64,000 nucleotides of DNA from contig CANMRT010000003.1 of the NCBI GenBank assembly GCA_947500415.1, forward strand, positions 62,001 to 126,000. Direction: 5' to 3'. Both the position numbers and the translations under genes were made by a program. The DNA is from an uncultured Roseicyclus sp. GTDB lineage: Bacteria > Pseudomonadota > Alphaproteobacteria > Rhodobacterales > Rhodobacteraceae. Position 1 is the first letter of the stretch. Each line of letters begins with the position of its first letter. Below the pieces are notes generated by a model. It was not told where the DNA came from. It saw only the letters and a list, made by a program, of their open reading frames with translations, and made no database searches. Positions 1-64,000 of this stretch are shown in pieces.

Positions 1-71
1 CAGCGCAGCGTGACCCCTTGCCATTGACCAGCGCTTCAGCCCAAATCACGCGAAACGCTCAAGGGACAGCC

Positions 72-848
72 ATGACCGACACACCCGTCATCGACATCCA
101 AGGTCTGCACAAAAGCTTCGGCGCGCTCGATGTCTTGAAAGGCGTCGACCTGACGGCACGGGCGGGCGACGTCGTCTCCCTCATCGGTTCCTCCGGTTCA
201 GGCAAATCCACGCTCCTGCGCTGTGCGAACCTTCTGGAAGATAGCCAGCAGGGCGAGATCTTCTTCGAAGGCGAGCCGGTCAAATGGAAAGGTGCGGGCC
301 ACGCGCGCCGCCCGGCAGACGCCGAACAAGTCCGCCGCATCCGCACGAACCTGTCGATGGTGTTTCAGCAATTCAACCTCTGGGCGCACCTTACGATCCT
401 GCAAAACGTGATGGAAGCACCCGTCACCGTCCTGGGTGAGGACAAGGCCGAGGTCGAAGATCGCGCCCGCGCCCTGCTCGACAAGGTCGGCATCGGTGCG
501 AAATGCGATGCCTGGCCCTCGGAGCTGTCAGGTGGCCAGCAACAACGCGCCGCGATCGCGCGCGCGCTCTGCATGCAGCCCCGTGCGCTTCTGTTCGATG
601 AGCCAACCTCCGCGCTGGACCCTGAACTGGAGCAAGAGGTTATCCGCGTGATCCGCGGCCTCGCCGAGGAAGGTCGTACCATGATCCTTGTCACCCACGA
701 CATGCGTATGGCTCGCGACCTCAGCAGTCACGTCGTGTTCCTGCATCAAGGCCTGATCGAGGAACAAGGCGCGCCCTCAGCCCTTTTCGGCAACAATGCC
801 TCGTCCGAGCGCTTGCGGCAGTTCCTCAGCCATTCTGATGCGGCCTAA
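72..848 (+). CDS. ABC transporter ATP-binding protein, polar amino acid type
   Basis: The 258-residue protein is the ATPase of a PAAT-family importer (HisP/GlnQ-like) that powers uptake of an amino acid or related cationic nitrogen compound through the permeases at 3510-5212. It shows a Walker A (GSSGSGKST), Q-loop (FQQFNLW), signature LSGGQQQR, Walker B (LLFDEPTSALD) and H-loop (VTHD) in normal order. ATG at 72 follows an AAGGGA ribosome site; an upstream in-frame ATG at 18 has none. Its end overlaps the next gene by 11 bp, so the transporter genes are likely one transcript. The family is certain; the substrate is not. Confidence 0.93.
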   Translation: MTDTPVIDIQGLHKSFGALDVLKGVDLTARAGDVVSLIGSSGSGKSTLLRCANLLEDSQQGEIFFEGEPVKWKGAGHARRPADAEQVRRIRTNLSMVFQQFNLWAHLTILQNVMEAPVTVLGEDKAEVEDRARALLDKVGIGAKCDAWPSELSGGQQQRAAIARALCMQPRALLFDEPTSALDPELEQEVIRVIRGLAEEGRTMILVTHDMRMARDLSSHVVFLHQGLIEEQGAPSALFGNNASSERLRQFLSHSDAA

Positions 849-1596
849 CGCGCTCATACTTCTGACCATCCTAGCGGCAACTCCGCTTGCTGCCGAAGAC
901 ATCACAATCGGCACGGCCTTCCCCTATGCGCCCTACGTCACGCGCGATGCCAACGGCGCGCCGATTGGGGCCGAGCCCGACATTCTTGCCGCCATCTGCA
1001 CCCGCGCCGGTTGGACCTGCACATGGGTGGAGTTGCCTTTCGATGACCTGATCCCCGCTCTGCAAGCGGGCCGCATCGACATCGCGGCGAATGGTCTTGG
1101 GCACACGCCAGAACGCGCCGCATTGGTTCACATGGCCTGCCCCTACCACCCACACATGGACAGCCCACCGGAAGGCACGTTCTATGTCACTGATCCAAAC
1201 CATAATCCGTTCAACGGTCCCATCGGGGTCACTGGCGGCTCAATCTACGAGACGGCTTTGGCGCGCGAGGGCCATCTGACAGTCCCGTTCGAACATGAAG
1301 GTTTAGCACTTCAGGCGCTACACGACGGTCTTGTCCCGGCGCATTTTGGAAGCGACTACTATGCTGAACAGACCGGCGCTGCGGTCGGCCTGACCGAGGC
1401 CGGTACAATGCCGACGGGCAGCATCGGCTTCGCCTTTGCGATTACGCCGACCAATCCGGACCTCATCGAGGCCTTCGAACAGACGCAAGCAGACCTGTCG
1501 CGCAGCGGCAGCCTCGCCGCTTTCTCTGATGAGTACTTCGGAGAGAGCCATCCAGACGCAATATCGCTCTGTGATCGTGTGATCCCGCTCAGCTAA
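838..1596 (+). CDS. Periplasmic substrate-binding protein of amino-acid ABC transporter (first of two)
   Basis: A 252-residue SBP_bac_3-type protein with a cleavable signal peptide of about 19 residues ending near PLAAED, followed by the bilobed periplasmic binding fold (IGTAFPYAPY at the start, PEPDILAAIC-like first lobe, GGSIYETALA hinge region). It should capture the ligand in the periplasm and deliver it to the membrane permeases. The ATG at 838 overlaps the ATPase stop by 11 bp, showing translational coupling. It is only distantly similar to the second binding protein at 1706, so the two may have different ligands. Confidence 0.88.
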   Translation: MRPNALILLTILAATPLAAEDITIGTAFPYAPYVTRDANGAPIGAEPDILAAICTRAGWTCTWVELPFDDLIPALQAGRIDIAANGLGHTPERAALVHMACPYHPHMDSPPEGTFYVTDPNHNPFNGPIGVTGGSIYETALAREGHLTVPFEHEGLALQALHDGLVPAHFGSDYYAEQTGAAVGLTEAGTMPTGSIGFAFAITPTNPDLIEAFEQTQADLSRSGSLAAFSDEYFGESHPDAISLCDRVIPLS

Positions 1597-1705
1597 GGCG
1601 CCGTTGCCCCAATGGCACATCTTGCCCTCGCCCACGATTTCCCTATCAATCACCCCATAAAGAGCGTGTCCGCCAAACAGGACGCGTCGCAACATGGAGA
1701 GACTG

Positions 1706-2434
1706 ATGAAAAAGATCATCCTGACCACCACCGCCCTGGCCTTCACGGCTGGCATGGCTTTCGCCGACGGCCATTCCGTTGTGCGCATGGGCACCGAGGG
1801 CGCCTACCCTCCCTACAACTTCATCAATGACGACGGCGAAGTTGATGGTCTTGAGCGCGCCCTGGGCGATGAGCTTTGCGCCCGCGCCGAGCTGACCTGT
1901 GAGTGGGTCACGAACGAGTGGGATTCGATCATCCCCAACCTGACCTCCGGCAACTACGACACCATCATCGCTGGTATGAGCATCACCGATGAGCGTGACG
2001 AGGTCATCGACTTCACGCAGCCCTACATCCCGCCTGCCGCCTCGCTCTTCATGGGTATGGACGAAGGGCTTGAGATGGACGGCGCCACGATCGCGGCCCA
2101 GACTGGCACCATTCAGGCGGGCTACCTGGCGGAGCAGGAAGGCGTGACGCTGATTGAATTCGCCACGCCCGACGAAACTGTCGCCGCCGTGCGCAACGGC
2201 GAGGCCGATGCGGTTTTCGCCGACAACGACTTCCTGACGCAGATCGCCGATGAAGATGCCGACCTGTCGATCATCCTTGAGCCGGTCCCACTTGGCGGTG
2301 GCGTCGGCATGGGCCTGCGCGAAGGTGATGAGCTGATCGCAGCCTTCGACGCGGCGATCACGTCGATGAAAGAAGATGGCACGCTGAACGCGCTGCTGAT
2401 CGAATGGTTCGGCGAAGACACCCAGACCTGGTAA
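1706..2434 (+). CDS. Periplasmic substrate-binding protein of amino-acid ABC transporter (second of two)
   Basis: A 242-residue SBP_bac_3 protein with a signal peptide (MKKIILTTTALAF start, cleavage near AFADG) and the usual opening motif VRMGTEGAYPPYNF, the pattern of the lysine/arginine/ornithine/histidine and opine-binding group. GMSITDERDEVIDFTQPY is the conserved central motif of this family. ATG 1706 is preferred over ATG 1694 because GGAGAG lies just upstream of it. A 109 bp gap separates it from the first binding protein. Its stop abuts the GTG of the next gene. The acidic mature protein fits a cationic ligand, but that is inference. Confidence 0.92.
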   Translation: MKKIILTTTALAFTAGMAFADGHSVVRMGTEGAYPPYNFINDDGEVDGLERALGDELCARAELTCEWVTNEWDSIIPNLTSGNYDTIIAGMSITDERDEVIDFTQPYIPPAASLFMGMDEGLEMDGATIAAQTGTIQAGYLAEQEGVTLIEFATPDETVAAVRNGEADAVFADNDFLTQIADEDADLSIILEPVPLGGGVGMGLREGDELIAAFDAAITSMKEDGTLNALLIEWFGEDTQTW

Positions 2435-2695
2435 GTGTCTGACACTGGAAACAATTGGAAGCGCGGGCTGCTGAAGGCATGGCTCGCGCTTTCGCTTTTG
2501 TGGGCCTTAGGTTTCGCATTCTACATCGTTGTTCTCGCGGATGATTTCATCGGCGGAAGCCAATATGAAGCCCTCTACATCGGCATAGCACTCCTTTACA
2601 TTTTGCCGTTCGGCATCATCCCACCCACGCTTGTTTTGCTGGTCGGTTGGATCGTGATCTCAATCGTGGAACGGCTTGGGCGGAACCGTCGATGA
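2435..2695 (+). CDS. Small two-helix membrane protein of unknown function
   Basis: An 86-residue protein starting at a GTG that directly follows the stop of the upstream binding protein. It has two hydrophobic stretches (about residues 15-37 and 46-76) with basic ends (RLGRNRR at the C terminus). No family was recognised. It shares a 4 bp ATGA overlap with the following hydrolase, so it is translated as part of the transporter operon. It may be a small accessory membrane subunit, but nothing in the sequence shows this. Confidence 0.6.
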   Translation: MSDTGNNWKRGLLKAWLALSLLWALGFAFYIVVLADDFIGGSQYEALYIGIALLYILPFGIIPPTLVLLVGWIVISIVERLGRNRR

Positions 2696-3510
2696 CCCAC
2701 AGGCCCCCCGACCGTTTCAACACCTCCGCCGGCACCGTCGCCGCAACCCGCATCGGCTCGGGCCCGCCGCTTGTGCTGGCCCACGGTTGGCCGTGGTCGT
2801 CTCACAGTTGGTCACGCGTCGTCCCGCACCTCAGCCAGCATTTCACGTGTCACCTCTACGATATGCCGGGGTTCGGCCAGTCCGACAAAACCGGCTCAAG
2901 GCCGATGTCGCTTGACACGCAAGGCGAAGTCTTTGGCGAGATGCTGAACCATTGGAACCTCAAGGAACCCGCCGTCATCGCCCACGATTTCGGCGGTGCG
3001 GTCACTTTGCGTGCCCATATCCTTCACGGGCGACGGTATTCTGCGTGGGTTTTGATGAACGTCGTCGCCATGCGCCCATGGGGTTCGGGCTTTTTCGACC
3101 ATGTGGGCCGTCACACAGACGCATTTCTCGGCGTCCCGCCCCATATCCACGAAGCCATCGTCCGCGCCTATATCCATGGCGCCCTCATCCGCGACCTCCC
3201 CTCTGAGGACATCGAAGCGCTCGTCACCCCGTGGCTTGGACCCGAGGGGCAGGCCGCCTTCTACGCTCAATTCGCCCTCGCCGACGAACGCTTCACGGCA
3301 GACGTCGAAAACGGCTTCGCGTGTCTTGATCCCAAACCCGCAATCCTTTGGGGTGCCGACGACCCATGGATCCCGCTGGACCGTGGCCACGCATTGGCGG
3401 AACTGGTGGGTGTGCCGTTGACAGAACTGGCAGGATTGGGCCACCTGCCTCAACTCGAAGATCCGACCCGGGTCGCCACAGCACTTCTGTCTGCCCTCAA
3501 GGCCCATTGA
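2692..3510 (+). CDS. Alpha/beta hydrolase, haloalkane dehalogenase/epoxide hydrolase-like
   Basis: The 272-residue protein has the alpha/beta-hydrolase fold: oxyanion motif HGWPWSSHSW (about 31-40), nucleophile elbow HDFGG with Asp99 as nucleophile, acidic residue in GADDPW (223/224) and catalytic His251 in GLGHLP. An Asp nucleophile fits the dehalogenase/epoxide hydrolase/fluoroacetate dehalogenase branch rather than Ser esterases. It lies inside the transporter operon, overlapping the small membrane gene by 4 bp and the permease by 1 bp. That places it with uptake of a nitrogen compound, but its substrate is unknown. Confidence 0.85.
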   Translation: MTHRPPDRFNTSAGTVAATRIGSGPPLVLAHGWPWSSHSWSRVVPHLSQHFTCHLYDMPGFGQSDKTGSRPMSLDTQGEVFGEMLNHWNLKEPAVIAHDFGGAVTLRAHILHGRRYSAWVLMNVVAMRPWGSGFFDHVGRHTDAFLGVPPHIHEAIVRAYIHGALIRDLPSEDIEALVTPWLGPEGQAAFYAQFALADERFTADVENGFACLDPKPAILWGADDPWIPLDRGHALAELVGVPLTELAGLGHLPQLEDPTRVATALLSALKAH

Positions 3511-4376
3511 TGTTCAGCTTCTGCGAAGACCCTTCCACGTTAGAAACCTTCCGATGGTTCGCCTGCTATCTGACGAACGGCGTCCACATGCTGTTCTATC
3601 AGAGCTTCCTCGTGGTCTTTGCCCTACTCGCGGTGGCAGCCCCGCTTGCTTTGACCTTCGGATTTCTCGCGGCCACGGCCTCCCGCTCGCGGATTGCACC
3701 TGCGCGCTGGGTCGGGAAAGGCTACACTTCCATGGTGCGCGGTATCCCCGACATCGTGTTCTTCCTGTTCTTCGTCCTCGTTCTGGACCAGGGCATCGAA
3801 TACATCCGGCACCTCATCACCTGCCCCGATTGGGATGAGCCAATCCGCCAAGGCGCGAACTTCCTTGTTTGCGATCAGGCGCGCACTCCGCAGGGCAACG
3901 CGCCGCAATGGATCCACGAGACCTACAATTTCGCGCTCGCCGTCTTCACCTATGCCATTGTTTTCGGGGCCTTCTGCGGCAACGTCCTCTATGGCGCCAT
4001 GAACGCCGTGCCCCGCCCGCAGATGGAGACGGCCGCAGCCTATGGCATGTCAGGGCGGCAGATATTCTGGCGCGTTTTGGTGCCGCAGATGTGGATCTAC
4101 GCGCTGCCGGGGCTCAGCAACATCTGGATGATCCTTATCAAAGCCACGCCGCTTCTGTTCCTGCTTGGCATTGAAGATATCGTCTATTGGGCGCGCGAAA
4201 TCGGCGGCTCGCGCAATTCGCGCTTTGCCTATCCGCACCCCGACTGGCGCTTTTGGTACTTCCTGGGCCTGCTGATCTTCTACCTCGGCTTCACGAAGGT
4301 CTCGGAAATTGTCCTGTCGCGCCTGACCCGCCGCTTGTCACGCGGACAAGCCTCTGCCGCGGGGGCCGCAGCATGA
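3510..4376 (+). CDS. ABC transporter permease, HisM/HisQ type (first)
   Basis: A 288-residue inner-membrane permease of the polar amino acid ABC family with about five hydrophobic helices. The cytoplasmic EAA loop that docks to the ATPase is visible around residues 174-195 (ETAAAYGMSGRQIFWRV). The start ATG overlaps the TGA of the hydrolase (TGATG). It pairs with the permease at 4373 to make the heterodimeric channel for the binding proteins at 838 and 1706. A cysteine-containing extra segment between helices 2 and 3 (about residues 95-130) makes it longer than typical HisQ. Confidence 0.9.
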   Translation: MFSFCEDPSTLETFRWFACYLTNGVHMLFYQSFLVVFALLAVAAPLALTFGFLAATASRSRIAPARWVGKGYTSMVRGIPDIVFFLFFVLVLDQGIEYIRHLITCPDWDEPIRQGANFLVCDQARTPQGNAPQWIHETYNFALAVFTYAIVFGAFCGNVLYGAMNAVPRPQMETAAAYGMSGRQIFWRVLVPQMWIYALPGLSNIWMILIKATPLLFLLGIEDIVYWAREIGGSRNSRFAYPHPDWRFWYFLGLLIFYLGFTKVSEIVLSRLTRRLSRGQASAAGAAA

Positions 4377-5212
4377 CCTGTATTGAGGCGATCCAGGCGT
4401 ACGCCCTGCGCTCCATCGGGATCGGCGAACGCGCCTTGCCGCAAGGGGACATCACATTCTGCGAACAGGTCGTGCTGATTGGCTCCGGCATGATCTGGAA
4501 CGTCTACCTAGGCGCTTTGGCTCTGCTGTTCGGGTTCTTCTTCGCCGTCACATTGGCCATCGCCAAAGCCTCTAAATCGCCACTCACCCGCAAGCCGGCA
4601 CAATGGTTCATCTTCCTCTTCCGGGGCTCACCCCTCTTCATCCAGTTCTTCATGGCCTACGAGGCGTTCGTGATGCTGCCCCGCGTGGGCGTGGAATTCG
4701 AACTCTTCGGCATCGCGATTGAGGCTGAGACACGCTGGTTCGCGCGCGCCTGGCTTGGGGCCCTCATCGTTTTGTTCTGCAACACCTCCGCCTATGCTGC
4801 CGAGATCTTCTACGGCGCGCTCCGATCCGTTCCGCGCGGCGATCTGGAGGCGGCGGATGCATACGGGCTGTCCGGCTGGAAGAAATTCCGCCGCATCACC
4901 TTCCCAACAACCATGCGGCTTGCCTGGCCAGCCTACACAAACGAGGCAATCTTTCTGTTCCAGTCCACGGCGCTGGTGTTCTTCAGCTCCTTCCCCGCAT
5001 TCCAGCAGCGCGGCGACGCGCTCTACTACGCGTCCTACTTTGCCGAACGCACGTTCAACCCTTTCGTGCCCTACCCTATCGTTGGCGTCTATTTCGTACT
5101 GCTGACGCTCTGCATCATCACGCTTTTCGGCGCGATCAACCGTCGCCTGAACCGCCACCTGCCTTCTGACCGGCGTCCAAAGCTACGCATTCGCCCGAAC
5201 CTGATCCGCTGA
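4373..5212 (+). CDS. ABC transporter permease, HisM/HisQ type (second)
   Basis: A 279-residue permease partner of the preceding gene, with a 4 bp ATGA overlap. The EAA loop is EAADAYGLSGWKKFRRI, about 40% from the C-terminal end, and the FRGSPLFIQFF motif typical of this family precedes it. The N terminus carries a soluble-looking segment of about 30 residues before the first helix. This is the last transporter gene; a stem-loop at 5238-5271 follows. Confidence 0.9.
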   Translation: MTCIEAIQAYALRSIGIGERALPQGDITFCEQVVLIGSGMIWNVYLGALALLFGFFFAVTLAIAKASKSPLTRKPAQWFIFLFRGSPLFIQFFMAYEAFVMLPRVGVEFELFGIAIEAETRWFARAWLGALIVLFCNTSAYAAEIFYGALRSVPRGDLEAADAYGLSGWKKFRRITFPTTMRLAWPAYTNEAIFLFQSTALVFFSSFPAFQQRGDALYYASYFAERTFNPFVPYPIVGVYFVLLTLCIITLFGAINRRLNRHLPSDRRPKLRIRPNLIR

Positions 5213-5237
5213 TCTAAGGCCACGGAGCGGAGGTTTT

Positions 5238-5271
5238 CCTTAGGCGCGCGCGACGGGCAATCGCGCTAAGG
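5238..5271. other. Stem-loop between transporter operon and next gene
   Basis: CCTTAG pairs with CTAAGG around an inner CGCG/CGCG pairing, 25 bp after the last permease stop. No T-run follows on the + strand, so it is a weak terminator candidate; it could instead protect the 3' end of the transporter mRNA. Confidence 0.4.
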
Positions 5272-5311
5272 TGCACTCCTTTCCTAAAGCAATTCATTTC
5301 GGAGATTTCCC

Positions 5312-5926
5312 ATGAAGATCTTCACGATTGTGGCCGTATTTTTGGCCACCACGACCCTTGTACAAGCGGATCAGGCCCCACCAAATTTCATCAGCCCGAA
5401 CGCGCCGAACTACTTCGATTTCTCGTTCACGTTCGTCAATGTCGGGAACGACAACGCAACAGTTACCGGTGTCGTACGCGGGTTGCGCCGAAACGGTACC
5501 TCAGCTGCCTATAGTGTGGAGATCACTGATACGACCGGCAACTACGGGGTTGGCCAATATGTCGGTTCGCCCATTCAAAACGAATGGACGCTTGTGAACG
5601 GCGGCATCGAAGACATCTCGTTCATTTCGTTTGGCGCGGGCAACAGCGCGCCAGCCGTCACGGATCATTCCCTGATCATTCGAAGCGATGTCGGTCCACT
5701 TGAGCCCTATGGCGCAGGTCTTTCCTCAGCTCCAAACGGAGCCGGCATTCCATCTGACATGGCCACATCTCTGACGTTCGAGGTCATTCGCGGGTACGAA
5801 TACCTTCCGCCGAACTTCGGCATCGCGGTGCCGTCAGGTGCATCGAACCTGACTGGAAACGGCGGGTCCATCGTCGCCCCTGCGTTAGACTTGCAGTTGG
5901 ATCGACCGCGGTTGCCGTTGCAGTAG
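5312..5926 (+). CDS. Secreted hypothetical protein
   Basis: A 204-residue protein with a clear signal peptide (MKIFTIVAVFLATTTLVQA) and a GGAG ribosome site. The mature part is rich in small polar residues and beta-type pattern (FDFSFTFVNVGNDNATVTGVVRG). It looks like a secreted or PEP-CTERM-like beta-sandwich protein but lacks a C-terminal sorting helix. I do not recognise a family. It separates the transporter genes from the ligase genes and may be unrelated to them. Confidence 0.7.
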   Translation: MKIFTIVAVFLATTTLVQADQAPPNFISPNAPNYFDFSFTFVNVGNDNATVTGVVRGLRRNGTSAAYSVEITDTTGNYGVGQYVGSPIQNEWTLVNGGIEDISFISFGAGNSAPAVTDHSLIIRSDVGPLEPYGAGLSSAPNGAGIPSDMATSLTFEVIRGYEYLPPNFGIAVPSGASNLTGNGGSIVAPALDLQLDRPRLPLQ

Positions 5927-6004
5927 GACCGCGCTGCAGCGCATGCGGATTTTCGCGCGATTGCGTAGCTTTACCCGGGAAGGCAATGCCCATAGCGTCG
6001 GCGC

Positions 6005-7339
6005 ATGAGCGATTTCCTTCTCGAAAACCCGCAGATCAAATCGATCCGCATGGTCGCCGCCGACCTGAACGGACAGGCACGTGGAAAGCGCATTGCGCGG
6101 CGTTTCGCAAGCAAAGCGCTGAGTGAGGGCACGCGGTTCCCCTACTCGGTGATGAACCTCGATATCTGGGGCGAGGACATTGATGACAGCCCGCTGGTGT
6201 TCGAGGCGGGTGATCCCGACGGCATCCTTAAGCCCACTGAACGGGGTTTCGTGCCCGTTCCATGGTTGGAAACGCCCACCGCGCTCCTGCCGATCTGGAT
6301 GTTCCACGAAGATGGCACGCCATTCGATGGCGACCCACGCCATGCGCTCGCCCGCGTGATCGACCGCTATAAGGCGCGCGGCCTGACGCCCGTGGTGGCG
6401 ACCGAGTTGGAATTCTACATCATCGACGACAGGGGTAAGGAACTCCGTGTGCCGCCCTCGCCGCGCTCCGGCATCCGCCGACAGCAGGCAGAAATCCTGG
6501 CACTACGCCAATTGGATGCTTTCGACGGCTTCCTGACCGCGCTGTACGACGCCTGCGAGGCAATGGACATCCCCGCCGACACGATGATTTCCGAGGCCGG
6601 GCCGGGCCAGTTCGAGATCAACTTCATGCACCAGCCCGACGCGATGAAAGCCGCCGATGATGCGTGGCTGTTCAAGATCCTGACACGCGGATTGGCCCGC
6701 AGCCACGGGTTCGCCGCCAGTTTCATGGCCAAGCCTTACCCCGACTATGCGGGCAACGGGTTACATACCCACTTCAGCGTCCTCGACGCTGAGGGGCGGA
6801 ACGTCTTCGATGACGGCACACCTGAAGGCTCCGCCACGTTGCGCCATTCAATTGCCGGGTGCCTCGCCGCCATGCCGGGCTCCATGCTGATCTTTGGCCC
6901 CCATGCGTCCAGCTACGACCGCTATGTGCCTGATGCCCACGCGCCTACCAAAGTGGCCTGGGCCTATGAAAACCGCACCACCGCCCTTCGCATCCCGTCC
7001 GGCCCCCATGCCGCGCGCCGGATCGAGCATCGCGTCGCGGGCGGCGACATCAATCCGTATCTCTTCCTCGCCGCCGTTCTGGGCGCGGCTCTGGACGGCA
7101 TCGAACGCGCAGACGACCCGCCCGCGCCGATCAAGGGCAGCGCCTATGCGCAGGACCTGCCTGAGCTGCCGACCACCTGGGAGGGCGCAATCGAGGCCTT
7201 CGACCAAAGCGCTGAAATCGCACGTATCTTCACCGAAGACCTGCGCGCCAATTTCCTCGCCACCAAGCGCCAGGAACTGCGTTACATGGCCGAGCTTTCG
7301 CCAGAAGAGCAGCAGGAACTCTATCTCGACACCGTCTAA
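6005..7339 (+). CDS. Glutamine-synthetase-family ligase (gamma-glutamyl-amine synthetase-like)
   Basis: A 444-residue protein of the glutamine synthetase fold, shorter than true GlnA and close to PuuA/GlnT-type enzymes that join glutamate to amines with ATP. The N-terminal beta-grasp domain is followed by the catalytic domain with metal ligands E134-x-E136 (VATELEFYII), the EAGPGQFEIN motif, HTHFSV, NRTTALRIPSG and RRIEHRVAGGDINPYL. All residues expected for activity appear present. No adenylylation tyrosine motif of GlnA is seen. It sits with a second copy and an amidotransferase, implying gamma-glutamylation of an imported amine (inference). Confidence 0.88.
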   Translation: MSDFLLENPQIKSIRMVAADLNGQARGKRIARRFASKALSEGTRFPYSVMNLDIWGEDIDDSPLVFEAGDPDGILKPTERGFVPVPWLETPTALLPIWMFHEDGTPFDGDPRHALARVIDRYKARGLTPVVATELEFYIIDDRGKELRVPPSPRSGIRRQQAEILALRQLDAFDGFLTALYDACEAMDIPADTMISEAGPGQFEINFMHQPDAMKAADDAWLFKILTRGLARSHGFAASFMAKPYPDYAGNGLHTHFSVLDAEGRNVFDDGTPEGSATLRHSIAGCLAAMPGSMLIFGPHASSYDRYVPDAHAPTKVAWAYENRTTALRIPSGPHAARRIEHRVAGGDINPYLFLAAVLGAALDGIERADDPPAPIKGSAYAQDLPELPTTWEGAIEAFDQSAEIARIFTEDLRANFLATKRQELRYMAELSPEEQQELYLDTV

Positions 7340-7340
7340 G

Positions 7341-7405
7341 ACGCCGCTCCTTCATCTTGGCCATACGACTCCGGGGGGCTTTGGGGGCTGGCCCCCAATC
7401 CTTCC
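7341..7405. repeat. Dispersed intergenic repeat, copy 1
   Basis: It runs from CGCTCCTTCATCTTGGCCAT through CTCCGGGGG to a perfect GGGGGCTGGCCCCC palindrome at 7383-7396. It matches the reverse complement of 16565-16634. It sits in the 124 bp gap between the first ligase and the amidotransferase; the palindrome could act as a weak terminator or mRNA-stabilising hairpin. Confidence 0.75.
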
Positions 7406-7463
7406 CTTGCCGCTCACGCTGCCGCCCCATACCTTCAAGTCAAATCAACAACGCGAGCCCCTC

Positions 7464-8162
7464 ATGCACCTCGGCATCCTGCAATGCGGTCACGTCCCCG
7501 ACGAAGTCGCTGCCAAAGACGGCCCCTACGCCCAGCTGTTCCATGACCTCTTCGCCCATCGCGGCTTCACGCAGACATTGTGGTCGGTGGTCGATATGGA
7601 GTTTCCCGATGGCCCCGAAGCGGCGGACGCCTGGCTTGTCACTGGCTCCAAACACGGCGCCTATGAAGATCACGCCTTCATTCCGCCGCTGGAAGACCTG
7701 ATCCGCGCGATCCGCGACAGTGGGCGGCCCATGGCCGGCTCCTGCTTTGGCCACCAGATCATTGCGCAGGCTCTCGGCGGCACGGTAGTGAAATTCGACG
7801 GCGGTTGGTCGGCAGGCCGCACGGATTACCGGCTGGGTAACACGAACCTAACCCTCAACGCGTGGCATCAAGATCAAGTCGTGGAACTGCCCGAAGGTGC
7901 GACCGTCCACGCAAGCTCGGACTTCTGCTCCAATGCGATCATGGCGATCGGCCCCAAGATCCTGACCGTGCAACCGCATCCTGAGTTTGAAGACAGCGTT
8001 GTGGAGACGCTGATCGAAACACGCGGCAAGGCCCTGCCCACGGAGATCACCTCTCGCGCCAAGGCCAATCTGGGCCACGCCAATGATAACCGCTTCATCG
8101 CCGACTGGCTGGCCGATGTGCTGGAGGGCGCCGACGCGACCGCGCCGCGGAGCAAACCATGA
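7464..8162 (+). CDS. Class I glutamine amidotransferase (GMP-synthase GATase-like)
   Basis: A 232-residue triad amidotransferase: nucleophile Cys94 in GSCFGHQ, His172 and Glu174 in QPHPE. It lacks any synthetase domain, so it is a stand-alone enzyme. In Puu-type pathways a class I GATase-fold enzyme (PuuD) cleaves gamma-glutamyl-GABA; this protein is closer in pattern to GMP synthase GATases, but its position between two gamma-glutamyl ligases suggests a comparable hydrolase or ammonia-donor role. ATG 7464; the stop overlaps the next ligase start by 4 bp (ATGA). Confidence 0.88.
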   Translation: MHLGILQCGHVPDEVAAKDGPYAQLFHDLFAHRGFTQTLWSVVDMEFPDGPEAADAWLVTGSKHGAYEDHAFIPPLEDLIRAIRDSGRPMAGSCFGHQIIAQALGGTVVKFDGGWSAGRTDYRLGNTNLTLNAWHQDQVVELPEGATVHASSDFCSNAIMAIGPKILTVQPHPEFEDSVVETLIETRGKALPTEITSRAKANLGHANDNRFIADWLADVLEGADATAPRSKP

Positions 8163-9505
8163 TGGACCATCTCCCCGATGTGGCGAAAGCCTACCTAGAT
8201 GGCCGTGTCCTGGATGAGGTGGAATGCATCGTTTCGGACCTTGCGGGCGTGGCCCGTGGCAAAGCCATGCCCGGTGCGAAATTCGCCCGCCAGACACAGT
8301 TCTACCTGCCCAACTCGATCTTTTTCCAGACCATCACAGGTGATTGGGCCGATGACGTCGCCGATGGCTTTACCGAACCCGACATGATCCTGACGCCCGA
8401 TTGGGACACGGCGATTCCCGCGCCATGGACCGCCGACTGGACGCTTCAGGTGATCCACAACATTGACGATCAGCAAGGCCAACCGGTGCCCTTCGCGCCG
8501 CGCAATGTGCTCAAACGTGTCTGCGACCTCTACGCCGCGCGGGGTTGGCAGCCGATCGTTGCGCCCGAGATGGAATTCTACCTCGTCGCACCAAACACGG
8601 ACCCGGCGCGCGAGATCGAGCCTCCGATGGGTCGCTCTGGCAGGCGCGCTGCGGCACGGCAGGCCTATTCCATGAGCGCCGTGGATGAATACGGGCAAGT
8701 GATCGACGACATCTACGATTTCGCGGAATCCATGGGTCTGGAAATCGACGGCATCCTGCAGGAAGGCGGCGCGGGCCAGATCGAGCTGAACCTGCGCCAC
8801 GGCGATCCCGTGCGCTTGGCCGACGAAATGTTCTACTTCAAACGCATGATCCGCGAGGCCGCCCTGCGCCACGATTGCTACGCCACCTTCATGGCCAAGC
8901 CCATCGCAGGGGAACCGGGAAGCGCCATGCATATCCACCATTCGGTTGTGGACGCGGAAACCGGCGCGAACATCTTCAGCGATGCGCAGGGCGGCGAAAC
9001 ACCCGCCTTTGCGCATTTCATCGGTGGGATGCAGAAAAACCTGCCCGCGGTGATCGCTTTGCTGGCGCCTTACGTGAACAGCTACCGCCGCTACGTCCCC
9101 GACTTTGCCGCCCCCATCAACCTCGAATGGGGACGCGACAACCGCACGACGGGCATTCGTGTGCCGGTCAGCGGACCCGAGGCGCGGCGCGTCGAAAACC
9201 GCCTTCCGGGGATGGATTGCAATCCATACCTCGGCATCGCGGCCAGCCTAGCCTGCGGGTATATCGGGCTGGTTGAGGAAGCCGCGCCGTCCGAGGAATT
9301 CAAGGGCGACGCCTATGCCAACGAATCCGGTGTTCCGCGCGGGCTTGGCGACGCACTGGGCCTGCTGGAATCCAACCCGGCCATCCAACAGGTCCTGGGC
9401 GAAGAGTTCTGCCGCGTTTATGCGGCGGTCAAACAACTAGAATACAGTGAATTCCTGCACGTCATCAGCCCTTGGGAGAGGGAGCATCTGCTCCTGAACG
9501 TCTAA
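8159..9505 (+). CDS. Glutamine-synthetase-family ligase, second copy
   Basis: A 448-residue paralogue of the ligase at 6005, clearly diverged. Metal ligands E137-x-E139 (VAPEMEFYLV), EGGAGQIELN, MHIHHSV, NRTTGIRVPVSG and RRVENRLPGMDCNPYL are all present, so it should be an active ATP-dependent gamma-glutamyl ligase. It is translationally coupled to the amidotransferase and to the next gene (TAATG). Two such ligases could form a mixed oligomer or act on different amines. Confidence 0.9.
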   Translation: MMDHLPDVAKAYLDGRVLDEVECIVSDLAGVARGKAMPGAKFARQTQFYLPNSIFFQTITGDWADDVADGFTEPDMILTPDWDTAIPAPWTADWTLQVIHNIDDQQGQPVPFAPRNVLKRVCDLYAARGWQPIVAPEMEFYLVAPNTDPAREIEPPMGRSGRRAAARQAYSMSAVDEYGQVIDDIYDFAESMGLEIDGILQEGGAGQIELNLRHGDPVRLADEMFYFKRMIREAALRHDCYATFMAKPIAGEPGSAMHIHHSVVDAETGANIFSDAQGGETPAFAHFIGGMQKNLPAVIALLAPYVNSYRRYVPDFAAPINLEWGRDNRTTGIRVPVSGPEARRVENRLPGMDCNPYLGIAASLACGYIGLVEEAAPSEEFKGDAYANESGVPRGLGDALGLLESNPAIQQVLGEEFCRVYAAVKQLEYSEFLHVISPWEREHLLLNV

Positions 9506-10674
9506 TGCCGCGGTGGCTGAAAATCATGCTCGTCGCTTTGGCGACAATTGTGGTGACTGGCGTTCTTGTCACTTTTCTTTTCGTTCAGATCTTCACCGGC
9601 ATCTTTCGCGGCTTTTTCGATGGGTTCACCGGCGGCGGCTCTGCCGAGGCGGGCCCGCAAGAGGTTCGGTTCTTGGAGGTTGAGGGCTTCGATCCGACAA
9701 GCCCCAGCGCGGCCGTGGTGCTCCATCCCGCCATTTCCGGCCTCGCCGATCCGGTCGTTGTAACAAACCCCGATCTGTTACGTGCCGCCAGCGGGGAGGC
9801 CTACTTCACCGACGATAGCCGCGCTGAGACACGCATGGTCCTATTGTCTATCCTGTTCTTAAGCCCGCCCGGAAACGGCACCCGCGCCACGATGGTCAGC
9901 CTGTTTCAGGATGGTCGCGAAGTGGCGACACTGACCTGTTTCACCGCCATGTGCCCACGCGCTGGCCCACCGATGGCGCCCTTTGATCTTGCCGGGCTGG
10001 ACGCCGATGCTACGCCTGTCAGCTATGACGTTGAGACCGTTATCGGTGCGGACACAGCACGCGCGTTGGAGGCGGATTTGCTGTCTCGCCCCGGGCATCT
10101 GCTGGTCTACGGGTTGGACGAATTGACCGAACAGGCGGCAGCGTTTGATGGCTATGTTACGCTTGATTTACCGTCCACCTTCGGGCCTTGGCAGGAAGAG
10201 ACGACCTACAACGGCACCGAAGAGGACGCGGCGTTTCAGCAGGCTTTGCAAGAGTTCCGGAACGCGTTGCCATTTGACACGGGGTTAGACCTCAACTTCT
10301 TGCGCAGCGGTCACAACAGCTACGAGGTCATCGATCAGGAAACGGGCCACATGGCGTCGGACGTCAGCGGCTACGGTGTGACCGATGGCTGGCTGCCGCA
10401 TATGCGTCCGTCCGCCCGGATCTGGGTGGCGGAGGAGAATGCCTCAACGCTCCGCGAGGCGATCATGGCCGCCGATTGGCCCGCGCCCAACCCACCGCCC
10501 GAAGACGCTTTTCTTGCCGCGCGCTTGCCTGATTTGATTGCGGCAAACGGACTGGCCGGCAGCCCAGAAGAGTATCAACACCGAGCCACGATCTACGACA
10601 TGCGCGAGGAATTGAGCGTGTCGAATTTCACCGAACCCGAAGTGGCATTCGGCTACTACCGGCCCGTGGAATGA
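9505..10674 (+). CDS. Membrane-anchored protein of unknown function
   Basis: A 389-residue protein with one N-terminal hydrophobic anchor (about residues 5-32), a glycine-rich linker, and a large periplasmic domain. Two cysteines (about residues 144 and 149) could form a disulfide (LTCFTAMC). No known domain was recognised. The start is fixed by a TAATG overlap with the second ligase, so it belongs to the same operon, and codon use matches its neighbours. Its role there is unknown. Confidence 0.65.
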   Translation: MPRWLKIMLVALATIVVTGVLVTFLFVQIFTGIFRGFFDGFTGGGSAEAGPQEVRFLEVEGFDPTSPSAAVVLHPAISGLADPVVVTNPDLLRAASGEAYFTDDSRAETRMVLLSILFLSPPGNGTRATMVSLFQDGREVATLTCFTAMCPRAGPPMAPFDLAGLDADATPVSYDVETVIGADTARALEADLLSRPGHLLVYGLDELTEQAAAFDGYVTLDLPSTFGPWQEETTYNGTEEDAAFQQALQEFRNALPFDTGLDLNFLRSGHNSYEVIDQETGHMASDVSGYGVTDGWLPHMRPSARIWVAEENASTLREAIMAADWPAPNPPPEDAFLAARLPDLIAANGLAGSPEEYQHRATIYDMREELSVSNFTEPEVAFGYYRPVE

Positions 10675-10699
10675 CCCGACCCCGCGCATTGCCGTGCCA

Positions 10700-11038
10700 A
10701 TGCCGCAGCATTATGTGACGCCCATGGCTTATCGCAGCCCCGGAACACCGCTTTGGTGGCGAGACACCGCCCTGATCGTCGCAAGCGGCATCGCTCTGGC
10801 CGTTTGGCTCTGGGACGAGCCGATCTTTGCAGCGCGCCAAGCCCCGGCTGCGTCCGCCCCGGCTGAATTGACCACCCCGACACCACAAACCATGGCCGAT
10901 TTGTTCGAAGCGGGCTGCATCACGGCCGAGCATTTGCAAGCCATGCGCGAAGGTCGCTCGGCGGATGTCCTTTGCTATTTCGACACACCAGCCCCCGCCA
11001 CGCCCAACGCGCCACCTCAGGATCGTCTCTTCCCGTGA
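10700..11038 (+). CDS. Small single-pass membrane protein, unknown
   Basis: About 112 residues with one hydrophobic helix (TALIVASGIALAVWLW) followed by an Ala/Pro-rich linker and a short domain with two cysteines (EAGCITAEHLQAM... DVLCYF). The start is uncertain: GTG 10694, ATG 10700 and ATG 10724 are all in frame and none has a strong ribosome site. The stop overlaps the GTG of the FAD enzyme by 4 bp, supporting that it is translated. The function is not known. Confidence 0.5.
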   Translation: MPQHYVTPMAYRSPGTPLWWRDTALIVASGIALAVWLWDEPIFAARQAPAASAPAELTTPTPQTMADLFEAGCITAEHLQAMREGRSADVLCYFDTPAPATPNAPPQDRLFP

Positions 11039-12330
11039 ACCCACTCTATCGCAACGACAAACCCGGCCAACACGCGCCCTCTGCCTACGCCGCAGGGCTG
11101 ACACCAATCGACCGACCGCCCCTGACGGGCCACATCAAGGTCGACGTAGCCGTGATTGGCGCGGGCTACTGCGGGTTATGGGCTGCCAAAACGCTGGCCG
11201 CTGCTGGCCGCGATGTCGTGGTTCTGGATGCGCACCGCGTGGGGTTTGGTGCCTCGGGTCGTAACGGTGGGCAGATCCATTCCGGCTTCAACAAGACCCA
11301 GCCGGAGCTGGAGGCGAAACTGGGTGACACCCGTGCCCGCGCCCTGTGGGATCTGGCGGAGGCCGCGAAAGCGCAGGTAAAAGACTTCTGCGCGACGCAC
11401 CCGGACACGGCCCTGCGCGAGGGGCTGGGATACGGCGTTTACGACAAGCTGGAGCTGGCTGAATTCCGTCTGATCGCCGACCACATGAACCGGCACTACG
11501 GCCTGAACATGGAGGTGCTGGATCAGGCGGCCTTCGCCGATGTCGTGAAATCCCCGCTCTACCGTGGCGGCGTGCTCGACCCGTCGGGCGGGCACTTGCA
11601 ACCCCTACAATACGCGCTGGCGCTTGGCCGCGCGGCGGAGGCGACAGGCGCGGTGATCTATGAGCGCACAGAAGTGGAAAGCGTCTCTGAGGGCGCGCGC
11701 GTCACCCTGCGCACCCCGCGCGGACAGGTGGAAGCGGGCCATGTGATCGTCGCGGGCAACGGCTATCTGCCCAACATCCTACCCGCCGTGAACCGCAAGG
11801 TGATGCCGATCAATTCCTTCATCGCCGCGACCGAGCCTTTGCCAGACCGCTGGCAGGACGTGCTGGCCCAAGACATCGCCGTGGCCGATAGCAAGTTCGT
11901 GGTGAATTACTACCGCTTTGATCCCAACCGCCGGTTCCTGTTTGGCGGTCGCGAAAGCTACGGCCTTGGCTTCCCGACCGACATCCAAACGGCCCTGATC
12001 GCGCGGATGGAGGGGCTGTTTCCGCAACTTTCCGGCGTTAAGATCGACAACGTCTGGGGTGGCTCATTGGGGATCACACCGTCCCGTTTGCCCCATGTCG
12101 CACGCGTCGCCCCGAATATCTTGTCGGGTGCAGGTTTTTCCGGACAGGGCGTCGCGCTGTCGGGTATGGCGGGCCGTGTGATGGCCGAGGCCGTATTGGG
12201 GCAAGAGGATGGTCTTGCGACCTTTGAAAGCCTCAACGTGCCTGCCTTCCCGGGCGGCACCGCCCTGCGCGCACCGATCCTGACGCTGGCCATGATGTGG
12301 TTTGCGTTGCGCGACCGCATCGGTTTCTAG
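11035..12330 (+). CDS. FAD-dependent oxidoreductase, PuuB/DAO family
   Basis: A 431-residue enzyme of the D-amino-acid/glycine oxidase superfamily. The N-terminal dinucleotide motif is VIGAGYCGLWAA (GAGYCG at 42-47), followed by GFGASGRNGGQ, typical of gamma-glutamylputrescine oxidase (PuuB) relatives, and a C-terminal FAD motif (GAGFSGQGVALSG). It should oxidise a secondary or gamma-glutamylated amine to an aldehyde with release of amine or ammonia and hydrogen peroxide. GTG 11035 is the likely start, coupled to the preceding small gene. Its place after the ligases supports the Puu-like reading. Confidence 0.88.
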   Translation: MNPLYRNDKPGQHAPSAYAAGLTPIDRPPLTGHIKVDVAVIGAGYCGLWAAKTLAAAGRDVVVLDAHRVGFGASGRNGGQIHSGFNKTQPELEAKLGDTRARALWDLAEAAKAQVKDFCATHPDTALREGLGYGVYDKLELAEFRLIADHMNRHYGLNMEVLDQAAFADVVKSPLYRGGVLDPSGGHLQPLQYALALGRAAEATGAVIYERTEVESVSEGARVTLRTPRGQVEAGHVIVAGNGYLPNILPAVNRKVMPINSFIAATEPLPDRWQDVLAQDIAVADSKFVVNYYRFDPNRRFLFGGRESYGLGFPTDIQTALIARMEGLFPQLSGVKIDNVWGGSLGITPSRLPHVARVAPNILSGAGFSGQGVALSGMAGRVMAEAVLGQEDGLATFESLNVPAFPGGTALRAPILTLAMMWFALRDRIGF

Positions 12331-12434
12331 GCCCTTCGGCGAAATGACGCCGTGTCGCGCTTCCGGCGCTTTTCTCTGCTGCGTCCGCCATAGTATAAGC
12401 GAATCGAAAACACACATTTCAAAAAGGTGAATGT

Positions 12435-13643
12435 ATGTCTCTCGATCATGTCCCGGCCCCGAACGTCTACGACGCCGAACCGATCCCCGCCGCAGCCCGC
12501 GCGGAAATTGACCGCCTGCTGCTCTCCGGCGACCTGTTTCGCTATACAGCCCCAGCCGATGCGCCCGTTGCCCTGCTGGAGCGCGAATTCGCGGCACTGA
12601 TGGGCACGAAATACGCGCTGGCCGTCTCCAGCTGCTCCGCCGCGCTGTTCCTGTCGCTGGAGGCATTGGGCCTGCCAAAAGACGCGCGGGTCATGATCCC
12701 CGCCTTCACCTTTGCCGCCGTGCCGTCCTCCATCGTTCACGCGGGCATGCAGCCCGTGCTTTGCGAGGTGGGGGAGAACTACCGCATCGACGTGGAGGAT
12801 TTTCGCGCCAAACTGCCCGATGTAGACGCCGTCATCATCAGCCACATGCGCGGCCATACCTCGGACATGGATGCGATTATGGAGGCCTGCGATGCTGCCG
12901 GTATCCCGGTGATCGAGGATGCCGCCCATTCGCTTGGCACCACCTGGAACGGCCAGAAGATTGGGACCATTGGTCGTGTGGGTTGCTTCAGCTTCCAATC
13001 CTACAAGCTGGTGAATGCGGGCGAAGGCGGCATTCTGGTCACCGATGACGCCGATCTCGTGGCCCGCGCCGTCATCATGTCGGGCGCTTACGAGCACAAC
13101 TGGAAGAAACATGGCGAGGATGCCGATCTGGCGGAGGCCTTCGGGCGCTGGCAGAACAAGCTGCCGCTTTACAATCTGCGGATGCAGAACCTCTCCGCCG
13201 CCGTGATCCGCCCGCAATTGCCCGAAGTCACCCGCCGGGTGCGTGATGGACGGGCGAACCACGACTATGTAGCCGATCAACTGAATGCCTCGCCCTGGCT
13301 GACTGTTCCCGATGCACTGGCGCCCGAGGACCGCGCGCCGGACTCGATCCAGTTCAACCTTGATGGCTTTGACAGCGACGCAGAGGCGCGCGCTTTCGCC
13401 GATGCAGCTGCTGCCCGGGGCGTGAAAGTGCAGGTCTTCGGCCTCAGCTCCGACAACGCACGGGCGTTTTGGAACTGGCAATTCATCCCCGGCGATCTGC
13501 CAGACCTGCCACGGACCCGTGCCATGCTGATGCGCGCCTGCGACGTACGCCTGCCTGCGCGACTGCAAAAGCCCGATCTGGATTTCATCGCTGCTGCTTT
13601 GACCGACGCCGCCCAAGAGGTGAAGGGCAAAGCCGCCGCCTGA
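12435..13643 (+). CDS. DegT/DnrJ/EryC1-family aminotransferase
   Basis: A 402-residue PLP enzyme of aspartate-aminotransferase fold. The PLP lysine is Lys191 in SFQSYKLVNAGEGG and the ring-binding Asp162 lies in EDAAHSLG. DegT enzymes normally act on sugars or cyclitols, yet no sugar-nucleotide gene is nearby, which points to a small amino or keto compound. The ribosome site AAGGTGA precedes ATG 12435. A 104 bp gap from the FAD gene containing AT-rich TAGTATAAGC could hold an internal promoter. Confidence 0.87.
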   Translation: MSLDHVPAPNVYDAEPIPAAARAEIDRLLLSGDLFRYTAPADAPVALLEREFAALMGTKYALAVSSCSAALFLSLEALGLPKDARVMIPAFTFAAVPSSIVHAGMQPVLCEVGENYRIDVEDFRAKLPDVDAVIISHMRGHTSDMDAIMEACDAAGIPVIEDAAHSLGTTWNGQKIGTIGRVGCFSFQSYKLVNAGEGGILVTDDADLVARAVIMSGAYEHNWKKHGEDADLAEAFGRWQNKLPLYNLRMQNLSAAVIRPQLPEVTRRVRDGRANHDYVADQLNASPWLTVPDALAPEDRAPDSIQFNLDGFDSDAEARAFADAAAARGVKVQVFGLSSDNARAFWNWQFIPGDLPDLPRTRAMLMRACDVRLPARLQKPDLDFIAAALTDAAQEVKGKAAA

Positions 13644-13680
13644 CCTTGCGCATGGGGGGAAGCCCCGGCAGGCTGCCCCC

Positions 13681-14580
13681 ATGACCGATTTATCTAAAGG
13701 CGCGGCCCACTGGCAGGGCCGCGTTGTTCCCATCGCCGAGGCCGCGCTACCCGTCACCGACTGGGGCGTTACCCATTCCGATATCGCCTATGACGTGGTG
13801 CCGGTCTGGAAAGGCGGCTTCTTCCGACTCGACGATTACGTCTCGCGTTTCATGGCTTCCGTCGCGGGGTTACGGCTCGACATCGGACGCGACGCGGAGG
13901 GCGTGAAAGCGGCGCTAACCGAGATGGTCGCGGCCTCCGGTCTACAAAACAGCTACGTCGCCATGGTCGCCGCGCGTGGGCGAAACCCCGTCCCCGGCTC
14001 TCGCGACCCGCGCGATTGCGACAACCATTTCTACGCTTGGTGTGTGCCCTACGTTCACATCGTGAAGCCCGAGGCGGCCTTGCAGGGAACCTCTGTCTGG
14101 GTTGCCAAGAAAATCCGGCGCATCCCTGAAGACAGCGTTGATCCGACGGTTAAGAACTACCACTGGGGTGACTTCACGGGCGGGCTGTTCGAGGCCAAGG
14201 ACAACGGCTTTGAAACGGTTTTGCTGCTCGACCACGAGGGGAATGTGACCGAAGGGCCGGGCTTCAATGTCTTCGCCGTGTTCGGCGACCGGATCGTGAC
14301 CTCAGGCCACGGCGTGCTGCACGGGATAAGCCGCCGGACGGTTTTGGAAATGGCGGACGAGGCGGGCCTAAGCGTGGAGACGCGTCCCTTGCCACTGACG
14401 GAATTTCTGGAGGCGGACGAAGTGTTTCTCTCCTCCTCAGGCGGCGGCGTGATCCCCGTGGCTCAAGTCGACGACCGACACTTTTCGAACAGTGCCGCTG
14501 GTCCCGTCGCGCTGGATATGCGGCGGCGCTATTTCGACTGGATCGAACGCCCCGAGCATCGCACCGAAATCACGTATTGA
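13681..14580 (+). CDS. Class IV aminotransferase (branched-chain/D-amino-acid type)
   Basis: A 299-residue fold-type IV PLP enzyme. Lys158 in DPTVKNYHWGD is the Schiff-base lysine, and EGPGFNVF (about 191-198) is the family's PLP-phosphate region. The family includes IlvE, D-alanine aminotransferase and (R)-selective amine transaminases; which of these applies cannot be told by eye. It starts 37 bp after the DegT gene. Confidence 0.87.
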   Translation: MTDLSKGAAHWQGRVVPIAEAALPVTDWGVTHSDIAYDVVPVWKGGFFRLDDYVSRFMASVAGLRLDIGRDAEGVKAALTEMVAASGLQNSYVAMVAARGRNPVPGSRDPRDCDNHFYAWCVPYVHIVKPEAALQGTSVWVAKKIRRIPEDSVDPTVKNYHWGDFTGGLFEAKDNGFETVLLLDHEGNVTEGPGFNVFAVFGDRIVTSGHGVLHGISRRTVLEMADEAGLSVETRPLPLTEFLEADEVFLSSSGGGVIPVAQVDDRHFSNSAAGPVALDMRRRYFDWIERPEHRTEITY

Positions 14581-14627
14581 GGGCCGCTCAACCCAAGCGT
14601 AGCGTAGCCCCAACAAGGGAGGCCGCT

Positions 14628-15995
14628 ATGAACACTCACGCCCCGAATTCCTGGGAAACCCGCGCCGAGGCGCATTCGCTCTATGGCTTCACCGATCTGC
14701 CGTCGATCCGCGAACGGGGCACGGTTGTGATCACCCATGGCGAGGGGCCTTATGTCTATGACACCAATGGCAAACGCTACCTCGATAGCAATTCTGGCCT
14801 GTGGAATATGGTGGCGGGGTTCGACCATCCTGGCCTCGCGGAAGCGGCCAAGGCGCAATACGACCGCTTTCCCGGATACCACGCCTTTTTCGGGCGGATG
14901 AGTGACCAGACGGTCGCCCTCTCGGAGCGGTTGATCGAGGTCTCGCCCTGGGACAGGGGCAAGGTGTTCTACACCAACTCTGGATCCGAGGCGAATGACA
15001 CTATGGTCAAGATGCTTTGGTTCATGGGCCAGCAGGAGGGCACGCCGCACAAGCGCAAGATCCTGACGCGGGGCAATGCTTATCACGGTGTGACGGCGGT
15101 GGCGGCGTCGATGACGGCAAAGCCATACAACAGCCTCTTCGGGCTGCCGATGGAAGGGTTCATCCACCTGACCTGCCCGCATTTCTGGCGTGAGGGCGCG
15201 GAAGGCGAAAGCGAGGCGGAGTTCACGGCGCGGCTGGCGGCTGAGTTGGAGGACGTGATTGCCCGCGAAGGGGCGGATACGATTGCCGGCTTCTTCGCCG
15301 AGCCGGTTCTGGGCGCAGGCGGGGTGATTCCACCGCCCAAGGGCTATTTTCAGGCGATGCAGGCGGTCTTGCGGCGCCATGACATTCCGCTGATCTCCGA
15401 CGAAGTGATCTGCGGGTTTGGGCGGACAGGCGCGGTTTGGGGCTGTCAGACCTACGATTTCGTGCCCGATGTCATCATCTCGTCCAAGGCCCTGACCGCT
15501 GGCTATTTCCCGATGGGCGCGGTGATGTTGGGGCCGGAGATGACCGACCGCTTGCAGGCGGCGATTGATCCGGTTGAGGAATTTCCCCACGGCTTCACCG
15601 CCTCGGGACACCCAGTCGGTTGCGCGGTGGCGCTGAAGGCCATCGATGTGGTGCTGGAAGAAGGCCTGCTGGAGATGGTGCAGGCCGGGACCGCGCGGAT
15701 GGAGGCGGGGCTGGCGGAGATTGCCAAGCATCCCAACATCGGCGAGCTGCGCGGCGTGGGTTACATGTGGGCGCTGGAGGCCGTGCGTGACCGTGCGGGC
15801 AAGGTGCCGTTTGAGGGCGAGTTGAGCGTGTCCGAGCGGATCGCGAACACCTGCACGGACCATGGGTTGATTTGTCGACCTTTGGGTCAGTCGGTCGTGC
15901 TCTGCCCCGCCTTCACGCTGACCGATGGGCAGATGGACGAGATGTTCGACAAGCTGGTTGCAGCGCTGAAACAGGTCTTTGCAGAGGTGGCTTGA
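14628..15995 (+). CDS. Class III omega-aminotransferase (pyruvate/putrescine type)
   Basis: A 455-residue fold-type I transaminase. It shows NSGSEAND (phosphate/PLP contact), SDEVICGFGRTG with Asp258, and SSKALTAGYFPMGA with the catalytic Lys287. The family moves amino groups from amines such as putrescine, GABA, beta-alanine or taurine to pyruvate. ATG 14628 has an AAGGGAGG ribosome site; an in-frame upstream start at 14577 is unlikely. It fits a cluster for amine breakdown. Confidence 0.92.
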   Translation: MNTHAPNSWETRAEAHSLYGFTDLPSIRERGTVVITHGEGPYVYDTNGKRYLDSNSGLWNMVAGFDHPGLAEAAKAQYDRFPGYHAFFGRMSDQTVALSERLIEVSPWDRGKVFYTNSGSEANDTMVKMLWFMGQQEGTPHKRKILTRGNAYHGVTAVAASMTAKPYNSLFGLPMEGFIHLTCPHFWREGAEGESEAEFTARLAAELEDVIAREGADTIAGFFAEPVLGAGGVIPPPKGYFQAMQAVLRRHDIPLISDEVICGFGRTGAVWGCQTYDFVPDVIISSKALTAGYFPMGAVMLGPEMTDRLQAAIDPVEEFPHGFTASGHPVGCAVALKAIDVVLEEGLLEMVQAGTARMEAGLAEIAKHPNIGELRGVGYMWALEAVRDRAGKVPFEGELSVSERIANTCTDHGLICRPLGQSVVLCPAFTLTDGQMDEMFDKLVAALKQVFAEVA

Positions 15996-15998
15996 ACG

Positions 15999-16565
15999 AT
16001 GGACGCCAGGGCCTTGCCAGACGGATTTGACGGCTCATGCGTGTTGCGCTCGGATCAATTGGAGTTGCGACCGCTGGCGGAGTCGGATCGGGCAGCGTTA
16101 ACGGCGGCTGCCGGAGATCCGGACATTTGGGCCGGGCACCCCGCGACCGACCGCTGGACGCCAGAGGTTTTTGCGGGCTATTTCGATTTCCTTTTAGAGG
16201 CAGGCGGCACGATGGTCGCCCGGGACGCAACCGGCGAGGTGATCGGCCTGTCCCGGTTCTACGCGAGTGCCGATGCGCCAGAAGGGATTGGGATCGGGTT
16301 CACGTTTCTGGTGCGCCGGCACTGGGGCGGGGATACGAATTTCGAGGTGAAGCGGCTGATGGTGGCGCACATCTTTGCGACCGTTCCAGAGGTTTGGTTT
16401 CACATCGCGCCCACAAATATCCGCTCACAAAAGGCGACCGCGAAACTTGGGGCAGTTCAGGTGGAAGACCGGCGACTGGACCTTGGCACGGGGCCTGCGG
16501 ATTGGGTGCGCATGATGTTGCGGCGGGAAGCCTGGGACGAGGTCTGTGCGCGGCGGTTGGCATAG
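15999..16565 (+). CDS. GNAT acetyltransferase, RimJ/RimL type
   Basis: A 188-residue acetyl-CoA-dependent N-acetyltransferase-like protein (LELRPLAESDRAAL opening, FTFLVRRHWGGDTNFEVKRL core, HIAPTNIRSQKATAKLGA acetyl-CoA loop region). It starts 3 bp after the aminotransferase stop and so is the last gene of the + strand series. It could acetylate a polyamine or a ribosomal protein terminus; the sequence does not decide. Confidence 0.85.
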   Translation: MDARALPDGFDGSCVLRSDQLELRPLAESDRAALTAAAGDPDIWAGHPATDRWTPEVFAGYFDFLLEAGGTMVARDATGEVIGLSRFYASADAPEGIGIGFTFLVRRHWGGDTNFEVKRLMVAHIFATVPEVWFHIAPTNIRSQKATAKLGAVQVEDRRLDLGTGPADWVRMMLRREAWDEVCARRLA

Positions 16566-16634
16566 CAAGGGGGCCAGCCCCCGTCCTTGCGTACTCCCCC
16601 GGAGTTGTACCGGCCAAGATGAAGGAGCGGCGTG
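16565..16634. repeat. Dispersed intergenic repeat, copy 2
   Basis: An inverted copy of the repeat at 7341-7405: palindrome GGGGGCCAGCCCCC at 16569-16582, then CTCCCCCGGAGTTGTACC and GGCCAAGATGAAGGAGCGGC. It occupies almost the whole gap between the convergent acetyltransferase and lipoprotein genes, so its hairpin may end transcription from one or both sides. Confidence 0.78.
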
Positions 16635-16636
16635 GA

Positions 16637-16939
16637 TCAGCGACCGAGTGTGTTCTGGCAGCGTGCGTTGGCCGCAGTGACGCGGTCCATCTCGTAAAAA
16701 TGATCGGGGTTTGTGGGCTGTGTGTTGGCCTGCATGGCGCTGGCGACCTGGGCCAAACGGGCGGCGGCGGCGGCGCGGTCTGACGGATCAGGCGCGGTTT
16801 CGCAAGTTGAGTAATCCGCCATGGCCGATTGGTAGGCGGTGAGGTCCGCCTGCGGTGCGTCAAATCCGAAGATGGGCGCAAGAATTGCGCAAGACGGCAG
16901 TAGGAACAGCGTGGGGACGAAGGCAAAGGTGCGGATCAT
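16637..16939 (-). CDS. Small putative lipoprotein
   Basis: A 100-residue protein with a signal sequence ending in a lipobox-like LLPSC (Cys17), so probably lipid-anchored. The mature part is alanine-rich and mostly helical, with two further cysteines. No family was recognised. It is encoded 5 bp downstream of phaR on the same strand and may be co-transcribed with it. Confidence 0.65.
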   Translation of the reverse strand: MIRTFAFVPTLFLLPSCAILAPIFGFDAPQADLTAYQSAMADYSTCETAPDPSDRAAAAARLAQVASAMQANTQPTNPDHFYEMDRVTAANARCQNTLGR

Positions 16940-16944
16940 AGGGC

Positions 16945-17493
16945 CTACATCTTGCTGAGTTTGGATTGCAGATCGGAGAGCTGGCGCTTGATTTCATCCA
17001 GCTCTTCCGAGGGGGCCGGGTCGGGTTGTGCAGGGCTCCCCTCGTCCGCTTGCCCGCCAGCGATGCCACCAGTCATGGCCTTGAAGAAGGCCTCTTGCTG
17101 CGCGCGCATAGCGTCGAAGCCGGGCATGGAGGCCATCGGATTGATTGCGGCCATATTGTCCATCATTTTGGATTGGCCTTCTTGCAGCATCTCGAAGCTG
17201 GCGGCGAGGAAATCGGGGACGACGGAATGGGCCTGCGTGGTGTAGCTGCGCACCAGATCGGTCAGCACGGCGATGGGCAGCACCGACTCGCCCCGGCTTT
17301 CATGTTCGGCAATGATTTGAAGCAGATACTGGCGGGTGAGGTCATCGCCGGATTTCAGATCAACGATCTTCACCTCGCGGCCCGCACGGATGAAACCGGC
17401 GATATCCTCAAGCGTCACATAGTCGGAGGTCTCGGTATTATAGAGCCTGCGCGAGGCGTATCTTTTGATCAGCAGGTGGTCTGTATCGGCCAT
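16945..17493 (-). CDS. phaR: Polyhydroxyalkanoate synthesis repressor PhaR
   Basis: A 182-residue protein with the PHB-accumulation-regulator N-terminal DNA-binding domain (IKRYASRRLYNTETSDYVTLEDI) and the following accessory domain, then a disordered Pro/Glu tail with a short coiled segment (ELDEIKRQLSDLQSKL). PhaR binds both PHA granules and phasin-gene DNA, repressing phaP and itself until granules titrate it. ATG 17493 has GGGAGGG upstream. It lies downstream of phaC and phaP, as usual in Rhodobacterales. Confidence 0.95.
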   Translation of the reverse strand: MADTDHLLIKRYASRRLYNTETSDYVTLEDIAGFIRAGREVKIVDLKSGDDLTRQYLLQIIAEHESRGESVLPIAVLTDLVRSYTTQAHSVVPDFLAASFEMLQEGQSKMMDNMAAINPMASMPGFDAMRAQQEAFFKAMTGGIAGGQADEGSPAQPDPAPSEELDEIKRQLSDLQSKLSKM

Positions 17494-17519
17494 GGTGCGA
17501 AGCCCTCCCATTGTACGCG

Positions 17520-17530
17520 TTGCAGCGCAG
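17520..17530 (-). promoter_or_regulatory. Probable PhaR operator upstream of phaR
   Basis: On the minus strand this reads CTGCGCTGCAA, one base off the CTGC-N3-GCAG site seen twice before the phasin gene. It lies about 27-37 bp upstream of the phaR start, consistent with autoregulation. Confidence 0.5.
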
Positions 17531-17636
17531 CATTGAGATCAGCCTACGCTGCGGGCGCGAGATAATGCAATCGGCGTTTTCGGGCATGTTCTTATATATG
17601 AAATTCGAAGTGCCCCCGATGTCCCGTCGCAAAGAA

Positions 17637-17668
17637 AAAGGCAGGCCGCGATGTGCGGGCCTGCCTTT
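17637..17668 (-). terminator. Rho-independent terminator of the phasin gene
   Basis: A perfect 11 bp stem (AAAGGCAGGCC with its complement) and a 10 nt loop. On the minus strand it is followed by TTTTTCTTTG, so it terminates transcription coming from phaP. A second strong hairpin (GGGTGTG/CACACCC with inner TCCGG/CCGGA, 17674-17707) lies just before it. Confidence 0.85.
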
Positions 17669-17728
17669 CAGTTGGGTGTGATCCGGAGGGAGGGCCCGGA
17701 CACACCCTAAGATTTCAAGATAGCGCGA

Positions 17729-18181
17729 TTACTTCGCGGTTGCTTTCTTGGCAGCCGAAGTCACCTCGTTGGTGGCTTTCTTGACGGCGGCAGTTGCCTC
17801 TTCGGTGGCTTCTTTGCCAGCGGCCATCATCAGCTCGACAGTTTCCATCTGGACCTTCTTGGCGACTTCAGCGAAGGCAGCCATGGTCTCAGCGGCCATT
17901 TCGGCCTGAGCGGAAGCGAAGTCGGTCATCGACTTGGTGTAGTCGGCAGGCTCGTCTTTGACGGCTGCGACGTCACCCATCTTTGCGATGGTGTCTTTGG
18001 TCCACTTCGAGGAGATCTCGGTGGATTTTTCAGCTGCGTCGAGGGCAACTTTAGCCATCTTCTCAGCGGAAGCAGCCTGCGATTTGAACGCGTCGCCATA
18101 GGCGGACATGTCCATCGGGAAGGATGCCATCATTTCGGTCATGTATTTGGTGAAGTCGGGGGTTTGTGCGGCTTTTGCCAT
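17729..18181 (-). CDS. phaP: Phasin, PHA granule-associated protein
   Basis: A 150-residue, lysine/alanine-rich, cysteine-free helical protein (MAKAAQTPDFTKYM start; C-terminal ATAAVKKATNEVTSAAKKA repeats) that coats polyhydroxyalkanoate granules and controls their size. GGAG lies just before ATG 18181. Two PhaR-type operators precede it and a strong terminator follows, so it is a single-gene transcript under granule-sensing control. Confidence 0.92.
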   Translation of the reverse strand: MAKAAQTPDFTKYMTEMMASFPMDMSAYGDAFKSQAASAEKMAKVALDAAEKSTEISSKWTKDTIAKMGDVAAVKDEPADYTKSMTDFASAQAEMAAETMAAFAEVAKKVQMETVELMMAAGKEATEEATAAVKKATNEVTSAAKKATAK

Positions 18182-18269
18182 GATAAATTCTCCAGTCGTT
18201 TTCTCGCCCATCTGGGCAATGTGTCTTACCCGGGGCGGGCGATTGCTGCGTGTGCAAGATATATGCATG

Positions 18270-18307
18270 CTGCAGTGCAGAATGTCAAGGTTTTTTCTGC
18301 GCTGCAG
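18270..18307 (-). promoter_or_regulatory. Two PhaR operators in the phaP promoter
   Basis: Two perfect CTGC-N3-GCAG sites: CTGCAGTGCAG at 18270-18280 and CTGCGCTGCAG at 18297-18307, 27 bp apart centre to centre and about 90-125 bp upstream of phaP. Tandem sites of this form before phaP are known for PhaR in Rhodobacter sphaeroides. Confidence 0.8.
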
Positions 18308-18330
18308 CATAGAGAAAGAATCGAATGAAA

Positions 18331-20190
18331 TCAGGCGGCTTGCCGTTCTTTCACGTAGGTTCCCGGCGCGGGCGCCAATATTTTGTGCCCGTCGGCGCCA
18401 GGAACGCGTGCGGCGACCTTCGCGCCGGACCGTTTGGCAAGCCAAGCTTCCCAAAGCGGCCACCAGGACCCTTCGTTATATTGCGCGGCCCCCAGCCAAT
18501 CGTCGGAGGTGCCAGAGACGTCTGGGTTGGTGTAGTGGCCGTATTTCTTCTTGGTCGGCGGGTTCACGATGCCCGCGATATGCCCGGACTCAGACAGGAT
18601 GAAGGTCTTGTCTTTGGTCCCCATCTTGGTCACGCCGCGAAAACTGTCTTTCCAGGCGGCGATATGATCCGTCTCACACGCGATCGCACAGACAGGCACG
18701 GTGACATCTTTGAGGGAAAGATTTTCACCGAGCAGTTCGAACGTGCCGGAGGCCAACGCATCCCCCTGACAAAGGCCACGCAGGTATTGCTTGGCCATCT
18801 TGCCGGGCAGGTTGGTGCTGTCCCCGTTCCAATAGAGCAGATCGAACGCCGGCGGGGCCTCTCCCATCATATAACTGCGCACAGCGGGGCCGTAGATGAG
18901 GTCTTTGGACCGCAGGAAAGAGAAGGTGCGCGACATGAAATAGCTGTCGAGCATACCGTCCTGATCCACCTGACGCTCAATCGCGTCCACGAAATCGTCC
19001 TGAAGGAAAGGGGTGAACTCCCCTTGCTCCGAGAAGTCAGTCAAAGTGGTGAAGAACGTGGCCGACTTTACCGACTTGTCCTTGCGCTTTTTCAGAAGCG
19101 CGAGGGTCATGTTCAGCGTTGTGCCCGCGATGCAGTATCCGATGGCGTTGACCTGCTTCTCGCCGGTGATGGCCTTCGCCTCTTCGATGGCCGCCAGATA
19201 CCCCTCCTCAACGTAATCCTCGATCCCCACGTCCGCGTAGCTCGCGTCGGGGTTCTTCCAGCTTACGACAAACAGGGTGTAGCCCTGATCGACGATCCAT
19301 TTGATCATCGAATTCTGTGGCTTGAGGTCGAGGATGTAGAACTTGTTGATCCAAGGCGGGAAGATGATCAGCGGGGTCTTGTGAACCTTCTCGGTCGTGG
19401 GCGCGTATTGGATCAGCTCCAGCATCCGGTTGCGGAACACAACGCTGCCCTCGGTCGTGCCGATGTTGCCGCCAACCTGAAATGCGTTGGGGTCAGCCAA
19501 TGTTGGCAGGATCTCACCGTGGTGCGTCTCCATATCGCGCACGAGGTTCTCCAAACCGTGGACCAGGCTTTCGCCATCCGTCTCGACCGCCTTTTCCAAT
19601 GCATCAGGGTTGGTGGCGAAATAGTTGGTGGGTGAGAACAGCTCGATGACTTGATTGGCGAAGAACTCAACGCGGTATTTGTCTTTATCGTCAAGCCCTT
19701 CCAGCTCACCAACAGCCTGACGGATCGCCTCAGACCCCATGACGTATTGGTGCCGGACGAAGTTGAAATAGGGATGCGTGCGCCAAAGCGGGTTCGCAAA
19801 GCGCTTGTCGGACGGCAGATCGTCGTCGGGCAGAAGCGGCATCTTCCCTTCGGCCAATGAATTCTGCATTTCCATGAAATGGGTCATGGCCTGACCCCAG
19901 TATTGGGCCTGCTGTTCCAGCATTTTGCTTGGGTTGGCCATCATCTCGGACCAATAGGCCAGACCCGCCTTCATATAGAGGTCTTGCCCCGGCCCTTGCA
20001 GCCCGACATCCGCGGATTGACGCTGTCCCATCGCGGCGACGAGGCGCTTTGAAAGCTCCTCAACCTTGGCGAGATTCGCGTTCAGGCGGGCCAGATGCTC
20101 GCCGTCGTCTGATGCAACCCCTTGGTCTGCATCGCTTTCGTTCTTTTCCCGTGCCACCTTGAATTCCCGTGTCAAATGCTGCATCTGCAT
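18331..20190 (-). CDS. phaC: Class I poly(R)-hydroxyalkanoate synthase
   Basis: A 619-residue PHA polymerase that links hydroxyacyl-CoA units at the granule surface. It has the lipase-like box GYCIAG with nucleophile Cys353, Asp508 (ETDHIAAW) and His537 (SESGHIAG), the full catalytic triad. The length fits class I enzymes acting without PhaE or PhaR subunits. ATG 20190 is chosen by length; ATG 20184 or an earlier in-frame ATG at 20241 are possible, and none has a clear ribosome site. It is divergent from phaZ. Confidence 0.95.
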   Translation of the reverse strand: MQMQHLTREFKVAREKNESDADQGVASDDGEHLARLNANLAKVEELSKRLVAAMGQRQSADVGLQGPGQDLYMKAGLAYWSEMMANPSKMLEQQAQYWGQAMTHFMEMQNSLAEGKMPLLPDDDLPSDKRFANPLWRTHPYFNFVRHQYVMGSEAIRQAVGELEGLDDKDKYRVEFFANQVIELFSPTNYFATNPDALEKAVETDGESLVHGLENLVRDMETHHGEILPTLADPNAFQVGGNIGTTEGSVVFRNRMLELIQYAPTTEKVHKTPLIIFPPWINKFYILDLKPQNSMIKWIVDQGYTLFVVSWKNPDASYADVGIEDYVEEGYLAAIEEAKAITGEKQVNAIGYCIAGTTLNMTLALLKKRKDKSVKSATFFTTLTDFSEQGEFTPFLQDDFVDAIERQVDQDGMLDSYFMSRTFSFLRSKDLIYGPAVRSYMMGEAPPAFDLLYWNGDSTNLPGKMAKQYLRGLCQGDALASGTFELLGENLSLKDVTVPVCAIACETDHIAAWKDSFRGVTKMGTKDKTFILSESGHIAGIVNPPTKKKYGHYTNPDVSGTSDDWLGAAQYNEGSWWPLWEAWLAKRSGAKVAARVPGADGHKILAPAPGTYVKERQAA

Positions 20191-20267
20191 AGTAGCGGGA
20201 TCAAGGTGAGGTGGTCCACGCGACGAAATGATCCGGGTCATCCGGGTCTCGGCGCTTGGAGTGGCTC

Positions 20268-21533
20268 ATGCGGCACATGCTTACCTACGATCTGATGGAA
20301 ACCATGCGGGTGACGAACCAATGGATGGGCGCATCTGCGCGTGCCATGTGTTCATATCCCGCGCTGGGGCTTGTCGCGAACCCGCTGATCCAGATGACCG
20401 CCGCCTGGGGCGAAGTGACCGAACGCAGCTTTGCGCGCATGGTCGCCAAGCCCGATTGGCACATCGACTCCGTCCCCGGCAGTGATGGTCGCGACCATGT
20501 GGTGACGATCGAGAATGTGATTGAGCGCCCCTTCGGCGACCTGATCCGCTTTGATGTGCAAGGCCGCGCGCCCACGGGTCGCAAGGTTCTGCTGGTAGCA
20601 CCCATGTCCGGCCACTACGCGACACTGCTGCGCAAGACGGTTCTGTCGCTGCTGCCCGATGCCGATGTCTACATTACCGACTGGCACAACGCGCGCGACA
20701 TCGCGGTTAGCGAAGGCAAATTCGATGTTGAAGATTACACCCTCTACCTCGTTGATTTCTTGCGCGAAATGGGCCCCGACACCCATGTGATCGCCGTTTG
20801 CCAACCCGCCCCTCTGGCGCTGGCCGCCACGGCTTATCTTGCCGAGGAAGACCCCGACGCGCAGCCACGCACGCTGACTCTGATCGGCGGGCCGATTGAT
20901 CCGGACGCGGCCGCAACAGACGTGACCGATTTTGGGCGCCGCGTGACGATGGGCCAGCTTGAGAAGTTTGTGATCCAACGCGTCGGCTTCAAGCACGAAG
21001 GCGCGGGCCGGATGGTCTACCCGGGCCTGCAACAGCTCGGCTCCTTCATGGCCATGAACGCCGAAAAGCACGCGAAAGCCTTCTCGGATCAGGTGGTTCG
21101 TGTCTCCAAGGGCGAAGCCAGCGATCACGACAAGCACAACACTTTCTACGACGAATACCTCGCCGTGATGGACATGACCGCCGAATTCTACCTGTCGACC
21201 GTCGAGCGCATTTTCAAAAAGCGCGAGATTGCGAAGAACATCTTCACCGTCGTCGGAAAGCAGGTCGACATCGGCAAGATCACGACCGTTGCCGTGAAAA
21301 CCGTCGAAGGCGGGAAGGACGACATTTCCGCTCCCGGCCAATGCGTCGCCGCGCTGGATATGCTGACCGGCCTACCCGATGCAAAAAAGGCGTCGTATCT
21401 GGAACCCGAAGCGGGCCACTACGGGATTTTCGCGGGCAAAAGCTGGCGTGACAATATCCGCCCGCTGGTGCTGGAATTCATCGACGCGAATTCCGGCTCG
21501 AACGTTGTGCCTTTGAATGAGAAGGCCGGATGA
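20268..21533 (+). CDS. phaZ: Intracellular PHA depolymerase
   Basis: A 421-residue PhaZ-type depolymerase that releases hydroxyacids from native granules in the cytoplasm. The nucleophile is Cys178 in AVCQPAP, the thiol version found in intracellular depolymerases. ATG 20268 has GGAG upstream. The 77 bp intergenic region shared with phaC probably holds both promoters. The last 4 bp overlap the next gene. Confidence 0.93.
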   Translation: MRHMLTYDLMETMRVTNQWMGASARAMCSYPALGLVANPLIQMTAAWGEVTERSFARMVAKPDWHIDSVPGSDGRDHVVTIENVIERPFGDLIRFDVQGRAPTGRKVLLVAPMSGHYATLLRKTVLSLLPDADVYITDWHNARDIAVSEGKFDVEDYTLYLVDFLREMGPDTHVIAVCQPAPLALAATAYLAEEDPDAQPRTLTLIGGPIDPDAAATDVTDFGRRVTMGQLEKFVIQRVGFKHEGAGRMVYPGLQQLGSFMAMNAEKHAKAFSDQVVRVSKGEASDHDKHNTFYDEYLAVMDMTAEFYLSTVERIFKKREIAKNIFTVVGKQVDIGKITTVAVKTVEGGKDDISAPGQCVAALDMLTGLPDAKKASYLEPEAGHYGIFAGKSWRDNIRPLVLEFIDANSGSNVVPLNEKAG

Positions 21534-22102
21534 CTTCGCTACGCTGCCAATGCGGAGCTCTACGTGGCACTTTGGCAGAGAAGACGGTGAAATCTGGCAC
21601 CCACCTTACCTGTCATTGCCGCGATTGCCGCGCGTTTCAGGTGGCCGTTGGCCGCGATGATCCAGGCGCGTCTGATGGTGTGCGGATCTTGCAGATCGGC
21701 CCGGCGGGGCTGGAGATCACCGAAGGGTCCGAGCACTTGGCCGCACTGCGCCTGTCGCCGCGTGGTCCATTGCGCTTTTACGCCGCGTGCTGCGGGACAC
21801 CGATTGCAACCACCCCTTCGAAATTGAGCCTTCCGTTTGCGGGATTGATCGCGGAGATCATCGAAGATCAAAACGCCTTGGGCCGGGTCCGCGCCGAAGT
21901 GAATGTCACCGCCCTCGACGGCAAGGTGAAACACAAGGGCATGGGCCGGGTCGTGCGGGCGCTGTTCGCAAATGCCGGCGCTGCGATCATCAAAGGCGAG
22001 CGGAAGAAGACCCCATTCTTCGATGCCGACACGGGCCAGCCTGTAGTGGAGCCGGTCGTGATAGACAAGGCGCGTAAGGCTGAGATTTACGCGGGCCTTT
22101 GA
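21530..22102 (+). CDS. GFA/DUF6151-like zinc-binding protein
   Basis: A 190-residue protein with a zinc-ligand pattern at the N terminus (RCQCGALRG, then HCRDCRAFQ) and a later ACCGTPI, typical of glutathione-dependent formaldehyde-activating-enzyme-like folds; the extended version is annotated DUF6151. The ATGA overlap with phaZ shows co-expression. Enzymatic activity is unproven for this subfamily. Confidence 0.78.
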   Translation: MTSLRCQCGALRGTLAEKTVKSGTHLTCHCRDCRAFQVAVGRDDPGASDGVRILQIGPAGLEITEGSEHLAALRLSPRGPLRFYAACCGTPIATTPSKLSLPFAGLIAEIIEDQNALGRVRAEVNVTALDGKVKHKGMGRVVRALFANAGAAIIKGERKKTPFFDADTGQPVVEPVVIDKARKAEIYAGL

Positions 22103-22165
22103 ACCACAGCTTTCACTTTTGAACGCAACTCACAGATTTATCCACAGCCTACAGGCCAATCTCTA

Positions 22166-23296
22166 TCACAAACGCGAGTTGGCGAGCTTTGCCCCTTCCG
22201 TCAACGCTGCGAGCTTTGCATAGGCGATGGATGGGTCCACCGCGCCAAATCCGGCGAAAGTGCCAAAGCCACAGTCGCTGCCCGCGATCACACGATCAGA
22301 CCCCACGATGCCCGTAAACTTGGCGATCCGTTCTGCGACCAATTCGGGGTGTTCGACGAAATTCGTAGTCGTGTCGACAACGCCCGGCACCAGGATTTTG
22401 TCATCGGGGATTTCGCCTGCGCGGTCGCGGAACACGGTCCATTCGTGCGCATGGCGGGGGTTCGACGTCTCAAACAAAAGCTGGCTCGCATTAACCGACA
22501 TGAAGGTGGAAAACACCGTGTCCATCGGCACGTCGCAGATATGCGGCCCCTCGTAGTTGCCCCAACAGATATGCACTCGCACGCGCGACGGATCGATGCC
22601 GGAAAGCGCATGGTTCAGTGCCTCGACATGGCTGTTCGCGATCTTGAGAAACTCTTCATCCGAGAGGTCCGCAAACAGCATGTGCCGCGATAGGGCAAGG
22701 TCGGGACAATCCAACTGAAGCAATAGACCCGCGTCGACGATGGTGCGATATTCTTCGGCCATCGCGTCGGCCAAAGCGGCAAGATAGGCCTCCCGCGTCG
22801 GGTAGAAATCGTTTTGCAGAAAGAGCGAGATCACACCGGGCGAGGCTGCATTCATGAACCCCTCAGACGCCCCATGCTTGTCCATCGCCGCCTTCAGGTT
22901 GTCGATGTCCTTGCCCAACTCTCCCTGCCCTTTCGAGCGGACCTCACTCGTGCACATCGGTCGCGCGTAGGTAGGCGTGCCCCCATCATTGGCCAGCCGT
23001 TCCAGGAACGACGGGAACATTTTCAGATCGGCCGGCGCATTGCGCGGGCTATCCCCGGAAAAGCCGGTGTAGCGATCTTTCACGTAGGTGGCGTAGGAAA
23101 TCTTCGATGTCTCGCCATCCGACACGACCTCAACCCCCGCCGCGACCTGCTTGGCAACCGTGTCATCCACGGCTTGAGTCATGGCCGCATCGAAAGCGGC
23201 CTGATCGAAAGGTTGCTCTTTCTCACGCGCGAATATGAAATCCACAACCTCTTGCGTCCGAGGGAGTGAGCCTGTGTGTGTGGTTTTTACGGTCAT
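22166..23296 (-). CDS. Stand-alone MetE C-terminal-domain-like methyltransferase
   Basis: A 376-residue protein matching the catalytic (C-terminal) half of cobalamin-independent methionine synthase, with zinc ligands His242-x-Cys244, Glu276 and Cys342 (GSDCGFGTF). The N-terminal half of MetE is absent, as in archaeal-type and catabolic thiol methyltransferases and coenzyme-M transferase relatives. It may move a methyl or alkyl group to a thiol. It is on the same strand as, and 198 bp beyond, the LacI-regulated genes, so a shared function is possible but unproven. Confidence 0.85.
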   Translation of the reverse strand: MTVKTTHTGSLPRTQEVVDFIFAREKEQPFDQAAFDAAMTQAVDDTVAKQVAAGVEVVSDGETSKISYATYVKDRYTGFSGDSPRNAPADLKMFPSFLERLANDGGTPTYARPMCTSEVRSKGQGELGKDIDNLKAAMDKHGASEGFMNAASPGVISLFLQNDFYPTREAYLAALADAMAEEYRTIVDAGLLLQLDCPDLALSRHMLFADLSDEEFLKIANSHVEALNHALSGIDPSRVRVHICWGNYEGPHICDVPMDTVFSTFMSVNASQLLFETSNPRHAHEWTVFRDRAGEIPDDKILVPGVVDTTTNFVEHPELVAERIAKFTGIVGSDRVIAGSDCGFGTFAGFGAVDPSIAYAKLAALTEGAKLANSRL

Positions 23297-23494
23297 GGCG
23301 GCGATCCCCTGTTGCCTTTGCGTTGCTTGTCTAGTGTCCGACGATGTGCGGCGCCAGAAGGTTACGGGCGCTTGTCCGGCTGCACCGGGCCGTCTGAATG
23401 TTTATGGCGATGGCGCGGGTGGACGGCAGATCAGTGTCCCGCGCGCAAACCTTTGTATCGGCCAAGAAAGCCACAGTAGCCTGGAAACGCCCGG

Positions 23495-24001
23495 TCACGG
23501 AGCGGCCTGCAAAATGGGTTGAATGAGGGCGGCCTCCGCCTCCGCATGGGCGGCCAAAGCCATCTCAGCACTGGGAAAATCACGCGCCTCAAGCATGATC
23601 AGACGATCAGCAACAATAAAGGACGTGCGAACATTGTGCCGGTCCCGCCGTGGGCCCTCCTGACGCAATCCTTCAATCCCCATCAGGGTGTAGGTGCTGG
23701 CGCTACACGGATCAAACCGGCATGCGCCACCGATCATGCGCAGGACCTGGTCGCCGTCGCTCGTGTCATACGTATAGGCGTAGTCGTAGTAGCCGATAAG
23801 AATTGTGCGCCGGTCGCCACAGGTCTGGCAGCGCCAGTATTGGCTGTTCTCATCCGGGCCGTCGGGCATATAGAAATGCCCCTGAATGACACCGCCATGG
23901 GCGGCATGAAGCCCGTCGAACACGGCCTGACGATCCTGCGCGAACCCCGGCGTGACCAAAAGCATGGACGCGAAAAGCCCGGCTGTCAGAGCCCTACGCA
24001 T
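23495..24001 (-). CDS. Secreted hypothetical protein
   Basis: A 168-residue protein with a signal peptide (MRRALTAGLFASMLLVTPGFAQ). The mature part has four cysteines in two pairs (WRCQTCGDRR and ACRFDPC), suggesting disulfides or metal binding. No family was recognised. ATG 24001 overlaps the stop of the upstream SnoaL gene (TGATG), so it is the last gene of that operon. The 198 bp between it and the MetE-like start show no other feature. Confidence 0.65.
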   Translation of the reverse strand: MRRALTAGLFASMLLVTPGFAQDRQAVFDGLHAAHGGVIQGHFYMPDGPDENSQYWRCQTCGDRRTILIGYYDYAYTYDTSDGDQVLRMIGGACRFDPCSASTYTLMGIEGLRQEGPRRDRHNVRTSFIVADRLIMLEARDFPSAEMALAAHAEAEAALIQPILQAAP

Positions 24002-24984
24002 CAACTGCCCTCCAGCAGGATCTGCTTCCAAACGGCGGTTTCATCGAACAACGTATATTCGCGGCGCAACTGCGGCGCGGCCCCGCCAAGCTGGCCGAAT
24101 TCCGCGTGCGTGCAGCCAAGCACGTAGACCATCGCCCCAGTGGGCGCGCCAAACATACCCCAGCCGTCATGTTTGCCCCAAAGGCTCCACCGTACGGCCG
24201 CGCGCGGGGGCATGTTGTCGTCTTCCATGCCGATCTGGTGGTCGATCTTGAACTCCGCGTTGGGGAAGCTGGCGCGCAGGCCCATCCAGAATTTGTCGGC
24301 CTCTGCCGTGCCATGGGCCGTGACATGCCCGGGGTATTCCAGATGGCAGGCGCGGTCATAAACCTCTGGAATCGCTGCCATATCCGCACCCATCATGCGA
24401 ATCAGAGTCTCCGCCAGCGTCGCACCCCAGCCATTGTCGTTGCCGCGCCCTTTGTAGGGGCCCACCATATCGTTCTCGGGCGTCAGCGGCTTCACGCAGG
24501 CCTCAGGCCCACCTTCGCGCTCAATCAGATCGGCGGCAAACGCTTTCGGTTCCCATCCCATCTGCTTCACGATCGCAGTCTGATCGCGGATCAGCCATTC
24601 ATCATCGATCGTGTTATTCTGCGCGTGGCAATCGGCGAGAATGCGGTATTGCAGGCGCTTGCCGGTTGCCGCGCCATACATCCCGTCGCCCGCATGGGTT
24701 GCCTGACTGATGATCCGGTGGCTCGACAGCATCCCTTCTTCAGGGGTGCCGGACCAGATCACATCCTCTCCCAACAACACACGGTCCGGAAATTCGGCCA
24801 ATGTCGCCATGGTCGCCGCGATAACACCCTGATTTCCTGTCACAATCGACGCGGGGGAGCGGACAACGATATCCTCGGAGTAATACTCGTGCAGAGTCGC
24901 AATCCCGCGATCCTCCCAAATCTCTTTGGTGATCCCGATGATGTAATCCGGGAAGTCGCGGAACTTGTTCGAGAAGCCGATCAT
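24001..24984 (-). CDS. Tandem SnoaL/NTF2-like protein
   Basis: A 327-residue protein of two NTF2-fold domains, about residues 8-135 and 190-310, joined by a linker containing WLIRDQTAIVKQMG. Each half has the aromatic/His pattern of SnoaL-like polyketide-cyclase or ester-cyclase proteins. It lies 6 bp after lacI and overlaps the secreted gene. A second tandem-SnoaL protein is in the same operon at 26849, so they may form a complex or catalyse successive isomerase or lyase steps (inference). Confidence 0.75.
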   Translation of the reverse strand: MIGFSNKFRDFPDYIIGITKEIWEDRGIATLHEYYSEDIVVRSPASIVTGNQGVIAATMATLAEFPDRVLLGEDVIWSGTPEEGMLSSHRIISQATHAGDGMYGAATGKRLQYRILADCHAQNNTIDDEWLIRDQTAIVKQMGWEPKAFAADLIEREGGPEACVKPLTPENDMVGPYKGRGNDNGWGATLAETLIRMMGADMAAIPEVYDRACHLEYPGHVTAHGTAEADKFWMGLRASFPNAEFKIDHQIGMEDDNMPPRAAVRWSLWGKHDGWGMFGAPTGAMVYVLGCTHAEFGQLGGAAPQLRREYTLFDETAVWKQILLEGS

Positions 24985-24990
24985 TTGGCC

Positions 24991-26004
24991 TTATCCTTTG
25001 GGCAGGCGGGCGGAGCTGCGCGTGATAAGCTCCCCCTGAATTTCCGTCACGGTGCCCGGCGGGCGACCATGTTCGATCTCATTTAGAAGCGTATCGACCG
25101 TTGCCTCGACCATTCGGTTCACCGGTTGGCGCAGCGTCGTCAGATCGTAGGCAGACCAAGCGGCCATGGGAACGTCATCGTATCCCACGACAGAGACATC
25201 GCCTGGCACATCCAACCCCATTTCAAACCGCAACATGTCCATAACACCCAGCGCCATATGGTCATTGCCCACAAAAATGGCGTCGGGCGGATTGGGATCC
25301 AACATCATGGCGCGCGCAGCCTCTGCCGCTTTTTCACGGCGGAAACGCGCGTCTTCTTCCATGTACAATGTCTGCCCCGCGGCCACTAACGCGGCTACAA
25401 ACCCATCGCGCCGGTCGCGGCCCGTCGATGACCCCATCCAGCCCGAAATATGCGCGATCCGTTTGTGGCCGCCTGCCATCAAGAATTCCGCCACCTTCGC
25501 GCCACCAACTTGGTTGGCCGACGTCACGGCAGATAGCCCGGATCCCGCGATGCCGCGGTTGAACAACATCACCGGAATGCCCGCGGCGCGGCAGCGCTCG
25601 GTCAGTTCTCCGCTCAGGTTGATAGAAGCCGTGATGATCCCGTCGACCTGATAGTCCATCAAATCATCAATCACGCTTTCCACATCCTCGTCGCTGTTTC
25701 CGGCAAGAAAAACAAGGATATGGTAGCCCTGCGCCTGCAAAGCCGCGCTCAGTTTCTCAAGTGCATCGGGGTAGAACGGGTTGTCCAGATAGGCCACAAC
25801 CAAGCCGATGATGCGCGAACGCCCCGTAATCAGCGACCGCGCCAGAACATTGGGCCGATAGCCCAGATCATCCGCCGCCTTTCGCACCCGATCCGCCATC
25901 TTTTTCGATACCGAAGCACCGGGCGTGAACACGCGGCTCACGGCCGATTGGCTGACGCCAGCGCGCTTGGCCACATCGACCGAGGTGATCTTGCGCTCCG
26001 CCAT
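24991..26004 (-). CDS. LacI-family transcriptional regulator
   Basis: A 337-residue regulator: N-terminal helix-turn-helix (SVDVAKRAGVSQSAVSRVF, about 8-27), hinge helix with PNVLARSL, and a sugar-binding-type effector domain (VGNDHMALGVMDML, YDDVPMA). ATG 26004 overlaps the stop of the SDR gene (TGATG). It is encoded within the operon it most likely controls; a LacI-type palindrome lies at 29246-29261 before the first gene. The effector is unknown. Confidence 0.92.
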   Translation of the reverse strand: MAERKITSVDVAKRAGVSQSAVSRVFTPGASVSKKMADRVRKAADDLGYRPNVLARSLITGRSRIIGLVVAYLDNPFYPDALEKLSAALQAQGYHILVFLAGNSDEDVESVIDDLMDYQVDGIITASINLSGELTERCRAAGIPVMLFNRGIAGSGLSAVTSANQVGGAKVAEFLMAGGHKRIAHISGWMGSSTGRDRRDGFVAALVAAGQTLYMEEDARFRREKAAEAARAMMLDPNPPDAIFVGNDHMALGVMDMLRFEMGLDVPGDVSVVGYDDVPMAAWSAYDLTTLRQPVNRMVEATVDTLLNEIEHGRPPGTVTEIQGELITRSSARLPKG

Positions 26005-26759
26005 CAGCCTGCCGTCCACCCGCCATCCACAAGGATCGACGTGCCGGTGACCATTGCGCTGGCATCTGAGGCCAGGAATAGGACCGCGCCCATCAGGTCT
26101 TCGACCTCAGCAATGCGGGGCAGCTTGATCTTGCTTTCAATCCAGGCGCGCTTTTCGGGGTCTGCAAAGGTGGGCGCCGTCAGCTCGGTCCGCACGAAGG
26201 TTGGGCAGATCGTATTGATGCGTATATCTCGCGGCCCCCATTCAATCGCCATCGCTTTCACAAAGCCCTCGACCGCGTGTTTGGTCCCGCAATAGACGGC
26301 GCGGTCCTGTCCGCCGACGTGGCCCATCTGGCTGGAGATCTGGATGATCGACCCGCCGTTGACCATGCCACGTGCCGCGTATTGCGACATGAAGTAAGCC
26401 GCCCGAATGTTGATCCCCGTGACGGCGTCAAAGTCCTCAGCGGTGGTGTCCAGCGCCGGGGAATGGCGCGCAAGACCGGCAGAGTTGCACAAGATATCGA
26501 GCGGCCCGAGGTCGGCAACAGCGGCCTCCATCGCAGCCAAGTCAGTGACATCCAATGCAATGCCGTCGGCCTCAAACCCCGCATCCCGTAGCTGCTGTGC
26601 GGCGGCTGAGACCTGATCCGCATTGCGCGCAGCCAGGGTCACATGGGCACCGGCTTCCGCCAATGCTGCCGCACAGCCAAGCCCGATTCCCCGCGATCCG
26701 CCCGGCACAAACGCGCGTTTTCCGGCGAGCGAGAAGGATGGTGTGCGAGGTAATGTCAT
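26004..26759 (-). CDS. Short-chain dehydrogenase/reductase
   Basis: A 251-residue classical SDR with nucleotide motif GGSRGIG (20-26), NSAG (92-95), catalytic Ser142/143, Tyr156 and Lys160 (YCGTK), and C-terminal DGGWTAG. Asp70 after the second strand region (ALDVTD) is the usual adenine contact. It oxidises or reduces an alcohol in the same pathway as the histidinol-dehydrogenase-like enzyme at 27854. A good ribosome site (AGAAGGAT) precedes ATG 26759. Confidence 0.92.
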   Translation of the reverse strand: MTLPRTPSFSLAGKRAFVPGGSRGIGLGCAAALAEAGAHVTLAARNADQVSAAAQQLRDAGFEADGIALDVTDLAAMEAAVADLGPLDILCNSAGLARHSPALDTTAEDFDAVTGINIRAAYFMSQYAARGMVNGGSIIQISSQMGHVGGQDRAVYCGTKHAVEGFVKAMAIEWGPRDIRINTICPTFVRTELTAPTFADPEKRAWIESKIKLPRIAEVEDLMGAVLFLASDASAMVTGTSILVDGGWTAG

Positions 26760-26848
26760 GTCAGATCCTTCTGCAGGGGATGTTCGAATACATCAATCAT
26801 TTCCGTATTCTCTGTGGATAACTCTGTGAGTATTCAAAAAATTCGACA

Positions 26849-27796
26849 TCAACCAGCAAGCTCTCGCATCCGCGCCAACACATCGACACCCATTTGGGCA
26901 TAGACGTGAAGCAGGTCCACCAAGACCCAATTCTCGGCGATCTTACCCTCATGGATACGCCAAAAATCGAGGCTCCGCATTTCCAGTTTCTTTCCTGCAC
27001 CCGGAATGCCAAGCCACGTGCCACCGGTCAGCGTCACGTCCATGCCGGGCCATCCCGTGAAGCCCACATAGGCGCCTTCCGCAAACAGATGCCCCTCCTC
27101 CATCCGGGCCGAGCGATCCGGCATCCCACCCAGAAACGGCGCTTGATGATGTTTGCGGAACCCGTCGATCCCACGGGCCGTGCCGATGCCCGAGGGGCCA
27201 TACCAGCTCATGTTCTGATGCCAGTACCGCGCCATGGTTTCACGCGGCGTGCCCGCAGGATCATTGCCGAGCCCATTGAGCATATCCAACACAGTTTGCA
27301 GCGCAGCGGACCCATCGCCGCTTACCCGCAACCCGTCCTGCGTGGCGGGGCCGGGCACATGAAACTCGCGCCCAAGCGATGGCGAGAGCGGCCAAGCCCC
27401 GGCCTGCATCATCAGCTCAGGCAGGTCCCACAACGATTGCATCTCAACCACCGCGCCGTCTTCCACGCGGAAGAAGTCATGGAACCGCATCACTGCCATG
27501 CGCCGCGTTGGCGGGATATCCATGAACGGCGCGTCGAACAGCCCGCACCAATAGCCCCCCTGCCCGACCCAAAGCTGCCCTTGCCCGTCGCGCCCGGCGA
27601 TCTCGATCGTCACGCGCCGCTCAAGATCCGGAAAAGCGCGGCCCAAATCATCCAGAACAGCGCTGTAGCCTGTAAAATCTAACGTCTCAAACGGATGCGC
27701 AAGTTGCACAACGCAGCCCTCCTGAGCCACGCCGTCCAGCCGCCCGGACGAACGCACCCCACGCAACAGATCTTTCGCTTGCCGTTCTTCGCTCAT
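26849..27796 (-). CDS. Tandem SnoaL/ester-cyclase-like protein
   Basis: A 315-residue protein of two NTF2-like domains (about 25-140 and 165-300), the second with the ester-cyclase pattern WYGPSGIGTARGIDGFRKHH and a C-terminal FWRIHEGKIAENWVLVD. It differs clearly from the tandem-SnoaL protein at 24001. Its start codon lies in the AAGATGAGC end of a dispersed repeat (27793-27850), with only a weak ribosome site (GGAAC); there is no alternative ATG in the first 85 codons or so. Confidence 0.77.
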   Translation of the reverse strand: MSEERQAKDLLRGVRSSGRLDGVAQEGCVVQLAHPFETLDFTGYSAVLDDLGRAFPDLERRVTIEIAGRDGQGQLWVGQGGYWCGLFDAPFMDIPPTRRMAVMRFHDFFRVEDGAVVEMQSLWDLPELMMQAGAWPLSPSLGREFHVPGPATQDGLRVSGDGSAALQTVLDMLNGLGNDPAGTPRETMARYWHQNMSWYGPSGIGTARGIDGFRKHHQAPFLGGMPDRSARMEEGHLFAEGAYVGFTGWPGMDVTLTGGTWLGIPGAGKKLEMRSLDFWRIHEGKIAENWVLVDLLHVYAQMGVDVLARMRELAG

Positions 27797-27850
27797 CTTT
27801 GTTCCAGAACTATGCCGGGGGCGTCCGCAGGACAGGGGCAGCGCCCCGTC
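27793..27850. repeat. Dispersed intergenic repeat, copy 3
   Basis: It reads TCATCTTTGTTCCAGAAC, then GCCGGGGGCGTCCGCAGGAC, then GGGGCAGCGCCCC. This is the same layout as the copies at 7341 and 16565, with a diverged middle. It fills the 57 bp between the histidinol-dehydrogenase-like gene and the ester-cyclase-like gene. Confidence 0.7.
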
Positions 27851-27853
27851 AAA

Positions 27854-29179
27854 TCACTCAGCCGCATCGCGATAAGGCGCGCCCTCGCCGTAAGGAACAT
27901 TGATCCCACCGTACCGCCGCACCCGCACGTTGCATTGCTCGGCGTGGCCTACAAAGCCCTCCAACATGCACAGACGGGAGCCATATTCGCCAACAAGCGT
28001 CGCGGCCTCATCCGTCACAACCCGCTGATAAGAGTGTGTTTTGATGAATTTCCCAACCCACAGGCCACCGGTATAGCGCCCCGCCTTCTTAGTCGGCAGC
28101 GTGTGGTTCGTCCCGATCACCTTGTCGCCATTGGCCACATTCGTGCGCGGCCCAAGGAACAGCGCGCCGTAGTTCGTCATGTTCTCAAGGAACCAATCAT
28201 CACGGTCCGTCATCACCTGGATATGCTCCGACGCGATGTCCTCGGAGACCTCCAGCATCTGCTCGTAGCTGTCGCACAAGATGACCTCGCCGTATTCCTC
28301 CCACGACACCCGCGCCGTCTCGGCGGTGGGCAAAATCGCCAAAATACGCTCGATCTCGGCCATCGTGTCCTCGGCCAGCTTGCGCGAGTTCGTAATCAGC
28401 ACGGCGGGCGAATTATACCCATGCTCCGCCTGCCCCAACAGGTCGGTTGCGCACATCTCGCCGTCCACGGTTTCATCCGCAATCACGCAGGTTTCGGTGG
28501 GTCCGGCGAACAGATCGATACCGACACGCCCAAACAGCTGCCGCTTAGCCTCCGCCACAAAGGCGTTGCCGGGACCCACCAGCATATCAACCGGCTTGAT
28601 CGTCTCGGTCCCAATCGCCATCGCGCCCACGGCCTGCACACCTCCCAGTACGAGGATCTCATCCGCGCCGCCCTCATGCATCGCCGCCACAATCGCGGGA
28701 TGCGGCTTGCCGCCCACCGGCGGGGCCGAGGCGACGATGCGTTTCACGCCCGCAACCTTCGCTGTCAGTACCGACATGTGGGCAGAAGCCACCATCGGGA
28801 ACTTGCCGCCAGGCACGTAGCAACCCACTGAATTCACGGGTATATTCTTATGTCCAAGTATCACGCCGGGCATCGTTTCAACCTCGATATCCGTCATCGA
28901 GGCACGCTGCGCCTCGGCAAACCGGCGGATCTGGGCCTGCGCGAACCGAATATCCTCCATCTCGCGAGTCGTGACCTGTTGCATGGCCGCTTCGATCTCG
29001 GACGCCGTCAGGCGAAACGCCTCTGGCTGATAGCCATCGAACTTGGCCGAAAGATCGCGAACCGCAGCATCTCCGCGCGCCTCGATATCACCGAGGATAC
29101 CTTCGACAATGCCACGCACCTTCGCATCATCTTCCGCCCGTTCATCGGCAGGTTTTCCGCGTTTGAGATATTCGGCCAT
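27854..29179 (-). CDS. Histidinol-dehydrogenase-family enzyme, probably catabolic (HpsN-like)
   Basis: A 441-residue zinc- and NAD-dependent alcohol-to-acid dehydrogenase. Zinc ligands Gln250, His253, Asp352 and His412 and catalytic Glu318-His319 are all present, with the NAD-side motif [17 protein letters not shown]. No histidine-biosynthesis gene is near. The LacI/SDR context resembles sulfopropanediol dehydrogenase HpsN and other catabolic members, so the substrate is likely a polar alcohol other than histidinol (inference). ATG 29179 has GGGGAGTG upstream; an earlier in-frame ATG at 29251 would fall in the operator. Confidence 0.85.
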
Positions 29180-29245
29180 CGTTTCACTCCCCGGGCATGC
29201 AATGCGCGAGAGGATACAGGCGCGGTCAGGGGCTTCAAGGGAAAT

Positions 29246-29261
29246 TTGCATACGTTTGCAA
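29246..29261. promoter_or_regulatory. LacI-family operator palindrome
   Basis: TTGCATACGTTTGCAA is a 16 bp palindrome with one mismatched pair and the central CG typical of LacI/GalR operators. It lies 67 bp upstream of the histidinol-dehydrogenase-like gene and 79 bp upstream of the divergent gene at 29340. It is the obvious target for the regulator at 24991. Confidence 0.72.
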
Positions 29262-29339
29262 CGGAGCCGGCCCTACAAGCTTGCGCCGTGCCGCACCCGA
29301 TGCAACGTTTTGGGCAGCTCAAGTACAAGGAACCAGCCC

Positions 29340-29723
29340 ATGAAACGCGCCATTGCCCTTACCTTCGCTATGGGGGCAGCGCTGCCTGCCACCGCAGAAA
29401 CCCTGCCGCAATCCGGCCAGTGTTTGTCTCCGGCAAGCGGATACATATTCGACAGCGTGTCTTGGTCACCGACAGGGGCAGAGATGGACTATCTGGGCCA
29501 AATCGTTCCTGCCGAGGTCCGCGGCCTGCGCGCCCATGACGACGGCTTCCGTCTGTCCATTTTCGCCAATCATCCCATCGTCGGCGCGATGGAAGTGGCG
29601 ATTTTCTACCTGCCGGATCGCGACGAGCCACGCATCGCCGCCGCGTCCTACGAACAAAGCGAAGATGGCCGCGTCCTGTCCTATGTCACAGGATATGAAT
29701 TCACGAGCTGCACCTTCGATTAG
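29340..29723 (+). CDS. Secreted hypothetical protein
   Basis: A 127-residue protein with a signal peptide (MKRAIALTFAMGAALPATA) and two cysteines near either end of the mature chain (SGQC and TSCTFD) that could be disulfide-bonded. AAGGA precedes ATG 29340. It is transcribed away from the LacI-controlled operon and shares its promoter region. No family was recognised. Confidence 0.65.
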   Translation: MKRAIALTFAMGAALPATAETLPQSGQCLSPASGYIFDSVSWSPTGAEMDYLGQIVPAEVRGLRAHDDGFRLSIFANHPIVGAMEVAIFYLPDRDEPRIAAASYEQSEDGRVLSYVTGYEFTSCTFD

Positions 29724-29754
29724 CGCATCGCCGCTTTGCTACGAAACGAATGTC

Positions 29755-30726
29755 TCAGTTCAGCTGTTCGCGCAGCCAGTTCGTGATGTCTTCCACCGCC
29801 CGATCCGTTAGCGCAGGGCTTAGAATATCACCCGCAATCACGTGGTGGAACGGATCGCCGCCCTCTTCCGGAACGGCCACCGGAAGAACCGTGGCCTCGC
29901 CCCCCCACCCTTCGGCGAAGTCACGCGCGGCCGGGGCCGAAATCACCTGATCGGTGTCGGCAAACATGAACAAGGCGGGGATCGAGACGCCAGAATAATC
30001 CCGCGCCCGCGCCTCGCGCAGAAGCGTGCCCATCGAAACGGCAGCGACCGTCGGGTATTGCGTCGTCCAATAGGTCCCGTGGCCCTCGTTGATCGGCTCA
30101 AAGCTGCGCTCCGCCCCTGCGACCCACGGCACCCAGATGCGCGCACCGGCCAGTTCCAGAAGCGGACCGGCAGGGTTTGCGACCTCGATATTCGGCGAGA
30201 TCATGACAACCGCGGCCACGGCCTCAGAAGGTTCCGGCTCGGTCAGGACATAAGCGGCCAATGTGGCCCCCGTCGACGTTCCCATGACCACGACCCGGTC
30301 GCCCACGGCGCGCGCGATCTGCAGGAATAACTCCGCATCAGCCACCCAATCACCCGCCCGCGCCTCACCCAGGGCGGACCCGCTCCGCCCGTGGCCGGTC
30401 AGCCGCGCAAAGACCAGGTTCGCACCCAATTGTTCGGCCACCCGGTCCGGCACCGGCCGGATTTCCTCGGACGTGGCTGAGAAGCCGTGCAGGTAAAGAA
30501 CCACAGTCTCGGTCGCTGCGCCCTCCTCGCCAGCCCAGATGATCCGCGCCTCGGTACCCGGCGTGATGTCATCGGCGGTCTCACGCGCGGCCAGATAACC
30601 TGCGGGATCACTGAATTGCGCGGTCGCCTCACGCTCGATCCGTTCGCCTGGCGCAAAGATCACAACCGCCAGCACCACGCCAACCAGGATCAGGATTCGA
30701 CCCAACCACTTTCCCAAACTACGCAT
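29755..30726 (-). CDS. Alpha/beta hydrolase with N-terminal membrane anchor
   Basis: A 323-residue hydrolase. Residues 7-25 form a hydrophobic anchor or signal sequence, then YLHGFSATSEE (oxyanion region), GTSTGA with the Ser nucleophile, and a late His in PFHHVIAG. The LTGHGRSG motif resembles lysophospholipases and carboxylesterases. It overlaps the upstream hydrolase gene by 8 bp, so both are made from one mRNA. Confidence 0.83.
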   Translation of the reverse strand: MRSLGKWLGRILILVGVVLAVVIFAPGERIEREATAQFSDPAGYLAARETADDITPGTEARIIWAGEEGAATETVVLYLHGFSATSEEIRPVPDRVAEQLGANLVFARLTGHGRSGSALGEARAGDWVADAELFLQIARAVGDRVVVMGTSTGATLAAYVLTEPEPSEAVAAVVMISPNIEVANPAGPLLELAGARIWVPWVAGAERSFEPINEGHGTYWTTQYPTVAAVSMGTLLREARARDYSGVSIPALFMFADTDQVISAPAARDFAEGWGGEATVLPVAVPEEGGDPFHHVIAGDILSPALTDRAVEDITNWLREQLN

Positions 30727-31468
30727 GGATCAGAACCTCCTCGACCGCGCGGGTGATCGTATCCAAACACTCAGGCGTCGAGAACCGGTGATCCGCGTCC
30801 TTGATCAGTTCCAGCCGAATATTCGGCCCTTCCACATGATCCAGCAGCCGCAAGGCCACCTCCGTCGGCACATCCATATCCGCCGTGCCCTGTAGCATCC
30901 GCACCGGCATGTTGATCTTCAGCGGCTCACGCAGAACGAAATGATCGCGGCCATCTTCGATCAGCTTGCGCGTGATCACCATCGCATCCCCGTATTCCGA
31001 TGGCAGGGCAATCTCGCCCTCCTCCATAACGGTCTTGCGCTCTTCCTCGGTCCAGACCTCCCAGTAGCCGTCTTCGGTGAAGTCCGGTGCTGCGGCAATT
31101 GTCACGATCCCCGCCAACCGCTCCGGCATCCGTTTCGCCAGCAGCAACGCCTGCCATCCGCCCATGGACGAGCCGACGACAACGACCTTCTCCTCGGTCA
31201 ACCCATTGATCGCGGCGACCGTATCCTCATGCCACTCGCCAATGCAGCCCTCGGTGAATTCGCCCGAGCTTTCGCCGTGCCCCGAATAGTCGAATCGCAG
31301 GAACTCCCGCCCCGACCGACGCGCCCAGGTTTCCAAATGAACCGCCTTCGTGCCTGTCATATCCGAGCGTAAACCACCCAAAAACACCACCGCAGGCATC
31401 CGGCCCGAGAACTTGTGATAGGCCAGTTGCCGCCCCTGAGGGGTCTCAAGAAATTGCATGTCGGCCAT
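30719..31468 (-). CDS. Alpha/beta hydrolase, ABHD10/palmitoyl-thioesterase-like
   Basis: A 249-residue soluble hydrolase with FLGGLRSDMTGTKA (typical of the ABHD10-like branch), RFDYSGHGES, nucleophile motif GSSMGG, acidic residue near GTADMDVP, and catalytic His in DADHRFS. These enzymes hydrolyse thioesters or carboxylic esters. The start at 31468 follows AGGGCAGGGCAG. It shares a 169 bp divergent region with the ArsR-type gene at 31638. Confidence 0.83.
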   Translation of the reverse strand: MADMQFLETPQGRQLAYHKFSGRMPAVVFLGGLRSDMTGTKAVHLETWARRSGREFLRFDYSGHGESSGEFTEGCIGEWHEDTVAAINGLTEEKVVVVGSSMGGWQALLLAKRMPERLAGIVTIAAAPDFTEDGYWEVWTEEERKTVMEEGEIALPSEYGDAMVITRKLIEDGRDHFVLREPLKINMPVRMLQGTADMDVPTEVALRLLDHVEGPNIRLELIKDADHRFSTPECLDTITRAVEEVLIHA

Positions 31469-31592
31469 CTGCCCTGCCCTTTATTTCACTGGCCCGAACG
31501 GGCCGCTTTCGTTGCTCGCAACCTGCCCCGGCCTGCCCGTCACCGCAACACAATCGCCGCGTCATGGGCGGAGGCTCGCGCATTTTTATAAC

Positions 31593-31631
31593 GTGACCAT
31601 CTTGTCACGTAACTACTTGGTCACATATACT
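31593..31631 (+). promoter_or_regulatory. Promoter and overlapping palindrome before the ArsR-SRPBCC gene
   Basis: A -35-like TTGTCA (31602-31607) and -10-like TATACT (31626-31631) are 18 bp apart. The palindrome GTGAC-N6-GTCAC (31593-31608) overlaps the -35, and a further GGTCAC lies at 31619-31624. This is the expected layout for repression by the adjacent ArsR-type protein. The ATG at 31638 falls at the predicted transcription start, so the mRNA may be leaderless. Confidence 0.55.
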
Positions 31632-31637
31632 CACCCC

Positions 31638-32405
31638 ATGGATGCGATTTTCAAAGCCATGGGCGACCCCGCCCGCCGTGCGATCCTCGACAGCCTCAGG
31701 GCGCGCGACGGTCAGACCCTCACCGATCTCGAAGAGCAGTTCGAGATGACGCGCTTCGGCGTGATGAAACACCTCAATGTGCTGGAAGACGCCTCCCTCA
31801 TCGTCACGACCAAAAAGGGGCGGTTCAAATACCACTACCTCAACGCCCTACCCCTACAGGAAGCGATTGACCGCTGGATCGAGCCGCTTTTGGCCAAACC
31901 CGCCGCCCGCGCCGTGATTGACCTCAAATCTAAACTGGAGACTGCTCCGATGCTAGACGCCACTAAGACCCCCGATTTCGTTCACCAAACCATCATCCAA
32001 TGCTCTGCCGCAGCCCTTTGGGATGCCCTCATCAACGGCGAGGCCACCCAGCATTACTACTTCGACACAGTGGTGGAGGGAGAGGCCAAGCCCGGCGAAA
32101 CCCTCATCTACCGCGCCCCCGATGGGTCCGAGATGCTGTCGTGTGGCGTCATCGCCACCGATCCACCCAAGCGGCTCGAGATGTCCTTCACCCCGCATTT
32201 CATGGGTCCCGACGTGCCCACAACCCGCCATGTCTATGTGGTCGACGAAATGCCCGGTGCGTGCCGCCTGACCATCGAGCACTACGACCTGCCGCCCGAG
32301 ATGACGGGTATCCGCAACGGCTGGGTCCTGATCGCCTCGCGTCTCAAGACGTGGTTGGAAACCGGCACGGCTCTGCCCGTCACGCCTGAGATGATGGGAC
32401 GCTGA
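31638..32405 (+). CDS. ArsR-type regulator fused to SRPBCC (AHSA1-like) domain
   Basis: A 255-residue fusion: an N-terminal winged helix (MDAIFKAMGDPARRAILDSL, TRFGVMKHLNVLEDASLI) of about 100 residues, then an AHSA1-type START-like domain (about 110-250; VHQTIIQCSAAALWDALI). The C-terminal domain may bind a hydrophobic ligand sensed by the DNA-binding part. No metal-sensing cysteines of classical ArsR are seen. The next gene encodes a second SRPBCC protein 3 bp downstream. Confidence 0.87.
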   Translation: MDAIFKAMGDPARRAILDSLRARDGQTLTDLEEQFEMTRFGVMKHLNVLEDASLIVTTKKGRFKYHYLNALPLQEAIDRWIEPLLAKPAARAVIDLKSKLETAPMLDATKTPDFVHQTIIQCSAAALWDALINGEATQHYYFDTVVEGEAKPGETLIYRAPDGSEMLSCGVIATDPPKRLEMSFTPHFMGPDVPTTRHVYVVDEMPGACRLTIEHYDLPPEMTGIRNGWVLIASRLKTWLETGTALPVTPEMMGR

Positions 32406-32408
32406 CCC

Positions 32409-32855
32409 ATGGCCGCAAAACCCGATTTCATGATGCAGACCTTCATCCGCTGCACCCACGACGCACTCTGGGACGCCCTTCGCGACCCCGAGGCGATCAA
32501 GGAATACCACTTCCTGTCGCCCAAGATCACTTTGGCAGACGGCGTCTATACCTACGAGACGCCCGATGGCGGCACGATGATGCTTGCCCGAACTCTGTCG
32601 GAGGACCCCAAAAGCCGCATCGAACACACGTTCGAGCCCCATTGGGAACCGGGCATCCCGCCGTCACGCTCCGTCTTCCTGCTCACGGCTGAGGCGAACC
32701 ACATGAAGCTCGTGATCGAACACTACGACCTGCACTTCCCGGTCGTCTCCGGCGAGGGCGTCGCCGACGGATGGGAGCGGTGGGCTGCTGGCCTGAAGAC
32801 CTACCTTGAGACCGGCAACGCGCCCCGATTCAATCAACAGGGAGACTTGCCATGA
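32409..32855 (+). CDS. SRPBCC (AHSA1-like) domain protein
   Basis: A 148-residue START-like domain protein, similar in pattern to the C-terminal half of the preceding fusion (FIRCTHDALWDALRDPEAIKEYHF versus its IIQCSAAALWDALING), suggesting duplication. Such proteins bind hydrophobic ligands or act as co-chaperones. It overlaps the MAPEG gene by 4 bp. Confidence 0.85.
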   Translation: MAAKPDFMMQTFIRCTHDALWDALRDPEAIKEYHFLSPKITLADGVYTYETPDGGTMMLARTLSEDPKSRIEHTFEPHWEPGIPPSRSVFLLTAEANHMKLVIEHYDLHFPVVSGEGVADGWERWAAGLKTYLETGNAPRFNQQGDLP

Positions 32856-33250
32856 CCCCCGAACTCTTCTGGCTCACCATGACGGCGCTTCTCGCCGCTT
32901 CCATGTGGATCCCCTACATCATCGGCGTGAACACAACGCCCGTGGCCATGCCCTCGGAAAACCGTCCGCCGGACCCATCTGGCACAGTCCCATGGGTCCA
33001 CCGCGCCTGGCGCGCGCACCTCAACCTGTTGGAGCAATTTCTGCCGTTCGCCGTGATCGTCCTGATCGCGCATCTCGCAGCCGTCTCCACTCCGGTGACC
33101 GCCACCGCCGCCATGGCCTTCTTCGTCATCCGCGTGGTCCATGCCGTCTGGATGATCGCGGGCCTGCCTGTCCTGCCGGTGCGCCCGATCCTTTTCACCC
33201 TCGGTTGGGTCGCCATCTGCGTGATCGGCGGGGCGGTCTTGCTGGCCTAA
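32852..33250 (+). CDS. MAPEG-family membrane protein
   Basis: A 132-residue, four-helix membrane protein of the MAPEG family (eicosanoid and glutathione metabolism superfamily), with the core RAHLNLLEQFLPFAVIVLIA and RVVHAVWMI. Bacterial members are mostly uncharacterised; some have glutathione transferase activity. It is the last gene of the ArsR-SRPBCC operon and converges with a 4 bp overlap on the glycosylase gene. Confidence 0.82.
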   Translation: MTPELFWLTMTALLAASMWIPYIIGVNTTPVAMPSENRPPDPSGTVPWVHRAWRAHLNLLEQFLPFAVIVLIAHLAAVSTPVTATAAMAFFVIRVVHAVWMIAGLPVLPVRPILFTLGWVAICVIGGAVLLA

Positions 33251-33909
33251 GCGTCAATCGACTGCGCCAATACCCGGCTGATCTCCTTCAGGCTCCGCCC
33301 CGACTGATCCGCCCATGCGTTGAACGCGCCCTGAACCGCCTGCATCCCCTTCTGCGATGTGGGCGGTTTGTCGATCACCCCCTCGGCAATCAGCCGCCCC
33401 ACAACGTCTTTCCCAAGCACATAGCCATCCACCCCCATCTTGCGCAGCATATACTGGGCCGAGGTCCCGCTCATGTGGCTTCCCCCCTTGCCGAGCCACA
33501 GCAACAGCCCCGCGAAATCCTCTCTCGGCCAGCCCGCGACCTTCGCGCCAAATCCGCCCTCAACACTCTGGATCAGTTGCGCATTCACTTGCACCGCCCG
33601 GATCTTCTTGCCGTTCCGCACAATCCGCGTGTCCTGCGTCAGCTCCTCAAACCAATCCTCCGGCATGAAGGCACAGCGCGCCACGTCGAAGCCATCAAAG
33701 GCCGCCTCAAACCCCGGCCATTTCTTCTCGATCACATCCCAGTTGAACCCGGCCTGAAACACCGCCCGCGTCATCTCGGCCAGCCAGCGATCATCGGGAA
33801 TGGCAGCAACCGCATGCACATCCGTGGGCCCAGCATCCCCCGGCAGCACCGCATCCACCCCGCCCTTTCGCTCGGCCGCAATCTCCAAAATCTCGTCAAA
33901 CGCCCGCAT
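33247..33909 (-). CDS. DNA-3-methyladenine glycosylase I family protein
   Basis: A 220-residue protein of the Tag (methyladenine glycosylase) family, with DDRWLAEMTRAVFQAGFNWDVIEKKWPGFEAAF, the region that binds the alkylated base, and a helix-hairpin-helix-like stretch. The zinc-binding Cys/His of E. coli Tag are not obvious. It would remove alkylated adenine from DNA. ATG 33909 has GGGAGG upstream. Confidence 0.8.
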   Translation of the reverse strand: MRAFDEILEIAAERKGGVDAVLPGDAGPTDVHAVAAIPDDRWLAEMTRAVFQAGFNWDVIEKKWPGFEAAFDGFDVARCAFMPEDWFEELTQDTRIVRNGKKIRAVQVNAQLIQSVEGGFGAKVAGWPREDFAGLLLWLGKGGSHMSGTSAQYMLRKMGVDGYVLGKDVVGRLIAEGVIDKPPTSQKGMQAVQGAFNAWADQSGRSLKEISRVLAQSIDA

Positions 33910-34018
33910 CGCATCCTCCCGAACCGCCAACCCGCACACTTTGGCAAACGCTCCGCCAAGACACCACCCGCACCAATCATCGCATTGACGCCCCCGCGCG
34001 CCCCTCTAGGGTGAGCCA

Positions 34019-35191
34019 ATGCCCGATGCCTCCCCCCCTCGCCTCCTGATCCCGACCCTCTCGGCGGTGAACTTCATCGTCGGAATGGGCGCCTTCCTCG
34101 TCGTCGGCATTATCGAGCCCATCGCCGACGATTTCGGCGTGTCCGACGGCCAATCCGGCGCGCTTCTGACTACCTATGCCATCCTCTACGCGATCATGTC
34201 GCCGCTTCTGGTCTCGCTTACCGGGCGTATCGGCAGGCGGCGCGTGCTGGCCGCAGGCCTCGTCGTCTTTGGCCTTTCCGCCCTCTTCTCCGCGCTCGCG
34301 CCCTCACTCCTGACCTTGCATTTCACACGCGGTATGGCCGCCATGGGCGCGGGCGTCATCACCCCCATCACCGCCGCCGTTGCCGCCATGCTGGTCCCGC
34401 CCGAAAAGCGCGCCCGAACACTGGCCGCCGTCTTCGCAGGCCTCACCATCGCGCAAGCCGTGGGCATCCCCATTGGCGGCTGGATCGCCTACACCTTCGG
34501 CTGGCGCATCGCTTTCGCCATCGTGGCAGGCCTCAGCCTTCCGGCGCTCTACCTGCTCTGGACCATCGTGCCTGCAGGCCTGTCCTTCTCCCCCGTCTCC
34601 CTACGCGATCTGGGAAACACCCTGCGCGACCTGCCCACCATGGCCGCCGTCCTCTTCACCGCCACGTTCCTTGCCTCGATCTTCACCGTCTACACGTACT
34701 TCGCCCCGCTCCTGGCCGAGATGATGGGCTTCGCCCGTGACGGCATCACCCTGGCCCTCTTCATCTTCGGTCTCGGGGCAATCGCGGGCAATTACGTGGG
34801 CGGCGCGCTGTCCGACCGCATCGGCGCAAGCCGCACGCTCCTCTGGCTAACACTCCTGCAAATCGCAACGCTCCCGGTTCTGTCTTTCCTGCCGCTTCCA
34901 GTAATCTTCCTCATGGGGTTCACCTTCGTCTGGTCCGTCATCGGCTGGTCCTTCGGCGCGGCCCAACAAGCCCGCCTCGTCGCCCTCGACCCCGCGCGCG
35001 CACCCGTCCTGCTGTCCCTCAACGCGGCCTCCATCTACGTGGGCGCCGCCGCCGGTTCCGCCCTCGGGGCCGTAGTCATTGACCGCTCCAGCACTTCCGC
35101 CCTCGGCATCGCCGCGACCGCCGTCATGATCGCAGGCCTGGCCCACCTCATCGCCTCCGACCGCGCCACCGCGCGCCACACCCGCAGCTAA
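34019..35191 (+). CDS. MFS transporter, drug/sugar efflux type
   Basis: A 390-residue, 12-helix major facilitator with the loop 2-3 motif A (GRIGRRRVLAAGLVVFGLS) and the drug:H+ antiporter motif C-like VGIPIGGWIAYTFGWR, as in arabinose-efflux and multidrug exporters. The substrate is unknown. It is divergent from the glycosylase gene, with about 110 bp between them. Confidence 0.88.
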   Translation: MPDASPPRLLIPTLSAVNFIVGMGAFLVVGIIEPIADDFGVSDGQSGALLTTYAILYAIMSPLLVSLTGRIGRRRVLAAGLVVFGLSALFSALAPSLLTLHFTRGMAAMGAGVITPITAAVAAMLVPPEKRARTLAAVFAGLTIAQAVGIPIGGWIAYTFGWRIAFAIVAGLSLPALYLLWTIVPAGLSFSPVSLRDLGNTLRDLPTMAAVLFTATFLASIFTVYTYFAPLLAEMMGFARDGITLALFIFGLGAIAGNYVGGALSDRIGASRTLLWLTLLQIATLPVLSFLPLPVIFLMGFTFVWSVIGWSFGAAQQARLVALDPARAPVLLSLNAASIYVGAAAGSALGAVVIDRSSTSALGIAATAVMIAGLAHLIASDRATARHTRS

Positions 35192-35207
35192 AGCGCGCCC
35201 CGGCCAT

Positions 35208-35235
35208 CTTCGTTCCCCAAACATGCTCCGTGAAG
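35208..35235. repeat. Dispersed intergenic repeat, partial copy
   Basis: The minus strand shows CGGAGCATGTTTGGGGAACG followed by AAGATGG, the conserved end of the repeat at 27793-27850. The GGGGGC palindrome half is missing. It lies in the 162 bp gap before thrS. Confidence 0.45.
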
Positions 35236-35353
35236 CGTCCGTCGTAGCCGCGCTCACCCCCGTTGACATCGCGCGCACGCATTGCCAAAAGCCCCAAACA
35301 CATACCCGCAACCGGGCGTTCCGTAGGCGCCAAACTGACGAGGAGCCAACAAA

Positions 35354-37300
35354 ATGGCCCAAATCTCCCTTACTTTCCCCGATGGCAATGCGCGCGAATA
35401 TGACGCCGGGATTACCCCCGCAGACGTCGCCGCTGGCATCTCCAATTCGCTGGCGAAAAAGGCCATCTCGGCCACCGTCAACGGCGAACATCACGACCTG
35501 CAATGGCCCATCGACCAAGACGCCTCCATCGCCATCCACACCCTCAAGGATGACGACCAAGCGCTTGAGCTGATCCGCCACGACTGCGCCCACATCATGG
35601 CCCGCGCGGTGCAGGAGATCTGGCCGGACGTCAAAGTCACCATCGGCCCCGTCCGAGACAACGGCTGGTTCTACGACTTCGACCGGGAGGAGCCGTTCAC
35701 CCCCGAAGACCTGGGCGCCATCGAGGCGAAGATGAAAGAGATCATTAACGCCCGCGATGCCGTACGTACCGAGGTCTGGGAACGGGAAAAGGTCCGCGCC
35801 CATTACGAGGCCACCAACGAGCCCTACAAAGTCGAACTTCTCGACCGCATCCCGGGCGATGAGCCGATCCGCATGTACTGGCATGGGGAATGGATGGACC
35901 TTTGCCGTGGCCCGCACCTGCAGCACACCGGCCAGGTTCCCGCCGATGCCTTCAAACTGATGTCAGTCGCCGCCGCCTACTGGCTCGGCGATAACACGCG
36001 CCCGATGCTCCAACGCATCTACGGCGTGGCCTTCAAGAACCGCGACGACCTGCGCAAATACTTAAATTTCCTGGAGGAAGCCGAAAAGCGTGACCACCGT
36101 CGCCTGGGCCGCGAGATGGACCTATACCACATGCAGGAAGAGGCCCCCGGTCAGGTCTTCTGGCACCCCAACGGCTGGACCATCTACACCACGCTTCAGG
36201 ATTACATGCGCCGCAAACAGCGCGCCGATGGCTATGTAGAGGTCAACACCCCCCAAGTCGTCGACCGCAAACTGTGGGAGAAATCCGGCCATTGGGACAA
36301 ATACCAGGAACACATGTTCATCGTCGAAGTGGATGAAGAACACGCCCAGACCAAGGCGATCAACGCGCTCAAGCCAATGAATTGCCCCTGCCACGTGCAG
36401 GTCTTTAATCAGGGCCTGAAAAGCTACCGCGATCTGCCCCTGCGGATGGCGGAGTTCGGGTCATGCTCACGCTATGAGCCCTCGGGCGCGCTCCACGGCA
36501 TCATGCGGGTGCGCGGCTTCACGCAGGACGATGGCCACATCTTCTGCACCGAAGACCAGATTGAGGCCGAATGCGCGAAGTTCATCGAATATCTCGCAGG
36601 CGTCTACAAGGACCTCGGGTTCGAGGACTTTGAAATCGCTTTCGCCACCCGCCCGGAAAAGCGTGTGGGCTCAGATGAATCCTGGGATCACGTCGAAGGC
36701 GCGCTGGAAAACGCGATCAAGGCCACCGGCAATTCCTATCGTCTGGAAGAGGGCGACGGCGCGTTTTATGGACCGAAGCTCGATTTCTATCTCACCGATG
36801 CCATCGGACGGACGTGGCAGTGTGGAACGTTCCAGGTTGACCCCAACCTGCCCGAACGCCTCGACGCGACTTACATTGCGGCGGATGGGGGCAAGCATCG
36901 CCCCTTCATGCTGCACCGCGCCTGCCTTGGCTCGTTCGAGCGTTTCATCGGCATCCTGATCGAAAACTCCGAAGGCCGCCTGCCCTTCTGGCTCGCGCCG
37001 CGCCAAGTGGTTGTGGCCTCCATCGTCTCGGAAGCCGATGATTTCGTTCACGAAGTTGTCGAAGCTCTCAAGGCCGCTGGTGTCCGGGCCGAGGCTGACA
37101 TTCGCAACGAGAAGATCAACTTCAAGGTGCGCGAACACTCCGTCGGCAAGGTCCCCGCGATCCTCGCCATCGGGCGGCAGGAGGTGGAAAACCGCACCGT
37201 CACCCTGCGCCGCTTGGGTGAAAAGCAGACAAGCGTTCTGCCACTGGATGAGGTTGTCGAAGCCCTCGGCTCCGAAGCGATCCCACCGGATCTTCGCTAA
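35354..37300 (+). CDS. thrS: Threonyl-tRNA synthetase
   Basis: A 648-residue class II synthetase: N-terminal TGS domain (1-60), editing domain with HDCAH (about 75) and the DLCRGPH motif, then the catalytic core with MNCPCH (zinc Cys), motif 2 [21 protein letters not shown], motif 3 near [12 protein letters not shown], and the anticodon-binding domain. It charges tRNA-Thr in the cytoplasm. It is a single gene with a GGAG ribosome site and a stem-loop at 37310. Confidence 0.97.
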
Positions 37301-37309
37301 TCCAAAGCC

Positions 37310-37334
37310 AGCGCGGGCCCGCCAGGTCCGCGCT
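37310..37334 (+). terminator. Possible terminator after thrS
   Basis: A 7 bp stem AGCGCGG/CCGCGCT with an 11 nt loop, 10 bp past the thrS stop. No T-run follows, so termination strength is uncertain. Confidence 0.4.
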
Positions 37335-37432
37335 GCCCAAAAACTGCCCAAATCGCGTCAGCTTTCTGCCAATGCAGCACGATATTGCTCGGTCAGTAAG
37401 CCGAGTTAATCGGCGCATTGCAGGTAACGAGT

Positions 37433-38023
37433 ATGTATATCACAGGCAATTTGGCGATGGATGTCGTCCGCCCCACACATGCAACGTGGGCCCCGGTCAC
37501 GGAACAGCCGACAGAACCCGCAGAACCCATCCTTGGGTTGGCCGAACAGACCGTTCTTCAAACAATTGATGGCTATTCCGCAGCCGCAGACCTCACGCCG
37601 GGCGACAGCATCCGTGACGAAAATGGTGTGCTCCGTCGCATCCTCAAAGTCTCGAAAATCACCTTTTCGAAGGCGACCTTGCTGACAAACCGCGCGCTTG
37701 CGCCGATCCGGATCGAATGTTCAGGCGACGAACCGTCAGATGATACAATTGCTGTTCTTGTGTCACCGGACCAGCCCATCCATGTGGGCGACCATTGCGA
37801 TCAGACCCTACGTGCTGATCTGTTGGGAAATGGCGGCTCAATCCGCCCCGTGATCCCAGACGATGGGATCACCTACCTGACATTCAAACTCGCCGATCAC
37901 GCGACTTTCGCCATCAGTGGCCTGCGTGTCCGTATTGGAGAGCGCGCTGACCCAGACACCATCGGCCACACGGCCCTGACATGGCGCCAAGAGGAAAAGC
38001 GCGTCTTTCGCCCGTTGCGATAG
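37433..38023 (+). CDS. Hint-domain-like protein
   Basis: A 196-residue protein resembling the Hint (hedgehog/intein) module common in Rhodobacteraceae: VLQTIDGYSAAADLTPGDSIRDENG, then APIRIE and LVSPDQPIHVGD, in the normal block order. The N-terminal nucleophile Cys/Ser of active Hint domains is not at the expected position (Thr in VLQT), so self-cleavage is doubtful. The start is ATG 37433 or ATG 37457; TTG 37418 is also possible. The function is not known. Confidence 0.6.
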   Translation: MYITGNLAMDVVRPTHATWAPVTEQPTEPAEPILGLAEQTVLQTIDGYSAAADLTPGDSIRDENGVLRRILKVSKITFSKATLLTNRALAPIRIECSGDEPSDDTIAVLVSPDQPIHVGDHCDQTLRADLLGNGGSIRPVIPDDGITYLTFKLADHATFAISGLRVRIGERADPDTIGHTALTWRQEEKRVFRPLR

Positions 38024-38029
38024 CGGCCC

Positions 38030-38398
38030 TCAAAAGTGGGCGTGCTCTTCGTCCGGTCGCCCCGCCGCTATCGCCAACAGCCCGCCGATGCCGCAGAAGG
38101 CAATCGGGAACATGGTGAATACGCCAAACCCAAAGGCATACCAGATGCCAGCGGACGCGATCAGCATCAGCACACCGCCCCACAGGGCCCGCGCCTTTGC
38201 CATGGCCCCGCCCGCAATCGCCAGGATCGGCGACAGGAAAGCCATCGTTCGGTAAAGCTCGGGGTTATCAACCTGATAGGCGAGGTCCGGGATCTCTCCG
38301 AACCAATCGATGAACACCGTATAGCCGTAGACGAAAAAGCCGATAATCATGGCGAGGACGCCACCGATCAGGCCAAGGACAAGGGCTGCGTTGCGCAT
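38030..38398 (-). CDS. Four-helix membrane protein, DUF4064-like
   Basis: A 122-residue inner-membrane protein with four hydrophobic helices (about 5-30, 47-66, 70-88 and 92-112) and a short GEIPDLAYQVDNPELYRT loop. The pattern resembles DUF4064 proteins of unknown function. It converges with the Hint-like gene and is not clearly in an operon. Confidence 0.7.
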   Translation of the reverse strand: MRNAALVLGLIGGVLAMIIGFFVYGYTVFIDWFGEIPDLAYQVDNPELYRTMAFLSPILAIAGGAMAKARALWGGVLMLIASAGIWYAFGFGVFTMFPIAFCGIGGLLAIAAGRPDEEHAHF

Positions 38399-38491
38399 CG
38401 ATAACTCCGTTTTGCTGTCTCAATCACAGATGGGGGCGGCCTGACCGCGCCCCAAGTCCCTTTCCGGTGAAAACCCCTGGGCCTTTCCCCC

Positions 38492-38809
38492 TCAGACCCC
38501 CAAGGCGGCTTGCACATCCTTGCCCCAGCCCAGATGCAACGCTCCGCCCTCCTCTTCAATCACGGGCCGCTTCATCAACGTCGGGTGCTCGGACAACAAG
38601 GCCTCCGGCGCACCCGCGCGTTCCGCCTCGTCCAGACCGCGCCAAGTGGTTGACCGCTTGTTCACCAGCGCCTCGCCAAAAGCCTCCAGAAACCGTGCGA
38701 TATCTGCCGCCCCCAACGGCTCTGCCCGCACATCCACCAACACAGCCCCCGGCAGCGCCTTCATCGCCGCGCGACACGTGTCGCAGGCCTTCAATCCATA
38801 AATGCGCAC
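38492..38809 (-). CDS. ArsC/Spx-family thioredoxin-fold protein
   Basis: A 105-residue arsenate-reductase-family protein with CDTC at residues 9-12 and a C-terminal MKRPVI, the conserved Arg-cis-Pro of the fold. Members include glutaredoxin-linked arsenate reductase and YffB-like proteins. No other arsenic gene is near, so YffB-like is likely. It starts at GTG 38809, whose GGAGG ribosome site lies in the end of the small gene upstream. Confidence 0.83.
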   Translation of the reverse strand: MRIYGLKACDTCRAAMKALPGAVLVDVRAEPLGAADIARFLEAFGEALVNKRSTTWRGLDEAERAGAPEALLSEHPTLMKRPVIEEEGGALHLGWGKDVQAALGV

Positions 38810-38812
38810 TCT

Positions 38813-38968
38813 TTAATCCTCCGCTCGATCCATAAGCAAACTCATGCCGCAGGCGGTACACATGTACGCGAACCCCTTGTCTTCATCCCAAAACGCGGCA
38901 AGATTTTCGTCGTGGGGATGGTAACGACGATCCTTCGGTTGAGGAAGGGTTGCACGCCCCGTCCGCAC
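38813..38968 (-). CDS. Small cysteine-containing protein, unknown
   Basis: About 51 residues if GTG 38968 is the start; no ATG is available in a sensible place. The C-terminal half (YHPHDENLAAFWDEDKGFAY, then MCTACGMSLL) has a CxxC and His pair that could bind zinc. The stop is 3 bp from the ArsC-like start and the gene contains that gene's ribosome site, pointing to translational coupling. Start uncertain. Confidence 0.5.
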   Translation of the reverse strand: MRTGRATLPQPKDRRYHPHDENLAAFWDEDKGFAYMCTACGMSLLMDRAED

Positions 38969-39023
38969 CGCACCGCCGCACCGCTTGTGGGCGGGTATTT
39001 TGAGAAAGAAAGACACGGGAAAA

Positions 39024-39230
39024 ATGCCTACCGGCACAGTTAAATGGTTTAACACCACAAAGGGTTTTGGATTCATTGCACCTGACGATGGCGGCAAGGA
39101 TGTGTTTGTGCACATCTCGGCTGTTGAGCGCGCAGGTATGACGGATCTGCCCGACGACACCAAACTCAGCTTCGAATTGCGCGAGGGCCGCGATGGTCGG
39201 TCCTCAGCGGTGGAGCTGCAGAAGATCTAG
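39024..39230 (+). CDS. Cold-shock protein, CspA family
   Basis: A 68-residue OB-fold RNA/DNA-binding protein with RNP1 KGFGFI and RNP2 VFVHIS, full length. It acts as an RNA chaperone. The start at ATG 39024 follows a purine-rich GAGAAAGAAAGACACGGGAA leader. It overlaps no gene and is followed by a GC-rich hairpin. Confidence 0.95.
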   Translation: MPTGTVKWFNTTKGFGFIAPDDGGKDVFVHISAVERAGMTDLPDDTKLSFELREGRDGRSSAVELQKI

Positions 39231-39262
39231 GCACGCGCCTTGCTTCAATAAACACCAACGGC

Positions 39263-39284
39263 CCCGCGCCCAGCCCGGCGCGGG
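39263..39284 (+). terminator. Possible terminator after the cold-shock gene
   Basis: An 8 bp perfect GC stem CCCGCGCC/GGCGCGGG with a 6 nt loop, 32 bp past the stop, followed by AACGTCGTTT with only a weak T-run. Confidence 0.45.
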
Positions 39285-39477
39285 AACGTCGTTTGCATGC
39301 CTCAACAAGGCACCCACATCGCGGTTAACGCCTCCTTCACCCTGTCCTGCTATTCTGGTCCCGCAAGTCATTGGGAGGTGACGGATCGTGCGGCGCACGC
39401 GTTGGCCCTCTCTTCGGCGCTCGCGTCTTCCTCTTTTGTCACCTGCCCCTTCGCACCAGCCAAAGGAGCAGCCCGTG

Positions 39478-39771
39478 ATGTCCGAATTTCTGGAAATCCT
39501 CGCGCTATACTACCTCTGCGACGCCACCGCCCTGATCCGCCCCATGTCGGGCGCTGAGGTACAGGATTGCCTGGCCACCTACGACGCGGTCAAAGCCTGG
39601 TTCGCCCCCTTCAACCTCGCCCCCCAAGGCACGTTGGAGCGTCACGCCCAAATGCTCGAAGGCTACCGAGGCTTCGTGGCGTGGCAGGAAGCGAACGCCG
39701 ATCTGGTGGGCCTGATGCGCGAAGAAGCCATGGCCCGGGCCCGTGGCGTGGCCGGAGCCGTGGTGCGGTAG
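39478..39771 (+). CDS. Small hypothetical protein
   Basis: A 97-residue mainly helical soluble protein (MSEFLEILALYYLCDATALI start, AWQEANADLVGLMREEAMARA end) with no recognised domain. ATG 39478 has AAAGGAG upstream. An in-frame GTG at 39388 with a perfect GGAGGTGA site would add 30 Arg/Pro-rich residues; both starts are possible. No link to its neighbours was seen. Confidence 0.6.
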   Translation: MSEFLEILALYYLCDATALIRPMSGAEVQDCLATYDAVKAWFAPFNLAPQGTLERHAQMLEGYRGFVAWQEANADLVGLMREEAMARARGVAGAVVR

Positions 39772-39793
39772 ACCCCGCACCCAATCCGCTGCC

Positions 39794-40474
39794 TCAGAAC
39801 TGCAATCTCAGGCCAACCGCCAATTCATGGCTGTTGATCGGCCCAAACGCTTGTTCCACGGCGCCTCCCGCGATGTTGAAACCGTTGAAACCTTGTTCGT
39901 TCACCCGGAAAAACGTGTAATCCGCAAAGACGCTCATGCCATTGGACAGCCCGCGTTCCACGCCAACGCGCACCTGGCTGGCAAGGCCCGTATAGGCCCC
40001 GTTCACAACCGCACCCGAGTCGCTGGCCAGATCAACATCCACCTCCGCAACGCCCAAACCGCCACCCACATAGGCAACATACTCCGTTGCGCCCAAAGGG
40101 ATGTCATAAAGCCCGTTCACCTTCAGCGAGGACACCGTAACACCGCCGTTCGAATTGAGCACCGACGGGCCGGTTCCGAACTCAAACGTGTCGTCATACT
40201 GCAGGCTGCGATACGAATATTCAGCCTCAGCGCGGAAAGAGGACCCCAATTGCCCCCCAACGGCGATCCGCATCAATCCTGACGTATCAAAGTCGCCACT
40301 GACGCCGTTAGTGGCGTCCGATGAGCCTACAAAATCACCGTGCACGGATGCGCCCAAGGCACCTGAGAAATACAGACCCAAACCAGATACACTGTCCTGC
40401 GCCAGTGCGGTTTGAGATAGCAGCAACAGCGCCACAACGCCGCCGGACAATCTTTTGGTGACAGACCTGAACAT
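39794..40474 (-). CDS. Outer-membrane beta-barrel protein, opacity-like
   Basis: A 226-residue protein with a signal peptide (cleavage after QTALAQ, about residue 25) and alternating polar/hydrophobic strands (AEAEYSYRSLQYDD, VNGLYDIPL, YVGGGLGVAEVDV) ending in the C-terminal aromatic LRLQF recognised by the BAM machinery. The pattern fits an eight-stranded OmpA/Opa-type porin-like barrel. It lacks a peptidoglycan-binding domain. The start at 40474 was chosen over 40507 by signal-peptide fit. Confidence 0.82.
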   Translation of the reverse strand: MFRSVTKRLSGGVVALLLLSQTALAQDSVSGLGLYFSGALGASVHGDFVGSSDATNGVSGDFDTSGLMRIAVGGQLGSSFRAEAEYSYRSLQYDDTFEFGTGPSVLNSNGGVTVSSLKVNGLYDIPLGATEYVAYVGGGLGVAEVDVDLASDSGAVVNGAYTGLASQVRVGVERGLSNGMSVFADYTFFRVNEQGFNGFNIAGGAVEQAFGPINSHELAVGLRLQF

Positions 40475-40617
40475 CGCGCTCAAACCTCTAGAAAACTGAT
40501 TTCCCACAGCTTAACGCCGCCCGCGCGACGTGACGAGCATTGCGGCCCCACCCCGGCGCAAAGTGGCTGGACGTGATATTTTTGCAAAACAGCCCGCCCC
40601 GCATGCCTAAAGCGCAA

Positions 40618-40783
40618 GCCGTGCCATCGCCGGACCGGGGTTTGGCGAGACGACAGACCCGAATTGGCAGTTTATGGCAGCCAAGCAATCGAACCTAACA
40701 ACCGGAGCGCCAAGCTCCACCAAATCGCCAGACCGCGGGACGGTCCGGCGATGGCACGGCGGCCTACGGCCTTGTTCCGTGCC
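40618..40783. repeat. Long multi-hairpin palindromic element, copy A
   Basis: A 166 bp element in the 374 bp non-coding gap 40475-40848. A perfect 19 bp inverted repeat (40618-40636 with 40742-40760) frames it. Inside are hairpins TCGCC/GGCGA (40627-40648), GGAGC/GCTCC (near 40704-40718), TCGCC-GACC/GGTC-GGCGA (40725-40751) and GGCACGG/CCGTGCC with an inner GGCC/GGCC (40753-40783). The same structure with different bases recurs at 49029-49192. The remaining gap sequence (40475-40617, 40784-40848) shows no gene. Confidence 0.8.
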
Positions 40784-40848
40784 TTTGTGCTGCAACTAGA
40801 GAGGCACCTCAACAAGCCCAGGTGCTGTATCGGTACTATGACCGGAAA

Positions 40849-41529
40849 CTACTCAAGCGCTGCATTGACCGAGTTTGTAGCAATATCCAATAGCTCACAA
40901 ACCGTACTCCTCAATGCCTCAAAGGAATCATCACCTTCATTGTGGAATGCCCTGATTTCGATCCTATTGTCGCGCAGTTGGAAATAACGGTCCATCAGGG
41001 CAGATGCACTAACATGCGTCTGATCACAAAGAGCGTGATAGACGCCCTCATAGTCAGCCTCGCCACCGGCTCGCTCAAACCGCTGCATAATTTTCAAACT
41101 TTCAGCGCCACTCGCCTTGAGAGCTGCGATCTCGTTTTCAGTAGTCTCAATGTGCTCTGCGAGGTCTTTCATCTCGCCTATCATCGCGAAGTATGGATTA
41201 CCATCACGAGCGCGAGTCAGCTTTCTCAGCTTGTTTTCCTCAGATCGCAGTCGAAAACATTGAACATGCGTTCGGTCGTCACCAATGAGTTTCAGTTCTA
41301 TTACAATCTCATAAAGCTGTCGAAGCAACGCGTAGGCCTGAACCTTCAATCCGTATTTTGCGACCACGACCACGGCAAAGGCACTTTCAAGTGCGGCCAT
41401 ATACAAACTTACCGGTACATTGTGCTCCCAGCAAGTTGCATCAAACCTCAGCTCTTTCGCATCTGGAATGAGCTGGTCCAAAATTTGACACTCGACTTCC
41501 TCTAGTGAAAGAATCTTACCGCTACTCAT
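40849..41529 (-). CDS. DUF5677-like protein of unknown function
   Basis: A 226-residue, mainly helical protein with the layout of DUF5677-type proteins: a central KVQAYALLRQLYEIVIELKL helix, a coiled middle (about 110-150), and YHALCDQTHVSASALMDRY near the end. G+C and codon use look lower than in the genes around it, which together with the adjoining element A suggests transfer from elsewhere. No partner gene of a defence module was seen beside it. Confidence 0.65.
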   Translation of the reverse strand: MSSGKILSLEEVECQILDQLIPDAKELRFDATCWEHNVPVSLYMAALESAFAVVVVAKYGLKVQAYALLRQLYEIVIELKLIGDDRTHVQCFRLRSEENKLRKLTRARDGNPYFAMIGEMKDLAEHIETTENEIAALKASGAESLKIMQRFERAGGEADYEGVYHALCDQTHVSASALMDRYFQLRDNRIEIRAFHNEGDDSFEALRSTVCELLDIATNSVNAALE

Positions 41530-41607
41530 TCCCTAACAAGCCCTTAACAAAAACCTCTTCCCCCAACAAACCAACCCCTTAACCCGCTTGCTCAACCTTG
41601 AGCAGCC

Positions 41608-42513
41608 TCACCCAAACACCGCCTCAAACTCCCGCCATTCGCCCATGCTCATCCCCGAGCTCTCCTGCGTCACGGCCTCACCCGCCAGCCGCCGTTTCAG
41701 CACCTCGACGCCCTTCCCAGACAGCTGCACGCCCCCCATCCGGTAATCCTCGAACGCCCCATAGGCCGCGGGCACCCAGTCCTTCACCATCTCGGCAATC
41801 GCATCCGCATAGACCCGGATTTCGTACTGCGCATGCGCGTCTGCCCGCAGCCGCAGGAAGTGGAACAGGTTGTGCAGATCCACCTTCCAATACCATTGCG
41901 TGTAGACATTCGCGGGCAGGTTCATCCGCGCCAATTCGCGAGCCAAGCCCTTCTGGCCGTCCTGAGACAACATCTCCTCATAGTGATCATATGCCCGGCC
42001 CGCATCGTCCTTCAGAACCCGCAGAACCCGCTCGGCCTCCTCGCCCTCCAACGTCTCACCGCGCCCCTGATTGTTCACCACCGACTGCGCCGCCAATGCG
42101 TCCGGCTCGGGGATGTAAAACTCCCGGTCCAAAATCGAATACCGCGCCGAGTATTCGTTCACATTCGCCGTGCGGTGCCGGATCCACTGCCGCGCGACAA
42201 AGACTGGCAGCTTCACATGCAGCTTGATCTCGCACATCTCGAACGGCGTCGAATGCCAGTGCCGCATCAGGTAGCGGATCAAACCGCTGTCATCGCGCGC
42301 CTTTTTCGTGCCCGCCCCGTAGGATACCCGCGCCGCCTGCACAATCGCCGCATCATCGCCCATGTAATCCACGACCCGCACAAAGCCGTGGTCCAGCACG
42401 GGCTTCGCCTCATAGAGGTGCTTTTCCATACCCGGCGCCACGGCGCGCAAGGTCGGTTGCGGGTTGGAGCGGGCAGACTGGATATCCTCCAGTTGTTCAG
42501 GCGTCAGCGGCAT
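41608..42513 (-). CDS. thyX: FAD-dependent thymidylate synthase ThyX
   Basis: A 301-residue flavoenzyme that makes dTMP from dUMP using methylenetetrahydrofolate and NADPH. The signature RHR-x7-S is at Arg112-His113-Arg114 to Ser122 ([11 protein letters not shown]), and the nucleotide-binding [12 protein letters not shown] and [15 protein letters not shown] motifs are present. It is longer than many ThyX because of an N-terminal extension typical of alphaproteobacteria. ATG 42513 was chosen; an earlier in-frame start at 42588 lacks support. Confidence 0.95.
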
Positions 42514-42602
42514 GGCATGGGTCCTCAAGGAATCGGTGGATCGGCGGCGTGAGGCCACATATTGCCCCAGCGCGCCCACAGACCGCAAGAAGTTGAGGGA
42601 TC

Positions 42603-43445
42603 ATGGCGGCATTAAGCGTGGCCAATCTGGAACGGCGGCTGGCAGATCACCCCTCCGCGTGGCGGCTAACGGGCGTGATCCTGGCGAAAGTGGCCTATTC
42701 CGCGCTGTTCGGCATCCTGATCCTGACCGCCCTCATCCTGACCCGCCTGATCTGGCAAGAGGACTGGCCGCTCGCCCGTTACGACGCGCTGGTGATCTTC
42801 GCGGTGGTTACCCAAACTCTCTTCATCTGGCGCGGGTTGGAGACGTGGGAGGAGGCGAAAGTCATCCTCATTTTCCACATCACCGGCACCGTCATGGAGA
42901 TCTTCAAACTCGCTCAAGGCTCCTGGGATTACCCCGATCAAGGTATCTTGGAAATCGGCGGCGTGCCCCTTTTCTCAGGCTTTATGTATGCCTCTGTCGG
43001 CAGCTTCATCGCTCGCGCGATCCGCATCTTCCACATCCAGTTCGCGCCCTACCCGGCCTTTTGGATGACCTACCTTCTGGCCCTCGCGATCTACGTGAAT
43101 TTCTACACCCACCACTACACTTACGACATCCGATGGGTCCTTTTTGCGGCGACCCTGATCCTCTTCTGGCGCACTCGCATCTGGTTCTATCCGGCCACCA
43201 AACCTTTCGCGATCCGCCTGCCAATCGGGGCACTTCTGTCGGCCTGGCTTCTGTGGGTTGCGGAGAACATCGGCACTTTCACCAGAACGTGGACCTACGA
43301 GACGCAGGGCGACACCGGCCTTGTCGACATCAGCAAATTCGGATCATGGTATCTGCTGCTGTTCGTGGCCTTCGTCACCGTCACTCTTGTGGTGCGTGAC
43401 GCCATGCATCCTAGGCCGATCCAGCCGGGCGCACGGGAAATTTAA
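42603..43445 (+). CDS. DUF817-family membrane protein
   Basis: A 280-residue integral membrane protein with about eight helices. It has the DUF817 pattern GLETWEEAKVILIFHITGT, KLAQGSWDYPD, and FGSWYLLLFV near the end. The family is uncharacterised; E. coli YoaT is a member. Divergent from thyX with 89 bp between. Confidence 0.83.
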   Translation: MAALSVANLERRLADHPSAWRLTGVILAKVAYSALFGILILTALILTRLIWQEDWPLARYDALVIFAVVTQTLFIWRGLETWEEAKVILIFHITGTVMEIFKLAQGSWDYPDQGILEIGGVPLFSGFMYASVGSFIARAIRIFHIQFAPYPAFWMTYLLALAIYVNFYTHHYTYDIRWVLFAATLILFWRTRIWFYPATKPFAIRLPIGALLSAWLLWVAENIGTFTRTWTYETQGDTGLVDISKFGSWYLLLFVAFVTVTLVVRDAMHPRPIQPGAREI

Positions 43446-43518
43446 CGGGTCCGGGCTGGTCAACGGCCATTCCCGCGTTAAGCTGCCCGGAACACCAAAC
43501 ACGGGGAGCATGTGCCAA

Positions 43519-43947
43519 ATGGGCATCCAATACCTTCACACGATGGTCCGGGTGAAAGACCTCGACGCCTCCATCGCCTTCTACAAACTGCTGGGCCTGG
43601 AAGAGACGCGCCGCATCGACAGCGAGGGCGGGCGCTTCACTTTGGTCTTCATGACACCGCCCGGTCAGGAAAACGCCCATGTCGAGCTGACCTACAATTG
43701 GGACGGCGACGAGGGCCTGCCGTCGGACAGCCGCCATTTCGGCCACCTCGCTTATCGCGTCGATAATATTTACGAGATGTGCCAGCACCTGATGGACAAT
43801 GGCGTCACGATCAACCGCCCGCCCCGTGACGGGCACATGGCCTTCGTGCGCTCGCCCGACAATGTGTCGATCGAGCTGCTACAGGCAGGCGACAGCCTCG
43901 AGGCTGCGGAACCCTGGGCCTCGATGGAAAACACGGGCCATTGGTAA
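43519..43947 (+). CDS. gloA: Lactoylglutathione lyase (glyoxalase I)
   Basis: A 142-residue glyoxalase I of the Ni2+-type bacterial length. All four metal ligands are present: His7, Glu56, His76 and Glu119. It converts the methylglyoxal-glutathione hemithioacetal to S-lactoylglutathione in the cytoplasm. ATG 43519 is spaced correctly from GGGGAG; ATG 43510 is too close to it. The stop is 26 bp before the next gene's GTG. Confidence 0.92.
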   Translation: MGIQYLHTMVRVKDLDASIAFYKLLGLEETRRIDSEGGRFTLVFMTPPGQENAHVELTYNWDGDEGLPSDSRHFGHLAYRVDNIYEMCQHLMDNGVTINRPPRDGHMAFVRSPDNVSIELLQAGDSLEAAEPWASMENTGHW

Positions 43948-43973
43948 GGCTCGGATCCCTATTGGCACCTTCG

Positions 43974-44702
43974 GTGAGGGGCCCCCTCCTCAGGCTGGCG
44001 GCTTGCGCCTCAGCCTTCCTCGCAGCTGCCCCGGCTTTGGCACAAGGCCAATGCCGCCTTGCGCTGCAACTGGGGATGGACGTTTCGGCCTCCGTCGATC
44101 AGGCCGAATATCGGCTGCAGGTCGAAGGCCTGGCCTCGGCCCTGCTGGACCCGACCGTCACAGAAGCCTTCCTGAACGGTCCCGGCCCGGTCGCCCTGTC
44201 GATCTTTGAATGGTCGGGCCGGTTCCAGCAGGACGTGCTTGTGGATTGGACCATGGTGACGACCGAGGCTGATCTTCTGGCCATCGCGGAACGCATCAAC
44301 CGCTCCATCCGCGGCAACCAGGATTTCCCGACGGCGCTTGGCTATGCGCTCGGCTTTGCCTCCACCCGGTTCCGCGAGGCCCCGGCTTGCCTGTTTCAAA
44401 CGCTCGATATCTCCGGCGACGGGCAGAACAACGACGGCTTCCCGCCTTCCGCCGCCTATGAACATTTCGACTTCGACGGCGTCACGGTAAACGGATTGGC
44501 CATCGGCGGCGCCTCCCGTGAGATCGAGGACTATTTCGCCGCAGAGGTCATCCACGGCCCCGGCGCCTTCGTGGAATATGCGTTGAACCACAACACCTTC
44601 GCCGAAGTCATGCGCCGCAAGCTGGAGCGGGAGTTGCGCGCGATGATCCTGGGTGAAGCTGTGATTACGGGCCGCACCTTGCCAGCGGTGTCGGTTTTTT
44701 GA
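43974..44702 (+). CDS. DUF1194 secreted von-Willebrand-factor-A-like protein
   Basis: A 242-residue protein with a signal peptide (cleavage after APALAQ) and the DUF1194 domain, a VWA-like fold with MIDAS-type DVSASVD at the start of the mature chain and ISGDGQNNDG later. It is common in Rhodobacteraceae, with no known function. The start is uncertain: GTG 43974 gives the cleanest signal peptide; TTG 43941 would overlap gloA. Confidence 0.8.
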   Translation: MRGPLLRLAACASAFLAAAPALAQGQCRLALQLGMDVSASVDQAEYRLQVEGLASALLDPTVTEAFLNGPGPVALSIFEWSGRFQQDVLVDWTMVTTEADLLAIAERINRSIRGNQDFPTALGYALGFASTRFREAPACLFQTLDISGDGQNNDGFPPSAAYEHFDFDGVTVNGLAIGGASREIEDYFAAEVIHGPGAFVEYALNHNTFAEVMRRKLERELRAMILGEAVITGRTLPAVSVF

Positions 44703-44730
44703 GGTGTATGGCCAAGATGAAGGAACGGAC
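44703..44730. repeat. Dispersed intergenic repeat, partial copy
   Basis: GTATGGCCAAGATGAAGGAACGG matches the AAGATGAAGGAGCGG end of the copies at 7341 and 16565. The GGGGGC palindrome half is absent. It fills the 50 bp gap between convergent genes. Confidence 0.55.
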
Positions 44731-44752
44731 GTGGGTGATCGCGCCGCCCCGC

Positions 44753-45106
44753 CTAGACCGGCAGCATTGCGGCGCCAACCCGACGCCCCTCGGCCAGCAG
44801 CACATTGTAGGTGCGGCAAGCGGCAGGCGAGGCCATGACCTCCAAGCCGATACCAGCAGTCTCCAGCGCATGACGGAAAGCAGCGGGCGCATGGGCGATC
44901 TCCGCACCAGTTCCGATCAGCAGGAAATCAACCTCACCGGCCTTGGCGATCACCGCATCCGCATCCTCGAACCCGGCCCATGCGGCGACCCCGCCGGGGC
45001 TGAGCAGCACCGCGCCCTGAACCACCTCGCCCCCCACGCGGAAGAAGCCCGGCCCGTAGCCATCGACCGGTCGGCTGTCATCGAACTGCACTTCATTCAT
45101 ACGCAT
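44753..45106 (-). CDS. Mth938/DUF498-like protein
   Basis: A 117-residue protein of the Mth938 (NDUFAF3-like) fold with VDGYGPGFFRVGGEVVQGAVLLSP and the conserved DFLLIGTGAEIA. The family sits beside secDF in many alphaproteobacteria, as here; the eukaryotic homologue is a complex I assembly factor. ATG 45106 has AAGGGTGA upstream. It begins 5 bp after the TSUP gene. Confidence 0.88.
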   Translation of the reverse strand: MRMNEVQFDDSRPVDGYGPGFFRVGGEVVQGAVLLSPGGVAAWAGFEDADAVIAKAGEVDFLLIGTGAEIAHAPAAFRHALETAGIGLEVMASPAACRTYNVLLAEGRRVGAAMLPV

Positions 45107-45111
45107 CGCAT

Positions 45112-45867
45112 TCACCCTTCCCAGATTGGCAGGCCCATCACCCCGGCGGCCCCAATCAGAATATAGGCCGCCGTTTTGTAAACACCCGCAGCCTCTGGCC
45201 GGAATAGGCGCGCGCCGGTCCATGTCCCCACGGCATAAGGGATCAGCAGCAGTGCGCCAAGCCAGACGGCTGGCCCATCAATCAGCCCCTGCAGCCAAAG
45301 CATCGGCATCATCAGAAGCGAGTTGAACGTCAGAAAACACGCGAGGTTGCCGCGTGTCACAGCGACGGATTGCTCCGAGCCGAGGTTGAACAGGATCACT
45401 GGCGGGCCGTTCAACCCCGTTGATCCGCCCGTGATCCCGCTCAGCGCGCCCACGGCGGCACGCAAACCGTTGCCGCCCTTCAAGGGCACTTTCCAGCCGG
45501 CCAACAGAACCGCCAGCGTTACAAGGGTCAGGATGCAAACGAAAGTGCGGATCGTCACCTCTGGCGTGAAACGCAAAAGCGCTATGCCAAGCGGCATCGT
45601 CACCAGCGACATGCCCACCATCAGCAGGGTCTGCGGCCGGTCTGCCACCTTCCACGCCTTCGGGATTACGGTGACAAGCGACGCCAAGGCAGACAGGGAA
45701 AAGGCGGCAATCGCCAGTGGCGGCGGCAGGAAAATGACGGCCAGCGGCATGAAGACAAGGGCCGAACCGAAACCCGCGAACCCATAGACCAAAGCCGCCA
45801 GGAAGGACGCTGCACATACCCAGACGAGGCCCGGCGTCGCCAGGGCCTCGATCAGGGCCTCAGGCAT
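45112..45867 (-). CDS. TSUP-family sulfite/anion exporter-like membrane protein
   Basis: A 251-residue protein with about eight helices and the two TSUP (TauE/SafE) motifs FAGFGSALVFMP and GGSTGLNGPPVILF, one in each half. The family moves sulfur-containing anions such as sulfite or sulfoacetate. It overlaps the secF stop by 8 bp, so it is in the secDF transcript; this position between secF and the Mth938-like gene is not universal. Confidence 0.87.
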   Translation of the reverse strand: MPEALIEALATPGLVWVCAASFLAALVYGFAGFGSALVFMPLAVIFLPPPLAIAAFSLSALASLVTVIPKAWKVADRPQTLLMVGMSLVTMPLGIALLRFTPEVTIRTFVCILTLVTLAVLLAGWKVPLKGGNGLRAAVGALSGITGGSTGLNGPPVILFNLGSEQSVAVTRGNLACFLTFNSLLMMPMLWLQGLIDGPAVWLGALLLIPYAVGTWTGARLFRPEAAGVYKTAAYILIGAAGVMGLPIWEG

Positions 45868-46840
45868 CGATATTGGCGAATTGCGTGCCCGACGCGCCGC
45901 CACCATCGGACGGCTTGGACCAGTCGCGTTTCACACCCAGCATCAGGACCACGTTCTTGGCCACGTAGATCGACGAGTACGTACCGACGATCACACCCCA
46001 AAGGATCGCGAAGACGAAGCCCCGGATCACGTCGCCGCCCAGAACCAGCAGGGCAATCAGCGCCAAGGCGGTGGTGCCGGAGGTCATCAAGGTCCGGCTC
46101 AGCGTTTCATTGGCGCTGAGGTTCATGACGTCCCGCAACGCGCGCTGCTTGTACTTGATCAGGTTCTCGCGCAGGCGGTCGAAGATCACCACGGTATCGT
46201 TGATTGAATAGCCCACGATGGTCAGAAGCGCCGCGATGGTGGCCAGATCAAAGCGGATCTGGAACAGGCTGAAGACGCCAATCGTCAGGATCACGTCATG
46301 GATCAGGGCCGCCACCGCGCCGACCGAGAACTGCCATTCGAACCGCAACCAGATGTAGACGAGGATCGCCCCGAGCGAGGCGAGAACCGCGATGATCGCC
46401 GTCTGGATCAGCTCACCCGACACCTTGGGACCAACGGATTCCACGGACGGAAAGGTCATCTCGCTGTCCACATTGGCCAGCAGTGCCGTTTCAATCGCTT
46501 CGATGGTCTCCGGCGTGACCGCCTCAACGCCTTCCTGCGCCTGAATGCGCACGGTGACGACGTATTGGTCCTCATCGAAATTCGGGTCGAACACGCGAGA
46601 GATCACCACATCGCCCAGGTCCAGATCCTCCAGCGCCGCGCGGTAGTCGGCCACATCGACCTCAACCGTCGCATCCGTACGGATCGTCGTGCCGCCCAGA
46701 AAGTCGATGCCGAAGTTCAGGCCGACCATCAGCCAGATCGCAATCGACGCGACCATGGCCAAGCAAGACGCGCCGAACGTGACCTTGGCGTATTTGAAGA
46801 AATCGAAGTTGGTTTCCTGCGGAACGAGACGAAGACGCAT
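45860..46840 (-). CDS. secF: Protein translocase subunit SecF
   Basis: A 326-residue inner-membrane protein of the SecDF complex, which uses the proton gradient to help proteins leave the Sec channel. It has six helices, a periplasmic domain after the first helix, and the SecF motifs FGIDFLGGTTIR and YSINDTVVIFDRLREN. It lies 3 bp after secD. Confidence 0.96.
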   Translation of the reverse strand: MRLRLVPQETNFDFFKYAKVTFGASCLAMVASIAIWLMVGLNFGIDFLGGTTIRTDATVEVDVADYRAALEDLDLGDVVISRVFDPNFDEDQYVVTVRIQAQEGVEAVTPETIEAIETALLANVDSEMTFPSVESVGPKVSGELIQTAIIAVLASLGAILVYIWLRFEWQFSVGAVAALIHDVILTIGVFSLFQIRFDLATIAALLTIVGYSINDTVVIFDRLRENLIKYKQRALRDVMNLSANETLSRTLMTSGTTALALIALLVLGGDVIRGFVFAILWGVIVGTYSSIYVAKNVVLMLGVKRDWSKPSDGGGASGTQFANIDA

Positions 46841-46843
46841 GGC

Positions 46844-48520
46844 TTAAACCTCGATTTTCTTTGGACGGCGGCGTTCAAACCAGAAAACGATCAAAAGCCG
46901 CGTGACATAGATCGCCGTGAAGACCGAGGTGACGATCCCGATCCCCAGCGTGACGGAGAAGCCGCGCACGGGGCCGGAGCCCAGCACGAACAGGATCGTG
47001 GCGATGATGAAGGTCGTGATGTTGGCGTCAATAATGGCCGATAGCGCGCGCTCATACCCCAACTCGATGGCCCGCGCGGGGCCCTTCGCCGTCTTCAACT
47101 CTTCCCGGATCCGCTCGAAGACCAGCACATTCGCGTCCACCGCCATACCGATGGTCAGCACGATCCCGGCAATGCCCGGCAGGGTCAGCGTGGCCCCGAT
47201 CAGCGAAAGCACCCCAAAGATCAATCCGACGTTCAGGACCAGCGCGATGCTCGCAAAGACGCCGAATGTGCCATAGGCGAGGATCATGAAGAGCAGCACG
47301 GCCGCAAACGCCACCATCGCCGCGATCTGCCCCGCCTCGATGCTATCCGCGCCTAGTTCTGGGCCGATGGTGCGTTCTTCCAGGAATGTCATCTCCGCAG
47401 GAAGCGCACCCGCCCGCAGCAAGATCGCCAGCTCGGTGGAGCTCTCCACCGTGAAGTTGCCGCTGATCTGGCCCGCGCCGCCCGTGATCGCCTGCCGGAT
47501 CACCGGGGCCGAGATCACCTCTCCATCCAGCACAATCGCGAAAGGCGCGCCCACATTGGCCGCCGTATATTCCCCAAATGCCCGCGCGCCCGATGGGTTG
47601 AAGCGGAACGTCACAACCGGCAGGCCGCTCTGCTGGTCAAACGACGGCTGGCTGTCCACCAGATCATCACCCGACACCACTGGCGTCTCTTCCAGAATGT
47701 AGAACGTACCCGCGTCATCGGGGTCGATGGAGGGCAGCACGATCTGGCGGCTCTCCACATCTTCGTCAGCCGTCGCCGCGCGCCCCACAACCGGGTGGAA
47801 CGTCAATCGCGCCGTCGTGCCGATCAGGTCTTTCAACTCCTGCGCCGAGCCAATCCCCGGCACCTGGATCAGAATACGGTCCGCACCCTGCCGCTGGATC
47901 GTCGGCTCCCGCGTGCCGGCCTCATCGACCCTCCGGCGCACAATCTCGATCGATTGCTGCATCGTCCGGTCATTGGTCGCCGCCGCCTCCGCATCGCTCA
48001 ACCGCACGGTAAGCACGTCGCCCGACCCGCTCACATCCAGCGTGCTCTCGCCAATGCCACCGGTCAGGCTGACCACCGGCTGCCCCAGCGCACGAACCGC
48101 CTCAAGGGCCGCGCTCATGCCCTCCGGCTGGCTGATCCGCACCTGCAACAGGCCGGGATCCGCATCAATCCGCCGGATCGTGCCCACCGTATCGCGCACC
48201 TCGCGCAGCGCATCGCGCACCTCCGGCCACAGCGCATCCATGCGCGCCACGTAGACATCCTCAACCCGCACTTCCGCCAGCAAATGCGCACCGCCCCGCA
48301 GGTCGAGACCAAGGTTCACCAAAGTCGCCGGAAGCGCCCCGGGCCAGAGCGCCTCTTCCGCCAAAAGCTCTTCCGTTTCAAGGCCTTCACGCTCCATCTC
48401 AGCCACGGCATCATTGTGCCGTTCCACCCGCTCGTAGAAGAAATTCGGGAAGGCAAAGCTCAACCCCGCCAGAATGACGAGAATGATGAACAGCCGGTTC
48501 CAGAGCGGGATCTGCAGCAT
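46844..48520 (-). CDS. secD: Protein translocase subunit SecD
   Basis: A 558-residue partner of SecF with the N-terminal LNLGLDLRGGAHLL motif, the large periplasmic domain (about 40-360), and five more C-terminal helices with GIVLTIGMAVDANVLVFERIRE. The length is normal for alphaproteobacterial SecD. It lies 59 bp after yajC in the conserved yajC-secD-secF order. Confidence 0.96.
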   Translation of the reverse strand: MLQIPLWNRLFIILVILAGLSFAFPNFFYERVERHNDAVAEMEREGLETEELLAEEALWPGALPATLVNLGLDLRGGAHLLAEVRVEDVYVARMDALWPEVRDALREVRDTVGTIRRIDADPGLLQVRISQPEGMSAALEAVRALGQPVVSLTGGIGESTLDVSGSGDVLTVRLSDAEAAATNDRTMQQSIEIVRRRVDEAGTREPTIQRQGADRILIQVPGIGSAQELKDLIGTTARLTFHPVVGRAATADEDVESRQIVLPSIDPDDAGTFYILEETPVVSGDDLVDSQPSFDQQSGLPVVTFRFNPSGARAFGEYTAANVGAPFAIVLDGEVISAPVIRQAITGGAGQISGNFTVESSTELAILLRAGALPAEMTFLEERTIGPELGADSIEAGQIAAMVAFAAVLLFMILAYGTFGVFASIALVLNVGLIFGVLSLIGATLTLPGIAGIVLTIGMAVDANVLVFERIREELKTAKGPARAIELGYERALSAIIDANITTFIIATILFVLGSGPVRGFSVTLGIGIVTSVFTAIYVTRLLIVFWFERRRPKKIEV

Positions 48521-48579
48521 TTAGGGACCTCGAAAGGAGGGGCGTGAACCGCCCGCTTCGTCGCGCCAAACGGCGCGGA

Positions 48580-48861
48580 TTAATCGTTTGCGGGTTCGGT
48601 CTTGGAGCGGACCTGCGCAATCGTCGGACGCAGCACCCGGATGCGCACATCCTTGGCAATCTCGACCTCAACCTCGGTGTCGTCCTTCACCTTGGTGATC
48701 TTGCCAATGAGCCCGCCCTGCGTGACCACCTCGTCGCCCCGACGCAGCGCTTCAACCATCGCCTGATGCTCTTTCACCTTCTTTTGCTGAGGGCGGATCA
48801 GGAAGAAATACATGATCACGAGGATCAGGATCAGCGGGATCACCTGGCCGAAGGCTTCCAT
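48580..48861 (-). CDS. yajC: Sec translocase accessory subunit YajC
   Basis: A 93-residue single-pass membrane protein: the helix (QVIPLILILVIMYFFLI) is followed by RPQQKKVKEHQAMVEALRRGDEV and a small cytoplasmic beta domain (VVTQGGLIGKITKVKDD). It associates with SecDF. First gene of the operon; its promoter should lie between 48862 and about 49000. Confidence 0.95.
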   Translation of the reverse strand: MEAFGQVIPLILILVIMYFFLIRPQQKKVKEHQAMVEALRRGDEVVTQGGLIGKITKVKDDTEVEVEIAKDVRIRVLRPTIAQVRSKTEPAND

Positions 48862-49028
48862 GGGCTTTGGTCCTTTGTTCGTTGGGTCCGGCGGGCCTAT
48901 GCGCGCCTCAAGTCAAAATTTGCGGCACCCTAGTTGTGCGGGGGGCGGAGTGCAACGGGTGCTAGAGGGGCAGATGGGCGCGGAGGCAGTGGGGTGCAAG
49001 GCGTGACGGGCATATCACTGCCATGAGC

Positions 49029-49192
49029 GCCGCTATCGACGGGCCGGGGACTGTCGATCCGCGGTCAATTGCAGCCACTTGATGCCAGCGAAGACGCTAT
49101 TCTGCTAGTTTGGGGTGCCCCGCCCTACCAAATCGACAGGCCGCCGGACGGCCCGTCGATGGCGGGGCGGGCAAGCCCGCTGTTAACCCGCC
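49029..49192. repeat. Long multi-hairpin palindromic element, copy B
   Basis: A 164 bp element in the 386 bp gene-free stretch 48862-49247. Arms ATCGACGGGCC (49035-49045) and GGCCCGTCGAT (49150-49160) pair over a distance. Local hairpins are ATCGAC/GTCGAT (49035-49058), GGGG/CCCC (near 49113-49122), ATCGAC-GGCC/GGCC-GTCGAT (49132-49160) and GGCGGG/CCCGCC (49161-49192) with an inner GCGGGC/GCCCGC. It aligns with element A (40618), with paired base changes. The rest of the gap holds only the likely yajC promoter region. Confidence 0.8.
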
Positions 49193-49247
49193 GGGAACAC
49201 CCATCATCCGGTTGCGGGAAAACCGAAATCCACCGACACTCCACGCA

Positions 49248-50540
49248 ATGACCGAGACAACAACCCTTCCCATCCCGCCCGACACGCTCCTGATCCTCGC
49301 GGCCTTCTTCGGCCTCGTCGTGTTCAGCTACGTTATTTTCCTTATCCTGCCCGATGACCGCGACCCCAGACGCGGCAACCCGCTGACCCGCGTGAACGAT
49401 AGCCTTGGCTTCCGCGTCGAAAGCAAACTGACCGCCGCGTTCCTGTTTCTGCTGATGATGATCTACTTCGCCATCTTCGCATTCGCTGCCGTCATAGCCT
49501 TGCGCGCTTTAGGGGCCATCCTTTTCCTCCCCCTGCCCGAGGTCACCACGTCCAGCCAAAATCGCACTGGCCTCGCCTTCGGAACCCTCCTCGCCGCCAT
49601 CCTCGGCGCGCCCCTCATCGTCTGGCGCAGCTGGGTCGCCCGGAAGACAGCGGCCATCGCGGAGGAGAGCCTCTTCAACGACAAGATCAACGCAGCAGCG
49701 ACGGACTTGGCCGCACAACGGCAGGTGACGCAGTTGGTAAAGGACAAGGACGGCAACCAGACGATCCTCACCGAATGGGAAGACGACCTCGTAACCCGCG
49801 CTGCGGCGATTGACCGGCTGGAGGGGTTGGCGAAAGAGGCGATGGAACGTGACGACTATGCCCCAGCACAGCGCATTGCGCGAATGCTGTCAATTTATGT
49901 GCAAGAACTTAGCCGTCAAAACCCATCACAAGAACTTCCCGAGAACTCAAGCGAACCACAACTCAGTGCCTGGCTAAACCGACTCGGGCCAATTCGCACT
50001 GATATGGAACGAGCGGTACAGAGCCTCGGCGGGATAAACCTTGATGACGAGATTGCCATCGACGTCTTCGGCCCGAACAACATCGATCTAAGGAACTGCA
50101 ATTTGCAGGGTTTCGACCTAGAAAAGCAGAACCTCAGAGGAGCCGATTTTTTCAATTCAACGCTGCATGGAGCGAACTTGATCGCCGCAAAATTGCAAGC
50201 GGCTGACCTGTTTTCGACAGATCTGCGTGGCGCAGACTTAGAGGACGCCCAGATACAGGGCGCCGCCATTATCAAGACGAGACTTTCGGAGCACACCGAC
50301 CTAAATGGCGTCGACCTCAGAGGAGCCGCAGTTTGGGCAGCCGACCACAAATCGCTGTCGATGTTGGCGGCTCACAGCAAAGGAGCACTCCTTTTCAAAC
50401 GAAAAAGACCGACAGACTGGCTGGGTGACTGGGTCGAGATCGATGCGAACTTTTCATACAATGACCTCGTCACCCAATGGCGCGCTTGGGCCGCCACCCT
50501 CGACCCACCCGTAACCATCGCCCCCGACTATCGCCCGTAA
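49248..50540 (+). CDS. Membrane protein with C-terminal pentapeptide repeats
   Basis: A 430-residue protein. About three hydrophobic helices (12-35, 66-95 and 112-130) are followed by a charged helical region (about 135-265) and a right-handed pentapeptide-repeat segment (about 280-360; units such as [30 protein letters not shown]). The function is unknown; the layout recurs in Rhodobacteraceae. The second half is lower in G+C than the first. ATG 49248 was chosen because upstream in-frame sequence runs into element B. Confidence 0.75.
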
Positions 50541-50728
50541 GCCGGGCGCAACCCACCACCCTTCCGCACAGAAATCGCCCCAAACCAGCCAATCCGTGCG
50601 AAAATCGTGTAATTATAAATGCACTACAGAAAAACTACAGAATAATTACACCACAAAACCCCCTCTTTTCCCGCCCTTCCCCCTCTGGCATACCCGCTCC
50701 ACACAACACCCATCGGAGGGCCAGAGCC

Positions 50729-52021
50729 ATGCACGACATCCGCATGATCCGCGACAATCCAGACGCCTTCGACGCGTCGATCCAGCGCCGTGGCCTCTCC
50801 CCCCAATCCGCCGCGATCCTTGCCATTGATGAGGCCCGCCGCGCCGCCATCACCGCCGCCGAAACCGCCCAGGCCGACCGCAACGCCGCCTCCAAGGAAG
50901 TGGGCAAAGCCAAGGCCAGCGGCGATGAGGCAGAATTCGAACGCCTCCGCGCGTTAGTCACTGAAAAGAAAGACGAAATCGCCCGCCTTGAGGAAGAGGC
51001 GAAGGCCAAGGATGCGGAACTCACCGCCATTCTCGAAGCCCTCCCCAACCTCCCCGCCGGCGACATTCCCGACGGCGCGGATGAGGCCGACAACGTCGAA
51101 CTCCACCGCCGCGGCACCCCGCGCGCGTTCGATTTCACGCCGCTCGAGCACTTCGATATCCCAGCCGTGAAAGACAGCATGGATTTCGAGACCGCCGCCA
51201 AACTTTCGGGCAGCCGTTTCGTCCTGATGTCCGGCGCCACCGCCCGCCTCCACCGCGCGTTGGCGCAATTTATGCTGGATATTCATACACTTGAGAACGG
51301 TCTCACCGAAGTGAACGCCCCGGTTTTGGTCCGGAATGAGACGATGTACGGCACCGGTCAGCTGCCCAAATTCGGCGAGGACAGCTACCAGACGACAAAC
51401 GGCTGGTGGCTCATTCCAACCTCCGAGGTCAGCCTCACCAACATCGTCGCAGGCCACACCCTCGACGAAGATTACCTCCCCCGTCGCTACACCGCCCACA
51501 GCCTCTGTTTCCGCTCTGAGGCAGGCTCCGCAGGCCGCGATACGGCGGGCATGTTGCGTCAGCACCAGTTCGAAAAAGTCGAAATGGTCTCCATCACCCA
51601 TCCCGATAAAAGTGATGAAGAACAACAGCGTATGCTGGGTTGTGCCGAGGGCATCCTCGACCGCCTAAACATCCCCTACCGCACCGTGGTGCTCTGCACC
51701 GGCGACATCGGCTTCGGCGCGATCCGCACCTACGATATCGAAGCCTGGCTGCCCGGTCAGAACACGTATCGTGAGATCAGCTCCGTCTCCACCTGCGGTG
51801 CCTTCCAAGCCCGCCGCATGAACGCCCGCTTCAAACCGGCGGGTGGCGGCAAGCCCGAGTTCGTCCACACCCTCAACGGCTCCGGCCTCGCCGTAGGCCG
51901 CTGCCTGATTGCGGTGCTGGAAAACGGCCAAGAAGAAGACGGCTCCGTCACTCTCCCCGAGGCGCTTCACCCCTATATGGGCGGCAAAACCCGCATCACG
52001 GTGGACGGCCAATTGGCATGA
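50729..52021 (+). CDS. serS: Seryl-tRNA synthetase
   Basis: A 430-residue class II synthetase with the N-terminal coiled-coil tRNA-binding arm (about 30-100), TSEVSLTN, motif 2 [24 protein letters not shown] and motif 3 [17 protein letters not shown]. It charges tRNA-Ser and tRNA-Sec. GGAGG lies just upstream of ATG 50729. It leads the serS-surE-pcm block. Confidence 0.97.
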
Positions 52022-52057
52022 ATGGAACCGTAGACGCGCTTTCGGCGTTTCTTGCGC

Positions 52058-52801
52058 ATGACCTACATGCATGTACCCGCCCAAACCGACGCTGAACGCG
52101 ACCGCGCCCGCCTTTGGGCCATCCTAACCTTCGTGGCTGCAATCGCCTTTGCGGTAATGCCCTTCTTCGTGACGCCTTTCTCGGGCTTCGATCCGGCACG
52201 CTTCCCGGTTCCCCTTGAGGATCCACCGATTCAGCCCGCCGGTTGGGCCTTTTCGATCTGGGGGGTGATTTACGCCTGGCTCGTTGCCTCCACCGTTTTC
52301 GGCCTCATCAAGCGTGCCGATGATGTTAGGTGGGCGCCGCATCGCCCTTGGGCCTTCGCCTCGTTGGCCATCGGTGCTGCGTGGTTGCCTGTCGCCAATG
52401 CCTCCGCTGAATGGGCCACGATCCTGATCCTCGTGATGCTTGCCACCGCACTTATGGCACTGGCTAAAGCACCGCTGATCGAACGTGGGTGGGCGCGCTG
52501 GCCGTTTGGGCTCTATGCCGGTTGGCTGACGGCGGCCTCCTTTGTGTCGCTGGCGACGCTCGCGGCGGGATACGGGATTGCGACGGCTGAGGTCACAAGC
52601 TGGATCGCCCTGCCCCTTGCCGTTCTGGTCGCAACGGCCGTCACGTTGAAACTGTGGACGCCAACCTATCCGGCGGCTGCGGCCTGGGCGGCCTTCGGGA
52701 TCGCAATGGTCAATTGGCCTTCGGGCTACGCCTGGGGCGCGGCAACCGGCGCGGTCCTGCTGGGTGCCCTCGTGTCTGTGGCGCTTGCTCGCAGGCTCTG
52801 A
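52058..52801 (+). CDS. TspO/MBR-like membrane protein
   Basis: A membrane protein of about 247 residues with roughly six helices; PAGWAFSIWGVIYAWLVAST matches the TspO/tryptophan-rich sensory protein core (W-x-F-x-I-W). It is longer than the 160-residue TspO, like the extended bacterial branch. Starts at ATG 52058 or 52067 are both possible. It is inserted between serS and surE. Confidence 0.68.
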   Translation: MTYMHVPAQTDAERDRARLWAILTFVAAIAFAVMPFFVTPFSGFDPARFPVPLEDPPIQPAGWAFSIWGVIYAWLVASTVFGLIKRADDVRWAPHRPWAFASLAIGAAWLPVANASAEWATILILVMLATALMALAKAPLIERGWARWPFGLYAGWLTAASFVSLATLAAGYGIATAEVTSWIALPLAVLVATAVTLKLWTPTYPAAAAWAAFGIAMVNWPSGYAWGAATGAVLLGALVSVALARRL

Positions 52802-52857
52802 CGCGCTAGCCTACACCACCGCTGGACGCCCCTTGGCCGACCCGCTACACCGCGACC

Positions 52858-53646
52858 ATGCGCATTCTCATCACCAACGACGACGGCATTAATGCCCCCG
52901 GCCTCAGGGTCCTTCACGCCATCGCCAGCGAAATTGCGGGTGAGGCAAATGTCTGGACGGTCGCGCCAGCGTTCGAGCAATCGGGCGTCGGTCACTGCAT
53001 TTCCTACGTCCACCCGACTTTGATCTCGGAATTCGGCCCGCAACGCTTCGCCGCCGAAGGCTCGCCTGCCGATTGCGTCATAGCGGCCCTTCATGACGTG
53101 ATGAAAGACACGCCGCCCGATCTGATCCTGTCTGGCGTGAACAAGGGCAACAACTCGGCTGAAAACACGCTTTATTCGGGCACCATCGGTGCCGCGATTG
53201 AGGCTGCGATCCAAGGCGTGCCAGCCATCGCGCTGTCGCAATACTACGGCCCTGCCAACATCACCCTCGACAACCCGTTCGAGGCCGCAGCGACCCACGG
53301 CGCAGAAGTGATCCGCAAGATCCTCGCCGCCCCCGGCGCTTTCGATAGCTCGCCCTACAAGCTTTTCTACAATGTGAACTTTCCACCCTGCCCGGCTTCG
53401 GATGTCAAAGGCACACGTGCGGTCGCCCAAGGCTTCCGCGACAACCAGAGCGGCATGGGGATGAAGGCCGATATCGCGCCGAACGGGCGCAAGTTCCTTT
53501 GGATCACCGGCAATCCGCAAAACGTGCCCTCGGGCGCGGACACCGATGCGACTGTCAACATTGGCGGCTACATCTCGGTCACCCCGATGCGCGCCGATCT
53601 GACCGCACGCGACCGTTTGGCGGACCTGAAAGCAGCCGTCGAATGA
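52858..53646 (+). CDS. surE: 5'/3'-nucleotidase SurE
   Basis: A 262-residue metal-dependent nucleotidase with the N-terminal [15 protein letters not shown] (Asp8, Asp9 metal ligands) and SGVNKGNN, the full SurE pattern. It dephosphorylates nucleoside monophosphates and helps stationary-phase survival. Its stop overlaps pcm by 4 bp. Confidence 0.96.
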
Positions 53647-54296
53647 CGGACGAGCGGGGCTATGACGCGGAACGCAAGATGCAATTCCTGTTCCAGCTTC
53701 GCCAGAAGGGGATTACCGATACGCGCGTGTTGACCGCGATGGAGAAGGTCGATCGCGGTGCCTATGTGCGCGGACATTTTGCGGCCCGCGCCTACGAGGA
53801 TATGCCGCTGCCGATCAGTTCCGGTCAAACCATCAGCCAGCCCTCTGTTGTGGGCCTGATGACGCAAGCGTTGGATGTGCAACCTCGCGATACGGTGCTG
53901 GAGGTTGGCACAGGGTCCGGCTACCAGGCCGCGATCCTGTCGCATCTTGCCCGCCGCATCTACACCGTCGACCGCCACCGCAACCTGACGCGCGAGGCAG
54001 AGCTGGCTTTCACCCGCGAGGGGCTGGTGAATATTACCGTCATCACCGGTGACGGCTCCTTCGGATTGCCAGATCAGGGGCCCTTTGACCGCATCCTTGT
54101 CACTGCTGCCGCAGAGGACCCACCCGGGCCGCTCATGCAGCAACTCAAAATCGGCGGTGTTATGGTGGTCCCCGTGGGCCAGTCGGATGCAGTGCAAATC
54201 CTCATTAAGGTGACCCGAACAGAAGAGGGCTTCGACTACGAGGAAATCATGCCGGTCCGTTTCGTCCCGCTGGTCGAGGGTGTCGCGCGCGAATAG
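53643..54296 (+). CDS. pcm: Protein-L-isoaspartate O-methyltransferase
   Basis: A 217-residue SAM-dependent repair methyltransferase with [21 protein letters not shown], the SAM motif [14 protein letters not shown], and the C-terminal PVGQ region. It methylates isoaspartyl residues in damaged proteins. It is coupled to surE (ATGA), the usual surE-pcm pair. Confidence 0.96.
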
Positions 54297-54340
54297 CGTG
54301 CGCTTCAATTCAAGGGACCCCGCGCGAATAGTGTGACCCG

Positions 54341-56455
54341 CTACTCCGCCGGCACGTCGAAAACGCAAAGGTTGCCATTGACACCAGTGCCCACGACCTG
54401 CGCCTCACCGGGCAAGAAAATCGCGTCTTCCATGATGCCGTGCAGCGCCTCGAACCGGACCAATTCCTCGCCGCTTTGCACGTCCCACAGACGCAGGGTC
54501 GAGTCTCCCGAAGCTGTCAAAAGGCGTGCACCGCTGCCATCGAAACGGGCGGATTCGACCGTTATTTCGTGGGTGATTTGCGTCACGACCTCGCCCGTCA
54601 TCACATCGCGCACATAGGTATTCGAACCAGCGTCGTGCAGGTAGTGACGCCCGTCGGGCGATAGCCGGACAAAGTCAATGCGCCGGTCCTCGGTGTCGAG
54701 CGTGTATCCTGCGATGCGCTGCTCCGCCTGCCAGTCGATGATCTGAACATGGTAAGCATCGTCGACGATCAGCAACTGGTTGTCCGGTAGAAAGCGAAGG
54801 TGTGTTGTACGGAGCGGCACTGTACTGATCCTGAGGTTCGCGAGCGTTTCAGCGCTGCCCGCCTCGTAGACCAGCAGCAGGGTTGGTGTCACAAAGGCTG
54901 CGAACTGCCCATCATCTGACATCGCAACGGCCCCTACGGGATGTTCCTCATTGATCACGGCGAATAGCTCTTCGCCCGCATCCACGTCCCACAGGGCGGC
55001 GATGCCTTCGCGGTCCACAGTCATCGCGCGCGTCCCGTCCGGCCCAAGGATCACGTCACGCAAGGGGTAGGAATGCGGCCCAAGGATCGACACTGCCGCC
55101 CCATCGGCCCGTTGGCGGATCTCGACGCTGTTGTTGGCCAGCCATGCGAAGAACCGCCCGCCGTCGCCGCTTAGCCCAATGTCGAGGACCGGTTCTGATA
55201 GCCCTTCGGCCAGCATTGACAGTGCACCACTTGCCACGTCCATCACCTGCACGTCCCGCGTCCGGTTGGCCACGATGAACTCACCATCGGCAAGGACAAT
55301 TTCCGGCGCGAAGCTGCCGCGCGGATCGGTATCGACACACATCAGCGCCGGGGTGGGAGCATTCGCCTTCGATGCATCGTCCACCGACCACATCCAAATA
55401 TCATGGGGGCTGGACGACACGATCACATCCCCGTCCGGCGAAAACGCCACAGCTCGCACTTCACTCCGGTGGGGGGCGTTGAACCCCACAAACGCGCCCG
55501 TCCGCGCCGCAAGTACATAGACCGAGCCATAGGCGCGCCCGATGGCGATCAATTCTCCGTCCGGGCTGAAGGCCACAGTCTTGGTCTCTGTGCCCGCGCG
55601 CGGCTGCAGTTCATAGAGGAACGCTTCAACGTCCAGATCGACAACCGCCACATGCCGTCCCTGCCGGAGCACGGCAAGCGTGCCCTCCGGATTGGTCTGC
55701 ATACTGCGATATCCGGCCCGCCCCAACGACACCCGACGCTCCGAATTTGTGCCGAGCGTGTGGAACTCAATGAAATCCTGCTCTTCCGCTCCGATCACAA
55801 GTTGGTCCTGCGCAGTCAACGCACCCCAAGCCCATCCGCCGCCCGTGCGGATGACTTGCGAAATTTCACCTGAAGTACTGCTCCAGACGCGGAATATGTT
55901 GCTGTTACGGGTCACGACCAGGGCGCCATCAGACGATAGGCCCACGGGCGTGAACCGGCTGTCGTTGTCATCCAGATCGAACTCCTGAATGATCTGCCCG
56001 GTCGCAACCTCGATCAAAGCCGCGTGCCGTCCCCGCCACCCGGCTAGAAGCAGACTGTCATCGTCCGAAAAGATTGGGGCCTCTGCGCGCCGGCCCAAAA
56101 AATCGGACAGATCCTCAAGAATATCGCCGCTTGCGATGTCGCGCAGCTCCAGCTCTCCGCTGGTGCCATAGGTCGCCATGATCTGGCCATTGCCTGCCAC
56201 AACGGCACGCCTGTCTTCGATCTCATAAACAACATCTCCCGACGCCACGTCGAAGACCGACACCCCGATGCCGCCCGTCGGACCGGTCGTCACCACCAGC
56301 CGAGTGCCATCCATCGCATAGGTGATCCCGCCGAAAGACGTGCCGTTGATCGGTGCAAGCTCACGACCGAGAGCGCCGTATTGTGCCAACGCAGGCGAAA
56401 CGCCAATCCAAACACCCGCGACGAGAGCGAAAATCACCCGAAAATGCGTCATCAA
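54341..56455 (-). CDS. Secreted WD40-repeat beta-propeller protein
   Basis: A 704-residue protein with a signal peptide (cleavage after SPALAQ, about residue 25), then repeated WD40-type blades, for example FSPDGELIAIGRAYGSVYVL, FSPDGDVIVSSSPHDIWMWS and TASGDSTLRLWD near the end. About 12-14 blades would make two propellers. It is a periplasmic scaffold of unknown partner. It converges with pcm and lies 51 bp downstream of the kinase gene on the same strand. Confidence 0.82.
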   Translation of the reverse strand: MMTHFRVIFALVAGVWIGVSPALAQYGALGRELAPINGTSFGGITYAMDGTRLVVTTGPTGGIGVSVFDVASGDVVYEIEDRRAVVAGNGQIMATYGTSGELELRDIASGDILEDLSDFLGRRAEAPIFSDDDSLLLAGWRGRHAALIEVATGQIIQEFDLDDNDSRFTPVGLSSDGALVVTRNSNIFRVWSSTSGEISQVIRTGGGWAWGALTAQDQLVIGAEEQDFIEFHTLGTNSERRVSLGRAGYRSMQTNPEGTLAVLRQGRHVAVVDLDVEAFLYELQPRAGTETKTVAFSPDGELIAIGRAYGSVYVLAARTGAFVGFNAPHRSEVRAVAFSPDGDVIVSSSPHDIWMWSVDDASKANAPTPALMCVDTDPRGSFAPEIVLADGEFIVANRTRDVQVMDVASGALSMLAEGLSEPVLDIGLSGDGGRFFAWLANNSVEIRQRADGAAVSILGPHSYPLRDVILGPDGTRAMTVDREGIAALWDVDAGEELFAVINEEHPVGAVAMSDDGQFAAFVTPTLLLVYEAGSAETLANLRISTVPLRTTHLRFLPDNQLLIVDDAYHVQIIDWQAEQRIAGYTLDTEDRRIDFVRLSPDGRHYLHDAGSNTYVRDVMTGEVVTQITHEITVESARFDGSGARLLTASGDSTLRLWDVQSGEELVRFEALHGIMEDAIFLPGEAQVVGTGVNGNLCVFDVPAE

Positions 56456-56506
56456 AAAATATCTCCTGAAAATCTTCCTTTGGCGGGGAGTGCCGGAAAT
56501 CGGCGC

Positions 56507-58486
56507 TTAGTCCCCGCTCAACTGTCCTTTACCAAGCTCCTGAGCAATCACCTGCGCCAACTCGTCGGGCGGGGTGGGCTTTTGCAGTAGCGGAGCTTGC
56601 ACTTCGCCCATCTCGGATGCCGTGAAACCCGTATAGCCCGAGGTGTAGATGACGGGCATCCCGTCGTGGAGGCTGCGCACCAGGCGCGCCAGTTCGAACC
56701 CTCCGGCCTTTCCTGGCATCACCACATCGGTCAGCAAAAGGTCGAATTCGATGCCGGCTTGCACCATTTCCCAGGCCTGTTGACCCGAGGTTGCTGTCAA
56801 AACCTCGTATCCAAGATCCTCCAACACATCGATCATGACCTTGAGCAGCATGAACTCGTCTTCAACGACAAGGATCCGCTCACCATTGCCCCGCTGAACG
56901 GTTTCAAGCGGCATCGCCTCTTCCCGTGCGCCAAGGGCGGTGCCACGTGGCAGGGTCATCTGCACAGTGGTGCCAACTCCCTCTTCGGAGTAGATCCGAA
57001 GCTCACCATCGGACTGACTGATAAAGCCATACACGATGGCAAGACCAAGGCCCGTGCCGGAGTTGCTGTCCTTTGTCGTGAAGAAAGGATCGGTACAGCG
57101 AGCAACGGTTTCTTCATCCATCCCCGGCCCGTTGTCCGAAACGCTGATCTCAACGTAGCGAAAGCTTGAGCCTTCCGCAGCCGCATCCGCGCCCTGCTTT
57201 TCGTCCAACTCCACGCCCGCCGCGCGCACCGGCCGGGCCCGGATTTCGATCCGATTGCCCTTACCGGACCGCAACATGGCATCACGCGCATTCAACGTCA
57301 GGTTCATGAGCGCTGTTTCAAGCTGGGTCTGATCACAGAAATGGCGCAGGTCCGGATCGCTGACCGCCAGATCAATCTCGATCTGTTCTTCCATCATCGG
57401 GCGCACGAGCGTTTCGAATTCATCGAAAATATCGCTGGTCTGCCGGACGCTTGCCAAGCCGGGCTGACGTCGGGCGAAGGCCAAAAGGCGTGTCGTCAGC
57501 GCTGATCCCCGCTGGATGGAGCCTGCAGCCGATTCCAGATACCCGCGCCGACGATCCGGGTCTTCGGCCTTGCTTGCAAGGTCCACGGCATAAAGCAGCG
57601 AGGCCAGCAGGTTGTTGAAATCATGCGCTATACCACCCGTAAGCTGCCCCAAAGCATCCAAGCGGTTCTTGCGCTCGATCACCTGTCGGTTGCGTTCTTC
57701 GTTTGAGACGTCGTCAATGACCAGAACCATGTGGACACCACTTTCAGAGTGGTCGACCTCGGCGTTTCCGACCCGCACATAACGGGCCTCGTCCGAGCCC
57801 GCCACCCGACGCATCAAATGGGTCTCACCGTGCAGCATGTGGCCCGACTTGGCACGTTCCAACGGGTCTGCGCTGGCAATCAGGGGCTGCATCGTCTCCG
57901 GGTCGAGGAAACGAATGGCCTCCGGCCAATCGAAGGGGACCATGTCGCTAAGCCCGCCCAACATATGGCGCGCCTGATTGTTGATCCGCACGATCCGTCC
58001 GTCGACATCGAGGGCCACAATCCCGCTGCTGGCCGCGTTGAAAATCGTTTCCATCTCATGGTTGACCGCCCCAAGCTCTGCCGCCGCCTGCTTTTGATCC
58101 GTAATGTCTGTCGCGACCCCGATATGACGCAGGACTGAGCCGTCTTCGTCACGTTCAAACAATGCATCATATGACAGCAACCAGACCCAATGGCCGCCCT
58201 TGTGCCGCATACGGTATTCGACGGTCAGAACCTCGTCGTCGGCAATGCGCTGGATCGCACCAAAATGTTCACCGACGCGACCCAGATCTTCTGGATGACA
58301 GAGCGACGGCATCAACGCGTCGCCCATCTTTTGGATTTCTGCCGCGCTATATCCCAGCAGATCCCCCAGTGACCGGTTGGCATATTCATTGGACTGCGTT
58401 TTCTGATTGAAGACGTAAATGACGTTCGGAACGATCCCGACGACTTTCTCTAGAAACGGCGCCGCGTCCCACTTGTCCGTTGGCAT
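56507..58486 (-). CDS. Hybrid PAS sensor histidine kinase with receiver domain
   Basis: A 659-residue cytoplasmic hybrid kinase with two PAS domains (about 15-130 and 143-262), a HisKA-type dimer with phospho-His288 (GGIAHDFNN), HATPase with Asn399 (LNARDAM) and GTGLGLAIVYG, then a receiver with Asp587 (LLTDVVMPG) and Lys636. No membrane helix, so it senses an internal cue through PAS. The FixL/general-stress-type organisation suggests output to an unlinked phosphotransferase. No response-regulator gene is adjacent. Confidence 0.92.
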   Translation of the reverse strand: MPTDKWDAAPFLEKVVGIVPNVIYVFNQKTQSNEYANRSLGDLLGYSAAEIQKMGDALMPSLCHPEDLGRVGEHFGAIQRIADDEVLTVEYRMRHKGGHWVWLLSYDALFERDEDGSVLRHIGVATDITDQKQAAAELGAVNHEMETIFNAASSGIVALDVDGRIVRINNQARHMLGGLSDMVPFDWPEAIRFLDPETMQPLIASADPLERAKSGHMLHGETHLMRRVAGSDEARYVRVGNAEVDHSESGVHMVLVIDDVSNEERNRQVIERKNRLDALGQLTGGIAHDFNNLLASLLYAVDLASKAEDPDRRRGYLESAAGSIQRGSALTTRLLAFARRQPGLASVRQTSDIFDEFETLVRPMMEEQIEIDLAVSDPDLRHFCDQTQLETALMNLTLNARDAMLRSGKGNRIEIRARPVRAAGVELDEKQGADAAAEGSSFRYVEISVSDNGPGMDEETVARCTDPFFTTKDSNSGTGLGLAIVYGFISQSDGELRIYSEEGVGTTVQMTLPRGTALGAREEAMPLETVQRGNGERILVVEDEFMLLKVMIDVLEDLGYEVLTATSGQQAWEMVQAGIEFDLLLTDVVMPGKAGGFELARLVRSLHDGMPVIYTSGYTGFTASEMGEVQAPLLQKPTPPDELAQVIAQELGKGQLSGD

Positions 58487-58701
58487 CCCCGGCTCTCCTA
58501 ACCGCGATCCGTGCGCATCACCTCTAGCACAACAATCGACATTGCGTCATGGGAATAGCCGTTTCGCTTAGCGAACCCCCGCCCATCGGACCCTTGCGGG
58601 GCATCCCTCTTCCGATTTCCCCTTTTCCGGTGTATTCTGGTTTGCAAAACAAGATGCAAAGGCCCGATACGAGGCCGACATTTGAGGAAGGTCCGAGCGC
58701 C

Positions 58702-59826
58702 ATGCGCCTGCCGATTAGTCAATTCGCCCGCCGCAGCCTGTTTCTGCTGGCGCCCTTGGCCCTTGCTGCCTGTGTCGGCGCGCCTTCGGAATGGGATTTC
58801 GATTTCCGCCCCAATGCCCCGCGCGGCGAGGCCGTGACCGCGGACCGGCCCGATCCCGATGATCGCGGCCTGATCTCTTACGAAAGCTATCAGGTCGCCA
58901 TCGCGCGCCGGGGCGACACTGTGGCCGACGTGGCCACGCGCATCGGCCTTGGTGCAGACGAATTGGCCGGCTTCAACGGACGCTCGGCCGCAGATGCGCT
59001 GAGGGATGGGGAAGTCCTGGCGCTGCCCCGCCGTGTGACTGGCGGCACCACACCCGGCGCGGGCAATGGCAATATTGCAGACATTGCGCGGGGCGCTATC
59101 GACGCCGCCGACGCTGCGAACCCGACGGTTGCGGGCCCACAATTGCCTGCAGGTCAGGAACCCGTCCGCCACCGCATCGCGCGCGGCGAAACCGCCTATT
59201 CCGTGGCCCGCCTCTACGGTGTGTCGGTGCGCAGCCTGGCCGAATGGAACGGCCTTGGCCCCGATCTCGCCGTGCGCGAGGGGCAGTTTCTGCTGATCCC
59301 CATCGTCATCGAAAATGCCGCAGCCCCCGATGCAACCGAACCGGGGACCTCCGTGGCACCGCTGCCGCCGTCGTCTTCTGCGCCGCTTCCAGGCAGCATC
59401 GAAAGCGCAACATTGCCGGATCTTGAGGGCACGGGCACAGGCACGCCTGCGCCAGCCCCGGCAGCGCCCCAACAATCCGCCGCGCGGCTTATCCGGCCCG
59501 TCGAAGGCTCCATCCTGCGCAACTACGGTTCGGGCAACGAGGGCATCGACATCGGTGCGTCCGCCGGCACGCCGGTCCGTGCCGCCGCCGACGGCACCGT
59601 GGCGGCCATCACTCAAGACACCGATCAGGTGCCGATCCTAGTTGTGCGGCATGCCGATGGGCTCTTGACGGTCTACGCCAACATCCAGAACATCCGCGTC
59701 AGCCGAGGCGACAGCGTCAGTCGCGGGGCCACAGTGGCCGAAGTTGGCTCAGGCGATCCGTCGTTCCTGCACTTCGAAGTGCGACGCGGGTTTGAGGCTG
59801 TTGACCCGTCAGACTACCTGCCATGA
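58702..59826 (+). CDS. nlpD: LysM/LytM lipoprotein, NlpD-like amidase activator
   Basis: A 374-residue lipoprotein (lipobox LALAAC, Cys24) with two LysM peptidoglycan-binding domains (about 62-110 and 154-202), a Pro/Ala-rich linker and a C-terminal M23/LytM domain (about 262-374). The zinc site is degenerate: Asn279, Asn327 and Phe355 replace three of the usual His, while Asp283 and His357 remain. Like E. coli NlpD it should switch on cell-wall amidases rather than cut peptidoglycan. It belongs with surE-pcm. Confidence 0.88.
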   Translation: MRLPISQFARRSLFLLAPLALAACVGAPSEWDFDFRPNAPRGEAVTADRPDPDDRGLISYESYQVAIARRGDTVADVATRIGLGADELAGFNGRSAADALRDGEVLALPRRVTGGTTPGAGNGNIADIARGAIDAADAANPTVAGPQLPAGQEPVRHRIARGETAYSVARLYGVSVRSLAEWNGLGPDLAVREGQFLLIPIVIENAAAPDATEPGTSVAPLPPSSSAPLPGSIESATLPDLEGTGTGTPAPAPAAPQQSAARLIRPVEGSILRNYGSGNEGIDIGASAGTPVRAAADGTVAAITQDTDQVPILVVRHADGLLTVYANIQNIRVSRGDSVSRGATVAEVGSGDPSFLHFEVRRGFEAVDPSDYLP

Positions 59827-59848
59827 CACGTCGACTTGTTAACACTTT

Positions 59849-59875
59849 CTGAGCGGAATTACCCATTCCGCTCAG
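59849..59875. terminator. Strong stem-loop after nlpD
   Basis: A perfect 11 bp stem CTGAGCGGAAT/ATTCCGCTCAG with a 5 nt loop, 22 bp past the nlpD stop. No T-run follows on the + strand, so it may terminate weakly or protect the 3' end. Confidence 0.5.
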
Positions 59876-60020
59876 CATGTTATCGGAGCACTCAACCACA
59901 GGTTGCGGCCAAGTTCTGCCGACCTCGTCACGTTCACGCAGCTCTGATTTTGCGCGGAACGCGGTTTTGCGGCACACTATCCACATCGTAGATCGCATTT
60001 CCCAGATCAGGAGGCCGCCC

Positions 60021-61247
60021 ATGTGGGACCGCATCCTTGACCGCATGTTGCGCGATTTCATCAAGGCGCGCGCACTTGCTTTGACGTATCCCGACGGCAC
60101 CCGCCGCGTGTATGGCGAGGCGGATGCCACGCCTATCGAAGTCACGCTCCATGACCCCACACTGCCTCGCCGCATCGTCACCAACACCGACCTCGCGGTG
60201 GGAGAGGCCTACATGGATGGCCGCCTCACCATCGGGCAGGACGATCTGGAGGGCTTTCTCGCCTGTGCCACCGCCAATGCGGGCATCGGCGATGATGTCT
60301 GGTGGCGGCGCGCCACGGCGCTGATCTTCAAGGCGCGACGCCGCTTCGACCAATGGAACCCGGCCCACCGCGCCCGCGAAAACGTGGCGCATCATTATGA
60401 CCTCAGCTCTGAGCTCTACGACCTCTTCCTCGACGCCGACCGGCAATATTCCTGCGGTTACTTCCCCGACCCCTCCATGTCGCTCGACGCCGCGCAGGAG
60501 GCCAAGAAGCACCATATTGCAGGCAAGTTACTGTTAGTGCCGGATATGGAAGTGCTGGAAATCGGCTGCGGCTGGGGCGGCATGGCCTTGACGCTCGCCC
60601 GCGACTACGGCGCGCGTGTGCTTGGTGTGACCCTGTCCGAAGAACAGCACCGCATCGCAACACAGCGCGCGGCAGATGTTGGCCTGCAAAACCGCGTCCA
60701 GTTTGAGCTACGCGATTACCGCGAGGTGACGGGCGAATTCGACCGCGTCGTTTCCATCGGCATGTTCGAACATGTGGGCGTGCCCCATTACGTCGAATAC
60801 TTCCGAAACGTCCGCGACCGGTTGAAAGAAGATGGCGTGGCCCTGATCCACACCATCGGGCGCGCCTATGTGCCCGGCCACACCTCCCCCTTCATCCAGA
60901 AATACATCTTCCCTGGCGGTTATTGCCCGGCGCTGTCCGAGATGTCTTCAGCGGTCGAGAAATCCGGCCTCTACTCCTGCGATGTGGAGGTCTGGCGCCT
61001 GCACTACGCAGAGACGCTTCGCCACTGGCACGACCGTTTTGTCGCCAACGAAGACCGTGCCCGTGCGCTTTACGACGATCGCTTTTGCCGCATGTGGCGC
61101 TATTACCTGAAGGCAGCGGAGGTCACGTTCCGCTATAACCGTCAATGCGTGTTCCAGTATCAATTGGCCAAACGGCAAGAGGCCGTGCCGCTGAGCCGGG
61201 ATTACCTCTACCGGCATCCAAAACGCGACCGCCTCGCCGCCGAGTAG
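60021..61247 (+). CDS. cfa: Cyclopropane-fatty-acyl-phospholipid synthase
   Basis: A 408-residue SAM-dependent enzyme that adds a methylene bridge to unsaturated phospholipid acyl chains at the inner membrane. It shows AHHYDLSSELYDLFLD, the SAM motif EIGCGWGGMALTLA, MFEHVG, and FIQKYIFPGGYCPALSE with the conserved active-site region. The length is normal. An AGGAGG ribosome site precedes ATG 60021. It is a single gene; the 194 bp upstream hold the nlpD hairpin. Confidence 0.93.
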   Translation: MWDRILDRMLRDFIKARALALTYPDGTRRVYGEADATPIEVTLHDPTLPRRIVTNTDLAVGEAYMDGRLTIGQDDLEGFLACATANAGIGDDVWWRRATALIFKARRRFDQWNPAHRARENVAHHYDLSSELYDLFLDADRQYSCGYFPDPSMSLDAAQEAKKHHIAGKLLLVPDMEVLEIGCGWGGMALTLARDYGARVLGVTLSEEQHRIATQRAADVGLQNRVQFELRDYREVTGEFDRVVSIGMFEHVGVPHYVEYFRNVRDRLKEDGVALIHTIGRAYVPGHTSPFIQKYIFPGGYCPALSEMSSAVEKSGLYSCDVEVWRLHYAETLRHWHDRFVANEDRARALYDDRFCRMWRYYLKAAEVTFRYNRQCVFQYQLAKRQEAVPLSRDYLYRHPKRDRLAAE

Positions 61248-61254
61248 TGTCCGT

Positions 61255-61938
61255 TCAAGCCGCCAAATTACCCAGCCCGCAAAATACGGGCTCCAGCCGG
61301 TCGACGATATGCGTCACGCCGCTGGGAAAGCTGCGGTTGCGGGCGACTTCACCGGGGAACCCGACGCATTCGACCCCGGCCGCAACGGCCGATTGCGCGC
61401 TTTCCGGCGTATCCTCAATGGCAATCGCCTCCCCGGAGCCCACGCCAAGATGCGTCAGGGCCACGCGGTAGATTTCCGGCGATGGCTTACTGTCCGTCAC
61501 AAGATCACGATCCCCAACAAATGCGAAATCGCTGCGCGCCAGCTTGCCGCCCAACCCCTCAAAAATCAGATCGACTGTGTCGCTTCCGGTGGTGGTCACA
61601 AACCCAAGCGCAATATCCGCCGCCTTGGCCCGTTCGATCACCTCCGCCACACCGGCCCGCAACTCCAACCCCTCTTGCACCACCAGCGCGCGAAAATGCG
61701 CGACCTTGGCGCGATGCAGGCGATCGGCATCAACTTCCACACCCTTGTTCTCCGCGTAATCCGCAATCCGATCCTTGCCGCCCGGCTTGTGCAGCATCTC
61801 GCGATACGCTTCCCGGCCCCATTCCCAATCCAGCCCGGCATCCCGAAACGCGGCGTTGAACGCCTGTCGCTGCAAGTGAGACGTCTCGCTCAAAGTGCCG
61901 ATGGCACCAAAAAGCAAAGCCTTGGGTTGAGTGGTCAT
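61255..61938 (-). CDS. HAD-superfamily protein lacking the motif I aspartates
   Basis: A 227-residue HAD-IA-like protein. Motif II (FVTTTGS), motif III Lys (SKPSPEIY) and motif IV (AIEDTPES) are intact, but motif I reads LLFGAIGTLSE: Gly11 replaces the nucleophile Asp and Ile13 the acid/base Asp. A phosphatase reaction by the normal route is therefore unlikely; the protein may bind a phosphorylated ligand. The start is ATG 61938 or 61944. It converges on cfa with an 8 bp gap. Confidence 0.82.
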   Translation of the reverse strand: MTTQPKALLFGAIGTLSETSHLQRQAFNAAFRDAGLDWEWGREAYREMLHKPGGKDRIADYAENKGVEVDADRLHRAKVAHFRALVVQEGLELRAGVAEVIERAKAADIALGFVTTTGSDTVDLIFEGLGGKLARSDFAFVGDRDLVTDSKPSPEIYRVALTHLGVGSGEAIAIEDTPESAQSAVAAGVECVGFPGEVARNRSFPSGVTHIVDRLEPVFCGLGNLAA

Positions 61939-62191
61939 GGGCATGGCCTTTCGCAAAAGCGCATTCCAGCGCGTTGAAGGGGCATGTGATCGCGTCACAC
62001 CAAGGGCAAACATGGCGCACTCCCGTTTGGTTCCAAGGCATCGTTAGGCAGAATTCCTAAACAGGCCCTCAACTTCGCAATCCGCCCCCGATTTCACAGC
62101 CTTCCGCCCTTGCGCCCACGCGCCCCCTGACTATAACGCGGACAGTTTGCCCGCAGGCCAGCCGGGCAAGGTCATAGCGTCGGGGGACACC

Positions 62192-64000
62192 ATGCCGAAA
62201 AGAACCGATATCAACTCCATCATGATCATCGGCGCAGGCCCCATCGTCATCGGGCAGGCCTGCGAATTCGACTATTCCGGCGCCCAGGCCTGTAAAGCAC
62301 TCCGTGAGGAAGGGTACCGCGTCGTCCTCGTCAACTCGAACCCCGCCACCATCATGACGGACCCCGAGCTTGCCGACGCCACCTATATCGAGCCAATCAC
62401 GCCTGAGACCGTGGCCAAGATCATTGAAAAGGAGCGCCCCGATGCCCTCCTCCCGACCATGGGTGGGCAGACCGGTCTGAATACCTCCCTGGCCCTCGAA
62501 GAAATGGGTGTCCTCGACAAGTTCAACGTTGAGATGATCGGCGCCAAGCGCCCCGCGATCGAGATGGCCGAAGACCGTAAGCTCTTCCGCGAAGCCATGG
62601 ACCGCCTCGGCATCGAAAACCCGAAGGCCGAGATCATCACCGCTCCGCTGGATGCAAACGGCAAGAAAGACCTCGACGCGGGCGTCGCGATCGCGCTCCA
62701 GACGCTGGAATTCGTGGGCCTGCCCGCCATCATCCGCCCCGCCTATACCCTGGGCGGCACAGGCGGCGGCGTGGCCTACAACCGCGACGATTACGTCGCC
62801 ATCTGCCGTTCGGGCATGGATGCGTCGCCTGTCGGTCAGATCCTCGTCGACGAAAGCCTTCTCGGCTGGAAAGAATACGAGATGGAGGTTGTTCGCGACA
62901 AAGCCGACAACGCCATCATCGTCTGCTCCATCGAAAACGTCGATCCGATGGGCGTGCACACGGGCGACTCCATCACCGTCGCCCCCGCCCTCACGCTGAC
63001 CGACAAAGAATACCAGATCATGCGCACCCACTCGATCAACGTGCTGCGCGAGATCGGGGTGGAGACCGGCGGCTCCAACGTGCAATGGGCCGTGAACCCT
63101 GAAGATGGCCGCATGGTGGTGATCGAGATGAACCCCCGCGTCTCGCGCTCCTCCGCGCTTGCCTCCAAGGCCACGGGCTTCCCCATCGCCAAGATCGCCG
63201 CCAAACTGGCCGTGGGCTACACGCTGGACGAGCTCGACAACGACATCACCAAGGTCACGCCTGCGTCGTTCGAACCCACCATCGACTACGTCGTCACAAA
63301 GATCCCCCGCTTCGCGTTCGAGAAGTTCCCCGGCTCCGAGCCGAACCTGACAACGGCGATGAAATCCGTGGGCGAGGCCATGGCCATCGGCCGCTCCTTC
63401 CACGAGTCCATGCAAAAGGCGCTGGCCTCCATGGAAACCGGACTGACCGGCTTCGATGAGATCGAGATCGAAGGCATCGGCACCGACCCCGCCGCCATCA
63501 CCAAGGCGCTCAGCCAGCAAACCCCCGACCGCATCCGCGTCATCGCGCAAGCCATGCGGGAGGGGCTTTCGGATGACCAGATCAATCACGTCACGTCCTT
63601 CGATCCCTGGTTCCTCGCCCGTATCCGCGAGATCATCGAGGAAGAAGCGCGCATCCGCGACGCGGGCCTCCTTGCGACCCCCGAAGATTTCCGTCGCGTG
63701 AAGATGATGGGCTTCACCGATGCCCGCCTCGCGACCCTCACCGGCATCCCCGAGGCCGAGATCCGCAATGCCCGCCACGGCGCAGGCGTGATCGCGCAGT
63801 TCAAACGCATCGATACCTGCGCCGCCGAATTCGAGGCGCAGACCCCCTACATGTATTCCACCTACGAGGCCCCCGCGATGGGCGAGGCCGAGTGTGAGGC
63901 GCGCCCGTCCGACCGCAAGAAGGTCGTCATCCTCGGCGGTGGCCCGAACCGCATCGGTCAGGGGATCGAATTCGATTACTGCTGCTGCCACGCCTGCTTC
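62192..64000 (+). CDS. carB: Carbamoyl-phosphate synthase large subunit, 5' part
   Basis: The first 603 residues of CarB; the gene runs off the end of the window. [20 protein letters not shown], the ATP-grasp motifs ([33 protein letters not shown]) and the start of the second synthetase half ([20 protein letters not shown]) are present. It makes carbamoyl phosphate for pyrimidines and arginine. ATG 62192 is the likely start. A long open frame on the opposite strand is a shadow. Confidence 0.97.

Follow-up and report, generated by a model that had tools for sequence, protein, structure and literature searches.

A fold-conserved, REPIN-like repeat at the borders of variable one-gene slots in Rhodobacteraceae

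The window analysed here, a 64,000-nucleotide stretch of a contig from an uncultured Roseicyclus sp. with a G+C content of 61.3 %, contains two copies of a structured repeat that we call alpha (elements A and B; Table 1). Element A is flanked on its 5′ side by a surface-antigen family gene and on its 3′ side by a single cargo gene, beyond which lies the core gene thyX. Directly after the thyX stop codon is a second repeat, beta, which marks the far edge of this slot (slot A) and faces alpha. Element B lies between the core gene yajC, whose side of the locus has matches in 13/13 genomes of the genus, and a pentapeptide-repeat gene. Both copies had been described in an earlier note as sitting beside a lower-G+C accessory gene; this is correct for A, whose cargo gene has a G+C content of 48 %, but not for B, which lies between yajC (58 %) and the pentapeptide-repeat gene (57.9 %). 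Genome G005 carries the pentapeptide-repeat gene without alpha, and in G001 homology ends 17 bp ahead of B and restarts only at 50455; a clean empty site at B was not resolved in these two genomes, as their flanks are too diverged.

Table 1. Features at the two alpha loci (positions in the window)
Feature	Position	Strand	Basis
Surface-antigen family gene, 5′ side of A	39794..40507	-	Pfam PF01617, E=1.2e-7
Alpha element A	40618..40783	+	Covariance model R1, 149.6 bits
A left arm (pairs locally or long-range with right arm)	40620..40648	+	Covariation
A right arm, adjoins nearly invariant CCAAATCG	40725..40758	+	Covariation, alignment
A 3′ tail hairpin; 5′ strand can also pair with left arm	40753..40783	+	Covariation
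Slot A cargo gene (226-aa DUF5677 protein)	40849..41529	-	PF18928, E=1.8e-17
Beta element, far edge of slot A	41521..41609	-	R2 match G000:C3:103521-103609(-)
thyX (Thy1), core gene, far side of slot A	41608..42588	-	PF02511, E=4.5e-58
yajC, core gene, 5′ side of B	48580..48861	-	PF02699, E=2.9e-32
Alpha element B	49027..49192	+	Covariance model R1, 150.9 bits
B left arm	49029..49057	+	Alignment to A
B right arm	49133..49168	+	Alignment to A
B 3′ tail hairpin	49161..49192	+	Sequence, covariation
Pentapeptide-repeat gene, 3′ side of B	49248..50540	+	Pfam PF00805

Aligned end to end, A and B show 77 % mean column identity over their whole length, with B starting at 49027, 2 nt before the position first assigned to it. 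The paired changes originally listed are real: TCGCC/GGCGA in A is matched by TCGAC/GTCGA in B, GACC/GGTC by GGCC/GGCC, GGAGC/GCTCC by GGGG/CCCC and GGCACGG/CCGTGCC by GGCGGG/CCCGCC. Alpha consists of two inverted, self-complementary arms joined by a long-range stem that closes an interior of ~75 nt, with a 3′ tail hairpin in competition for the right arm. The pairings were assessed in an alignment of 61 copies (A6), comprising A, B and 59 others from 118 candidates; 62 references had been drawn, and one (L030) was omitted because its tail carries an insertion. In this unfitted MAFFT alignment, the long-range pairing of the arms covaries, as had been proposed, with 151 of its cells changed on both sides compared with 49.8±4.7 in shuffles, and 19/28 of its pairs doubly changed. 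Its cells were paired in 90.8 % of cases vs 32–46 % after the columns were slid by one to three. The competing local hairpins (41 doubly changed cells vs 14.7 in shuffles) and the 3′ tail hairpin (51 vs 16.9) behaved similarly, and for the long-range, local and tail pairings alike the counts lay above all 500 shuffles. Hence, the two alternative folds of the arms claimed earlier do exist, as both the long-range and the local pairings exceed the shuffles.

An unguided scan (G statistic, average-product corrected, run on the 145 copies left at <85 % identity) placed long-range arm pairs at the top (columns 17–126, z=19.4; 28–110, z=16.9; 20–123, z=14.1), with a local pair of the right arm (114–126, z=16.0) and tail pairs (137–162, z=12.3; 138–161, z=11.8) also scoring high. 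Unpaired columns can score high too (152–159 in the tail, z=13.7), indicating that subfamilies add a background of covariation. In several conflicts between the arms the local pair fails (110–130, 77 % Watson–Crick) while the long-range pair holds (28–110, 98 %), although this preference is not found everywhere (13–130, 59 %). Of the two mutually exclusive arm pairings, the long-range one is the better kept. The covariation shows that selection maintains the single-strand fold of alpha, which conserves its fold rather than its sequence.

The wobble pairs carry information on the strand, since a G–C pair can decay to G·T or A·C and neither is favoured unless one folded strand is selected. On the + strand, G·T exceeds A·C in the long-range stem (275 vs 57 cells, 146 of the 275 coming from two positions; 17 vs 7 positions by sign) and in the left hairpin (204 vs 16), while the right local hairpin has the opposite bias (26 vs 92). 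This asymmetry favours selection on the folded + strand, be it RNA or single-stranded DNA, and is to be taken as support rather than proof because the alpha copies are related.

Within the genome of the window, DNA searches for alpha returned 8 matches with A as the query and 11 with B, and a covariance model (R1) built from ten own-genome copies of 165–168 nt each returned 13 forward matches of 52–162 bits (10 strong, 3 weaker, full-length). Further copies, which the earlier note had suggested seeking with such a model, were found both in this genome and in its relatives: R1 matched 13/13 genomes of the genus, 20/41 relatives overall and, at E≤1e-6, 45/120 genomes of the family (one per genus), with 1 to at least 24 copies per alpha-bearing family genome. 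No match was obtained in 16 genomes from other families of the class. When named GTDB genomes were scanned with a pattern, at least 80 loci matched; the matches listed all bear titles of Rhodobacteraceae, Paracoccaceae or Rhodobacterales, or of genera belonging to them (Sulfitobacter, Roseovarius, Roseinatronobacter, Jannaschia and Tateyamaria, for example), apart from one titled as an alphaproteobacterial MAG. With a single copy as the query, no match was found among phage records and one partial match among plasmid records.

From 221 model matches (105+116), we used 213 copies, omitting 8 that were cut, partial or overlong; 200/213 measured 156–176 nt. As judged by our own crude codon-usage gene caller, 209/213 copies are intergenic, the flanking gene pairs are convergent in 68 cases vs divergent in 19, and alpha shares its strand with the upstream gene in 130 cases, the two being on opposite strands in 72. 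The edges of the repeat are sharp on both sides (RA|GCC..CCCGCY), and its 28 long-range pairs constitute terminal inverted repeats on a non-coding unit within the 70–300 bp size range of MITEs. In four copy-rich genomes from the pattern scan, mean within-genome identity was 84, 84, 84 and 75 %, compared with 58–65 % to copies of the other three, a likeness that may be overstated because the loci were chosen by pattern. Copies also occur in head-to-tail arrays of two or three; in genome G010, a 252-bp unit enclosing alpha is repeated on two contigs at 94 % identity. The flanks of alpha copies within one genome are rarely alike. On account of the within-genome likeness, the arrays, the dispersed spread and the repeated unit in G010, alpha reads as a dispersed mobile repeat of Rhodobacteraceae/Roseobacteraceae. 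The greater likeness of copies within genomes than between them supports multiplication of alpha within genomes as one unit. Target-site duplications were not evident, direct flank matches of at least 5 nt occurring at 4.9 % of 142 copies vs 2.5 % in shuffles.

Two identities had been put forward for these elements, a BIME/REP-like mobile palindrome and a structured non-coding RNA. The form of the former is well supported, alpha being dispersed and intergenic, with inverted-doublet hairpins, arrays and within-genome likeness; however, the RAYT-type transposase that might have accompanied it was absent from the genome (PF01797, 0 matches; the same search was positive in 5/14 control genomes). 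Integrases of family PF00589 gave 12 matches in this genome, 10 of them above the cut-off. As for the latter, the conserved fold and the excess of G·T over A·C on the + strand are what an RNA would show, but folded single-stranded DNA fits both equally well, and searches of Rfam returned no gathering-score match over the window and none at E≤1 over four loci of own-genome copies. We regard it as improbable that alpha is a structured RNA read from the + strand (a 3′UTR element, mRNA stabiliser or sRNA) with its two folds acting as a switch. The upstream gene's tendency to share its strand and the maintenance of two arm pairings, together with the wobble bias of the long-range stem and left hairpin, speak for such a molecule; the reversed wobble of the right local hairpin, the uneven number of copies from genus to genus (0 to at least 24), the rarely similar flanks of same-genome copies and the lack of Rfam matches speak against it, and folded single-stranded DNA accounts for the identical pattern.

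The main regularity is one that the earlier note did not contain: the edges of alpha often border one-gene slots with exchanged cargo. Many orthologous alphas have one flank in common and the other different. For the 101 copies of the genus, mean G+C is lowered to 0.57 over ~0.8–1 kb on the 3′ side, compared with 0.61–0.63 on the 5′ side. Among 182 single alphas from all genomes, 66 have a G+C below 0.56 on a single side, which is the 3′ side in 49 and the 5′ side in 17, and none on both, against a background in which 2.4 % of 371 windows are low in G+C; the remaining 116 lack a low-G+C neighbour, and beyond the genus this effect is weak. In orthologous pairs of the genus in which the left flank and alpha are continuous, homology stops −1 to +15 nt from the 3′ edge in 22/27 cases, and in those in which alpha and the right flank are continuous it begins −1 to +9 nt from the 5′ edge in 17/19, although the pairs are not independent, and the contrast between a conserved alpha and unconserved intergenic DNA tends in any case to make alignments end at an alpha edge. 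A further 13 orthologous pairs are conserved across both edges and show no exchange.

The inserts that border alpha in the genus are low in G+C and 0.7–1.8 kb long, and three sites illustrate their turnover. At site S1, each of the 6/6 alpha-bearing species has a different insert: the left gene and alpha are kept up to the 3′ edge, unrelated inserts of ~0.7–1.0 kb follow, and then a common anchor. At site S3, the inserts lie on the 5′ side; 5/5 species carry unrelated inserts of 1.6–1.8 kb, and homology starts at the 5′ edge of alpha. In slot A, the interval beside thyX differs in 7/7 species compared. Here, alpha is intact in 4/7 (with intact orthologues of A in G005, G008 and G009), degraded in two (G001 and G003) and not detected in G010, while beta is present on the thyX side in 7/7 genomes (partial in G009). 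In all eight slot A intervals, the longest ORF begins no more than ~100 bp from beta and is oriented toward alpha.

In G010, slot A contains a pair of cargos that are 88 % identical to one another, and after each come beta and a thyX 3′ end. The surplus thyX fragment has more in common with G000 (0.95) than with G010's own thyX (0.91). This arrangement is the trace left by recombination with a relative's DNA, which gene transfer agents could plausibly carry in this order.

S1 also varies in genomes that lack alpha, and alpha is thus not required for turnover: in G002 roughly 60–100 bp separate the genes, in G003, G006 and G012 there is a gene of normal G+C, similar by eye and sensor-kinase-like, and in G004 and G011 the anchor adjoins other low-G+C ORFs. 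Likewise, comparison of the window with the collinear G005 or G001 revealed several gaps of at least 300 bp per comparison without alpha. Some of the alpha-free gaps, of similar length and normal G+C, are perhaps merely diverged genes. Alpha marks some variable sites and not all, and is neither needed for such sites nor exclusive to them. That alpha-free variable sites are common speaks against a causal role for alpha, as do the 116/182 alphas with normal G+C on both sides and the weakness of the association beyond the genus.

We gathered 71 low-G+C neighbour ORFs, among which likeness between different ones is rare; cargo on the 3′ side of alpha lies on the same strand in 24 cases and on the opposite strand in 31. 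Thirty cargo proteins were compared with Pfam and 20 with PADLOC, both sets hand-picked rather than random. At E≤0.001, 9/30 matched a Pfam family, 8 of them above the family cut-off (DUF5677, DUF4238, DUF4145, DUF433/MerR, TIR, DUF4274, Imm11 and AbiJ_NTD4) and one, AbiU2, below it; 21/30 had no match. PADLOC returned strong matches for 5/20: DRT8, DRT2, TIR-TM, PDC-S32 (AbiJ_NTD4) and Shedu, of which Shedu comes from a Sulfitobacter genome. Two of the S3 inserts encode defence reverse transcriptases, namely DRT8 (E=2e-145) and DRT2 (E=1e-120).

A folded site beside single genes recalls the attC sites of integron gene-cassette systems, and alpha is indeed an imperfect palindrome with compensatory changes that lies beside gene ends, with single-gene cargo and some tandem arrays. 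An attC site, however, travels with its gene, while alpha stays when the cargo changes; GTTRRRY near the 3′ end was found in 0/142 copies, and cargo lies on either strand. The lack of an R box and of a cargo orientation rule, along with an alpha that does not move with cargo, largely refutes this identity, and we consider it extremely unlikely.

Beta, first found at the far edge of S3, is a repeat of ~85 nt that consists of a hairpin and then GGGGTTAAG..GTTAAGGGTTTGTTAGGG. Its hairpin covaries (25 doubly changed cells vs 9.6). A model of beta (R2) run over 80 alpha loci gave 41 matches at E≤0.05. Direction was scored for the 26 that reach E≤1e-6, and every one of them faces alpha (26/26; 15 from the 3′ side, 11 from the 5′ side). 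These 26 betas are not independent and 14 of them trained R2, although the BLAST search that found them accepted both strands. The 11 on the 5′ side include four at S3 and four at S1, the latter weak (36–45 bits) and situated beyond the left core gene rather than at the cargo edge. At E≤0.01, betas number 28 in G000, 28 in G008 and 22 in G005. Of 20 inspected, 13 have low G+C immediately 3′, with a value of at most 0.55 over the first 300 bp. In 15 of the 20 the alpha core motif is missing from the surrounding 1.5 kb, but three of the 15 are S3 sites, at which alpha lies farther off.

A plainer account would treat alpha solely as a REPIN/MITE-like non-autonomous transposon that settles in harmless sites, with accessory genes sharing the same permissive gene ends and ordinary recombination acting at hotspots. 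It would sit well with the intergenic and convergent bias of alpha, the likeness of copies within genomes, the non-homologous gaps that lack alpha, the 13 orthologous pairs without exchange, the weak G+C effect outside the genus and the recombination footprint in G010. Taken alone, it predicts neither one kept flank with five or six inserts at nearly the same nucleotide nor a beta that faces alpha in every strong match, and we rate it as possible but rather unlikely.

We lean, with some reservation, towards alpha being a REPIN-like mobile palindrome that also marks, and perhaps creates, sites where single accessory genes can land. The repeat is fold-conserved and REPIN-like, forms precise borders with variable one-gene slots at several sites and has a facing partner repeat; that the folded repeat helps to decide where a gene enters is what we infer from these. 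At several sites within the genus, alpha and one core flank stay in place and what changes is the gene that separates alpha from the next core DNA, with beta forming the other edge of the slot at some sites. Homologous recombination in the conserved flanks may be the main route by which cargo passes among relatives, and a single-stranded, folded alpha or beta could set the entry point of new cargo, either as the site of a putative recombinase or transposase or as a replication-stalling break site. In a bolder version, which we hold to be unlikely, alpha and beta would delimit an undescribed gene-cassette system in Roseobacter-type bacteria, integron-like but not integron-derived. The two repeats would then be fold-recognised, single-stranded attachment sites for single genes, anti-phage genes included, that a putative enzyme inserts or exchanges.

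It is poorly explained how lone defence genes, with no transposase or integrase of their own, come to occupy and share positions in the chromosome. A slot-bordering repeat for which one can search by fold permits direct listing of slots and their cargo in a large marine group, offers a testable site for the gene-insertion step and adds a family of mobile palindromes held by compensatory change rather than by sequence. A search of the open-access literature by title returned nothing describing the alpha repeat or the slots, and the available portions of PMC6006769 and PMC13386836 do not describe the repeat.

Among known systems, several share part of this arrangement. The slots resemble one of them, the minimal mobile elements of Neisseria, in having variable genes at fixed core-gene positions and in their probable exchange by homologous recombination; in Neisseria, strain-specific genes lie between the same two core genes and are swapped in this way. 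To our knowledge, no fold-conserved repeat occurs at the edges of those elements. Integron attC sites share with alpha the precedence of structure over sequence and a position beside single-gene cargo, the attC being a recombination site, but differ in their R box, their cargo orientation rule and their movement.

Bacterial MITEs such as ERIC, NEMIS and RUP are non-coding, dispersed, 70–300 bp long and bounded by inverted terminal arms, as far as described in the accessible part of PMC3733652, and alpha is like them in each of these respects; unlike them, it has no evident target-site duplication, and its arms drift together by paired change. The same source describes CGTC-tagged REPs, alphaproteobacterial palindromic repeats that, like alpha, have no dedicated transposase, but these are small single hairpins with stems of 8–9 bp and are set apart from alpha by that description; its main text, to the extent available, does not name Rhodobacter, Roseobacter, Sulfitobacter, Ruegeria, Paracoccus or Jannaschia (PMC3733652). 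The closest likeness in form is to REPINs, which the available text of PMC3116915 presents as inverted REP doublets that form a hairpin and carry compensatory changes. Alpha, too, is an inverted palindrome doublet that makes one long hairpin with compensatory changes, and it shares with REPINs the two inverted hairpins with a spacer, the long single-strand hairpin and the extragenic, dispersed and clustered occurrence (PMC3116915). It departs from REPINs, as they are described there, in its arms of ~28–34 nt, its unit of ~165 nt, the absence of a Y1/RAYT gene from its own genome, the additional 3′ tail hairpin, with which one of the arms can pair instead, and its frequent position at the edges of one-gene slots.

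Alpha, the dispersed fold-conserved repeat of about 165 nt, also occurs as longer copies of about 207–213 nt, i.e. with ~45 nt extra. A second dispersed hairpin repeat, beta (about 85 nt), returned 22–28 matches per genome in three genomes; low-G+C DNA often lies immediately 3′ of beta, and many of its copies have no alpha nearby. A further short repeat, gamma, is positioned immediately 3′ of alpha at the orthologous alpha site S3 and also near several other alphas.

Coordinates of the repeats and cargos (exchanged accessory genes)
Feature	Locus	Position	Strand	Remarks
Gamma	L111	2932-3021		GGCGGGACTAGTCCCGCCCTACGG-like
Beta	window	41521-41609	(-)	further inspected loci L400-L419
Longer alpha copies	L076, L077, L093, L098, L106, L131, L132, L137
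Related cargos in tandem	L426 (G010:C1:767700-773700)	1958-2161; 2926-3129
Alpha within another repeat unit	L201	2032-2198 + flanks		one copy-rich genome; also L100:3173-3422

In the relative G010, beta and the 3′ end of thyX follow each of the two tandem cargos, and the additional piece of thyX is more similar to that of another species. Separately, the window at 29262-29767 is without about 7.5 kb of DNA found there in the collinear relatives G005 and G001.

At L201, alpha is enclosed by an inverted repeat (gccttttgcgg... / ...ccgcaaaaggc), and similar left flanks were found at L171, L199, L210, L231 and L235. Alpha also lies within a larger duplicated unit in G010; together, these two nested arrangements suggest that the palindromes form a mosaic.
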